Positions 1 to 64,000 of a stretch of DNA of 64,000 nucleotides are shown in pieces; position 1 is the first letter of the stretch, and every line of letters starts with the position of its first letter. Under the pieces are notes generated by a model. It ran no database searches. It saw only the letters and a program-made list of their open reading frames with translations, and was not told the DNA's origin. The position numbers and the translations under genes are program-made. The DNA lies in NCBI RefSeq assembly GCF_000764305.2, contig NW_025943958.1:186001-250000 (forward strand), written 5' to 3'. Origin of the DNA: Hyalella azteca (lineage: Eukaryota; Arthropoda; Malacostraca; Amphipoda; Hyalellidae).

Positions 1-880
1 AAGAGCATTTAAGACATCAACCGCAACAAATCTGGACGAGATAAATGCATGTTATGCAGTAATACAATATCGATCCAAGGAGATACAAGGAGTGATGCCC
101 AAAGATGATGGAAGTCATTATCATTCCGCAAGCAACCATGACGAGAGCAGCGCTGAATGATTTACAACGGATTGCACGTTTATTCATCAGGCAGTAGTAC
201 ATATTTCATTAAATGCTCAATTAAATGCCACGTGCTTATCTTATTTTTTCTTTCTATTGTCGTAATCATTTTTGTGCGCATTATGCGTAGCAACAGAGAT
301 GAATATATTTTTTTTTTCATTTAAACGCGTTCAATGAGATATGATCGAATAAATTTTCCTATAGCAGATGTTTTACTGGCGCCTTTCATAGTTGAAGACG
401 GAGAAATTTTTAACAGTTATTCAAGTGTTACTCTGGAAACGTGAAGTAGAAGATTTGCAAAATCCAATTAGTTTAATTTTTGAGCAGAGTTCTGGCAGAT
501 CAAAGTTTCTAAGAATTATCAATGGGAATAATAGCGATATGATTTTAATAAACAGAAATAGCTTGTCTCACCAAAATATAGTAATGGCCAACGACCTCTA
601 ATAATATTGATTCAAAACATAATAAAGAATTCAACCCGGATTTCTTGCAACTTGATAAAGGTTGGCAATGATTTGCCGTAAAATATTAAGAAATAAATAC
701 AAATAAAATAGGTATACAAGGATGGAATCTTTAAAAATTTTAGACAGTTCATGAAAGCATCTTATATTCCAACCCCCGGCATAATACATCACAAATACAT
801 CACAAATTAAATACATCACAAATACATCACAAATTAAAGAAAGCTTGCAGCTTGGTTTCCGTTACCAGGTTAGTCCATCC
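1..880. other. AT-rich non-coding
   Basis: No frame above 69 codons. The only structure is a short AATACATCACAAA repeat (4 copies) at about 783-838. Confidence 0.7.
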
Positions 881-1240
881 TGTATTGTAACGAGTATTTT
901 TCCGTATTCAACCGCGTTTTAATTGTTCTGTATTCAAACGAGTATTATTCTGTAGTCAAACGAGTATTATTCTGTATTCAAACAAATATTATTCTATATT
1001 CCAACGAGTATTATTCTGTATTAACGAGTATGATTCCGTGTTAAAACTAGTATTATTCTGTTTAAAACGAGTATTATTCTGTTTAAAACGAGTATTATTC
1101 TGTAGTCAAACGAGTATTATTCTGTATTCAAACGAGTATTATTCCTCATTCCAACAAGTATTAATAATTCCATATTAAAACGAGTATTATTCTGCATACA
1201 AACGAGGATTATTCTGTATACAAACGAGGATTATTCCTTT
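881..1240. repeat. Tandem array, 22-bp unit
   Basis: About 15 degenerate copies of a 22-bp unit (consensus CGAGTATTATTCTGTATTCA plus two bases) run head to tail, some shortened to 20-21 bp. There is no coding potential. Confidence 0.9.
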
Positions 1241-2625
1241 TTAAGTTGCCAGGAAGAATACAAATAGCGTGAGCGATGCAATTAGGATAAGAAGAAACCA
1301 AAGTCGCTTCGTCTCTCGTCCCGGTACTAGGGTCTCCATCAGCTGACGGTTCAATAACGAAAAAATTCATTTCAGTAAAAATATGTGGAAGAAATAACTA
1401 CTGAACTGTTAGTTCATTTTTAAAATTAAATCGTCTCAAAACTAAATAATAATTTTGATTTTTGTAATGATTAAAATTAAAAATTACATAACATAAATTA
1501 CATGAACATGACATAAATTAAAAGTGTATAAAAAATCGACGTAGAAAATTCTTATGCATTGTCGCAGTATACGTTGGAATACTACTACAGCAGATAAATC
1601 GCACGTATATTTACATCAGCAAGCGTTGAAACTTAAGTCCTTTTTTGACATCCCCGAAAGTTTCATATCATCAGTTTGCTTAAATGAAAACACCATGTAA
1701 ATTCAACATATTCATGTTTTCCACGAAGATAATGTAAGGTTCTTAGCCGTTTTCTTCATTTTAAAATTCTAAAAAGAAATTTTCTGCTAATTCAACTTTC
1801 TTGCTGGTTGTTTTCTGCAATTAAATGCTGGTTTTACCTCGTACAACGCGGCTGATTTCACTCAAGCTTCTTGTCCTATTCTTTTCCAAGGATTAACTTG
1901 ATTAAATCAAACGGTAATTTAATCCTCGACAATCGCACAACCCAACAACACGCAGGATTTAAGATCCTTGCTCGAAGATACAGTTAAGGATCAGATGCAA
2001 GGAAATTTCTCGAAGTTTAAATCTGGTCCCGAGCAAGGTTGCTGCTCCGGACTTTTTAGTGTTAAGTGCTTCTCATGCCATGCCCATAAGAAAATTTTAT
2101 AGGCCCATACAGGCATTGTGCGCTACTCGGATCGCATTCATATTATAGATCACTTTAGCCTCATCGGAATTTATGTTAATTTGAAGCTTTCTGCTGCCTC
2201 CACGTGTATATTTTTGTAGTGTCATGGTTAAAAGATAAAATGTACCTCATGAAACCTGTATAAGAGTAGGTCAAACAACAGAAGAAGTCATATGCCTTAT
2301 GGTCGAGCGTATATATGCCATATACAAGGTATTGGAAAAAAATTAATCTTCCATATTCATTCTCATCAGACAGCACTGACGACACATTAACGAATGCCTT
2401 CGCATGCCGGCGATAACAAGCTGTTGTCTACCACATGATACTGGTTTACTGGTTACTGGTACTGTTGTCTACCACGGTAACTGGTTTAAAGCTATCCACG
2501 TGCTTCGTTAACTACTTAGCACTCATAGTATTCCAGCTCGCGGGTGCACTGTAAAGCAAGTAAAAATGGTTTGTGTTTTAGAAGAAGCTACTGCAACACA
2601 CGGGCCGCCTCGCGAGTCTATATAT
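1241..2625. other. Unique non-coding DNA
   Basis: No gene, RNA or repeat recognised apart from a short duplicated TACTGTTGTCTACCAC-type word near 2420-2475. Confidence 0.65.
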
Positions 2626-3015
2626 AATATAGACGCGTGCATATTATATATGCGCGAGTGCGCATATATAATAATATAGTGCGCATATTACAGGGCAATA
2701 TAGTAAATGGAGTTTTGTATACTGGTGCGCATATATAATAATATAGTGCGCATATTACAGTGCAGTATAGTACATGGTGTAGTATACTGGTGCGCACATA
2801 TAATAATATAGTGCGCATATTACAGTGCAATATAGTACATGGTGTAGTATACTGGTGCGCATATATAATAATATAGTGCGCATATTACAGTGCAATATAG
2901 TACATGGTGTAGTATACTGGTGCGCATATATAATAATATAGTGCGCATATATAATAATATAGTGCGCAATTCACGGTGTAATATACCACATGATCATGAT
3001 GCAGTATACTGGTGA
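2626..3015. repeat. Tandem array, 65-bp unit
   Basis: About five units with exact 65-bp spacing (ACTGGTGCGC recurs at 2721, 2786, 2851 and 2916). Each unit contains a GCGCATATATAATAATATAG core bounded by GCGC and GTGCGC, so each could form an imperfect AT-rich cruciform. Confidence 0.9.
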
Positions 3016-3691
3016 TTGTTTAAACTGCATTTGAGGCCTTTCTGTTGGATCTCCTAGAACTGGTAGCAGCTTAACATGGCTAGGCGCATAAATCAAGGGA
3101 TGGGCGTTCACAAATAACAGGCCGGGCCAGATGTTCCAGTAAATACTTCAAGGCTTTCAACCTGAATATTTAACCAAAAAATAATTAAAATGCCAACGTA
3201 ACCAAGTAACGGTAACGGAAATTCGGTTCTGACTATGATGAAAATTGCCTTACATCACACGTGCCAAATTACTGCAAAGTAGTTGCCGTTTTTTAGTTAG
3301 TTTAACATGAATAAATAGCGGTGAATAGAATGAAATTATGCATCGATTGCATAATAATATGCACGGATGAGTAAAATTTACGAATATTTCATTTTTTATC
3401 AAAAATTCAAACATGCAGAAGTTTGTATGAAGAAGAGCTGACAGTAGTTATGTCTACATAACTAAATCAAACAGAAATTAAATCACGGATCAACCTGTAT
3501 TTTGATCTGCTTAGCGCTTGCTATGTTTTCAGAATAAATTATTTTTTATTGGTATAGGCTTCCATAACTAACAACACAACTAATCAATCTCTTAAAAATT
3601 ATTCATCATATTAACAAGAACCCCCGGATGCCATTCATTATTATTTCGATTGAGAAAACCATGCGCAGTTATTCACATGTAGAGCTAATTA
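3016..3691. other. Unique AT-rich DNA
   Basis: Nothing recognised on either strand. Confidence 0.65.
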
Positions 3692-3809
3692 TTTTTTCAA
3701 GCAATAGATAGTCCAAGCAATAGATTTTTTCAAGCAATAGATAGTCCAAGCAATAGATTTTTTCAAGCAATAGATAGTCCAAGCAATAGATTTTTTTCAA
3801 GAAATAGAT
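3692..3809. repeat. Tandem array, 33-bp unit
   Basis: Three near-identical copies of a 33-bp unit (TTTTTTCAAGCAATAGATAG followed by TCCAAGCAATAGA), then a diverged partial fourth. Confidence 0.88.
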
Positions 3810-4212
3810 TTCCTACGTACCATTCGACATTTTCACGCCGGAGGGAAATAATTTTTACTTTTTGGGAATTCTTTAAAATCAAACCATTCGGCCCTAATGT
3901 TTCGTGATTGGACACAAAATTAGGCTAGTATCCCCGTAAAAATAAATTATAATAATAGATATATAACATACAGTTACAGAATAATAAAAATAATAATTAG
4001 CAAGTCATAATCACAATTGCCAGGTTGTAGTCACCAACAATTCTGCAATTTGAAAAAAAATTTAGGGGGAAGGGCTTTCGAGCTTCAAAAGACTGGTTAA
4101 CAAGTTTGAATCACGGCGTGTCGCGGTTCCGGTAGATTTACCATGTTTTGTGGCATACCGTAGCTGCCTAATCACGGCGAGAAGACATTTAGGATCAAAA
4201 AGACGATCTTGA

Positions 4213-4687
4213 TTTAATTCTTTACTATCAAAAGACAAAAATTTAATAGAGAGTGTTCAAAGACGTGCAACAAGGATAATTCCGGGCTTGAAAGGCAAGT
4301 CCTATGAGGAAAGATTAAAGATTATGAAGCTTCCAAGCCTCAGTTATCGACGTCTGCGTGGGGATCTCATTGAAGCATACAAGTATACTCATGGCTTATA
4401 CAAGGTTCCCGAAGGATTACTAGAATTTGAAACAAGAACCAACACCAGGGGCCACGGCTATAAACTAAAAAAACACCGACATGTGGAACAGCCTCCCTGA
4501 TAGCATCGTTGACGCTCCGAGTATGAACATCTTCAAGAACAGACTAGACGAAGCTATGCAGGAGCATATGTTCAGTCTTAAAATGCCTAGCAAATTACGG
4601 ACCAAGCAATAAGTCCAGACGAAGCTATGCAGGAGCATATGTTCAGTCTTAAAATGCTTAGAAAATTACGGACCAGGCAATAAGTCC
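4213..4687 (+). pseudogene. LINE reverse-transcriptase C-terminal relic (jockey/CR1-like)
   Basis: The translation from 4213 includes NLIESVQRRATRIIPGL and then KLPSLSYRRLRGDLIEAYKY, which are hallmarks of the region after the RT domain in non-LTR retrotransposons. A stop precedes it (4210). Around the A7 run near 4470 the frame shifts +1 and about 15 expected residues are missing. The relic then resumes as DMWNSLPDSIVDAPSM and FKNRLDEAM (4478-4609), with a TAA at 4610. The last about 69 bp, including that stop, are repeated in tandem (4549-4617 and 4618-4687). No upstream RT or endonuclease remains. It is a dead 3' fragment of the same type as the one near 50 kb. Confidence 0.85.
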
Positions 4688-5430
4688 AGCAGCTATCTCA
4701 ATCAATCATCAGTTATGGAAAGATCGGGTTCCAAAGGTTCCCTTGTGAACCAAGTCACGAAAAATTCAAGAATCGGCAACAGGCCATGGGCCTATTTCTT
4801 CAGTGCCGACACTTCTATTCTATTTTATTCTATTCTATTCTAAGTAGTTAATTTTTTTCCACAAGCGTTGAATATTCAAAGCAGTCGATGTTTTACGAGG
4901 TGTTTATACTCGCCATGCCACATATCTTGCCTTGAGCGAAGCTCTTTGGACTGAGTAAACCACAAATCAAGACACATCAACGCCTCGAGTTTAGTTTTGC
5001 GGTCCTCGTTTAAGTTTGCGGTCCCAAAGTGGCTGGTCATAACGGCAGAAATGTTTGCAAGCAAGAACACAAAGCGTATTCTTTTTAACGCAGAGTGCAA
5101 GCTCGTGTCAAATAGAAGGCCCTTTCCCCACTGCATGCACCATGCACTCGGTTATCGAGAAGACCATCTAGAAGGTACACGAAACTCCTTATAGCGAAGT
5201 ATGTTCCAACGAATGATGCTCTTCGGGGGTTGATATTAACTGAATGCAAATGCTCGAATTTATGACGCGATATCATATCAAATTATCAACTTGATACCTA
5301 GTTCAACAGGCAGCTTTCAAAATGGGAGCAGGCTTTTAACATCCATGCCGTTACTAAGCAGATTAATATCTGCAAGAAGTATAGGTACGATTGATTAAGA
5401 TTCATAAGCCATGTTCAACGCAATGTCCAC
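4688..5430. other. Non-coding between LINE relic and 20-bp array
   Basis: A TTCTATTTTATTCTATTC microsatellite lies at about 4812-4840. Overlapping 63-86 codon frames at 4876-5276 on both strands have no recognisable similarity. Confidence 0.6.
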
Positions 5431-5590
5431 AAACATGTAACATGCACCATAAACATGTAACATGCATCACAAACATGTAACATGCACCACAAAAATGTAA
5501 CATGCAACACCAACATGTAACATGCACCACGAACATGTAACATGCACCACAAACATGTAACATGCACCACAAACATGTAACATGCACCAG
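5431..5590. repeat. Tandem array, 20-bp unit, 8 copies
   Basis: Eight copies with exactly 20-bp spacing of AAACATGTAACATGCACCAC. Apparent Cys-rich reading frames on the minus strand arise only because a 20-bp period cycles through all three frames without a stop. Confidence 0.95.
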
Positions 5591-7189
5591 AACGCCACCC
5601 ACAACTGCACACAATCGATATTTAAATGAGTGATACGACAGCAGCATGCAAGTCTGAGTTAAGACCTGGCTACCTCTTTTACACTCTTTAGGGGGCCAAG
5701 AGGCCTGACTTTAACTCATTTCTCTTTTACCTGAAGATTCCATACTAACAAAGTAACCGATCCCTTACTCAAATGTATGAAACTAATGCAACAATGCTAA
5801 TTTGAGTTAAAATTATGTTGGTTTGAATATATTTCTTTCCCTATAGTATATAATCAAAGAAAGTTGCAAAGTAACCAGTTAGAAAACTGACCTGAATCTG
5901 AGAACAAGTTTTTAATCTGAACATAGGCATAAAAGAATAACAATTCTATGCAAACACCACGGTAACAGGCACCGAATTTATCCGCGTGCTACAGAACATG
6001 CCACCAAGATTTCCTCCCACATGCAATAACTGACGCGCTTCAATAAAATTAGCATGAAATTTATGCAAGATCCAAAGATTAAAAAAGTCCCAGCAATTAC
6101 CGTACGGGTTTTCCTTAAGGATTGTGATTTGATTCCAGTCCCATGAAGGCAAATATTTTTGTGGTTGCTATAAAACTCCAAGCACTGCGTGCTGGACGCT
6201 CTCTCTCTGAGTACACTTATACCTTTAGTGAAGATGTTTTTACCAAGGATGGATTGAAGGGAAGGAATACGTACGTTACATACAAATAAATTAACAATGT
6301 ATCACACCATAATTTTAGGGCTACAGTCAGCTTAAAACGTCATAACAAGACAAAAAGTATTTCAAATGTTGAAGACTGGCGTAAATCTCCGATTATTTAT
6401 TTGATCATTTCATGCTATTTTTTCAAAATAGTGAACTGAGCAGGGCATTATGATAAATACATAGTAACAGTGGATTAACTTCCTATCAATAGAGACGAAT
6501 TTATGTGGAAAATTATATTTTTGCGTATTTTGCCTCGTAATAGGTCGTATAATATTAACTCGATCATGCAGAAACAAATGATATTAAAAAAATATTCAAT
6601 ATTGAAATATTGTACATCCATACATTATTACCCATCAATTTTTCTCTGTATGAGAACAGCAAAAATGAAACGGGACCTCAATTTAGAAAATTATCTCGCA
6701 CGACAAGGTTTTGAATATCACAGCGTGCACGTATATGAGTAGCGACAGATGTTCCCGGATAAATTTGTTCAACACTGGAGGCATAGGCATAGGCTCGCCC
6801 AGTAGGCACGCTAGGCTCTCCGTCATCTGGACTTATTAAGTCTAGTAACATAATTGATATTGTTTAAAATACCATAGCAAGGCCAGAGCCAACAATTGAG
6901 ACACAAAGCATTCATAAATTACAATTTTTGGAGCTTCAGTACTCGCAAATTATTCATAGGTATTCCTCACTCATATGTATGAGAAACGTTATTCATATGA
7001 TATGCTGAAGACGTTTCTCGTTGTGCATGTCGTGCAAGTTTTCTGGTGGATGTTCAATCCGCATTGAGACCATACTCGTGCTGGACTGGCTTATAAAAAG
7101 TAGGACATTCACTTTAAACCGCACGTGTACCTGCAGGCATGTATCAATGTTCTAGGGATGAAAATTAGCATCAACGCTAATACAAATAA
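5591..7189. other. Unique non-coding DNA
   Basis: The longest frame is 79 codons and unrecognised. No repeats of note. Confidence 0.65.
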
Positions 7190-7330
7190 ATAAATAAATA
7201 ATAACATGTATAAACGCTTTAGTAAGAATCAATAATCAAGTGTTGATGATGAGTATCAACGCTAGGCAAGAATCAGTACTGATCATAAATAAAAAGTATA
7301 AACGCTCTAGTAAGTATCAATACCCTGAAA
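7190..7330. repeat. Diverged about 88-bp duplication
   Basis: The block containing GTATAAACGCTTTAGTAAGA at about 7207 recurs about 88 bp later as GTATAAACGCTCTAGTAAGT, separated by short TAAA runs. Confidence 0.55.
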
Positions 7331-7371
7331 ATAGATAATAATTTTCAATACCCGGCAAGTGAGCACGACTG

Positions 7372-7411
7372 TGAAAGATAAGAGAGCACGATTGTGCTCT
7401 CTTATCTTTCA
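7372..7411. other. Perfect 18-bp hairpin
   Basis: TGAAAGATAAGAGAGCAC is followed after a 4-nt loop (GATT) by its exact reverse complement. It is isolated, with no recognisable gene to act as terminator for and no U-tract. Confidence 0.9.
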
Positions 7412-7544
7412 ACGGTAATTTGTGGTACGATTTGTAAGTATATTAGTTGATTTTGTTCATCACCGTTGCGAATATTTGTTTTTAGTCATGACTTTTCGAA
7501 GTTGCAGTGAACAGAGTTATATGGCTTCGAAGTTATAAAATGTA

Positions 7545-7645
7545 ATAAATAATAAATAATATAAATAATATATATATATAATATAATAATAACATATATA
7601 TAATAAATATAATAATATATATAAATAATAATAATAAAATTATAA
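7545..7645. repeat. AT low-complexity tract
   Basis: About 100 bp of A/T almost only, built from AATAAT and ATAT words. An apparent Ile/Tyr-rich minus-strand frame through it is a composition artefact. Confidence 0.9.
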
Positions 7646-8578
7646 AATGTACTTCCAATAAATAGGAGTGCCTGGCATTGTAAGAGTCGTGCATGCAAAT
7701 GAAGAACCGTAGAAACTAGTAATTTATTCAAAGAATCCCATGTCCAAAATAGAGGACAATTAAAGTTTCTTTTGCTACAAGATTCGCACCGTACGCTTTT
7801 ATTTAAATATCAATAAACATTATAAGAGATATAGCATTTAAACTCGAGAACAAAATCACAACTCGATAAATTAATTCATTGTGAACAATTTCAAAGAAAA
7901 ACAAATCAATTTCGGAATTAAAGACATAATTAAATTAATACAAGAAGGTCGCAAAGACATATTCAGCACCAATTTCATTATTCAAAGAGCAACTGGCAAA
8001 AGAACAATAAACTTTCATATAGTAATGCTAGTAAATGACCAGTAAATAGTCAGAGAACCTGAAATTTAATTAAGTTTAAATAAGCGACCAGACTATCGCT
8101 ATGAGCTACAGGTATAGTAATTACCTATTAAAATAGTATTTTAGTTTCATTTGAATGTAAAAATAATAACTCTAATTAACTACAGAAAGCAAATAGACAA
8201 TTATGAAACATTGCTAATGAAAATTTTCTTTAGCCGAAAAATTTGGCCATTCGTTATCAGTTATGGATTCATTACCTAATTTAAAAACGAATCAACCCAC
8301 ATATACATGAAACTACAACAGCCACTACGCAGGTGAAAAATTGACATATTTCTCGCGTTTCGTGGGGACCAAATTTAATTTTCGACAATTATTGGTTAAT
8401 TAACTAATTTAAAATCTTCTGAACTCAATAATTTCAGTGTATTATATTAGGCTGCATATTTCTTACGTGCATTCAAGCGACGAAGATCAAGTTTGACCAA
8501 CCCTGGCGTTAAATTAAATTTTCAGTTAAACTTGCAGGAGCTGTCAGTATGAGCTGCTTGAAGCTGACCGGCGTACTG
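7646..8578. other. Unique AT-rich DNA
   Basis: Nothing recognised. Confidence 0.65.
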
Positions 8579-8796
8579 GGGCCATACTTTCAAAACTCGC
8601 TAAGTGAACATATATAAGTACTTACGCTCTATTTTCTTGTCTATGATTGGTGGATACTTTCAAAGCTCGCTAAGTGAACGTTAGTACTTACGCTCTATTT
8701 TCTTGTCTATGATTGGTGGATTTTGCTTGAAAGGCCGTCAATGATTGGCTGATGAACTTACGATATCTTAACTTTTTTTGAAAGTATTTAGGCCCT
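8579..8796 (+). mobile_element. Family A inverted-repeat element, copy 1 (internal duplication)
   Basis: The ends read GGGGCCATACTTTCAAAA and TTTTGAAAGTATTTAGGCCC. The left about 75 bp, including the TACTTTCAAA(A/G)CTCGCTAAG motif, is present twice, making this copy about 70 bp longer than the other five. It has no ORF, so it is a non-autonomous element. Confidence 0.85.
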
Positions 8797-9380
8797 GGTT
8801 TCTACGTTTGTAAGATTTTGACGCCGGGGTAAGTCGTGACTTGCAATTGTGCATGGATCATGTATAATTTAATACTGTGTCATTTGTGAAAAAGATATCG
8901 ATATTGTATTATTCAGCTATATGTTTCCGTTTGTATTTTTGTGTTTTTATGTTTCCTGTTTCAAGATTAAGCACATGTGCTTTCAACGTATTTTTATCAC
9001 GCACATGTATTCTGTTAATCTTCAAATATATCCAATTTAAAAGTTGTCATTTGATTTTAAATTCCTTTCACCCCAAAAATTGGTTTGCTATCGCAATAGA
9101 AAAGCGTATTTCAAATAGCGCTTGGCCATTGCATGGTAGGCGATAGTTGGGCCTATCTGAATTTTAGAAATAATGCGGCCAGTCATTCATATATCTTAGT
9201 CCAGTTCATAACATTCATGTATATGGCTTATGATGATTCGGAATTAGGTAATTAGATTGTCATAAATGGAGTTGATTCTCCCTCAAACTCACGATATACC
9301 AGTAGGATACATTTTAATTTTACACCTGCGCTATGTATGCCACGTTTGTTGTGATGATTTTAGGTACGTGGATTTAGTCG

Positions 9381-9547
9381 TTTTTAGCTCATTTTCTCAT
9401 TTATGGAAAAAATGCACTATTGTGCTCGCCATGTCCGTCTGTCTGTCTGTCCGTCTGTCCGTCTGCCCGTCCGTGACTTCAAGTTTTCGTCGACAAGAAA
9501 ATGCGCTCTCGGTCACTCACTGCAGTGAGTACTGATTTATATTTTTT
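9381..9547 (+). mobile_element. Family B (GTCC) element, copy 1
   Basis: The copy contains CATTTTCTCATTTATGG, a GTCTGTCTGTCC microsatellite, TTTTCGTCGAC, AAGAAAATGCGCT and the palindrome ACTCACTGCAGTGAGT, ending in TTATATTTTTT. Reading frames such as repeated SVCLSV through it are translations of the microsatellite. Confidence 0.88.
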
Positions 9548-9673
9548 CATTTACGGGAAAACGCTATTGTGCTCGTCATGTCCGTCCGTCTGTCCGTCCG
9601 TGACCACGTTTTCGTCGACGAGAAAATGCGCTGTTTGTCACTCACTGCAGTGAGTACTGAGTTATATTTTTTT
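9545..9673 (+). mobile_element. Family B (GTCC) element, copy 2, 5'-truncated
   Basis: This copy directly abuts copy 1 in the same orientation. It lacks the AGCGCATTTTCTC start and begins with CATTTACGGG, but keeps the GTCC tract, CGTCGACGAGAAAATGCGCT and ACTCACTGCAGTGAGT. Confidence 0.85.
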
Positions 9674-9981
9674 AATTTGGTAAATTACGAATCAATTAAT
9701 TGGCGACGATAACAGTCGCGAATGGAATTAGATCTCCAAAGTCAAGAAATGTGTTATTATTACACCTATGCACTGGCTTTAATAATTTCAGGTATGTGGG
9801 TTTAGACATTTTAGAATTAGTCAATTAACCGTTGACTGCCACAAATGAAGTTCGATCTCCATCAAACTCAAGAAATATGTTAATAGTTTGCCTTTGTACT
9901 GGCAGTAATAATTGAAGGTATGTGGGTTAAGTCGTTTTTAAATTAGTTGATTAACCTGTAAGAGTCACAAATGAAGTTTGT

Positions 9982-10040
9982 TCTCCACCAAACTCGAGTA
10001 ACATGGTGGGTGAAATTAACATTCTCGGGTTTGGTGGAGA
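9982..10040. other. 17-bp near-perfect hairpin
   Basis: TCTCCACCAAACTCGAG pairs with CTCGGGTTTGGTGGAGA across a 25-nt loop with one mismatch. Its left arm is the last unit of the about 122-bp degenerate repeat. Confidence 0.85.
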
Positions 10041-10556
10041 CTTTCATACCTGTTCTAACTTTTTCATACCTTCAGTTCTAAAACCAAAAAATTTAGTGTA
10101 CGTATCGCACGTTAGTTTCACTCGCAAAGGACCAAGTCCCTGGCCAACTAAGTGCGGTGATAGTTCAAGCCATGAAGCATTTAGTTTCAGATTATCCCTA
10201 AGAGATCATAAAGTTATCATTTTATTTGGGTCACAAGAGAATTAAAACTAATTCATAACAAGCTGAAAGTAATTTTGTCAACTGCTTATTCCGGTTTGCC
10301 AGACGCCATCAGAAATATTGTGAGAGTCTTGGTCTGATGAAGGACTTACAAGGAGACTTGGATGCAACTAAGGTAGTGATCTTTAGTGGGCTAGGTGGGT
10401 CGCAAAGAGATATTTAGATGAGTCGCATTTCCACTTTGAGATATTTTGCAGGTGCCGAAGTGAGGTTGCCTGAGAAATGTTTTGCTCGCTGTCATTTACA
10501 AGTTGATATCAGTCTTATGAGATAAGTACAATTGCTGCAATGCTTGGTCTTGATCT

Positions 10557-10702
10557 GGACCTATACTTTCAAAAAAAGTTAAGAGATCGTAAGATCATTA
10601 GCCAATCATTGACGGCCTTTCAAGCAAAATCCACCAATCATAGACAAGAAAATAAAGCGTACGTACTTACGTTCACTTAGCGAGTTTTGAAAACACGGCC
10701 CC
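10557..10702 (-). mobile_element. Family A inverted-repeat element, copy 2
   Basis: This about 146-bp copy is in the opposite orientation to copy 1. It begins GGACCTATACTTTCAAAAAA, contains CCAATCATTGACGGCCTTTC and CCACCAATCATAGACAAGAA, and ends in TTTTGAAAACACGGCCCC, so the right inverted repeat is slightly mutated. Confidence 0.87.
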
Positions 10703-10949
10703 TGATCGCCAGTTTCGTGAAAACAGTTTTTTACTTACCTTCATTATATATGAATGTATGGATACATATATACAATATGGTAATTATAACAGTTAAATTG
10801 ATAGAATGAAAATAATAGATTAAAATAGTTGTACTCAGAGACAAAAACTTTAAGTAAAATTGACAAATAATATTATGATGAAAATACATAAAATAGCTGA
10901 AAGTGATACTGTAACGTGGCACGCACTTAATCAAGCTCATACCCAAAAT

Positions 10950-11097
10950 AACTAAGAATTTAAAAGCAAAGAAAAGTCCACAAAAATCCATATCTTTATA
11001 GAAAACGTTTTCTATAAAGATATGAATTTTTGTGGACTTTCCTTTGCTTTTAAATTCTTAGTTAATTTGCGATTTAAGCAAACAAGTGATATATATT
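10950..11097 (+). mobile_element. Family C self-complementary element, copy 1, with target-site duplication
   Basis: A 57-bp arm (10950-11006) is followed with no spacer by its reverse complement (11007-11063), with only two mismatches. A tail follows containing AATTTGCGATTTAAGCAAAC and GTGATATATATT. The whole is flanked by CATACCCAAAAT (10938-10949) and CATACCCCAAAAT (11098-11110), a 12-13 bp duplication typical of target-primed retroposition. Short open frames over it on the minus strand are not genes. Confidence 0.85.
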
Positions 11098-11266
11098 CAT
11101 ACCCCAAAATGTATTGCGCAAGATTCCAGTGAACGGCCCACACACCGCACACTTTTCCGCTCCTATCAGCGTCAAATAATAATAAATCTTTCAAATCAAT
11201 TACAACTACAAATGCAAGCATGACAGGCAAAACATGGGAAGGCAAGCTATGCTTGGGCAACGCGTT

Positions 11267-11352
11267 CAATTTTAGGATGAAGACCGCTTTAATTTTTAGG
11301 ATGAAGACCGCTTTAATTTTTAGGATGAAGACCGCTTCAATTTTTAGGATGT
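11267..11352. repeat. Tandem array, 24-bp unit, 4 copies
   Basis: TAGGATGAAGACCGCTTTAA plus TTTT recurs at exactly 24-bp spacing (starts at 11273, 11297, 11321 and 11345). Confidence 0.93.
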
Positions 11353-11779
11353 AGTCGCGAAAGATTAACGTTAGTCAGCCGTTATTGGGGTGTAACGTGT
11401 AGAGTTTATGGAGGCTTACAAAGAAGCAAAGATTGCATGTGTGTAAGTAGGTAGCTAACAGGAAAGCTTCATACAAAACTTGCTCTATAACCAATGTACA
11501 TTATGCCCTCAAGCTCGCATAACTTAGCCGCATAATTAGTTTTGTATTTTGCAATATTAAAATCAATTTTTATTATTTGGTTCATGGATTATTATTATGG
11601 GCTATTATAAGACTTTCAACCTCGGCATAACAATGGAAAAGCTCCAAATGGTATTCCATTATTGAAGAATAAGAATGCATTAATAAGTTATTTCAAACGT
11701 TTACGTCATTGAACGTAATTCCATGAAGAAAAAAATTATTAACCTACTAAATTGAAAAAAATTACTTGTTCAATTCATT

Positions 11780-11940
11780 GCCCTTAGCACAGTAGGAACC
11801 TGTAGCACAGTAGGAAATTGTAGCACAGTAGCAGCCTGTAGCACAGTAAGAGTCTGTATAGCACAGTAGCAGCCTGTAGCACAGCACAGTAGGACCATGC
11901 AACATGTAAGTAGGACTTGGTGTAGCAGAGTACGGAACTT
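11780..11940. repeat. Tandem array of TAGCACAGTAG words
   Basis: About eight copies of TGTAGCACAGTAGGAACC-like units of 15-18 bp with irregular spacing. Confidence 0.8.
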
Positions 11941-12652
11941 GTTACAATGAAGTTACGCAGAACAGCTTTGCCTCTAATATGAAAAATGATGCAGAGCTCA
12001 GGAAGAGAAGTACTTTGGTCCCGATGGGTAAAGTGGGATCAAAGCGATCTTAATACAGCATACCATACATGGTTAGCTGCTAGAATGAGTTTCATTGTTC
12101 TGCATACTAATTTAAATAGAATATAATAATTACAATGAATTCCTTATGTGTTTCAAAGGCCATTATAGGGAAATTAATATGATAGACCGGCTATGGAAGT
12201 TTAAAGCAATTCTGCTTCATTTAATATTAAAGTAGAGTTGTCGTAAGTTTTTACATTTCAGGACTGGTTCATTGACCGATATAATATGAAAAAAATGTGA
12301 AGGTAGGGATGTATGATTTTAAAAAAATCAGGCAATAACGGCGAACGTACTTAATTCAATACATTTAGAGTAATTCTATACTTTACTTATAACTAGACAA
12401 GAATCGAAAATAATTACATTATTTTAACGATTTATGAACCAAGTTCTGATAAATGAAAGTTCCTAATAATTCGATTCAAATGCAGAAATTAAAATAAGAC
12501 TATAGTATAATTAGTTTTTTCAGCCGATACGAAAATGTCAGTCAACTTCACAATTGAAACTACAACTTGCAAGTCCAGGTAATTCAAAGTGAGGAATGCC
12601 ATTTAACCTGACGATGCACTCATGCCAGTTGTCGTGAATGCTCATGCCAGTT

Positions 12653-12981
12653 GTCGTGTATGCTCATGCTATTAATAAACCTCCCTTCGCTGTGCACTCA
12701 GCAAGCAGTGGAAATCTCCGATGTCAAGGAATTCTGCAGGTATTAATTTTATAAACCCACTTGCACCAGGTAGGTATACACTTGCTTGCATGGATGTCAA
12801 ACAAATTACTTGGTGGTACCCCAAGTAATATGTTAGACATCCATGCAAGCAAGTGTACCTGGTACAAGTTGGTTTATAAAATTGGTACCTGCAGAAATCG
12901 CTGACATCAGAGATCTCCATATACATGTAGCTTGCTGAGTGAAAAGCGAAGGGAGGTTTATTAATGGCATGAGCATACACG
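12653..12981. mobile_element. Large foldback structure, about 150-bp arms
   Basis: CGTGTATGCTCATGC and TTAATAAACCTCCCTTCGC at the left match GCGAAGGGAGGTTTATTAA and GCATGAGCATACACG at the right. Inside, ACACTTGCTTGCATGGATGT faces ACATCCATGCAAGCAAGTGT, and the arms meet near 12815-12835. Pairing is imperfect (several small indels), so it is an old inverted duplication or a long-hairpin transposable element. A 110-codon minus-strand frame across it is not a credible gene. Confidence 0.85.
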
Positions 12982-13349
12982 AAAACTTTAAAAGAAACTG
13001 GCACGTTAGCCAGTCGTTGCTACGAAAAGGTAATCGCTAAATTATTATATTATAATATCCAAATTCTATCACCAATCCCAAAATCCCGATACGTTAAATG
13101 AAGAAAGACTATTTAAACCCACACTTTAATGAAAACCCATCTTGCTCTCTTTTTTTAAACTTAAAGTTTACATGAACTTTTTTTAGTTAAATATACATTT
13201 ACTAAAGTGTAAATCATCTTTATATGTTTCAGTCTTTCTATTTTCACACCGTTTTTCAATGTCTCATTATTTCACAATTGAAAATACAATTTTATTCTGA
13301 TGTAATTACTTGACATTAACGGTATTGCGGATACGCACTCGATTAGCCT

Positions 13350-13562
13350 CTGTGTATTACGGTGTTACAGCGCCAGGCTTCAAACACATTACGGTATTAC
13401 AGCGCCAGGCTTCAAACACATTACGGTGTTACAGCGCCAGGCTTCAAACAACTTCAAACGCATTACGGTGTTACAGCGCCAGACTTCAAACACATTACGG
13501 TATTACAGCGCCAGGCTTCAAACACATTACGGTATTACAGCGCCAGGCTTCAAACACATTAG
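13350..13562. repeat. Tandem array, 32-bp unit, 6 copies
   Basis: CATTACGGT(A/G)TTACAGCGCC then AGGCTTCAAACA recurs at 32-bp spacing, except for one 42-bp step caused by a 10-bp internal duplication (AACTTCAAAC). A 148-codon open stretch across it begins without an ATG and is an array artefact. Confidence 0.93.
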
Positions 13563-14078
13563 TAGGCAAAATTTACAATAATATTTTAGATAAAAACATT
13601 TTACGGAATAGAAGAGAAAAAAGTTTCAGTTGTACATTCCGTATAAACGTATTTACCGTGATCATGTTTCAAAAAAAAAAAAAAAACTCGCGTAAAAGGA
13701 AAAGTTACATAAAAGTGAAAAATTTGGTTAAAAAATTGCATGCAGGTAATCTTTAACTAAATTATGCAAATGCCCACAGCAAAGAATGAAAAGTGACATC
13801 GTTGAAAGATATAAATATTAAATTGTTTATGAAGGAATTTGAATAATTTGAATTTACAGGGAAACACAATACAATACAAAATAATAATTACAATAAGCAT
13901 CACAAAATACATTGAATACAGAACTACATTAGTTCAACAATACAGGCATCACACAACAAACTATACTCAGAAAAAACACTCGAACAATAAATGCATCACA
14001 CACTAAATACAGAACAACAAACTGATTTTCTTAAAGTGATCTTATTTCACCGTACGATATTTTTGTGTATGAAAATTA

Positions 14079-14294
14079 CACTGTTAGAAAAATTACCGTT
14101 AACGGTATTACCGGCGTTTCAGTGGCCGGTCGGCACGTGAAAAGAAACACCTTGTCGCCGTTTTTATTCTAATTTAACACTAAAAATCCGTAAAACATCT
14201 GATAAAAACGACGAATCAGTTTATTTTCACGGAGCGACCGGCCACTAGCTAGAACGCCAGTGGGACCGTTTTTTCACCGTTTTTTCTAACAGTG
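14079..14294. mobile_element. 216-bp inverted-repeat element starting CACTGTTAGAAAAA
   Basis: CACTGTTAGAAAAA at the left matches TTTTTTCTAACAGTG at the right. Inner inverted motifs (GGCGTTTCAGTGGCCGGTCG against CGACCGGCCACTAGC..AACGCC) continue the symmetry, with AACGGTATTACCG-type sequence between. No ORF. The flanking duplication is unclear. It fits a MITE; superfamily not determined. Confidence 0.72.
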
Positions 14295-14680
14295 CAGAAG
14301 GCAAAATATTCACCATGAAGTTGACAAAAGTAGCCAGACATTAGATAATTATCAGCCTCGTGGACGCTCCCCACTTTCTCGGCACCAAATGAAAAAAAAA
14401 AATACTCAAAGAAAACGTCCGAAGCAAAATAAAAAAAAAAATTAAAAAAACGGACTTCGAAAGCCCGGAAAGGAAGCGTTGAGGTGACGGTTGAAACGTA
14501 AGTCGTACAATGCCTCTGGCTGCTCAGGCCATGGAGTTAAAAGCTTTAAAATATTCATGAGAAATTATTCATTGACAGTTCGTAAAAAGCTGGACCGCTT
14601 CTGGCCCGCACAACAAGTTTGAACTACTTTAGAATGGTCTCAATTGCAGTGCAATCCACCAGAATATTTTAACATTACCT

Positions 14681-14825
14681 GGGCCTATATTTTCAAAAAA
14701 GTTAGGAGATCGTAAGTTCATCAGCCAATCATTGACGGCCTTTCAAGCAAAATCCACCAATCATAGACAAGAAAATAGAGTGCAAATACTTACGTTTACT
14801 TAGCCAGTTTTAAAAGTATGGCCCC
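14681..14825 (-). mobile_element. Family A inverted-repeat element, copy 3
   Basis: GGGCCTATATTTTCAAAA at the left and TTTTAAAAGTATGGCCCC at the right enclose the same conserved interior as the other copies. There is no coding capacity. Confidence 0.87.
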
Positions 14826-16078
14826 TGGAGAAGAAAGAAGATGGTAACATATAATTCTTCTCAACAGTTGAAAATACATTGATTTTAGCATATCCACTGT
14901 ATATGGGACGGCATCAGCATCAGCAAAGGAGATTATGAATTATTAAGGAATCCACGATGTTGAGCTTATAAGGTGTTATGTTATCTAAATAAAGAGCATA
15001 AAAAACTTTGATACATTTTGCATAAATTTGATACCAGAATTTGAATCCGCACATCCTGCGCGGGTCATAGGGAACAAGCTTCAGTTGGAAATGATTAAGC
15101 GGCCGTCAATTGTGTATAATTACAGCAGTTGTGTGAGAAGCCTATGGGGCATCAAAAATTTTATTTCATTGAATTTTAATAAAAAATACACTTGTGGTTG
15201 TGTCATTGATAGAATGGATGTGTCAATGTATGTAAAAATTTACTTTATAAGATGAGTAAGTGCACAATAACGTTTTTAACAGCTGCCTGTACCTTTTACA
15301 CTTTTTTTACTAGCTATGTCACCCAAACATATCTGAAACTGGTTAAATATTTGTTAATAAATGTGTAGATAACTTGTTCAAAGAACACCCTAACCATAAT
15401 TCATACACGTAAGAGTATTAAGTTCGAGCAAACCAATTAATTTAGGAAAAATGAGTAGCCCACAAAGTTATTCAGCTAGTACCTAAGTTGCGCCACAACA
15501 CAATTAAAATAAAAACATTTATTCATGTTAGCCTCTACTCCACGTGAGCAACACAAACGGGAAAGCCAACCCATGTATTATGCAGAAGAAAGTTCCTAGC
15601 AGCTAAACCATAAATTTATAGGCATGTAGCTAGCAGCAGAGTTCACAACCGTTGACAAATGATCCGCAAATTTCCCTGTAGCGACTTTCCCGACAAGGTT
15701 TCTTCGTTAGAGACACATTAGCACTTGAAATGAATAAAACTATAAGTTGAAGGGAAATTTAATTGAAGGATTAACATTCACCTATCCATCGGTGTTTTAT
15801 GTGCATGGTTAATTACGCATGCGCTCAAATCATGTAGCCCAACTACTTGGTACAGAACACACAAATGTTGGAACGCACAATCCAAATAAAAGTTCGATGT
15901 TGTCACCTGCTGCACATTAATACTTTGATCTACTAAGTAATTTATCCAGTAATATATGAAGAAATTGAGTAGATTCACAGTAAGACTACAGATTACCCTA
16001 TGTAATACGGTTGAATCCACACCCAAGTACAAGACTCTTAACGACCTAAAGCGAAATAACCAAACTGAAGCCCCTTTT
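14826..16078. other. Unique non-coding DNA
   Basis: A 75-codon plus frame and an 84-codon minus frame are unrecognised. No repeats seen. Confidence 0.65.
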
Positions 16079-16256
16079 TAGTATTACATAGGGGACTCTG
16101 TAGTATTACATAGGGGACTCTGAAGTATTACATAGGGGACTCTGAAGTATTACATAGGGGACTCTGTAGTTTTACATAGGGGACTCTGTAGTATTACATA
16201 GGGGACTCTGTAGTATTACATAGGATACTCTGAAGTATTAAACAGGATACTGTGAC
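16079..16256. repeat. Tandem array, 22-bp unit, 8 copies
   Basis: GTATTACATAGGGGACTCTG plus two bases recurs at exact 22-bp steps from 16081 to 16235; the last two copies are diverged. Confidence 0.95.
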
Positions 16257-18162
16257 GTTGATTAAATATTGCTAGAAAAAAACAGACCACATTTAGCAAT
16301 TGATCGACGTTATTTTGTTGCATCACTGATTTTTGAACTTCTCTACACTGACTCTCAATTCTACAGTGAATTTTCTACCTTCAAAAAATTCTACCTTAAA
16401 AAAAAGTTTTTCACTTGAATTCTATTCCGAAGTAATCCAGCTAAAAATTAATCCAGCTACAAAAATTAATAGGCCTTATTGCATCAGGAAAATAAATCTA
16501 TAGAAAAAAAATGAATCAAAAAATAAAAGTAGTCTATACGCGAATAATCAATAGAAAGTATGATTACATATACAATAACAACACACTGTCTTCTAGCCTT
16601 GGACAAAAGCTCCGAGGTCTCATCATATTTTTTTCGTTGATTAAAGCAACCATCGAACCAAATCGTAGCCTTCGGCCACCTTCATATGTAAGAAGATTTT
16701 TTTCTGAGTTAGTTGCTCCCAATTGCATCCTCGCTGTTGTGGACAACCACGACGAAAAAAATAATCGGCGTGCCTTCAAAGAGACCAATTTTCTCGGCAG
16801 GGAATCGAATTAGTCGTCCGTTCTAATTGATAACATTTGTATGTTTCTGTTTCTAAAGACTCACCTTTCCTCCACACCTACTTCATGGTCAAGTGAAGGA
16901 AGCTAATCGGACATATTTTTTCTTTAACAGAAATGAATCTGGTCAAAGGCCGACTTTCGGATTGTTACAGAGAAATTGCTGTTAAAGTAATTTAAAAAAT
17001 AATGCACGGAAATTGAGCCAATTTCGTGACGAATTTTCTAACTTGAAGCCTTCATGAAATTTTATAGCAAGTAGACACGTTAAGTCAAACAGGTAGGAAG
17101 ATGTCCGTCGACTTAGCTAACATGTACACGCTCATTCATGTCAGAGTGAATGATGAATTTAAATAAGAAAAGCATTTGGAAATAGGTGCCCAAGAAGACG
17201 TAAAATGATTAAATACTACATTTTTAAAAGTTAACGAGTAAAAAGCGGAATTGGGGAAACAATCATGTTTCCAATGAGAACATTGACAATCTTGAGCCAA
17301 TGAGAACTCATATATGTACGTTTATTGAATTATAATAATAAAATATAACATAATTTCCTGCTAGCCATAATTGAGATTTAAAGGTGAGGATAGTGACATG
17401 ACTCTATAAGCTTGCTAAGAATTTACATTATCACAATGCCCTTAAATGCTAATATAAATAAATAGAACATTTTCTGTAAGCAACCGTTTGCAGTTCAGCG
17501 TAAACTTACAAACCTGAAATTCTTTTCGGTAGGATAAAAGTCCTACCGCGCGTCGACCACCAAGTACAGCCTGTCAGGATATTTGCAAGGATAAATGAGA
17601 ACTAGTCGCTCATGCCTTAGATAAATTGTCCAACACCTATTATAGCAACCTACGCATATGCGTCTTGTTCAACAACATAAACCAGCAAAAAATACATTTG
17701 AAGTGACATTCATTATTCAAAAAGTGGGGTAACGTAACGACAATGGTAATTATTTATGCTGCTATTTATTTTCCCTTAAATTTTTTCTTTCATTTCTCAA
17801 TTTGGAAAAAAAAACAAGTACAAGAAATTCTGCGCACGTGTAAGCGTTTAGTGCAGGGCGTTGGCATGTACTAGTGGGTTGTTAGAGACACGACGAGGAT
17901 GGTGGTTCATTATAGCGGCATCTGTCGGCCATTAATACACTTGGTCCTCCTTATGTTGCACCTAACGGCCAATTGTTCTTTCTAGTGTAGGCAAGTTACT
18001 GCAGGAGCAAAATGCGGCCCTGGCTCCCGGCACCGTTTAAACCAGTTATACTAGGAAAACTTTTGCACGTTGCACTGATGCACATGGTCGCATTTTCAGC
18101 TGACGCTGTCGCGGACCATATCGAAAATTGCAGATAAATTAGCGCTCGCCTCTAAATAGCTG
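16257..18162. other. Unique non-coding DNA
   Basis: A 100-codon plus frame (16511-16813) is shadowed by a 74-codon minus frame; neither is recognisable. A small hairpin CGGTAGGA/TCCTACCG lies near 17530. Confidence 0.6.
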
Positions 18163-18510
18163 ATGATTGGGAGCCATTGGTTCATCAAGTACGTCTAGCT
18201 CAAAAAGTAGCACAGGAGGCTGGATAACAGGATTTAAATGTCAAGGAAAATGGCCACGAAAGTCATGTAAATGGTCAAAGATTGAAAGCCCGTGGTTCAT
18301 CTGGAACTCCTGGGTCAAAATTGGCGCATGAGGTTGGATAACTGGATATAAATGTACCAGCTGGATACAAATGTGAAGAAAAAAAATAAACAACAAAAAG
18401 ATTTAACTGAATGAGCGCAAAGCTTTAAATGATTGAGGACCGTATATTAGCAGTTTAAATGAGTACTACAGATTGGAAATCGGCACAAGATGCTGGATTA
18501 CCATGCCTCT
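18163..18510. repeat. Degenerate about 115-bp tandem repeat
   Basis: Three diverged units share GATTG..AGCC..TGGTTCATC, then GCGCATGAGG(T/C)TGGATAAC-like text and GGAT(T/A)TAAATGT. Confidence 0.6.
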
Positions 18511-19154
18511 GAAAAATAATCTAGCAGATATAAAAGCATATATATACTGAGACCTACCACATAATTATTTACATATAAATGTAGAAATGCTTTAGAGCAA
18601 GAAATAGTGAAACCGCAAAAACTATTATTATGCGATGAGATCGAAAAGAACAAATAAAAATCATTCTATACTTGCTTTAGCTACGGAACATTCTACTTAA
18701 AATAACTGTGTAATTGGGACTAAATTTTTTCAATATTTCACGGGACGAAAAATATTTCGAACGGCTATATATGTATATAAATTTAGATGGGAACATGAAT
18801 GTATTAGCCTAGACGCAGAGTACTTTATAACTAAATATAAAATCAGAGACATAAGAGATTAATATATTTTCTAATTAAGAGCTGTGCGTAAATCGATAAC
18901 CATTCAGAGTAGAAACAATAAGTTGACGACGTGCAATTAAATGTAAATTGCAAACTAAATTCAATGCACAATTCATGGTGTGGTCGCTTTGTGTTGAAAT
19001 TAATTCACTCAATTAACCGAAATAAAATTATAACAAAAATCAGTGCTGCATTGAACGGACACATGATTTTTGCACGGAGGTTAAAACCTGTGTTTATTTT
19101 TGTTGTCGGATTTGAATGCGAAGGCGGCTAATGTTGACTTAGTAAACTCAGCGG

Positions 19155-19245
19155 CATGAAAGGCGGGTCTAAAATGGGCATGGCTCTTTGATCCACCGGG
19201 TGATATACTAATGGCTCTTTGATCCACCGGGTGATATACCATCGT
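19155..19245. repeat. Direct duplication, 37-bp spacing
   Basis: ATGGCTCTTTGATCCACCGG followed by GTGATATAC occurs twice back to back. Confidence 0.85.
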
Positions 19246-19825
19246 GATCATGAGCCCAGCCGCTATTCTTCACTCACCACAGTCATGGTGTCAACAAATT
19301 GCCATGTTTTCTACACATGGTCAACCGTAAATCACTTCATCTGACAATATTATTTCTAAGTTAATGTTTGATGCGAGACAAAAAGATAGAATAGATAGTT
19401 AGAAAACATTTAGGAAAAGTTAAATAGAAATATCCTGCCAAGTTCAGGTTTATGTTATCATATTATGAGAATTGAATTCTGAAAGTCCAAAAGCCCGTTA
19501 ATTAAATATTTTATTAGTATACGGTTCGCCACAGTATTCATTCTCTTTTATCGAAATACGGACGTTACTTTTACAATATACTCTATAATTCTCTATGATT
19601 TTAAATGATTTAAAAAGGATTTTAACATAAGCTAACTTAATTACTGTAATTTATTTTTCAATGTTGATACTACTGAAAAAGTCTTAAGTTGTCGATGATT
19701 AGGCACTCTTTTAAATTTTGCACATTAAGCTATAAATAAAACTACTCGGCTACAGTTACAAGAAACTTCGATATTTTTGCTTTATAAACAACAATAATTG
19801 AGATAGCGTATGTCATGAGGGCAAA

Positions 19826-19912
19826 CAAATGATGAAGAATGACAGACCAACAAATAATGAAGAATGACAGACTAAAAAATGACAAAGAATGATAAGTCAA
19901 ATAAATGATTCA
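19826..19912. repeat. Short degenerate tandem repeat (GAAGAATGACAGAC)
   Basis: Three units of about 26 bp carry AATGATGAAGAATGACAGAC-like text. Confidence 0.7.
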
Positions 19913-20952
19913 AGTACTATAGACCGGACGATTGATGAAGTATGATTGGAAAAGTCAAATGTACAACAGCGACATCGAATTGATCATAAGAACATGAATG
20001 ATACCTGAATGAATAAAGCTTCAATATTAAGACTCAATATTATTCCTTCACGCTCCCAATTGTCTGCCCGACATTATCGTGCACTCATGATTTATGATCG
20101 TCCAGAGTTCGAATACCGCTGCGTAATAAAGCAATGAATATCGTGGACGTTTCTTATCATATTTAAGATGGAGTTTTCAGATTCAGACTCCTTTATGAGA
20201 TAATCCAGAGACGGATTTGAATCCAACGCAAATGAAAATATCGAACCTGCATGGTTAGCATTATTTAGGTCCAAGTACTATTCACAATGGAAAGATCTTG
20301 CATGATTATTACAGATAAATAAATCGGTAATATTCACGTAAATAAATGACTTTTAAAAGGTTTTTAGGCCCCAATTCAGATTTGTTCAAAATTTTCAGGT
20401 TCAAATACACACACACTAAAACATACACGTGCATGAATATGTGAAGGTTATACTTTGATTTTGGATAGCTTTTATTACTTTAAAAAAATTATAACAATAA
20501 TTCGATGTAAATTCTGATATATTCTGATATACGTATACATCATAGAGCTTAATAATAAAAAGGTATCTAAATTGAAGCCAGTCGTCTAGCAAGTAGTGTT
20601 GCACTTTCTGCGTAAAAATCAGTAGATTTCCACAAATAATTTTTAGCAGCGGCAAGCTCCGGTGTTGCTCAATCCTCTGGAACGTTTGAATAAAGTCATT
20701 TTCCTATCACGTTAAATAAGCCACTTGATCAAACCTCCATGACCCATTATAGAAGTGAAGAAAACCAGCATTAATTTTGCATGCACTGCGTGGGAAGTGC
20801 CTGTCGTCATCAATATTTTAGGGAGTCACTATAGTTAATGATCGCAGTGCATAGAAACTTGATTTACGTCTCTCTCAACCACTCCATGACCAATGGTCCT
20901 TAATGTTTTGAAGGCTGCATGTAACCAAGTTATTCTACTATCTGATAGATGG

Positions 20953-21105
20953 AATTTAAAAGCAAAGAAAAGTCCACAAAAATTCATATCTTTATAGAAA
21001 AGATATGAATACGTTTTCTATAAAGATATGAATTTTTGTGGACTTTTCTTTGCTTTTAAATTCTTAGTCAATTTGCGATTTAAGCAAACAAGTGATATAT
21101 ATTCA
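20953..21105 (+). mobile_element. Family C self-complementary element, copy 2, with 11-bp target-site duplication
   Basis: Arms of 49 bp (20953-21001 and 21014-21062) are perfect reverse complements around a 12-bp spacer. The 3' tail is the same as in copy 1. CTGATAGATGG flanks it exactly on both sides (20942-20952 and 21106-21116). The left end starts 8 bp further in than copy 1, as in 5' truncation. Confidence 0.88.
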
Positions 21106-21116
21106 CTGATAGATGG

Positions 21117-22597
21117 ACTTATCAGAGGCGCCTTACGGAGGCACTGTTCCACCAAAATTGTCCATGTTACACTCCGTTGATTTGAGGCACTTAATCTACG
21201 GTGATGGATTTAGTCATGAACATACGAACAATCGGAGACAATAACCCAAAGTTACTAGCCGAGCGCGAGGCTATAAATTTTATTTACAAGCAATTGGCAA
21301 AATAACTGCACAAATCTTCTTCATCATTCTACTGTAGAATTTCAAGGGTTTATCTTCGCCTTTCCGTTCCATTACTCATGTTAAACAGAATACGAGACGG
21401 AGTGTAAGTCCTCGAATAATTATTCGGTTCGAATGTACAGTTCAGTAGAGAATCTAATCACACAGAATTGTTAGAGATAAAAACGTCCGGCCTACTACGC
21501 TTTAATCTATTCAAGCTTCGGCCACATGTTTTATCTGATTCATTGTGTTTGTCTCAATAAAAGAGATGAATGCCTTACATAAGCTGCGGTTTGTACCACT
21601 TATAGATTATTGTTGTAATGCTATGATTGAACTGCAGTATTCAATTCTGTCCAAGTAGTCGATTTATATGCACCCGTAATAAATGAACTTGTAATCGATA
21701 AGCAAAAAAATAAAAAGCATCGAAATTGACGATGATATTGAACAAGACGCTTCAAGTTAGCGAATAGCATATCATGCTTTTTATTAAAATGATATCGAAA
21801 CTATTAAGATGATAGAAAGCATGACAGCATTGATCCATTTAAACGGATAACTAGTCTAATAATGGAACTTGTTATCGAGAGATTTCCACTTTCATACATG
21901 AAAATGAAGTAGAAACTGTATAAATAGAAGAATATTACAGTTAAAAATAAAATGAAACAAAAAATTTTCATTAACACATGAAAATTGCTTCAAGATCCAA
22001 TCTACATGAATTGAGATCTCAAAGGTAAAACACAATTTATTTTCTCACTTCCCTTTTTTTCCTTCATCCCATGCAGACAGTCCCGCTGACGAGGTGAGGA
22101 ATTGCAGGACTCTTCAGCACCGGTAGCGGCTTTGATCCTTCATATTCCTAGCACCATGGAAAAAATGCGGAATTATGGTTTCTTGGACACAGTGGTCCGT
22201 TAGCTCCGGCCATCCGTGCCGCTGAGCCATATGGCGTCTTCACGCTCTGCCCTGCTGCGCATGCGTCGCTTTTGCAAATCGCTTTCCTTATTTTTGCTTT
22301 AAATCACTAAGGTTCTAGTTACTAAAACGCAATACTAACATACTTTAAGTAAATTACAAGTAACGTGAGTGAAATATTACCTCATTTCGGCAAGCGCGAG
22401 GCCGATACCTAACAATAACGACCAGGAGTGCGGCCGTAAAAGCTACAGGATGTTTCAGACGTTGAGAAGCAAGGAGCCGACTAGGACGCAAGCTACAGTC
22501 AAGCAAAGACGACGCGATTGAGAGCTTTTAGCACTCGACGCTCTACATTCGTCAAGGCTCTGTCACTTCAGTAGCTGCGGTCATGTCGGACGTGCCG
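21117..22597. other. Unique DNA with a GC-richer patch
   Basis: 22080-22290 is GC-richer (CGGCCATCCGTGCCGCTGAG) but without a recognisable frame or RNA; otherwise AT-rich. Confidence 0.55.
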
Positions 22598-22957
22598 AAA
22601 ATTGCGCTTCAGAGCACGGAAATCGTTGTTCCAAATAAGGAAATTGCGCTTCAGAGCACGGAAATCGTGGTTCCAATGACGTAAATTGCGCTTCAGAGCA
22701 CGGAAATCGTGGTTCCAAGGAAGGAAATTGTGCTTCAGAGCACGGAAATCGTTGTTGCAAGGAAGGAAATTGCGCTTCAGAGCACTGAAATCGTTGTTCC
22801 AAATAAGGAAATTGCGCTTCAGAGCACGGAAATCGTTGTTGCAAGGAAGGAAATTGCGCTTCAGAGCACGGAAATCGTGGTTCCAATGAAGGAAATTATG
22901 CTTCAGAGCACGGAAATCGTTGTTCCAAAGAAGGAAATTGTGCTTCAGAGACAGAAA
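22598..22957. repeat. Tandem array, 42-bp unit, 9 copies
   Basis: CTTCAGAGCACGGAAATCGT recurs at exact 42-bp steps (22607, 22649, 22691, up to 22943). Because 42 is 14 codons, open frames of 67-101 codons appear on both strands, including a plus-strand 14-residue repeat KEIALQSTEIVVPN. Being open in several frames argues that this is the period and not selection. It lies about 3 kb upstream of the atonal-like gene. Confidence 0.93.
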
Positions 22958-23562
22958 ACTGGTAGTTTGTTTCGTGAAATGTGAATAATATGACCTATAT
23001 TCAAGGTTATGAATTTGGATAAAATTATTTCGAAACAGTGATTCATCAGAAGTGAAAAAGACAACTAACTGTGAACGTGGTTATCAATGAAATGTGCTGA
23101 AAAATGTGATGTAGTATTTTTTAAAGAACCTTTGAGGGTGAAACGTGAAATGTTCGTTGAATCGAACTCAATCACAATCAATTATCGTTATTGATATATT
23201 AAAAAAACATAATTCATTGATATATACGGTACATGACAAGAAAAATGAGCATCTTTAATGTGCTGCAGTGTATTTTTATCAATAATAATGTCAAGAATGA
23301 CCATAATCGTTCCCTTTCTCGCAGACCAAACAATATGCTTTAAAAGATGAAGATAAATTGACGAAATACTGTGTATTTCCTAAGCTATGAACTCATGTTG
23401 ACATTTAATTTGGTTTTAATTAAAATCGTTCCATGAAACATGCGGATAGCCTGACTAAATTCGTATGAAAGGCGTGATCGATTTCAATAATATGATTTAA
23501 TTTGTTAGCGAATAGTAGTAATTAAAGAGACAAGGGTTTACTGGTGACATTACTGGAACAAG

Positions 23563-23675
23563 GTTGTGGAATTCCCATTAGGAATGTGGTAATTCCCATT
23601 AGGAATGTGGTAATGTGGTAATTCCCATTAGGAATGTGGTAATGTGGTAATTCCCACTAGGAATGTGGTAATGTT
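23563..23675. repeat. Tandem repeat of AATTCCCATTAGGAATGTGG
   Basis: Four units of variable length (about 23 and 31 bp); the core TTCCCATTAGGAA is itself nearly palindromic. Confidence 0.85.
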
Positions 23676-25109
23676 TAGCAATGCAAGCACCGGAATACAC
23701 ATTCCTAGAAAACACGCATTCGAGCAGCCATGTATGAACTCTGTGTTTCTGTTGAATTGTACTGAATAACTCGGACATATTTAACCTAATTTCACCGATG
23801 CGAAGTTAAATTAATTTATGTTAATACATTTGAGGAGCAGTACACAGCTCCATTTTGTTATTTTAATAATCTTTTAAAATGCTCAAAAAATCATTTTTAA
23901 AATATCTCGTTATTGATTACATTTTTATTGAAAATCCAACATATTATCACGATTTCGGAACAAGAACATTCCATTATAACATAATACCCTCCGCAACATG
24001 CACGCACGCGAACCACGAGAAAAACATTTAAACTAAAAAATAAAATGTACCTTTTGTTTAACATTTAAAGCACACGAAAAATTGCATTGGGTAGAGATTG
24101 ACTTGTCACTGCGCGATCTTTCGAATAGCTCCCTAAAACAACAGCTAACGCCTTTCTTCACATCTTCAAAGAGGCCTTGGAGAGGATATTACACGGCCGA
24201 GATTGGTAATGGTCGCAGTAGGTCAGAGTGCAGCGAAACTGGTTTGGCGAGAGGAAAAAAATGAACGGGCAAGGTTTTGCAGATGGAATCCAAAACTCGT
24301 TTGCATAACCGGAAAACAACAAACGGAGTCGAGAGGAAACATAAAAAATTAAGTTCATTAACAAGGATGCAGATCGATTATACGTAACTGCACCTGCGTC
24401 ATTTTTTTCACTGCATGATAGGAAATATGAAACAGTCTGCCGATGTAGCAAGGGGTCGATGTCTAGCTATTCATTTTCAAGTGACTTGTCGATGTTTAAT
24501 TAAGAGTAAAGAATGTCGAGGAAATAATAAATAAAAATAATAAGAATGAATCATACAAGTCGAGATTGAATTAAGTAGCAAGGTCATCAATCTTCTTAAT
24601 GTCAATTATTATATTGTTAATATAGACTAATTATAGCCTTGTTAAAAAGGGGAACATTTACATAATGCATGCTATTGAGATAAGTGCATTTTATAAACTT
24701 TTTCTCTTGATTATTAATATATCCAAAATAGTGTTTAATTACATTTGTTCAGTTTCTAATGCACATTATTCTTCTATTTCAGATGATAGTAACTGAAAAA
24801 ATGCCAGGAATTCTCAGTCTTAAAATAATTCAATAACAAAATGTTGAATGCTACATAAACATCCATTTAAATTTCGGAGCTGCAAGTGATAAAAAAATCC
24901 TTGCTTATTTAATTTAGCTAACCTCGAATTTACTCAAATCCAAGCTCAACAGTGAAAAAAAATCATAATTATTTCTTAACAAACACAACAATACTGCAAT
25001 TGCAAAAACCGGTTAAACGTCTCCGTTTCTAAAATTGCTGTACCAGTGCATCTCAAGACACAGACTAAAATCTCAAGTACTATTGTGGCCATCCCTACAG
25101 TATCATTCC
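23676..25109. other. Non-coding DNA upstream of the atonal-like gene
   Basis: AT-rich with one GC-richer stretch (24082-24300). As proneural genes often have distant enhancers, conserved elements may lie here, but none can be identified from one sequence. Confidence 0.5.
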
Positions 25110-25262
25110 AACCATACCTACAACAAATGGATCAATCAATGGAATATTGTTAACATCAAATAAATCATAATATGATAAATTATTCTCACCATACCTACAA
25201 CAAATGGATCAATCAATGGAATATTGTTAACATCAAGTAAATCATAATATGATAAATTATTC
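25110..25262. repeat. Direct duplication, about 77 bp
   Basis: Two almost identical tandem copies contain ACCATACCTACAACAAATGG and end in GATAAATTATTCTC. It lies just upstream of the presumed promoter region of the atonal-like gene. Confidence 0.88.
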
Positions 25263-25266
25263 TCAG

Positions 25267-25860
25267 CCGAAATCAGCAGCAGCAGCCGAGCCTATCTGCA
25301 TTAGCTTTCCACCGCCAGCATCAGGACATAGAGGCAGCCAGACTGTAGGATGACTGGCAAAATCGGACTGTCATCATCTTCCACAATCACCGTAAATCAG
25401 CGCAAAGTGAACGCGAGCGAGCGTTCATCTCGTGGCTGAGCTCCAAAGAGAACCATGTAGAAAACTCAATAAACAAGGTAGTTATGTTCTGTAGAAGAAG
25501 TGTCTAACTACGCCATGATGATGACGGAGTTGAGGAGTGACGAGGTACGCAGCCGAGACGAGTTTCTTCAATAGGGCAGATCACGATCGCAATTTGTTCT
25601 GTCAACTTTGAGTGATGATACCAACAAAGACCTGTTGGATGTAGTGGTGCTGCGGCAGAGAAGCGTCTGCAAAATTTCTGCTGTAGAAGAGACTCAAAAA
25701 GTTACGGAAACGAACGAAGAGATCACTATTTGGTGTTCTGTTCGAAGAGATACAACTTGAATTGTAGTCAAGAAGTTGAGAAAAAATTGATCGATGTTTG
25801 TTCATAATTTCAAGGCTTAGCAGTGAACTCTAAATTCTTTAAAAAATCATCATTACGAAA
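25267..25860 (+). promoter_or_regulatory. Likely promoter/5' UTR region of the atonal-like gene
   Basis: This stretch is more GC-rich than its surroundings, contains CAG-rich tracts and donor-like sites, and lies directly upstream of the gene. I see no convincing TATA box and no long ORF. Its role as leader and promoter is inferred from position and composition only. Confidence 0.35.
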
Positions 25861-25940
25861 GAAAATTTTTGTTTTCTTCATGCAGTGGTAACTGCCGAGC
25901 ACGTGTGGAATTTCTTAAAATCATTAACAAAACACAAATT

Positions 25941-25963
25941 GATTTCCCTCTCTTTTTTGACAG
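25941..25963 (+). promoter_or_regulatory. Candidate 3' splice site in the 5' UTR of the atonal-like gene
   Basis: A long pyrimidine tract (CCCTCTCTTTTTTGACAG) ends in a CAG acceptor 7 bp before the first ATG. A second, weaker acceptor-like tract ends at 25885. Donor-like sites upstream include AAG/GTAGTT (GT at 25478) and GAG/GTACGC near 25544. Together they suggest a 5' UTR intron with the coding exon beginning about 25964, which explains why the open frame continues upstream without an ATG. This is inferred from consensus alone. Confidence 0.5.
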
Positions 25964-25970
25964 AGGTGTA

Positions 25971-27617
25971 ATGATTGCTACAATGGATAAATATTTTTTC
26001 CCAGAAGATGACAATTTTCTGGGTCCAGCGAGTGGGTTGATTAGTCTCATGGATTCCACTGAGCCAGCCGAGCGGGGTTCAGTAGAAAAACCTACAAATG
26101 ATGGCTTCCTCGTCACTGAACCCGAAGCCTATGAGTTGACAGTTATCGGAGAGTCCTACCCTGTTTCGGAGTATCCTCAATACCCAACGCCTACAGAGCT
26201 AAACCACGAACATTCTTATCCTGATTCAGGCATCGATATTAGACCAGATAATTCAACTAAGCCGGAAAACGTAATTCAACTTGTTGAAAATGAGACAATG
26301 TGTGAAGAAAAACTTCAAGTTGAGAAGGCACGAGATGTTGCGACCCAGCCGCTCCGAAGTCAAGGGATGGATTCGTTTTTACCACCAGCGTTTACTTTCA
26401 CGTCAGGATCAACTCACCCGATTCCGTTAACATCTCTAAGCGATCCATTTGAAAGCGATTGTTTACCAATTCATCATAACGGTTCGCAACATGAGAAGCT
26501 GGATTATTCATTCATCTCTTCACAGTCCTCGGCTTACAATAACTCGGAAAAAGAACAAAGGACTGTTGAAATGCCCAAACACATACATAAAGATCATCAT
26601 ACTTCTTTCTTTGGAATTGTAGAGCTTAACAACAACATAACTATTAAAACAAGCAATCTTGGGGTTACTGAGTCCGAGAGGCATTCTTTATATGAACTTA
26701 CACCGCCTGCGGAAGAAACGTTAGACTTGGACAAGGTCATGAGCCTCCCATCTCAAACTAACCCTCCTCAGCCTAACCATATTCCAGTAGATGATGCTCA
26801 TAACATGCACAATCCATTCTCTGAACACATCATTCAACAGCATTGCCAACCACAGGCACAAATTCTAGAAAATTCCCAGCAAGATTTTGAACATCAAAAG
26901 TTAGAGCCACAACAACCAATACCTATCTACGAACAAGAACTACAACAAATCGGGCCCCATCGTCCTTCTCCTGTGCAACAACAGTTAAGCCAGCAAGATC
27001 AACTTGCGATGCATAGTCTCCGTTATAGCGGTTTCGTTAACGAAAACACAACGTCCGTAATGACAAACTCAGGCCTGATAAATTCTCCAGCGTTGGAAGA
27101 TGTTCCTGTCCATCATGTGATACCTCACCTCAACCGCCAACCCCCCCAGAAGCATATGCCCACATTCGACCAAACGTTTGAAGGCCAATATAGTATGGAG
27201 ATGCAGTCAGATTTCCCTTTAAAAGGAGTGCCTATTATCGAACACGACCTCAACGACCTTAACTTTTCTCATCCTTCCCTGCCAAGTGGACTTCTTCACC
27301 CACCCTCCAACGTCACCCCGCCAGCACCGCAACACTCAAAGAACCCTACGCACCGGCAGTGTCCAAAGCCCACTCGAAGGAGAAGACACCGAGCGCCGCC
27401 AAAAGAAGTCGTAAAAACACGTCGTGTACAAGCAAATGCACGAGAAAGACGCAGGATGCACGGTCTTAACGACGCATTTGAAAGACTCAGGGAAGTTGTG
27501 CCTTGTCTTGGCAGTGACCGGAAACTCTCCAAGTTCGAGACGTTACAGATGGCCCAAACTTACATCTCGGCCCTGCAGGAGCTGTTGAGAAGTACGGACG
27601 AACCTCCCAAGAGGTGA
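25971..27617 (+). CDS. ato: Atonal-family bHLH transcription factor
   Basis: This gene encodes a predicted nuclear DNA-binding protein of 548 residues in one uninterrupted exon; atonal-type genes are often intronless in their coding part. The C-terminal bHLH (about residues 484-540) has the basic motif [16 protein letters not shown], including the E-box-contacting Glu and the Arg run, and helix 2 reads [18 protein letters not shown]. The ETLQMAQ.YI signature is typical of Atonal/Atoh1 and unlike neurogenin or NeuroD. Family members dimerise with class I (E-protein) bHLH partners and specify sensory or neural cells. A basic patch (about 466-485, KPTRRRRHR) may be a nuclear signal. The long N-terminus is Pro/Ser/Thr-rich with a Gln/His/Pro-rich stretch (about 286-345), probably for transactivation. 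Only about 8 residues follow the bHLH, as in fly Atonal. The first ATG after a strong splice acceptor is 25971; ATG 25983 (ACAATGG) has better initiation context and would give 544 residues. The frame stays open upstream to 25869 but without an ATG. Family assignment is secure; exact orthology is not. Confidence 0.94.
27420..27590 (+). other. bHLH domain of the atonal-like gene
   Basis: This is the segment encoding the basic region, helix 1, loop and helix 2. The basic region starts [13 protein letters not shown]. Helix 1 is [15 protein letters not shown], the loop is [10 protein letters not shown] and helix 2 is [16 protein letters not shown]. Every signature position of the atonal group is intact and there is no stop or frameshift, so the domain looks functional. 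Confidence 0.93.
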
Positions 27618-27800
27618 ATCCCAGCTATGTCCATAGTAATCCTAAAGATTTGTATTGTTAAGCAACAAAACTGTTATTTGTTAGACATGAACGTTGTTTA
27701 TTTTTTAATTATTTAAGGACTTATTTAAATATTTATTTATTTATGATCGATGTAATAATTTATTTACGCTACAACTATGTTAATTATTAAAAATCTAACC
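27618..27800 (+). promoter_or_regulatory. 3' UTR with AU-rich element and candidate poly(A) signal
   Basis: About 90 bp after the stop lies a cluster of ATTTA motifs (about 27715-27770, including TTATTTATTTATGA), the classic form of an AU-rich mRNA instability element. ATTAAA at 27787-27792 is the best nearby variant poly(A) signal; no canonical AATAAA is obvious close by. A short-lived message would suit a transiently expressed proneural factor, but that is inference. Confidence 0.45.
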
Positions 27801-28499
27801 CAAAATGACAATGGGGTATTATGAATTTTTAACGCTTTAAGAAAGACAGATTTAATATAACAACAGGACTTGTAACGCTTTCGGCAGAATTTAACTTTCT
27901 GAAAATCTCACCTTTCAGATGCAAAAATTTGGTGCAATTCAAAAAATTTATTATAATTAAAAAATAATTAATTAACAGCTTATAAAAAGACACATATTAA
28001 TTTTTGTTTAATGTTGGATCTCAATGCATTGTTAACTACACCTGAAATATTTGAATACGTTTAATATATTAGATATAAAATAAGTCATCAAGACATAACT
28101 TTTTAGGTGACCAACTTGTCTAATATATTCCCGTTATTAAAGGTAATGACAAACCAACAATCGTCTCTTTAATTCCTTATGGTATTTATTTGTCAGATGA
28201 AAATTCCTACCGAATAGATTTAGACGCCATTAAAACAAAAAGAAAATTAATTATTTTCTTTATCTTTATTAATCTTTATCTTATTATCTTTATTAATTAA
28301 TAATCTTTATTAAAATCGAAAAAATCCTATATTGACAGAACAAGAGCATGCATAACCACAAGAATAACCTGCGTAAAATATGGTAAGCACATATTATGTT
28401 ACTCCATACGAAGAAGCTCATTTAACTGCTCATTTATATGCGAGTGAAGATGCGCGCTCTAATGCCATTAAATATTCCTATCAAGACCGCAATTCATAA

Positions 28500-28615
28500 C
28501 CGCATATTAAATGGCAGGCGATGCATACTGATATGGCAGGCGGCGCATTTGTATATGGCAGTCAGCGCATATTAATATGGCAGTCAGTACATATTAATAT
28601 GGCAGTCAGCATACA
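28500..28615. repeat. Tandem repeat of CATATTAATATGGCAGTCAG
   Basis: About five irregular 20-26 bp units, starting about 900 bp downstream of the atonal-like stop codon. Confidence 0.8.
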
Positions 28616-28952
28616 AAGACTCCCTCATTTCTTTGAGTGCCACTGACAGTCATTATTCTTTGCCACGCGAGTTTCCTGCAACGTCCAGCCAAGCGGCGTA
28701 AAAAACAGCGCTCAGGTTGCGCCTGAAATGCTGGAAATTATGCGCGTTTGTTGCTGCCAAAAGTAGAAGAGATTATCCGGTGCGTCCCATTTTTTTTGTC
28801 TGGCGTTAAGAATTATAAGAGTTAGTTGGTATATTAAAAGTACGGTTGGAAAATAAATGGGGAATATTGCCTAAATAGTGACTAACTTTTTGCAAGTATC
28901 GCTGATACGTTCTTATACCAGGCCAAACTGAATCAGGATGACACACAAAAAG

Positions 28953-29107
28953 AAAAAATATAACTCAGTACTCACTGCAGTGAGTGACAGAGAGCGCATT
29001 TTCTCGTCGACGAATACTTGAGGTCACGGACGGACGGACGGACGGACAGACGGACATGGCGAGCACAATATTGCATTTTTTCCATAAATGAGAAAATGCG
29101 CTAAAAA
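28953..29107 (-). mobile_element. Family B (GTCC) element, copy 3
   Basis: This full-length minus-strand copy begins AAAAAATATAACTCAGT. ACTCACTGCAGTGAGT and GAGCGCATTTTCTCGTCGAC follow, then a GGAC tract, and it ends GAGAAAATGCGCTAAAAA. Confidence 0.88.
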
Positions 29108-31089
29108 GTGTATCGATATTTGAAAAAAGCCTCACTCATTTCTATAAGTGTAAAAACAAATTTTTAGGACGCCTCATTCCATTTTACATTAGAAATTAAG
29201 TTAGTTTGTAGGTCAAAGTAATAAAGATTTTCTAATGAGTCATTGCCTAATAATCTCTCATATGAAGCAAAATATCTGCATTAATCGAAAATAAAGCTAA
29301 ACAACATTGCACTTGTATTCGGAACAGGATCCAATCTCTTTGTGAATCTCTAGCAGGAGTGTCATGAGTTAAATCTACGGACGTCACTCTTCATAGTTCA
29401 ATTTCAGCAATCACATTCGATAAGTTAATGTTAAACTATCAAAAGAAGTATGATAATTGGATTGAGGTGCCAAGAATTTGATGAAACTTCCCAAAAATCA
29501 ATATAATAAATAAAAAAATTAAGAGAATAAATTAGCGGTGAATTAATTAAATTCCCGATTAATTAAGTTAATTGATATTATTCAATTAAATTAATTACCT
29601 TATAATTACTCTAACTGCAAATAATGTTTTGTAATTGCCTGCTAGACCATCTTGTTTTGGTTTTCTTGTCTTCGTGCAATTGCTATTTTATTACGCACTC
29701 GTTGGATAACTTGATGTTTAATAGAAGATATAAAATAGATAGAAACATCACGCAATAGATAGCAACATACAGAAAAATAGAGACCATTGGCAGGAAAATA
29801 TTTAACTGTAGCAAATGAAAATATTTAAACGAAAATATTTACCTTTTGTAAGGAAAACATTTACTCGCCAAAGCAAACCATCAATTAAATAAACATAACA
29901 TCTTTTCTAGACCTCGAGTGGTAAGAAACTTGTCTCTGATACGTTATATAGGAAAATTTTGCGAAGGATTTCAACTGTTTTCATTATTTTAAACGATTAT
30001 TATCACACTAAACAAGATAAAACAAACATTGTCTATCCTCCTATGAAAATTTATTAGATATGCTACATGAATAAAGAACACATGAAATAAAATGTATTAA
30101 CTTTATTTCTGTCATTTTCCATTTTAATTTCATTTAAATATCATTCCTGATCTCGACAAGTTAACCACGTAGTTTGAAATTTGTCCAAATACAAGATATT
30201 TTTATTGGCATCATCCGGATCCAGCGTAATTCAGAGTATTAGCCATTCTAGTTCACGTATTTTAGAGCTTAACAATAACAATTTTGCACAAGATAAGCAG
30301 ATTGCACAAGAAAAAACGGACTGTTAGCATTATTGTTGGCGGCTGACAGAGTTTAATTCTTGGAATTCCCATAAACGCGGAAAAAAATTTTGAATTTTTG
30401 GAATATTTTTTCGAAAAAGTTTTCCTTCTGGCGATAGAATTTGTTAAGTTTGAGATCGGGCACTCCAGTAACGCCCAAGACTCAAGACGCGGCAAAAAAA
30501 ATTTTCAAGACTCAAAGACAGCGGGAAAAATTTACAGCTCGTAAGGATAGACGTAAAACTATCCGCACGAGAATGGCCTAAAAATTTTGATATATACCGC
30601 TAATACGCACCCTAATACAGCCTGGCTACCTGAAGAAGATAGAAAACTTGAGGGTCTTTCTCGAGATGAAACTTTGAAGCTAGAAAACCTTAGTTGAAAA
30701 TAACAAGAAACCTAAGAAAATCTCCAATAAAAATGATTACTTGCAGATTTAACAAGATTATACGTTAATAGCATCAAGACTGTAGTTTTGGTAGTACACA
30801 TTTCCATCATTGCCGTTAGTATAATTCGAAGCTACACGAGACTACATGCATAAATAAATATAAAGCATTTATTTTGTTGTTATTAATTATATGTAAAACG
30901 CAGGGATAGATGAAATAATCTTTTATTCCCGCCTGCCGGATACATTTTCTTTACAAGAGCTAAAAATAATTGCAGGGGCAGCCAATTGATCATTGATATT
31001 TTGAGAGCGGATACCGCTCGATGTGTTAAACATTATGAATCAAGTATGGAAATCTTATATTAACTGGCCAATGTGATCATCCCATAAAA
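29108..31089. other. Unique AT-rich DNA
   Basis: No frame over 77 codons and no obvious repeats, apart from a run of AATTAAATTAATT words at 29530-29600. Confidence 0.65.
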
Positions 31090-31290
31090 TATACTAAGAA
31101 ATATTAAAATCTGACTAACGTACTGCCAGAACATATACTTACTTGCATTATAACCTGATCGACTAACGTGCTGCCATAACCTATACTAACATGCATCATA
31201 ACGTGACTAACATGCTACTCGAACCTATACTTACATGTATTAAAACCTGACTAACGTGCTGCCATAAAACATTGTTACACATATCAAAAA
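31090..31290. repeat. Tandem repeat of about 44 bp
   Basis: Four diverged units contain CTGACTAACGTGCTGCCATA and CATACTTAC(T/A)TGCATTATAA. Confidence 0.8.
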
Positions 31291-31535
31291 CAGACCAAGA
31301 TTATTGATCGATAAAAAAAATTAAACCATCCGTCTTACTTTTGTAAATTAACTTAGCATGAACTGGCAACTTTCTTAAGAAATGTGAATGTCACAAAAAA
31401 TGCATGCAGAGAAATTAGAATTCATTGTCCAAGTAACGCGGCACTTTTTCCCTATTGTGGGTCAACCTGACCCAGTTTAAGGCTCTGCAAAAGGTTGTAT
31501 AAGTACTTTGTCGGCTCTCTGCTCGAACCGTGTTT

Positions 31536-31702
31536 AAAAAATATAACTCAGAACTCACTGCACTGAGTGACAGAGAGCGCATTTTCTCGTCGACGAAAAC
31601 TTGAGGTCACGGACAGACAGACGGACAGACAGACAGACGGACGGACGGACATGGCGAGCACAATAGTGCATTTTTTCCATAAATGAGAAAATGCGCTAAA
31701 AA
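31536..31702 (-). mobile_element. Family B (GTCC) element, copy 4
   Basis: This minus-strand copy has a longer GGAC/AGAC microsatellite. The palindrome is broken by one change (ACTCACTGCACTGAGT), showing it is not maintained in this copy. Confidence 0.88.
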
Positions 31703-32237
31703 GTCATCACTTTAGGATAATAAGACCTATGTATTTTTCTTGGTGAGTAAGCAAGACAGACGGTTTCTCCCGCATCCATAGGCCAGAAATGTCGACTTGC
31801 AAAACCTATGGCCTGAGGCTTGCTTAGACCACGCCGGGCTCGTAATGAGGTCTATGGAGTGACGTTCTCTCGACTTCGTGGTAAAAAAATAAAAGATTTT
31901 AAAACCCTAGCCGCATTATTGGCGGCCGTATAAAATTCTAGACACGGCCGTTATTTATCGGCCCTTAATTTATAATGAGAATAGGCCGTATTCCAGCCGA
32001 TTGAAGTCTTGACGTTAAAGCAAACGTTATGCATTTCGGTAAGACAATCACATCTCGTTACAGTAAATTCCGTCGATTTGCACTTGAGAGGCACAAATGC
32101 TTGCAAGAGGAAATAATGTTTGACAACACAGCTAGAGAAAAATGAAATGATATTAAAACGCTGCAGTTTCAAATAAGAGCTGTGCTCCGAAGAGTAACAT
32201 ATGCTATACAGAAAACATAATTAAATGTGCTATGCAA

Positions 32238-32342
32238 GCTCAAAATGAAGTTACAGAACAGATAACAGCTTTTATTAACAATGGGTATTCAAAATGAAGC
32301 TATAGAACAGATAACAGCTTTTATTAACAATGGGTATTTAAA
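32238..32342. repeat. Direct duplication, about 50 bp
   Basis: CAGATAACAGCTTTTATTAA followed by CAATGGGTATT occurs twice in tandem. Confidence 0.88.
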
Positions 32343-33454
32343 AACAGCCAATTTAGTATATAAAAAAGCAAATAGAGTGTGTATGATGAACCAATTAAAT
32401 ATTTAAAAACAGCCACTACGTTAAGCGAAAAAAGGCAACCGAGAATGTAAAAAAGCCGATGAAAATATAACATTCTTCAGAGCTACAAGTAAATAACGCA
32501 GAATTAACCTTAATTCGTTCAAATATACATATTTAATTGTGATTTAGGATGTCATGTCCATTACCTGTTAATAGTTAAACTGCATCTCTCTATTTGTGAA
32601 ATTTATTCATTCATGTTCCGATTGAATTGAGGAGCCAATTTAAACACGAAATTGTGAGATAAGATTGATATTACCAAAGTTTAATCTGTTCAACATATTT
32701 GTTCAAAAATCAGCAAGCCAATAGGATTACTGTATATCCAGAATCAAAACCACACCAAAATACTCGAGGTGTTCACTCAAGTCAATTAAGCTGATTAAGC
32801 TGTCTCGTATATTGAAGCTCTGCCATTGTTATGGGACGCTGGAGACATGATTATGCTCATATAGGGTAATTCCCTTCAATTTATTATCCTACACATTCTG
32901 ACTTGCTCTTTAATAGTATCACTAGAAAGCCTGAGGCCAATATTTTGTATGATTTAAATGCTCGTCTGAAGGCCAGCGCTATGAGGGATAAATATTATAC
33001 CGCAGCTATATTGAGGGATGAGAGGTTATACCGGCGTGTAGGTATGATATAAAAGGGTATAGTATTAAGGGGTATGATATGCAGATGTTTGGTATGCAGC
33101 AAGGTATGTATGATAATCGTTGCATGATGATTGTGCATTTAAAATGTCTCATAGTATTGTTTCATATTCATGTAGGAAGATTGGAGGCAACCTCAACAAG
33201 CTATACAAGTCGTGCACTATTAACGGGTAAATGTTTAAGCATTATAAATTCCGCTCAAATGCTTGACGCATTAAAAATTACTCCTATTTTCTGTTATCTT
33301 AACCCATGTTCTGAATTTTGGTAGAATCATTTCTAACATATGTTCTGTGGCAGACAAATAATTCAACAAGTCCTCAAATATTTATGAGAAAATAATAGCA
33401 TATACATTCGAAACTCGAGCTCTAAAAATTTTGTAACAAAAATAAAATTTTTAA

Positions 33455-33645
33455 AACGTAAAAATTAATTACTTCCGAAAATGAAGAAAAAAATTTTAAA
33501 AGGTAAAATTAATTACTTCCGAAAATGAAGAAAACACGTTAACCAAGAACTCGATATTCCAATTTGAAAAAATTAATTACTTCCAAAAATGAAGAAACAA
33601 CGTTAACCAAGAACTCGATCTTCCAATTTGACCAAAGGAAAACCT
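33455..33645. repeat. Tandem repeat containing ATTAATTACTTCC
   Basis: Three units contain AAATTAATTACTTCC(G/A)AAAA; the last two also share ACGTTAACCAAGAACTCGAT and CCAATTTG. Confidence 0.82.
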
Positions 33646-34145
33646 TGTTAGGATCGCGACTAAATAGAAGGTGCGTGATCGTTACGAAGCTTAACTTCCA
33701 TTGAGTGACTGGAACTAGAACGGCAATCTACTGGAAGAAAGAACCAGAAGATATCAATTTTCTGCACATTAAAGCATTGCCTTCTTCTTAGAGACACATC
33801 CTTCCAATGTATCCGTTTCATGGAATGCCCAAACAAGATTATTGAAAAAATAGTCGAAAAAAACAGGCTTTTTGGTAATCTATGCATTGACAATTGTAAT
33901 CATTTGAGTGTTGCAATTGGTTCAAGTTCCTATTGCCTTTAACGAGGTGTTTAGCAAACGGTGCCGATTGTACATTGGTCAATGCCATTCTTTTGGGCAT
34001 CTACACAGTTAGAACGTCGAAAAAATGTGTGAAGATCCGCATGATTGCAAGGCGGCAGCAGAATAATGCTTCACTAAAATCAAAGTTAGAAGGGAAGAAT
34101 CAGAGAGAGATTGACAGAATTAAAGTGATATTGTTAGCATCAGAT

Positions 34146-34432
34146 TAGAACTAATATTTTCAGAGTAAAACTGACATTATCAGAGTAAAACTGATATTAT
34201 CAGAGTAAAACTGATATTATCGGAGTGAAACTGATATTATAAGAGCAAAACTGACATTATCAGAGTAAAACTGACATTTTCAGAGTAAAACTGATAATAT
34301 CAGAGTAAAGCTGATATTATCAGAGTAAAACTGATATTATAAGAATAAAACTGACATTATCAGAGTAAAACAGATATTATCAGAGTAAAACTGACATTAT
34401 CAGAGTAAAACTGATATTATAACTGATAACTG
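34146..34432. repeat. Tandem array, 20-bp unit, 13 copies
   Basis: CAGAGTAAAACTGATATTAT recurs at exact 20-bp steps from 34161 to 34401, with point changes but no indels. Confidence 0.95.
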
Positions 34433-34729
34433 ATAACTTCAACGCGTATAAAATTTAAATATTTCGTTTGCTAAAAATCAGATGCATAATTTCACTTAAC
34501 TCGAAAATCGTGCTTTTTAACATAACGATAAGCACGTTTACTGAAAACGCCATAAATTTTGAGTGAACTATATTATATTATATATTAATAGGAAATTTCT
34601 GAGAGACCTTCTTCCTGAAAATGATCCTTGTAACAAAAAAGTGAAAAGGCCTTAAATAATTTGGGGAAGATCAGCCTGAAAACAAGTCGTTAAGTGAACA
34701 AAAACGGTAGAATTTTTGTAAACTTTCCT

Positions 34730-35099
34730 CATTTAGAGGAAGGTTCTTACCCGAACCTGTGGCAGGTAAGCCATGAAGGTAATATGCATCTATTGTGGCT
34801 GAGATAGGTAGGATCACCCACATTGTTCGTTCATAGGCTGGTAATAGGTTAGGTTAGACGCCAATATCGCGCCTATACACTGACTGATGTTCCACCTAAT
34901 GGACTAGCTGATCAATTGTGATCATCTGCCCTATTAAAAATTATATCCCCTGTATCGGTGGCCGAAAAAAGCATGGGGATGGCCGCGTGTGACCAGAGTA
35001 AGGTTTTCAATAGCCTGCCTGTACAGTTGCTCCAATTATTGAGGCAAGTCATGGCGCTATCAATTACGAGTAGCGTGATACCACCCCGGAGCTCGAATT
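34730..35099. other. GC-richer unique block of unknown origin
   Basis: About 370 bp less AT-rich than its flanks, between a 20-bp array and a degenerate repeat. It includes GGTTAGGTTAGAC and GGCCGCGTGTGACCAG. No protein or tRNA-like boxes are convincing; it could be a fragment of a retroposon. Confidence 0.35.
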
Positions 35100-35500
35100 A
35101 TACTTATATATAGAGATGAAGCCTTATATATGCTTCATTCGATCATAATTATAAAGTGAGATTCGTTAATTCGATCACTTGCATAGAGAGCTGGCTTCAT
35201 TCGTTCGTAATTGTATAGAGAGATTCTTTAATTCGATCACTTATATATAAAACAGGCTTCATTCGTTCATAATTATGTAGAGAGAGCTGGCTAGGAGAGC
35301 TGGCTTTACAAGAGCTGTTTTATTCAATAATTAATTCTTACATAGAGAGCTGGCTTTATAATCAAGAGCTGCTTTATTCAATAATTATTATATATAGAGC
35401 TTGCTTCATTCGTTCATAATTATAAAGAGAGATTCTTTAATTCGCTCACTTACATAGAGAGCGGGCTTCATTAATTCGTACTCATAGCGAGATGTCTTGT
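35100..35500. repeat. Degenerate repeat, CTTCATTCGTTCATAATTAT / ATAGAGAGAT
   Basis: About seven irregular units mix GCTTCATTCGTTCATAATTA, AGAGAGATTCTTTAATTCGA and AGAGAGCTGGCTT. Confidence 0.75.
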
Positions 35501-35760
35501 ATCGTTTAAACTTGTATAATAGTATACCGCCATTAGATAATCTTTATATATGTAAAGTAATACTTACATTCGTATATTTGTATACAGCGCTGCCTTCATT
35601 CTTTAATGCTTACACATGAAGCTGCCCCCACGATACATTTGAAATGGATAAAATTCAAACATTACATTGAAACTTTTACCTAATGATCATCTATAAATCG
35701 ACAATCGTATTACTTAATCGGGTACTTGTCGATGAATGTTTAACTGGCACATCGTTTGGA

Positions 35761-35880
35761 TTGAGAACTTCATTTCTTCATTGAGAACTTCTCTTCATTG
35801 TGAACGTTATCGCTTCATTGTGAACGTTATCGCTTCATTGTGAACTTTATCGCTTCATTGCGAACTTCATCTCTTCATAT
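35761..35880. repeat. Tandem array, 20-bp unit, about 5 copies
   Basis: CTTCATTGTGAACGTTATCG recurs at 20-bp steps (35793, 35813, 35833, 35853); the first copy is shortened. Confidence 0.9.
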
Positions 35881-36498
35881 CATTCATTATTAATACTCTA
35901 GCAATTTCATGGAAGAAATTTTAAATCATACCAATCTGTTATTCAACAGAGAATTCCCCAATCAAGAAAACTCTCATTATTTAGTAGAAAACGAGCAAAT
36001 TCTACTATTGAATGTGAATCAAAATTCATTTTTATGAATTCTATAATTATAATTCAAAGAGGAGTTCACTCAACGAAAGCAACACAATGAAGTATTTAAA
36101 CGTGAAATATTACCAAATCTAAAGTAAATGAGTTAATTTTAAACATAGATACAAATAATTAAAGCAAAATAGTAAAAATTTTCAACCTGAACAAGGATGC
36201 AGTGATGCTGGATTATGACATCACCGTGACCAATAATTTCCAATAGAACGAATCGGGGCACCTAAAGCAGGTAGCTAACTAGCAGTAAACTAGTCTAATG
36301 TGAAGCTAAAGTCTCGACAACACGCCCAACTTAGCCCGGCCTCATTGCACTTAAGAACCAGCAGGGGCCTTATCTCCAAAAAAATACAAAATTGTAACTT
36401 CTTCAGCCAATAATAGACGTATATTAAAGCTAAACTCACCAATCATATACGAGAAATCGGCTGCTACGTGTACGTAGGCAGCTACGTGTACAGCTCCT

Positions 36499-36644
36499 GG
36501 GCCTATACTTTCAAAAAAAGTTAAGACATCGTAAGTTCATCAGCCAATCATTGACGGCCTTTAAAGCAAAATCCACCAATCATAGACAAGAAAATAGAGC
36601 GTAAGTACTTACGTTCTCTTAGCACGTTTTGAAAGTATGGCCCC
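36499..36644 (-). mobile_element. Family A inverted-repeat element, copy 4
   Basis: The copy runs from GGGCCTATACTTTCAAAAAA to TTTTGAAAGTATGGCCCC. The interior contains the perfect palindrome CGTAAGTACTTACG. Confidence 0.88.
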
Positions 36645-37783
36645 AGGCCTCATCTGCAGTCATTTGCATCAGCCGAGGAAATTCCTGTGGCTCTAAGCAG
36701 TCCAAATGCAGCAGAGAAGCTCGTGCCATTTGTCAACGTAAAATATGATGAAGATCCGGTGATACGAAGGCGGGAATAACAACTAAGGTTCGTTTCTAAT
36801 GCATTGGAGACGCTTCCAAATGGCATTTATTGCAGTGGCAGGCAGACGGGGCGATATGAAATTGAAATTTGTAGCATTTATAAACGAAACTTTCAAGACG
36901 AAATATTGCTGCGGGAATGGCATGGCTGAAGAGCATAAGGTGAATTTAGAGCAACATTTCTTTAAATTGATTTAAGAAGTTAAAGGGAGAGAGAAGTAAT
37001 TTATCTAATAACAAAAAACTAATCAAGCTTACAAGTAATAACTAAAGAACCTATGAGACCAAAATGCAAAAAAATCAGACCACGAGTGGCTACATTGGAA
37101 GTTTGGAACTAATCCTACCACGAGAATGGCGAGAGATGATAAATTGATATGCTATCTAACTGAGTGCGGGTAAGCGCAGTAAACTTCTGGTCTTACTGCG
37201 CTCACTAATTTGACTGTAGTGCGTGACTGCGGTCATGAGCGACACCAAGGAGATACTAGTAGCATTTATTAAGAGAATTTTGTAAATAAAGTACCGTCAG
37301 TCAAATTATTTTCAAATGCCTAGAATTCCCTGAGAACTTTGTGGTACAAGTCGACACGAGCATGGTCGGTCAGATCACGCGATTGATCACAAGTTTTTAC
37401 AGAATAGTTCATTGAAAATTGTTTTAATGATAATTAATATATCATTCGCAAAATTCAAGTATAAAGTGTTTTTTAGAGGATGTGTGGTCCGAGTTTAAGG
37501 TTTCTGTCTGAAATGAGAATTCCACACAGAAACGATTAATGTGCGAAGATGTTCGGCAACGGATTCAGATTAATATTGTCTGAATGATGTTTGGCTACGG
37601 CTTCAGTTTAATCATGTCTGAATAATGTGTTCGGTTACGGCTTCAGTTCAATTTTGTCTGAATTACGGCCAAGTCATGCGGGACTTTATTTTGAACGCAG
37701 GACTTAAGAACGAAACTAGCACCGTTAACGTCAATTTCTAATGAACTTTACGACACGCGAGTACAGCCAAAACTAATGCTCAA

Positions 37784-37928
37784 GGGCCATACTTTCAAAA
37801 CTGGCTAAGTGAACGTAAGTACTTACGATCTATTTTCTTGTCTATGATTGGTGGATTTCGCTTGAAAGGCCGTCAATGATTGGCTGATGAACTTACGATC
37901 TCTTAACTTTTTTTGAAGGTATGGGCCC
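37784..37928 (+). mobile_element. Family A inverted-repeat element, copy 5
   Basis: GGGCCATACTTTCAAAACTG begins this copy and TTTTTGAAGGTATGGGCCC ends it. It lies only 1.1 kb from copy 4 and in the opposite orientation. Confidence 0.88.
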
Positions 37929-38597
37929 AGGTTGCATCATATCATACGAAAGTTCCTAGACAAAGCAAGGAGAAAACAAGCCTGTTTAGAACGCTCGCCA
38001 AGCCTCTCATTGCCAAGCAATAAAGAAAAAAATTAATAGCTTTTACGGAAATAAAAAGTAATGGATTTTACGAGGACATGTTCACCAAAATTGATACATT
38101 TACTTAACTAGGCTGACTCCACCGTCAGCTAAATTGGTTCTTGGTTTATTGGTTGTTCTTGGTTTTAAAATGGTTCTTCACCAAAATTGATACGAGTACA
38201 TTTGCTTAACCAGGCAGCTGAAGTGGTTCCTGTGTCCCAATTGCACGCCTTTCACGATGTTTAGATAATAATATAATTAACTTCGATTTTCAGAACTTAA
38301 GGTATAGTTTGTTGGACAATTCAAACATCTCCATTTATGACTATGTGGGTTAAAGAATTATTGTTGCAATGTTCACGCAACTAGAAAAATTATGTAAACA
38401 GTCCCAAATTATGCTCATTAGCGTTTTAATATAAAATATGTAGAATATAAGTAAATCGGCAAGAAATTCAAAGATAAATTTAAAAAATTGAAAATAATCT
38501 TATGCATAACACTAGCAAATAGAGTTAAGATAATGATTATAAAACAGTAACGTATATAATTACGATGGTTATTGGTTAATTGATTCAACGTGCCGAG

Positions 38598-38682
38598 CCA
38601 CACGATCAGATCGTAAAGTAACGTCACAAGATCAGGTCGTACGATCAGATCGTACAATAAGGTAACACGATCCACTAGTACG
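38598..38682. repeat. Short repeat of ACGATCAGATCGTA
   Basis: Three to four copies of a nearly palindromic ACGATCAGATCGT word at irregular spacing. Confidence 0.7.
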
Positions 38683-38929
38683 ATAAAGCATAAATAAATA
38701 AAATAATTCCAGCAAGTTATTCAAATATACATGACATTCCTTATTGACTTTGAAGCGACGCTTTTGAGACAGAAAAGCGTATTAATTTCATCAGTAAACC
38801 AGGACATTTTTATGATGCTTGATGAACTTCTAACGTGAAGATGACAGGAATTGAACATGCGTACGTCTAAGAATTATATCCTACACGTACGCTTATTCTA
38901 ATTCACTGGATTTGTAACATAGCAGATCC

Positions 38930-39355
38930 TACTCTTATCTGAAGACAGGAGACTAGGAACACAACATATCCTACACGCACTCTGATCCTATAAGACAGGA
39001 GACCCAACACAACAGATCCTACACGTACTCATATCCTATAAGACAGGAGACTAGGAACACAACAGATCCTACACGTACTCGTATCCTATAAGACAGGAGA
39101 CTATATAGGAACACAACAGATCCTACACGTACGCTGATCCTATAAGACAGGAGACTAGGAACACAACAGATCCTACACGTACTCATATCCTATACGACAG
39201 GAGACTAGGAACACAACAGATCCTACACTTTCTCATATCCTAAGACCGGAGACTTTACACAACAGATCCTATACGTACTCTTATTCTAAGAGACAGGAGA
39301 CTACATAGGAACACAACAGATCCTACACGTACGCTGATCCTATAAGACAGGACGA
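38930..39355. repeat. Tandem array, about 50-bp unit, about 8 copies
   Basis: Units carry ACAACAGATCCTACACGTAC, CATATCCTATAAGACAGGAG and ACTAGGAAC; some are shortened and two carry a TATA insertion (GACTATATAGG). Confidence 0.92.
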
Positions 39356-41089
39356 GAGCGTGTCCTCAATTATCCCTGATCAGCTACCAGTTTTCGTCAC
39401 TAAATCCTTCTGTTTATTGAATGTTGGTGGCACAGAGCCGCCCTAACACGGCTTGTTTGTGGCATGCATCGTGTAATGAGACTGTGTGTTTATTTTTCCG
39501 TATCGATTTGGTATATGAATGTTTCAAATAACGTGTTAGGTGCAGGACTAAAATCAAAATATTTTTTATAACACATCTATGTGACACGTGTTATCAAGAA
39601 ATCATGAATAAATATATTTATTATATATATGTATGATAATTTTTTTAATGGGAGCTACTTAGGACAAAATGTAAAATTTCAGCTTTTTAGGCGCACGTTT
39701 CAATCCACTAATCAACCGGGTCTGCATGATACATAAGCAATGTTGAAAAATTTTAAAATAAAGCCGTGTTGTGCTGAACAGTCGCTGGTTCTTGTAAAAA
39801 CTTATTTGTGCTAGCGTGTATTCCATATATATTTAAAATATACACCGAAAATTCCCTTTGAAATTGGAGCTCATAATTAAATGCATTACAAGTTAACCCA
39901 GGAGGCATGCAGTTCGGATCTTAAAGGTCCCCTACACTGTTGTCTCTACTTTAGTTTGGTTAATTTCTGTGAAAGACTTCATTAATAAAACTTCATTACT
40001 TAAACCAAGTACAATGGTATTGCCCTGCTAAATGACATAATTAATTTCTTGGTATGATTTTAAAACAGACCTCCCTCGAACAAAGGCTTATTCAGCACAG
40101 ACATGAGGACGCATGCCAAAACTTCGGCAAATTCCAGTTATGCAAACTATGCAGGCATAAGCCATCTTCCCCAACCATCCTTCTACCTCCTCCCCTTTTA
40201 CTCGTAAAATCTCAGAATTTGGCGCGTTCGGTGTTAGTATTGGACTCGTTGCGATTATTAACGTTTAAAATATCTTACAAGTTTGGCACGAAAAGAAATG
40301 CCTGGACTGAGATTCATTTTTAAAAAAAGGAATAACCGGAGTGCACCGCTTAAGATCCCATAGATAACCTGCCTAAAACTTTTGTAAGTTTTTAGGCATG
40401 TAATTTTGTAGGAACTATGATGTGACTCTGAGGAGCTGCACTCTCTGAAAATAGGAAATTTTTCTTAGTAGCAAGTAGTAGGAAATTTTTTTCTTAGTAG
40501 GAAATTTTTTCGTAGTAGCCTTAAGGCTGTGTGGGTCATCCTGATCCAGTTTGGCAAAGGGGCGCATCATTCCAAGTTCAACGGGCTTGTCCAAATTCGA
40601 ACGCAGAAAGTGTGTTACAATTTGGACAATACGACCAATAAATTTTTCCGAGATTCCAGGCTATAGATCAAGCAAGCAACGCTGCTTTGAAGCGATGGAA
40701 GCATATAAGGCTGGAATATTATCGAGGGGCTCGGTCGTTTGGTTCGACTACAACAAAATTAATTGCAACGCAACTAAAAATCCAGTATATATATGTAGGT
40801 TTGACCTCATACAATTGGTACACCTAGTTTGGCCTTTGGAGAGTATTTGTGAAGAATATTCCCGCACCTCGAAGACCAGGTTGCACCGTCTACAGTTATT
40901 CTAATGTACAGCTGGACCAGTCCAAGACACAGACGCAACATTGCAGCTGTCATGAGACCCACGTGTATTCAACTCGACCTCAGGATTCAACTAGCTAACG
41001 GGAAAGATACAGTATCTGAAATTGGAGAGGACCGCTGAAGCATATCTGAAGTGTTATAGGCCTGAGCGATGCATGGAACACACTTCAGG
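39356..41089. other. Non-coding with two unexplained open stretches
   Basis: Open stretches at 40054-40323 (89 codons) and 40551-40904 (117 codons, no ATG at its start) resemble no family I know. The second lies in GC-richer DNA. Confidence 0.5.
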
Positions 41090-41239
41090 TCAGTTAATAT
41101 AATGAGTAAGGTTAATGGAGATCATAGTGACAAGAAATGCATAGGCAGCATAGTGGAAAATTACGTAGACCTTGTATCAAGTACCGCTTAAATTGGTTAC
41201 ATATAATGAGTACCGTTAAGAGGATCGAAATCGGTTCCT
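41090..41239. repeat. Degenerate repeat built on GAGTACCGTTAAGAGGATC
   Basis: Units ATAATGAGTAAGGTTAATGG, AAGTACCGCTTAAATTGG and AATGAGTACCGTTAAGAGG precede the family B element. The same word family reappears at 41975-42185. Confidence 0.6.
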
Positions 41240-41412
41240 ATTTAGCGCAATTTCTCATTTATGGAAAAAATGCGCTAATGTGCTCGTCATGTCCGTCCGT
41301 CTGTCTGTTTGTCTATCTGTCCGTCCGTCCGTCCGTCCGTGACCACGTTTTCGTCGACGAGAAAATGCGCTCTCTGTCACTCACTGCAGTGAGTACTGGG
41401 TTATATATTTTT
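41240..41412 (+). mobile_element. Family B (GTCC) element, copy 5
   Basis: This full-length plus-strand copy runs from TTTAGCGCAATTTCTC to GGGTTATATATTTTT. It sits at the end of a degenerate repeat built on GAGTACCGTTAAGAGGATC. Confidence 0.88.
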
Positions 41413-41974
41413 AGGAATTGTTCAGATGATCAGAATTGGATTCATAAAAAAGAGCATTAAAAAGGCTATCACAATTTGAAAAAAGTTGTATTGATGAAAT
41501 ACTAGTCAAATAGGATAAGGATGGCAATAAAAAAATTTAATAATTAGTCGATAATGAGATGGGATAATGGACGGCTTAATAACGAGAAAAGCTTGGAGCG
41601 CAAAGTGGAAATACATACAGCATAGCGGCGGGCTCTTGCATTAACAGGTTTGCGCGACATCCAAAATAATCGCTATCAATTTAAAAAAGAATACGCTCAA
41701 TGTTGAGGCCATAAGGTGAATACTGACCAACTGCAGCCGAAACGAGGCGTGTGCAACACAACAGCTTAGATGAGATGAGTCGAAAAAAATGACGGCCTCT
41801 AAGAGATGATCTTGCTAAGTGTTCTGAGACCGCAAGCATCGACTGTGGTTGGACAGAGACGAGCTAAGAGAACCAGAATATGTTCTTTGGGACGAAGAGA
41901 ATGAAGAGCGTTAAAAAATTCTCAGCGATCGAAGTGATGAGCTTAGAGGTCAAAAATCATGTTAATGTACGGTT

Positions 41975-42185
41975 CCAAATAGTTGGTACCGTTAAGAGGA
42001 TCAAACATGGTTCCTTACATCAAGAACCGTTTAAAGGATAAAAATTATTCTTGTTTATAGTGAGTACCGTTTAAATATCAAAATTTATTCAATATACTTA
42101 GTATTTTTAGAAGATCAAAATTGTTTCCAGGTATTTTTTCAACAATAAAATAATTGTTACCTTTGACATGATCAAAATTTAAGAT
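41975..42185. repeat. Second block of the GTACCGTTAAGAGGATC repeat
   Basis: TTGGTACCGTTAAGAGGATC, AAGAACCGTTTAAAGGAT and GTGAGTACCGTTTAAATATC alternate with CAAA(A/C)ATTG(T/G)TTCC-type text. It is the same degenerate unit as at 41.1 kb. Confidence 0.6.
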
Positions 42186-42594
42186 AAACGGACTTTTATT
42201 TATGAAATTGGTAAAGAAGGAGGAATAGCGACAAAAAACTTTAATTGATCCAAATGATACTATAGAAATAAGGGAGCTAAGAATAAGAATGTATTCAAGA
42301 CTCGACATCCTCATCACGCAATACGTTAGACGTGCCGAAATGACCTTCTATCTCAACCATAGAACAGTGAATAGGCCGTGAAAATCTTGAAAAATGTGAT
42401 GAAATTTCTATAAAGACTACGGATAAAGGCAAATGTAAGACTAATTTAACCGGACATAAAAATAACGCGTAAAAATCATTACCGTAGTTATAATTTTTGA
42501 GAAGATTTAATTCAACTAAAGTGCTTTTCTTGTATTAGTGTACTGATATTAATTTATAATTTTCATTTTTATTGACCTCCGTAGTATTTTTTTT

Positions 42595-42750
42595 CAAACA
42601 TTTTTGAGTACTTTATCAAACCAGTTTTTGAGTACTGCATCAAACATGCTTTTGAGAACTGCCTAAAATCTATTTTTGAGGACTGCGCATGTATTTATTA
42701 GAATACTGCATCGAAATTTTTCTTGAGTACGGCATCAGACATACTTTTCC
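42595..42750. repeat. Degenerate repeat, about 29-bp unit
   Basis: TTTTTGAGTACTGCATCAAA with flanking bases occurs about five times, with drift. Confidence 0.78.
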
Positions 42751-45014
42751 TCATAGGAAAATATGAGCAAATAGAAGAGTCTTCTTCAGATAACTTTTAC
42801 CTGTAAGTAATATTTTGGACACGAGACAAAATTTATCGAAAGTTCAATTCAATCCCGAACGCGCGCAAGAATTTCCACACTTGCCACTAGATGAATTTGC
42901 CATACTACTAGTGAATTTACAAACTTGATGAATTTACAATTGGAGTATTTGGTGAAAAGAATTAGTATAGTAAACTTTTACGGCAAAGGCAAATACTTCA
43001 AAACTATCTTACCGAGAGAATAGAATGACAATATTAACCATAGGAATTACGAACCAATCCTTGAGCGTCTATTAAAGTCCTAATTCATAGTGAGTAGCTC
43101 ATTCGACAAATACTAGATTATTTCAAGCGTTTCTTATTTAATTAGATATTTCCTCAAGAGTGGCGTGGTTATCTGTAAACGCTTTGTTACATGACAGATT
43201 GGCAACGGAAGGAAAACATTCCAGGGATATAGTCAATCGTAAATAACGTCGTAAGGTTTCATTAAATTGTGAACGAAACGTCGAGCTCAGTAGCATGCAA
43301 TTTGCCAGAGGCAGAATATTTTTTGTTTTCTGTTTAATAAATTATTTCTGCCGGGGAAATTGGAGCCTTAAAAGCAAATTTGTGAGGTTAAAGGCAATAG
43401 TCATCACAATCCTTACAACACATGCAGAGCAATTGACACAAAAAAAGTTAGCTTTCTCTTGTGTCTCATCGCGCGAGGTCTCCTAGCGAGCGATCACAGC
43501 AGTCGTCTTTTGTCACAGTGTCATTTAAATTGAGGCCTCTATGGTGGCGTACATCTTAAATGATTTCACCGCCTTCAGTGTCGTCGGTTGTGGCCAAATA
43601 CAGGAGTTCATTATCACCTCTGTAATCATGGGCCAACTTAGATATTTGTCCTCGGAATGGTTAGATGTCACTGACCAAGAACCAGCCATATTTTACTGTT
43701 GAAATCACACGTGGTCGCTTTTATGCGACGCCAGTAGCAGCAGTTACGTCTCTATGGCGACAATAATGATAGTACGTGATAAGCGTCAGGCACTATTACG
43801 TACTTCGCCGTTGATATTGGACAATAATTCATCCATGCTTTTCCAACATAAAATTCGAATTTGTGGGGGTATGGAAATATTACTATTGCCCTAAATTGAC
43901 CAGTGTTTTTATTTAGGACAAATGGATGCATGGGTGCTTCGACAACATGCATGGCGCTTATACTATAAGAGGAAGCGAGTAACGTATAAAGGAATTCGAG
44001 CTATAATGGCTAATAAACATAATATAATAATAATTAATTATAATTCTTTAAACATGACCCGCTCATTTTGTTTCTTCTATCTTTGGTTGGACATGTTTTG
44101 GTCGAATTTTATGAGAAACGGCCTCCCACTTCACGACATTGACCGCCTATCACGCCTCTAGTCTCTGGTGACACAACCAGAATTTCCACCAGAGAGGAAC
44201 CCAAACGAGTCTTATTGTTAGAAATTCTATCAGAGACAAAGAGTTCGAGGTAACTTTCGAATCATAATTCTTAACATGCATATTGTCTTTACTATCATAA
44301 TTCGTAATTTCTTGTATCATAATTCGCAACATGCATATTGTCTCATATTAGTACGTAAAATTATAGGATTAAAGAAACAACATCGTCACCGTGCAAAGAT
44401 AAAAGCTAAAGCTAGGTTTAAGTCAAATGACCGCTTTCTGCAAGATATAGACAAGAAGATCTCTAACACTGCATTAATTTCTTTGAAAGCATTAAATTTT
44501 TTTGTATTCGTTGACCAGTGAAAGAGAGCAAAACAGGTAGCAGAATGAAACTATTCTAGCGTATAATTGAGTTATTTGTAAGGCAGATGTCGAGCATCCA
44601 TCGCACCAGATGGTTTAGGCTATAACAGAAAGAAGAGCACTATGAACTTTATTGCAATTCATCCTATAAAGCTATAGTGAGATAATCTTTAAGATATTCA
44701 GTTTATTGAACATAAAATTCACAAAAACTTCTATTGATTTGCGAACCTAATTTAAGTTTGCAATAGTCGCCTAGCAAGCAGCCTTTGGATGACCACCCAT
44801 TTCAGCCTTCCACATCTCAAGCAAGATATCTTCGACGAAAAAGTCAGGTAAACTTAAAGTTGGAACTATCATGCACTCCATATGGTGAATACGAGAATAT
44901 ATTGGAATTTTTCAGGAACCATACAAATTTTAATCCATCACATGTAAACATAATAAATTGTAATTTATCACCTTTCATTGCAAGTCAATCTTGTAATGTC
45001 TTATATAGCGATAA
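42751..45014. other. Unique non-coding DNA
   Basis: Several 60-81 codon frames without similarity; only the short repeat at 44.3 kb stands out. Confidence 0.6.
44255..44345. repeat. Degenerate repeat TCATAATTCGCAACATGCAT
   Basis: Three units of TATCATAATTC(T/G)(T/C)AA; two of them include ACATGCATATTGTCT. Confidence 0.72.
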
Positions 45015-45405
45015 TTCAAGGTAATTGAATTGATTCGGGGTAACGGAATTAATTTGAGGTAACGAAATTAATTAGGGTAATGGAAATAATTCGGGGTAAT
45101 TGAATTGATTCGGGGTAATTGAATTGATTCGGGGTAATTGAATTGATTCGGGGTAATGGAATTAATTCAGGGTAATGGAATTAATTCGGGGTAATGGAAT
45201 CAATTCGGGGTAATTTAATTAATTCGGGGTAATGGAATTAATTCGGGGTAATGGAAATTATTTGTGAAATGAAACTAAATTGGGGCAATTAATTAATTCG
45301 TAGGTAATGGAATTAATTCGGGGTAATGGAAATAATTCGGGGAAAGGAAATTAAATTGGGGTACTTGAATTAATTCGGAGTAATGTAATTAATTCGGAGT
45401 AATGC
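45015..45405. repeat. Tandem array, 19-bp unit, about 19 copies
   Basis: TCGGGGTAATGGAATTAAT recurs mostly at 19-bp steps, with variants (TTGAATTGAT) clustered in the first third, indicating local homogenisation. Confidence 0.93.
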
Positions 45406-46322
45406 TGTACGGCTAACTTCTTACAGCACCATCCGAGATATCACAAGATTGATTCTTGAATGCCAATTATTGAGAGCTGCTTGAAGGAAAACACAATGGC
45501 AACTCCAATAAATAATATAATATTATAAAAAATCTCTAAATATATAGAATATAATCGTAATAAAACTCTAATATTTAACTCGTAACAAAACCGCTAAGAC
45601 CTCTCAACTACATTAAAAAATATATGAGGAAATAAAGTTCCTTTATTAATTGAACATCACAAATAATCGTGGTCAAGGACCGCAAACAACTTTCAATAGA
45701 ATTTAAACATAATTTTCTAGAATGCAAACAAAAGGGAGTCGAAAGGGGATACCACATTAAATTGAGATACGATATTCAATGACCACGATGAGAGCATTAC
45801 AGCGTAGAGTGCATGGGTCCTTTATGAAAAATATTCCACAGACGTAGAACGTGCACTTAAACCTAAAAATATTTCTTGCGTGAATAATTCAAATTATTTC
45901 TGTTTGAATTTGAAAAAAAATAATGAAAAACGTGAGTTTGCATATTTTTTATACCACAGTAAAAGACATGAGTGAAGAATTATTCTCAAGGGGCTCTTGT
46001 AAGGAAAAAACTTTTTTGTCAATGGTAAAGGAGAAATTTTGTTCACTATTTTACTTGTGCGTATAGAAGACCGATGTAAATTACAATATTCTATTTAAAT
46101 ATCCAATGTGTTTTTGGCGGGTGTAAAAGTTTGCCGACCTCCGATTTAATGCAAACTGATTTCTTTGATGGGATCGTTCCGTCCGATGACTTAACAAGTT
46201 TTCGCAAGCAAATTAATAAATAAAATGCAAGTTCAGAAAAGTTTCAATATTGAATGCGCGAATGACTTTTGCGCCTAATCAATTTAAAAAAAAATGCAAT
46301 AAAAATGCACAGTAAAATCAAG

Positions 46323-46480
46323 AAAAAATGTAACTCAGTACTCACTGCAGTGAGTGACAGAGAGCGCATTTTCTCGTCGACGAAAACTTGAGGTCACGGA
46401 CAGACAGACAGACAGACGGACGGACGGACATGGCGAGCACAATAGTGCATTTATCCATAAATGAGAAAATGTGCTAAAAA
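46323..46480 (-). mobile_element. Family B (GTCC) element, copy 6, flanked by 32-bp direct repeats
   Basis: The minus-strand copy lies between two about 32-bp near-identical direct repeats, each containing AAAATGCAATAAAA followed by CACAGTAAAAT (46291-46322 and about 46477-46508). That is long for a target-site duplication. Confidence 0.85.
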
Positions 46481-47617
46481 TGCAATAAAATTACACAGTA
46501 AAATTAAGAAGAACCAATTATTGAGATGAGCTTTCAAGTTGAAGCATGTTTGTCAGTGAGGTCAAACTGCGATGTTAAATCTCATTATTTGGCCATGTGT
46601 GTTAATCTGGTTGGTTTAGACGCTTTCGTTGAGCCTGGGACGTACAAACACGTCTCATGAACCCAGATTAAATTTAATACAATATTCTTTGCTGCCGACC
46701 GTCGGCCGTTCGGCGGCCAGCCATACGGCGGCTAAGATTTTTGACAAGGAAGGCATATTTTCCACAGCACAAAGTCACTGTATTTCATTTGACGTGCGAT
46801 ATTCTCTGCCGTTGACAGTAAGCCCTTTAAAAAGAAGCGCTTATATTGTCCGCAACAACTCGTAACCAAACCGTCAAGACAACTTAAATATGTTACGAAA
46901 ATAAAGAGGAAATTTAAATTCCCATATTTTTCAATTCAATATAAAAACTAATCGTGATTTTTGTCAAGGACAGAAAACAATTTCCTGAGTATTTAATTTC
47001 TAAGCGATTAAAAATTTTCAAACATCCATTAATAAATGCTTCACTTCAGAAAAATGCATTTCTCAAACGCTGTGAATTTATATAAATATTACAACAAGCT
47101 TGTCATGCTTCCGGCTTAGCGCTACATGCCGTTATCATCCTCCATGCAAATTATGGAAAACTTTTCCAAAACCGCCGCAAGCACGCAAAGAAACCTGAAG
47201 CCTCCGTATTCTCTCTTCACTTCAATAAATAAATTGTCAAATTTCAAGGATGGGTTATTTTTTAAACCAAGAGGCGATGTTCAAAGGCGATCGCCGAGAG
47301 GGAATTCCTAAATTCACCGTCCATTAGATAATTCAGATGAATTTCTAGCGCACTGAAGGTGCTTAATCTGCATTAACGGTATTTTAACCTTTTTAATGCC
47401 ATATTAAATTCGTTTTTTTTATTCTTTCGAAAGCGTATTTTTAGCGTCCATACTTTTGGCAGGAGATTTTGAACAGATACAACTCATAACAGCAGCGGCG
47501 ATTCACGGCTCAGCTCTTGCAGAGTAACGGATAGGCCCCAAAAACACATATTTGACCCATTATTGAATATTAAATTATTGCATTTATGTATAAGATGGTA
47601 TTTGTATTTTATAAAGA

Positions 47618-47750
47618 TTTTGAACTGATGATGAAGCTTGTCTACGAAACATTTTCATTTATTATTTGGGGAATTTATTTGGCGTTTTCGTTGCCTTTAA
47701 ATTCATGGTCAACTTGCGATTTAAGCAGACTAATGCTATAAGTAATTACA
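47618..47750 (+). mobile_element. Relative of the family C tail in a longer context
   Basis: CTTTAAATTCATGGTCAACTT then GCGATTTAAGCAGAC matches the element C tail with several changes, but no inverted repeat precedes it. Upstream is CTGATGATGAAGC and CTACGAAAC, a pattern seen in 3' regions of some retroelements. It may be the 3' end of the parent retroelement. Confidence 0.45.
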
Positions 47751-49619
47751 TGTAAAATAATTTATGAAAGTTGCAAAAATATGATAAAACCTGAAACTCT
47801 TAGGTTGAAGTTACATTACCACTTAAATCTATTGATAAAAATATAATGATTGGTTTGCAGAGAAGAGTAGCAACTTGTGGTTTCATGTTGGGTTTGTAAT
47901 CACATAATTTCATCCATTCAAATTTGGTCCAAAAACTTCATTAACCTTGAAAATTTCATTGCTTGAAACGTGATGAATTTCTCAATTTTTAATGTTCAGA
48001 ATTGAGATTTTCAGACATAATGTTTTACTGAATAAATCCTTTTGAAATACATTTGTTTTAATTTAGATCATTTTAATTATTCAAATCAAGTATATATAGA
48101 ATCAAGAGTAATCGCTTTATACGACTATTAAATAATCCATAAAATAAATCCTATAGATATCACGAAAAAAAATTCAACCACGCTTCTCGTAATCAAGCCA
48201 CATATTTCATATATCATGGAACGCTACATCTCTCTTGAGATCTCGTGTACGACGTGTTCAGCTAAGACGCGCTCTGGACTAGTTAAAACGTGTTGAGAAT
48301 TGAGAAAAGAATCGTCTCCTAGTGTCTTTTTCCTCTACCGTCTTTCAGTTCACGTGAGGTTCAGTTACCTCAAAATTGCGTCTAAAATCGCCTTAAATGT
48401 GCATATTTGCATACAATAAATTTATTCTTATGAACTTTTTCATTAATTCCGGAGTGAAAAAAGAAATAAAACGACACGTTTCTACTAGCCATTATTGTTT
48501 TTCGAAGGAATTATGATCGTAACTGTTCGCAACAAACAAATTGTGATTTTACACTTGACCGGTGTTTACCCCAGGCATATCCGGCAAGAATACTCGAGGC
48601 AAACAATACGCGGTTTTGTGGTCAAGAAGTGTGTTATTCTCAGTAAAGTATTAAAGCCGGACTCGTCAGTAGACCAAAGCCCCTTAAAACTGCTGAGTCA
48701 GCAGAGATTATGGCCTTGCTACAGTCCTCGTGCTTTGCTTCTGCAAGACTGCCCAAAATCTCCTCAGCTGCTCAGTTATAATAATAAAAAAACGCCGTCT
48801 CAAGGAGCTCTTCTTGAGAACGCCTTTATCATTTGAATGCCGAGAAACCGGGTCCGCCCTTGCGCTCATAGAAATGAGGGAGAACTTGTCCAAATACAGA
48901 TGCACTTTTTGCCCTAGTGTAGGCATCCTAAGTTTGCCTTAGCAAAGGGGGCGTATCAGCGATACGTGCGCTCTTTGGTCGTGCTGTGCATGAGAGAGTG
49001 TGGCTATGTGATATTTGCTGCCACTTCTATACGTTTAATTTCAGTGTCTCTCTTTACTAATAAAAATAATACTAATATTACTACTTACTATTAACTTTTA
49101 ATATTAATGATGCTCTGTACATACCGTACACTTTAATGTTCATATTTTAAAGGCAAGAAGCTTTTGTTGATTGACGCCCATTGTTCATCGTGGCGTTTGC
49201 GTAATTTTACCGTGAATTAAAAAATATATATTGGTGAATCTGCCGAAAATCTGGAATCCAATTGAAACTTTTCCTAAATTTTATTGATAAATGAATAAAA
49301 AGATAACTAATGGGCGCGAAAGGTAATCTGTTGAAATAAAACCTATATTAAGTATCGTGCAAGTGTTTATACTTTTTTTTTTATTTGTACAGTAACTCGC
49401 GTGTACATTGAAATTTCAGGGTAGATAAGTTTGTACGTGGTAACTGGTTCGTACAGTTTAAATGAATTTTAATTAACAGGACAAAATACACTCCTTTTGT
49501 TCATTGCTTATATTATTGACCTACAAGGTGTTTCTCGAGTGTGTCCATTTGCAAAATTTATGTTGATGATAATGCTTACGAGTAATAGATCGACCAGTCG
49601 ACAATATCGCACTTCGGAA
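47751..49619. other. Non-coding with an unexplained open stretch
   Basis: 48495-48836 is open for 113 codons without an initial ATG and is overlapped by 70- and 72-codon frames on other frames. No family recognised. Confidence 0.5.
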
Positions 49620-50380
49620 AGATTAGCCCAATTTAGTGGACTGGGCGAGAGCTGATGGCAACTAAAGTACAACACCGACAAGTGTCATGTGTTCCGAATT
49701 AGAAACATGAGATACAAGTACACTTATGAAATAAGAGAGCATGGCTCGCACCTTGGAACCGTTTTGAAGGAGTTTTTGCTGGAGAAAGATTTGGGTGTGA
49801 ACATAGAGAGCGAGCTGAGGTTTTTAAAGCACATATAGAAATCCAGGTCAACAACGACAAACAAGATTTTTTGTATGATTAGAAGATCATTTGAGTTTCC
49901 CAACGCCACTAAAATGAAAACAATTTATATACGGCTCTTGTTAATCAACACTTTGAGTTTAGTAACGTTGCCTGGTCACCCAGACTTGAGGAAGACAAGA
50001 AACTTATCGAAGGAGTTTTACTGACTCAATAGTCATCACAGGATTTAAGAATGTCGAGCAGCGTCTGGTGAAGATGAAGGTTCCTAGCATTACATACAGA
50101 AGAATTCTTGGCGACATCTTGGGCATTGCCACGATCGATTTAACCAAGGGTAGCACACCCATGGGTATTTCCGTAAAAAAATTTTATTCACGCTGGGCAC
50201 TGAGGGAACAACAGAAGCCATCAGTTCAAAATAAGGAAACCAAGGTGTAATGCTTATCAAAGACAGTACTTCCCTGATTGCAACGGCCTGCCAACGTAGA
50301 CTGCCGATGTACCAATGATGAACTCTTTCAAGAATAGACTTGACTCGATCATGCTTTGTTCTAAGTACAAGTGGAACCTC
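49620..50380 (+). pseudogene. LINE reverse-transcriptase C-terminal relic, second copy
   Basis: Pieces of the same type of LINE are spread over several frames. From about 49623 the frame reads LAQFSGLGES, a stop, then WQLKYNTDKCHVFRI; further on EKDLGVNIESELRF ends at a TAG (49836). The same frame continues with KIFCMIRRSFEF. A frameshift then gives HFEFSNVAWSPRLEEDKKL, and LVKMKVPSITYRRILGDIL follows at about 50065-50130. The C-terminal VPMMNSFKNRLDSIM lies near 50300-50355. WQLKYNTDKC and EKDLGV are standard late-RT landmarks. Several stops and frameshifts make it non-functional. It covers more of the RT C-terminus than the 4.2 kb copy and is similar in the shared part. Confidence 0.82.
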
Positions 50381-51244
50381 CCACTAGGATGCAACCACTC
50401 GACAATTGATATAACATGTGCAGTTCTTGACATAGAAATGTCCTGAGCTAAATATTTGGAAGCTTTGCTTGTCGAGTACAAGATGAAGAGACTCGGCAAC
50501 TGCCCTTGATCAGCCTATCATCAATCTGCGTCGACTAATACTATGCTATGCAAAGCTATTAACGCGTACCGATGAAATCGTTCTCGAAAATACCACGACC
50601 CACTATCATTATCATACACCACCTCAAAAAAACGACCGGCCAGTTGCACCGGTAACAAAACAATTGGCCGTCCTCTCCCTTCAATAGCTGGTGGTTGTGG
50701 CCAAGTGATCGGTCGTGGTCAGGCAAGCCTGCTAATGACGACGTTTAGGTTTCTTGCGAGATTCACTTAAGTTTTTTACTCATTGACCAGAGCGGAGTAT
50801 TTTTCTACGCTCTTTTGTTGAATGAATGGCAAGCCATGATGCGAATTGAGGAGTTTTTTAGTGCTAGGCTGCCGAGCTTGAGCCGAGTGTTGTTGCACGG
50901 TAGCAGTGATGATATGTCCCTTCAAATCTACTTCTTGTGCTAATGAAAAAGTTCAAAGCTGCGCTTTCAGCTCAAGCGGAGCAAAAAAAGCTAGATTTAT
51001 TTTCTATGACCAATAGAAAAGGTTTTTTGTTCTATGAATTTTTTTCCGTTGTCTGCGTTCAAAGACTGTTGTGAACTTGGCAAATGAATGTAATAGGTTG
51101 AAAAATTATATGTTGGACTTAGAAAAAAAATTACAATTGGTATGGAACTAACACACTCTTTGTCGATTTTTGGTTTTCATTTTGTATTAATCTATAGAGC
51201 AACCAATTAACTCTGCAAACGATCTCTCGGGTGGCTGCACTGTC

Positions 51245-51500
51245 AAAGTGTTTTGAATTTGTTCAAAACTATAGCTCGTTTATTTTGAACTGGTTTATAT
51301 TGAAAGCTTGTTGAATTTGCACTGGTTTCAAATGACAGATTGTTGATTTTGAACTGGTTTATATTGAAAGCTTGTTGATTTTGAAGTGAATTAAAATGAC
51401 AGCTTCTTGATTCTGAAATGGTTTTAAGTGACAGCTTGTTGATGATGAACTGGCTTCAAATGACAGCTTGTTGACTTTAAACTAGTTTAACTTGAAATTT
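51245..51500. repeat. Tandem array, about 31-bp unit (GAACTGGTTT..GCTTGTTGATTTT)
   Basis: About seven units of TTTGAACTGGTTTATATTGA plus AAGCTTGTTGA. The array is entered through AAGTGTTTTGAAT..GTTCAAAA. The same unit occurs in reverse orientation at 60.3 kb. Confidence 0.88.
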
Positions 51501-52560
51501 TCTTGAGCGAGTGGTCTGTTTCACTGCTCCTGGGATAGTTGGTCATCAGCGGCTCAAGATGGTATTAAACAGCGGCTTCCTGTAGGTATTAAACATAGAG
51601 TTGTTGCAGACCAAGGTAACCGAAAATTACACATTTGCACCAAATAAGGAACAGTGAAGAAAGTCTATATGAACCTTATAGTCAGACATGTATATATACA
51701 TTCTTATTAAGTCATGAAAATGACCTCGATTGTGACGATAAGTTTAAACTTTAAAAGAAACACGTATATGGTCAAAGCTTGATTGTATGGTCCGATCAAC
51801 AATTAAAGGAACTGCTTCAAATAGAACCCCATTTCTGGTGTATTCGCTTTACGCCTGAATTGGATTTCGGTTTGATCAAGGCAGCCAGAAATGCACGTTA
51901 AATATTGACACAGTTTGATGAGACCTGTAAACAATCCTCAATAAATTACTAATGAGAATTAGGAATTTATAACAAAATAGTGAGCTTAAAACGTCCAGCG
52001 ACTGTGCTTATGGAATTTTGATGAGCACACAAAAGTTGCGACGTGGTATGGCCAGGAACAGAAGCAGGTAGTACAAACTCATGTGCTACAATCGTGCGTA
52101 TAGAACTCAACTTTGTGAAAATTATTAGAAAAATTTTCAAAATTATTTATACCTCATTATAGCTTATAGGTACAGTAAATGATAATGTCTAAACGCTAAA
52201 CATTTCTCTGCACAAACGGCTTAAGAAAAAATAAACTGATAACGCTTTCTAACTCCTCAAGTAAGACAGTACCGTGCTTTTTAAAAGAGAGTATATACAC
52301 GGTACCAACACAAGTCAGTACATAGGCTAACGACAATCCAATTAGGAAGATAAATGCGATAATCATGGGGATAAATAGTTCGACAGTTGGTGCTCCGGAG
52401 CTCGCATGCATGCCTGTTACTTTATGAAGGCCATTCATTAATTGGCGAACGCTTGCATAGCGCCGAGCACCTAATGAGCGAGTCCATACATTACCCTTAG
52501 GCGCACTCGGAAAAATTATTGGGTTATATTGTCCAAATGGTGTAATACTTCCTTACCCCC

Positions 52561-52706
52561 GGGCCTATACTTTCAAAAAAAGGTAAGAGATCGTAAGTTC
52601 GTCAGCCAATCATTGACGGTCTTTCAAACAAAATCCACCAATCATAGACAAGAAAATAGAGCGTAAGTACTTGCGTTCACTTAGCGAATTATGAAAGTAT
52701 GGCCCC
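52561..52706 (-). mobile_element. Family A inverted-repeat element, copy 6
   Basis: The copy runs from GGGCCTATACTTTCAAAAAA to GAAAGTATGGCCCC, embedded between short C and G runs (CCCCC before, GGGC after). Confidence 0.88.
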
Positions 52707-52959
52707 GGGCGGAGCACAAGAGGGGATCTGGCGCAGCACTGGCACGCCCAAACGAAGCCACGATGATGATTCACACACGGAAAAAAGTGCATTTACTATT
52801 TGGACAAAGTTATACTTATTTATACGAGTGTGCATGACTAATTCAATTTATGCAGTAATAGCATTAGGCGGAGGATTTGTTTCTTCTGCAAGCAAGGATG
52901 AGTTTAGAGGCAGCGGCTTAAGCACTAAGGACTGGTACTTAAATCTACACTGCAGAGAG

Positions 52960-53218
52960 GATATGAGTTGTAGCGCTACCGATGTGAGTTGTAGCGCTAG
53001 AGATGCGAGTTGTAGTGCTTGAGATGTGAATTGTAGCGCTAGAGATGTGAGTTGTAGCGCTAGATATGTGAGTTGTAGAGCTTGAGATGTGAGTTGTAGC
53101 GCTAGAGATGTGAGTTGTAGAGTTGTAGCGCTTGAGATGTGAGTTGTAGCGCTAGAGATGTGAGTTGTAGCGCTTGAGAGTGAGTTGTAGCGCTTGAGAT
53201 GTGAGTTGTAGCGCTAAA
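52960..53218. repeat. Tandem array, 21-bp unit, about 12 copies
   Basis: GAGATGTGAGTTGTAGCGCT plus one base, with a few 19-30 bp irregular steps. GTAGCGCTAG and GTAGCGCTTG variants alternate. Confidence 0.93.
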
Positions 53219-53569
53219 TTTGTTCAGAAAATTTTATCATCTCTACAAGTCAAGTTGGCGCGCTAAGACAGACCAAGCTACTTAATTGTCCTTTAAACAC
53301 AATGAGAAAATTAGCGAGTGTCCAATTTTCGGAAACAATTTTCAAACAGAGGAAACTTGAACTTGCAATAAGGCAGAACGGGCCCAACATCCAAATAAAA
53401 ATCCTAAAAAGACAAAGTAACAACTCCGATACACCAAAAGAAACTATTAATTTTAGGATACGTCATAAAACTCAAGTAGCCAAGACCCAATATCCCGATA
53501 AGAGACACAGAATAGAACATAAGGCCATGTATAGTACAGTACAGAAGGTCTGAATATCAACGCAAAATG

Positions 53570-53910
53570 CTCCGAATGAAACGCGAGACTGAAAGCATTA
53601 TGATGCGAAAGAAATTAATATCCCGAAAAACACGCAGTGTGGAATACCATACTTCATGCATTTATGCAGAAGTGCCCAATATCGTGTTAAAAAAACTCGG
53701 TGTGAAGCACAAGAAAGTATGCATTGCGAAGCAGAAGGGCCAAATATCCCGACAAAAAACTCGGTATGAAACACAGAGTGCAAGCATAATGAAGAAGAAG
53801 GGCCTAATATACCAACAGAAGGCCCAGCACGAAATACAAGACTGTATGCATTATGTTGATGACGGCCCTAATATCATGAAAAAAAGAATAAGAATACGAG
53901 ACTGAAAGCA
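53570..53910. repeat. Degenerate repeat of about 65 bp
   Basis: About five diverged units share GAAACACAGAGTGCAAGCAT(A/T)ATGA-like text followed by GAAGAAGGGCCTAATAT and CCGACAAAAAACTCGG. A 112-codon plus-strand frame runs through it but has no recognisable similarity. Confidence 0.7.
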
Positions 53911-54270
53911 TTATGATGCAGAAACCTCCATGCAGCATTTGGGGCGGCATTAGAAGTGACGACAGGTCATCAGACTTCATGCTTCAGTCACCGCGGTGCT
54001 CCTTCATAATGCTCCTTTCATGGTGCTTCATAAACAAGAGCGAAACCCTCCACGTAGATCTGTCTCTGGCATCCTTAATGATCATCAAGCTCAATGCTTA
54101 TTTTGCACACGTCATCACACTCTATGATCGCCGCTACCTTCATCCTTACGGATGACGGTGTGATCTTTCTATAGTTGAGTATCCTTCTATAGTTGCGGGT
54201 CAATACATAGTCAAATTTTTGGAGAATGTTATAACGTCTAGCATGAGTCTATTATACTTTTTTCAATATG

Positions 54271-54513
54271 TATGCAGGTTTAATTAAAGACCAGAGCATG
54301 CTTTTGATTGAGATTTTTTATTGTTTTTTATTTTATATTGAATATTTAAGAATGAATATTGAATATTCGAAACGTCGTATTCCAGTAAAATATCATTTGA
54401 TAACATGCTTTTTACCTGCCAGTGCCAGCAAGAAATTTCGTTAGGTTCATTAAAAAAACAATAAGAAAATTATTAATTAAAAGCATGCTCTGATCTTCAA
54501 TCAAACCTGCATA
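54271..54513. mobile_element. Inverted-repeat element, about 240 bp, flanked by TA
   Basis: TGCAGGTTTAATTAAAGACC..AGCATGCTTTT at the left and AAAAGCATGCTCTGATCTTC..AAACCTGCA at the right form about 33-bp inverted repeats with a few mismatches. TA lies on each side, as expected for a Tc1/mariner-type MITE. The interior is AT-rich without an ORF. Confidence 0.78.
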
Positions 54514-55704
54514 AATGAAGAACTTCTGCCTAACTACACTAATATCAATATTTATTTATAATTTTAGTGTACCACTATAGTACTGCCATGCAAGGAGGAT
54601 CAATCGTATAGTAAATACACTTGGTTTTCACAGATATACTTAATAAATTGGTTTTGTACAATTGAGTAATGTTCTTTATTGTTCGCACCAGCTCGTATCT
54701 TAAACAGGAATGAATAAAGCCTGGAAATATACTAGTACATTATCTTAAGTACAGGAATTTCGAGGCCTAAATGAAATGATAATTATTCCCGTAATCAATT
54801 ATCAGTGGATCAATTATTATTAATCATTATCGATGATTTGAATTTGGTAATTACAATTCCCTAAAAATTTACAGCGACCGTGCATTTAACGCCATTGGCG
54901 ATTCTCATCGCGTCTGCTTTCAACACGAAATGAAAGCAACGGGGCTTTCACAACGCGGGAAAGCAACGGCTAAAATATTGGGATAGTGCTAAAATCTACG
55001 ATTTTCCATATCCTCGTGCTTCATTAAAATAGTATTTTAAATACAGAAGAAACAAAAAAACATCCTACTGACGAACATCGCAGGTTCCATAATCTATTTG
55101 AAGCATACTCCAATTTTAAAACTGATTAAAATCGGCTAATAAAACAAAACAAAAATTCGATTTCCAGTACTCCAGAGTATAATTTAAATACTTATCCAAT
55201 AAAAAAAACACATTCTAATAGCGAACTTCACAGGATTCATCCTACTTCAATTTCAACACTGCATTACTTCGCAAGATTAAAGAAACAAACGATCATTAAA
55301 ATTAACTGCATGTCGTATTCGATAAGAAAGACGCGTTATCTAAAACATTATAATGAGGTCAGTATATTTCATGATCTACTGAATACCAGAGACAAGTCTG
55401 CACAATATAGAAACATTGACTGAATTCGCGTTGCAGAAACAAGATAAGAAATATAATTCATTCGTCCATGAAAGTCTAGGAAACAAAAACGGTGGTCACT
55501 TGGGCAATGTTTACCGCCATGCTTCGAAGACTTCGACGTTGTAACGTACGGTTCCTTGCGTCTTTTTACTTTACAGCAACGATTGCGTGGACGCATTTGA
55601 GCTTTCCTTCAAAGCCGACAGTTTTTGGTCGCAAAACCAAGCGTGGTTCAGAGACGCCGTAAGCACTGATCAAAAAGCTTACCTTGCAACACAACAAACA
55701 AATC
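54514..55704. other. Unique AT-rich DNA
   Basis: The only frame of note is 75 codons on the minus strand (55369-55596), unrecognised. Confidence 0.65.
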
Positions 55705-55950
55705 TCAGCTAATCGGATCATTATAGAGATATGATTTAACCAATCAGGATAATTAATGAAGGTATGATGTAACTAATTTGTGAAAAATATAATAAGCAGA
55801 AATATGGTTTAATAATGAGTTAGATAATAAATAAAAATATATGGAGGTATGACGTAACGAATACATTAGAGAGGCAGTTAACGGAGATATAATGTAACGA
55901 ATGAATTAAATAAATGAATAACAGAGACATTACGTCGAGAATGTATTTGT
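55705..55950. repeat. Degenerate repeat of (G)GAGGTATGATGTAACGAAT
   Basis: About four irregular units of 50-60 bp: GAAGGTATGATGTAACTAAT, GGAGGTATGACGTAACGAAT, GGAGATATAATGTAACGAAT and AGAGACATTACGTCGAGAAT. Confidence 0.65.
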
Positions 55951-56681
55951 TGAGGGCGCTTGGTAACAAATACCATCAATGACATGTCGCCACTCGGCAG
56001 ATACTGAACTTAGCTCGCCACTCAGTAAAAACGTATAATACTGGTCAGAACTACGAATTTGGTGGTTAAATTATCCCATCACAACTGCAAAGCAGTTTCT
56101 TTCTCGCTAAAAAGTTTTGGTTCAGTATTATTCGTTAAATAAATCCTTTCTGTTGAATGCCGGCGACATAGGTGTTGTGCCACACATGGTGGCATAGCCG
56201 TCCCGAAATGTTTGATATGAAGATGGATTCTGAGTCTCGCCTGCCAGTTATTGTCAGAGGTCCTATTATTAAAGCTCGTTTAAAAATACGGAGCGGCTTC
56301 TCTGCCCTATTAAGATCGAATTTTAATGCATAAAACGTATTACACGTTTAAGAAATATATTCAATCCTTTAAGGTTATTCTTTGAATGAGGACATGAATA
56401 ATTTAACGACTAGAAATTGACTACTACACCTATACTACAGGACGAAATAAAAAAAAATGCAGGAAAACACCATTATTAAAATTAAATTCTTTATGATACA
56501 TAACTCTATTAAAGCAAGTAAAGAAAATAGAGTTTGATAAACACTGTTATATGAGAGTATTACGGTAGTTTTCACGTCAAATGCTAAACTAGCGACTGAA
56601 CTCACCCGAGCGTGACTGATCTGTCAACCTCGCGATTCTGGACGATACACTAAATGCGGTCCTGTCAGAGCGTGATGAATT

Positions 56682-57225
56682 TTCGTGATATCCTAGATGA
56701 TGACGTGCAAATAAATAGAGCAACTCTGCACAGCCGTGCAACGGAAGCGTGATCAGCGAAATTGCAAATAATTATTCGTGATATCCTAGATGATGACGTG
56801 CAGGTAAATAGAGCACCTCTGCACAGCAGTGCAACGCAAGCGTGGTCAGCGAAATTGCAGAGAAATGTTCGTGACATCCTAGACGATGACGTGCAAGTAA
56901 ATAGAGCATCTCTGCAGAGCAGTGCAACGGAAGCGTGATCAGCGAAATTGCAAATAATTATTCGTGATATCCTAGACGATGACGTGCAAGTAAATAGAGC
57001 ACCTCTGCACAGCAATGCAAAGCAGGCGTGGTCAGCAAAATTGCAGAGAAATGTTCGTGACATCCTAGACGATGACGTGCAAGTAAATAGAGCATCTCTG
57101 CAGAGCAGTGCAACGGAAGCGTGGTCAGCAAAATTGCAGAGAAATATTCGTGACATTCTAGACGATGACGTGCAAGTAAATAGAGCACATCTGCACATTA
57201 TTGCAACGCAGGCGTGAAGAACATA
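56682..57225. repeat. Tandem array, 93-bp unit, 6 copies
   Basis: TTCGTGA(T/C)AT(C/T)CTAGA(T/C)GATG starts units at 56682, 56775, 56868, 56961, 57054 and 57147, exact 93-bp steps. The unit is 31 codons, so long frames stay open: a 201-codon frame on minus and an 89-codon frame on plus with repeated RDILDDDVQVNRA. Some plus-strand units have a TGA (GCGTGATCAG), so that strand is not continuously open. I find no protein family match. Confidence 0.95.
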
Positions 57226-57589
57226 CCCGAATAGAATCTTTGCAGCATTGAAAATGATAGAAATTCGCATGAATGAGCGGGATATTAAACAAGCTTAGCA
57301 TAATAGTGAGTCAAAAGAGAGGGAGAGTTTAAAAAAATGTGACCCAGAGAAAGAATTTTGCCATTGCACTTGCAGTGAACAAATGCGGACACACACTGCG
57401 CTTGGCTATTATGTTTAGAAATATAATTTATTTAAATCAAATGAAGGACATGAGTTAAATTAAGGAGAGTTCGAACAGTTTTATTCAACAAATGGTCATA
57501 TTAAAGTCAACACCTCACTACCGATGACCCAACAATTACTTATTATCCGGGGTTCAAACCCAGCCGATTTTTTGCAGGCGATAAAACTA

Positions 57590-58300
57590 CTATAATTTAT
57601 GATCGGGGTTCCCACACGGCCAATTGTTGGCCGGCTATGATCCTGCTATAATTTATCACCAAGTGCCCAGACTCGGCCGATTGTTGGCCGGCTATGATCC
57701 TGCTATAATTTATCACCAGGGTTCCAGACTCGGCCGATTGTTGACCGGCTATGATCCTGCTATAATTTATCACCAGGTGCCCAGAAACGGTCGATTGTTG
57801 GCCGGCTATGGTCCTGCTATAATTTATCACCAGGTGCCCAGACACGGCCGATTGTTGGCCGGCTATGATACTGCTATAATTTATCACCAGGTGCCCAGAC
57901 ACGGCCAATTGTTGGCCGGCTATGATCCTGCTATAATTTATCACCAGGTGCCCAGACACGGCCTGTCTCTTATACACATCTAGATGTGTATAAGAGACAG
58001 GCTATGATCCTGCTATAATTTATCACCAGGTGCCCAGACACGGCCGATTGTTGGCCGGCTACGATCCTGCTATAATTTATCACCAGGTGCCCAGACACGG
58101 CCGATTGTTGGCCGGCTACGATCCTGCTATAATTTATCACCAGGGTTCCAAACACGGCCGATTGGTGGCCGGCTATTATCCCGACACTGCCGATTGTTGG
58201 CCGTCAATAATCCTGCTATAATTTATCATTAGAGTTCCAGACTCGGCCGATTGTTGGCCGGCTATGGTCCTGCTATAATTTATCATTAGGATTCCAGCAG
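57590..58300. repeat. Tandem array, 57-bp unit, about 12 copies, with assembly junction
   Basis: CTATAATTTATCACCAGGTG then CCCAGACACGGCCGATTGTT then GGCCGGCTATGATCCTG recurs at 57-bp steps (57646, 57703, 57760, 57817, 57874, 57931, then 58013, 58070, 58127). The 82-bp step between 57931 and 58013 is a 38-bp synthetic insert replacing 13 bp of unit. Long open frames on both strands follow from the period being 19 codons. Confidence 0.95.
57963..58000. other. Synthetic Nextera mate-pair junction adapter (assembly artefact)
   Basis: CTGTCTCTTATACACATCT is followed immediately by AGATGTGTATAAGAGACAG. These are two exact 19-bp Tn5 mosaic ends head to head, the sequence created when tagmented fragments are circularised in Nextera mate-pair libraries. 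It replaces 13 bp of a 57-bp repeat unit. It is not part of the organism's genome. Confidence 0.97.
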
Positions 58301-58319
58301 CGAGCGTCTGTCAGGATTA

Positions 58320-58445
58320 ATTCCGTTGATGTGGTCGCCTGAATGACGACTTGATGACAGGGGCACGGCAGCGCGTCGAAAAATCCGGCCCGCGCAATCA
58401 CGACCATCGCCCCTCCGGATTATCGCGCGCGATTGCTTCGGTCTT
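58320..58445. other. Small GC-rich island
   Basis: About 125 bp rich in CG and GCGC words (CGGCCCGCGCAATC, ATCGCGCGCGATTGC) directly follow the 57-bp array in otherwise AT-rich DNA. No ORF or RNA recognised. Confidence 0.6.
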
Positions 58446-59749
58446 TAGAGAAGAAAACTCGAACAATTCACTGAAGAAATTTGTATTTTTTTATACAACT
58501 ATGGAATTTTGATGGGGTTATTTTTTATTTTCAATTAATAACAGAACTTAGAACAAAAATTTTGATAATTTTGAGATGACAAAAAGTTCTGGACTTTGAT
58601 AGAAAACATTAAATTCTGATGCAAAACATAACGGAGCTTCAAGTGAAGGAAAATTGTCATTTCTAGTGCAGAAAACTGAAAAATTAATGAGTAAAAAGTT
58701 CTGATTTGCAAAGCAAAAATAAGAGGGTTTTAGTTCTAAGCGAGGAGTAAACAATGGAGGATGTGCTCACGAGTCTTTTGTGTTTGAGTAAAAAATGTGG
58801 ATAAAAAAACGCAGCCCAGAGAGAGCTTTCATGTTTACGGTAAACAGTGCAAGATTGATGAACAAAAACTGAGCATTTTTTCAGAAAAAAAAAAACTCTA
58901 GAAATGTAAGCGGGATTCGTCAGTAATGTGCGAAAAATATTCAAGGTATTTGCAAGAAAGCAGACATAAAATAAATAGAATGAAGAAAAATTTTATTCCG
59001 AAAAATATGACTCAGATGTGAATAGAGTATTTATAAAATCTTGTGATTGTTTCAAGAATTTTTGACTTCATTAAGAAATCAATAACAATTATTGATGATA
59101 GTTAATATTAAAATGGCACATATGAAAACATATCGAAATTTGTGAATTGGCCCATTAATCTGGCAAATGAGTTAGATTCAATTTCAAGTAAAACAATTTA
59201 CTATTAATCAATTTGATGATTAATGATGAATAAGAATATCCTGCAGTCCTGATAACTTCTTTGAAGACATGTAATCATTTCGTTCATTTATCTAAAATTA
59301 TTTTTAATTTTTACACAATTGAGTTGAAATTTTACGTCCAATTATAAACGTACAATATCATCCTGCATAATCACCTTGTGTTTGCATCATTATTTATCTA
59401 CGCGTTTTTTTACCTACTTAATGTACTTATATTATACAGAGCTCATTTATTTGTATCACAATATCGTACAAACATTCAGCATTTTAGTCATTACAACGAA
59501 AAAATTCCATTGTTAATTCGACCGTTGATCTTGAAAATTCTGAGCCTGATGATTTCGAATTCTATGCTTCATAATCAATAGAAATTCACTACCCGGGAAA
59601 TTACGAGCAAGTTAACACGCGTAGAGGGCATCCTTTTTGTAAGATTCGTCGCATAAATTTAACGCAATACCATCCTCTGTTTCTTTTTTCATCTATGTTT
59701 CCTTCTTTTTTTTCATTTCAAACGGTCCTTTCCTACTCGATAATGATCG

Positions 59750-59985
59750 AAGTGCATCCACGATGTCGTCTCGGTAAAGACCGACCATTTCAGCGCCTCG
59801 CTGAGAACCCAAAAGAAACAAAAAACCGAGCCAGTGTTTTCTCGGGGGGCGGAAATAATGTGTGTGCGGAAAAACGCGCCATAACGAGGACAGGGACTCG
59901 TGGAAAAATCGGAATGCGGAGAGCAATCGCTCGACCGCAGCGCACGCCGAGCGGAGGCGGCCACTGGCGGAACTAAGTGACCGAG
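59750..59985. other. GC-rich, CpG-bearing segment
   Basis: About 235 bp of locally high GC (CGCACGCCGAGCGGAGGCGG) directly precede the about 42-bp array. Frames over it on both strands show no similarity that I recognise. It could be a CpG-rich regulatory segment or an insertion. Confidence 0.4.
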
Positions 59986-59988
59986 CAG

Positions 59989-60297
59989 ACGTGGATGCAC
60001 GGTAGTGAAATTGGATGATGGAGCCCGCGTATATGGATGAACGGTAGTGAAATTGGGTGATCCAGCAGACGTGGATGCACGGTAGTGAAATTGGATGATG
60101 GAGCCGCGCGTCGCGTATGTAGATGCCGGTAGTGAAATTGGATTATGGAGCACGCGCATGTTGATGCACGGTAGTGAAATTGGGTGATCCTGTAGACGTG
60201 GATGCACGGTAGTGAAATTGGGTGATCCGGCAGACGTGGATGCACGGTAGTGAATTTGGATGATGGAGCCCGCGTATGTGGATGCACGGTAGTGAAA
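59989..60297. repeat. Tandem array, about 42-bp unit, about 8 copies
   Basis: GATGCACGGTAGTGAAATTG then GATGATGGAGCCCGCGTATG, with two unit types alternating (GGGTGATCC(A/G)GCAGACGTG and GGATGATGGAGCCCGCGT). Minus-strand frames with repeated ISLPCI are artefacts of the array. Confidence 0.93.
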
Positions 60298-60390
60298 GTG
60301 TTTTGAATCAGTTCAAAATCAATAAGCTGTCAATATAAACTAGTTCAAAATGAGCAAGCTGTCATTTTAAACCAGTTCAAAATAATATAT
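60293..60390. repeat. Reverse-orientation copies of the 51-kb array unit
   Basis: AACCAGTTCAAAAT and AGCAAGCTGTCATTTTAA are the reverse complement of the 31-bp unit at 51.3 kb; about three units follow the word AAGTGTTTTGAAT..GTTCAAAA. Confidence 0.82.
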
Positions 60391-60452
60391 ATTCCATCTC
60401 GTTTATACGAGATGGAATATATATTCCATAAACTTTTTAGTTTATGGAATAT
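60387..60452. other. Two abutting hairpins
   Basis: ATATATTCCATCTCG/loop/CGAGATGGAATATAT (60387-60422) is immediately followed by ATATTCCATAAACT/TTTT/AGTTTATGGAATAT (60421-60452). They share ATATTCCAT, so alternative cruciforms are possible. Confidence 0.9.
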
Positions 60453-63400
60453 GTCTATAGGATAACACGGAGACCTGATACACACATAAACACGTGAGCA
60501 GTACAGATTATTATTCATAGCCGACCAAACGTCGGCCATTTTTCGGCGACAAATCAAGTTCCCATAGTTTTTCGTGAAATAAAATGAAAATTTGTTTTTC
60601 CTAATAAAAAAATAGTCATGTAAACGAAATATAATATGAATTAAAAAAATACATGAAAAACGATGAAAAAAATCGTGTAAATAAAAGCTATATGTACACT
60701 ACAGTTCAATAATGTCCATCCAGAATGCGTACTCATATCCCAATTTTTGTGTTATGTTTGAAGAGACCATAGCGATATAGAAAACATGTCTTCTCGGTTG
60801 AAGAAACACAAAACGAGGCAATACATAATGAGTGAAGTCGAGACGCGTTCAGCGCAGTGCATACCATACAAACTCAATAGTTGATAGTTGAGTAACGATG
60901 CAAGTAGCACCATTTTCAAGGCAGAAATTGTGATCTACAGATAATTGTAGAGATACAATGTGTTGGAAGGAAGTGATTCGATAAAAGTTGGATGGTACAA
61001 TTAAGTGAGCGAGAAAATTATTTCGATTGAGAAATGTGTTGAACCGTAAAATTAATTGTGTGGTAAAATTACTTTAGACGACAAAATTAGGTTTATGGAA
61101 AATTAGCTGGATGATAAGTTTTGTAGAATATAAAAATTAATTTAATGAATGGCAATAATCGTTTACTTGATTACACACAAGTTTATTTCACAGTTGAAAT
61201 TCAAGCCATTGTAAATTAAAAATGACATGAAAGCATTTGCAGTTCAACTTGAAAGAGCTCAGAAATAATTTATGTTGTGGTTTGAAGTACACAATTTAAA
61301 GCGTTTTCTGTGATTTAAAATTTAGGGATTTTATTACGGACAATTCCTTTCGATTGATTACTGCGCAACGACAGTAAGCATCTTTAATACTTGAAGATCA
61401 CAATAAAAATTCACATCCTGGACTGCATCATTGTTCAATAAGCGCAATATTTATCACTATGAATAAAGATTATTGAAATTTCAAGTATAAACAGCAAATA
61501 ATTCTTACAATTAGTGTCTGAAAGTGGAATTTCGCCCACGGTGTGTCGTATTAAAAAGTTTAACGAGTTCCAGTTCAGTTCCAATGTTAAACTTGACCAC
61601 AAAATATATCAGCAGCAAGCGAAGCAGAACGATTACGATAAAATAATGAGGAATAAATAATAAAACAGTTTGGCAAATGCAGTTAAAATTCATTACTTAA
61701 TGTCATACATATGAACCGGATGCTGCAGGACATTAGTCTCGTATAGCTGCTATTTAGAAATTATGAGGTGGATGCCTATCAAAGCCTGCATGTTATTGTC
61801 ATAAAAAACGATTCACTTTTTTTAATAAATCTTAAACGCACATGTAAAGAACTTATTTTATATTATTAGAACATGATGGAAGTTCTGCCAAACGCGTTCG
61901 AAAATTTCATGAAATTCCATTGAAACTTATTACAGGTTTTGTTGGATGACTTTCAAGAGGTGTTGGGATATTTTATTATGCTCGCAGAGTAAAAGGACGT
62001 GACGAAACGACAGAGCAAATATGGACGTAGTATTATTCAAGTATTATAGTTCCACCATTAAAATTAAGGAACAAAACACTCGTAATTTTTTCAGGTAACA
62101 TCTAATTCTGTTGTGTAGAACTTTATTCGAACGGCGAGCATTTCATGTTTATTATTTGAGCTCCACGAGCACTTAATGTGCTCCATATGATTTCTCAATT
62201 CGACACCATAATTTTATTCCGCCAACAGCATAGTTATGTCGTATTCAGTTAAAATGTTCGGCTAACACGGTAGATATTCGAGTTTTGATGGCAATTATCA
62301 ATCATCATTATTTATTTTAATCATTATTATTTACATGGGACCGCAATAAATTACACCGATGCTCCCGAGGCCTCATTTTGAAGATGACGAATCATCACGT
62401 GGCTCGTTATATTCGTTATGAGAGATTTTCATGACGAGTTTTCCGTAATCATGATTTCACATCATTCAAAATCATGAGCTAGTTTACGACGCTACACCTC
62501 AGGCTCGGCTCGACATATACGGACAACGCAATGACAAAGGATAACAATTTCATGGCACTAAAAATTACAAATTATACAATGAGCTAGCTTTTCAACCGAT
62601 CATAGTTTATTAATATTCGTTTGAAAAATAGAATGATAATTATTCAAACGTCGAAATTTATCTAAATCCAAACAAAAATAATAAGACACCGGATCAAATG
62701 TTTTGACGAAGAAATGATGATCTTTCCTAATAGCAAATAATGTATCGCTTGCGCAATATGAATAACATTGATAATTGAAATATCTTGAAAAAATAACAGT
62801 AAACGTCAGAAAAGAACCAGTAAAAGAACATACGTCAACGCTAGTAAATAACAAGGCAATAGAGTCCTCGTTAATATAAAAAAAAACTCGACTGTTGTGT
62901 TGTTAGTGAGACGAGAATGCTCGAGCGTAAGTTGTGTTCAGAAGATTAGCATTTGCAAAAATTACAGGATTTTTACGTGCGCATGTAAAGGGTAAGTGGA
63001 CATTTCGCAGAAACGATTCATTGAATCGCAGTCAGCGAACCAGCAGGTATCAGTAAGGAGGCTTATGAGGCCTTGTAAGCGCAAAAAAATTCTGAAATAC
63101 TGGCTAATAGAAGATGATATTCTGCTGCTGCATGGGCTTCACAGGAAAAATCTACAACCTTTATTAGCGAAGTTCTCTTCACTAACAAGAATAGAAGGTT
63201 AGTAATAAAAATTTCCTCACTTTATTCGTGATTTTAAATTGAGTGAAAATGGACAGAAAAACATCATTTGAGAAATTATATTGAAATAAAGTGCTACTGG
63301 TTGAACTTCTCGTTTCTGTGTAGTAGTCCTTTGACAGTAAATTTAATAATTTCTTCATTTAATCTGACAGTTAATCTGAATATTTCTGAATAATTCAGAT

Positions 63401-64000
63401 TGATTGCAACTGCAAAATGCAACTAGCCAGAAAATTTAAATAAACTAATGTAATATTGGCACGAAAAGTACATCGCATATAACGAAACTTGCACGAAAGA
63501 TGGGAAACAAATTCGGATTACTACGTTTGAATGTTGAATTATAAGCATTCTTAATAGCTAAAGAAGAAAGTATTATGTCGAAAATAAAAGATTGTTTTGC
63601 ATCTCACTTTCAAACAAGCCGTCAAGCCATTATTTTTTTCTCGTCAAGCAGTCTGTAATTACAATGAGGCATCGCTTGGTTGGCTTTCCATTTTAGACTT
63701 GGTTATAACAAAATTTTTTCTACAGATTTCTTCGTTATTGTAAGCAAGTCAATTTCCCGGAGCTAAATTTGCTTCAAATAACATATCCTTGCGCTTTAAA
63801 CTGAAAAAGAGTACGTTCTAAGTGCGGTGTAAAATAACCCTCCGTTAGTTCTACAGAAAGTTATCATTTTTTCTGCGAGCTCATGTGCAAAAAGGAGAAG
63901 AAATTGGCTTGATAAACTGAAAATTACGTTAAAGAACATCCAAAAGGACTTCCACCGCATCATCAGTTCGAATTTGACGTCATTTTTTGTGTTGCCTTTG
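60453..64000. other. Unique AT-rich DNA
   Basis: 3.5 kb without array, element or frame above 84 codons. Nothing recognised on either strand. Confidence 0.65.

Follow-up and report, generated by a model that had tools for sequence, protein, structure and literature searches.

A mate-pair junction adapter sequence within a 57-bp minisatellite of the Hyalella azteca assembly

Sequence and identity of the 38-bp insert

The closest described relatives of the sequence reported here are laboratory constructs, of which the shortest is the synthetic Tn5 mosaic-end oligonucleotide, a 19-mer printed in the excerpted text of PMC4248319. For longer constructs, the Skewer paper (PMC4074385, as excerpted) states that each correctly formed molecule of a Nextera long mate-pair library has its paired fragments connected by a junction adapter, and PMC7357533 describes, in its excerpt, a biotinylated ring adapter of 38 bases for circularising mate-pair fragments in an ultrasound-sheared protocol. 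In the assembly of the amphipod Hyalella azteca we find these same letters at one place in the window (the whole 64-kb stretch of DNA that was analysed, positions 186,001-250,000 of a contig of 355,358 bp), where, just as a preliminary description of this DNA had claimed, two exact Tn5 mosaic ends stand head to head with 0 bp between them (Table 1). The resulting 38-mer is its own reverse complement, a perfect palindrome. From the Nextera mate-pair junction adapter, which we take to consist of exactly these 38 letters, no difference was found, the likeness extending to all 38 bases, the palindrome, a Tn5-like bias of cut sites and the many copies per assembly. Natural IS50/Tn5 elements likewise have 19-bp inverted ends, of related sequence. 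The ring adapter is identical in its 38 bases too, but sheared ends should be free of transposase cut-site bias, whereas adapter copies in the Hyalella genome show such a bias.

Table 1. Features at the adapter, in window coordinates.
Feature	Coordinates	Strand	Remarks
57-bp minisatellite interrupted by adapter	57614..~58297	+	
44-bp repeat segment left of adapter	57919..57962	+	Identical to 58001-58044
First Tn5 mosaic end, 19 bp, exact	57963..57981	+	CTGTCTCTTATACACATCT; same letters as the Tn5MErev oligo (PMC4248319, as excerpted)
Second Tn5 mosaic end, 19 bp, exact, inverted	57982..58000	-	AGATGTGTATAAGAGACAG; directly after the first, both together forming the 38-bp palindrome
44-bp repeat segment right of adapter	58001..58044	+	Identical to 57919-57962

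With up to two mismatches allowed, the 19-mer has no match in the 64 kb beyond these two mosaic ends. No such match arose in 100 shuffles of the window, and mosaic-end fragments 11 to 18 bases long are absent from the window outside the adapter. Other adapters (TruSeq, Nextera index sides, P5, P7, PacBio, ONT, loxP and SOLiD) have no whole match in the window, and Rfam and tRNA scans of it returned nothing. Ordinary Nextera read-through was ruled out, as the second mosaic end directly adjoins the first and no index-side sequence is present.

Spread of the adapter and cut-site bias at its flanks

Across the Hyalella assembly (519 Mb in 4,890 contigs) we counted 5,585 exact copies of the 38-mer, or about one per 93 kb, a density at which the odds of meeting one adapter in a 64-kb window are about even. 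Exact 19-mers number 6,573 in forward and 6,528 in reverse orientation, with about 0.004 expected by chance, and a reversed control pattern had 0 matches in the same assembly. A search of 10 kb on each side of the window revealed neither an adapter nor a core word of the 57-bp unit. Outside this animal, the 38-mer is present in at least 120 stretches of unrelated assemblies in a prokaryote collection, in 7 stretches of a viral collection and in 5 of 72,556 plasmid records; it is absent from all 20,395 E. coli records and all 50,697 phage records searched. The five public plasmid records carry the adapter at 14 places in total. Among the matches listed, the prokaryote assemblies with the adapter include several Enterococcus, Ideonella, Scytonema and Collinsella scaffolds, and records titled as chromosomes, such as CP051244.1, CP017948.1 and NZ_CP051236.1, likewise contain it. 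For two other talitrid genomes, the excerpted reports name Nextera mate-pair libraries, Platanus and SSPACE (PMC7062882, PMC7831040). A limited literature search found no published notice of adapter contamination in the present assembly, which we regard as a weak negative.

The flanks of the adapter copies also carry a common signature. A weight matrix derived from the prokaryote and viral comparison loci (287 distinct flanks) gave 84 distinct flanks from the Hyalella genome higher scores than the full set of window positions (p = 3e-21), their median being at the 88th percentile; the window used as background is A+T-rich, so that base composition may add to the p value. The pattern by position is alike in comparison and own-genome flanks, with G first, T second, A or T fifth and C ninth. 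At the window adapter itself the right flank lies at the 96th percentile and is second of the 57 possible cuts in the unit, and the left flank fits only moderately (70th percentile, rank 17 of 57). To judge from the flanking letters, the occurrence of the same bias beside adapters in both sets is what would be expected of tagmentation ends.

Because of its sequence together with its spread through the assembly, the 38-mer is almost certainly a laboratory artefact, that is a leftover sequencing adapter, and not animal DNA; the insert is contamination of a known kind, without a biology of its own. The earlier attribution to a Nextera mate-pair junction from untrimmed reads agrees well with the number of copies, the shared cut-site bias and the unrelated assemblies in which the 38-mer recurs.

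Origin of the insert and register of the array

We next consider how such a sequence could have entered the assembly. In the Nextera mate-pair kit, Tn5 transposase cuts the DNA and adds a mosaic end to each fragment end, and circularisation then links two mosaic ends head to head and gives exactly the 38-mer. Untrimmed reads from such a library would have been used in assembling the genome or in filling its gaps. A break of the short-read assembly within or next to the 57-bp minisatellite is most likely; adapter-bearing reads would have extended the broken edges, and two edges would have met across the adapter.

Bearing on this proposal are 40 stretches around the first-listed adapter copies (contigs C7 to C55, not a random sample), containing 46 exact 38-mers as well as four ends that are broken or single, and as controls 40 adapter-free stretches of the same contigs with three points in each (120 points). 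A tandem array adjoins 33 of the 89 adapter sides scored, whereas among control sides the figure is 33 of 238 (Fisher p = 1e-5, about 2.7-fold). Sides with N or too short were excluded, 3 of 92 at adapters and 2 of 240 at controls, which left 43 of 46 junctions and 119 of 120 points with both sides. For 10 of the 46 adapters, and for none of the 120 control points, a single N is no more than 60 bp away (p = 1e-6). Both p values are optimistic because control points within a stretch, and adapters sharing one, are non-independent. Some scaffolders and gap fillers leave marks of this kind. Several loci (e.g. L159, L163 and L175) have one array on one side of the adapter and a different array on the other. 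That adapters in the sampled stretches cluster beside tandem arrays and single Ns points to gap filling with untrimmed mate-pair reads, and we infer it to be likely that contigs broke at arrays and were bridged in this way. The window contains no N, so there is no gap mark at its own adapter.

A few of the sampled loci are irregular in other respects. One adapter copy is cut off by a single N (L167:443) and another gives way to a run of C before it is complete (L180:993). At L146:1013-1152 two complete adapters lie 64 bp apart, as would result if ligation had placed a short tagmented piece between two others, and L168 has two adapters 108 bp apart.

In the window, the 57-bp array continues on both sides of the adapter, as the preliminary description had noted, and keeps its period. 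The unit has no match elsewhere in the assembly, all six matches falling at this locus in a search that skips very common words, and the array as a dispersed repeat was thereby ruled out. The row that bears the adapter measures 82 bp, which is 57 - 13 + 38 and equally 38 + 44. A replacement of 13 bp of the unit, as described earlier, therefore fits the row length, but so does an adapter followed by a repeated 44 bp; modulo 57 the two are equivalent and the register cannot separate them. The flanks are more informative, since the 44 bp on its left and the 44 bp on its right are identical, as a duplication would predict, and for this reason we favour a 44-bp duplication. Among 45 in-register pairs from ten copies (chosen by sequence pattern, with other, more diverged copies excluded), the flanking 44-mers form the only identical pair. 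Comparison assemblies offer parallels: of 147 usable junctions (7 of 154, with a flank below 60 bp, were left out), 20 carry a direct duplication flush against the adapter on either side, and a second test of duplication gives 24 of 147 with controls at 3 of 1,993 and 3 of 2,000. The segment at 58001-58044 is probably a second copy of one 44-bp piece, and a duplication at the window adapter is the best single reading of the register, one to which we would give an even chance. The two ends would probably have overlapped by 44 bp of repeat, leaving the adapter plus a second 44-bp copy, so that our best estimate of the false excess at the locus is 82 bp.

A less probable alternative, which we hold only tentatively, is that the same artefact arose with a local loss, in which 13 bp of the unit, alone or together with whole units, went missing and nothing was duplicated. 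The identity of the 44-mers beside the window adapter speaks against it, while the remainder of the sampled genome is more favourable. An ungapped test detected a duplication at 3 of 46 own-genome junctions, all three in arrays, and no abutting one at 43 of 46, which rules out that adapters in this genome are generally accompanied by a duplication. A test of direction gave 7 recurrences on the side that a circle predicts versus 15 on non-predicted ones, mostly in arrays. Moreover, four own-genome junctions with about 5 kb on each side showed neither a direct recurrence of the flank nor a kilobase back-jump, inserts above 5 kb being beyond this range. On these grounds, loss at closure may be the commoner event in the Hyalella genome, and 13 bp may have been lost at the window as well. 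Some individual junctions are more complex. One of the four stretches of about 10 kb contains an inverted match at 96%. At L149:218-1842 two copies of a 794-bp segment, 97% identical, abut the adapter exactly, one on each side; they may reflect genuine tandem duplication, two haplotypes or a fault in closure. At L156:789-1190 the sequence to the right of the adapter recurs inverted (127 bp, 98%) on the left side, unlike the geometry of a circle.

More doubtful still is that a single kilobase fragment with both ends in the array was circularised and its junction read closed the array, in which case the true array would be at least as long as the library insert. Junctions in the comparison assemblies lend this some plausibility. 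At 35 of the 147, in addition to the 20 with a duplication, one of the flanks next to the adapter reappears at a distance of 0.1-5.3 kb, in the direction expected of a circle, so that the two ends of one circularised fragment fit 55 of 147 junctions (the 20 abutting duplications and 35 distant recurrences), and 92 of 147 have neither. In the control for direction, 64 recurrences were on the predicted side, 25 on the non-predicted side and 2 inverted (both sides of 143 junctions, each duplication being scored on either side; the other 11 of 154 had a flank below 100 bp and were left out), and the 25 non-predicted cases mean that part of the signal is plain repetition. At the window, the register of the array (44 modulo 57) permits a kilobase circle but does not demand it. 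Longer direct overlaps are inexact there, with 9 mismatches at 158 bp, the unit is confined to this locus in the assembly, and the four own-genome junctions with no back-jump within about 5 kb count against it also, longer inserts being possible. The preliminary description had proposed a circle with both ends in the array, and hence an array that may be kilobases long. The first is not needed, because an abutting 44-bp duplication explains the register equally and gap filling would suffice, and the second is not required, since the identical flanking 44-mers fit the register. Its caution that copy number here is untrustworthy was fair; the true array may be longer or shorter.

Finally, we ruled out a natural transposon end, and a real Tn5-type insertion in the animal genome is next to inconceivable: the letters are indeed those of a transposon end, but they match the engineered mosaic end, with the natural outside and inside ends agreeing at 16 of 19 and 15 of 19 positions, the two ends have 0 bp between them and thus no element body, the 9 bp to the left (AGACACGGC) and right (GCTATGATC) form no target duplication, and exact copies of the 38-mer are present in unrelated assemblies. 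Among the readings of the register we place the 44-bp duplication first, the local loss second and the kilobase circle third, an order that expresses our judgement.

Consequences for the assembly and its annotation

The window is rich in minisatellites, with 27 rows at a score of at least 150 in the first 50 kb and 18 rows at a score of at least 50 in the last 14 kb, some of them overlapping, and the adapter occurs in only one of its arrays, the one with the 57-bp unit. That array has a further irregular row of 89 bp (58127-58215), in which an extra piece of 32 bp repeats part of the unit without an adapter, and which is either real or a second closure fault. Elsewhere in the window, a long single open reading frame at 25,869-27,617 has a bHLH domain at its C-terminal end; the best of its named relatives comes from the amphipod Trinorchestia longiramus, at 38% identity over 78%.

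For gene annotation, an insert of 38 bp shifts reading frames and has one frame that is open throughout (VSYTHLDVYKRQ), and an adapter can for this reason give genes false ends. At the window adapter, one mechanically called open reading frame starts inside the insert and another stops inside it. Repeat lengths next to an adapter are unfit as data, and the adapter is a quality warning for the whole assembly. The 5,585 copies may mark places where gap filling through minisatellites failed, in which case minisatellite lengths would be systematically unreliable across the assembly, a possibility for and against which we see the balance as equal. If it is true, the 38-mer would be a ready map of false closures in the Hyalella azteca genome, and an assembly-wide adapter screen would locate such places.
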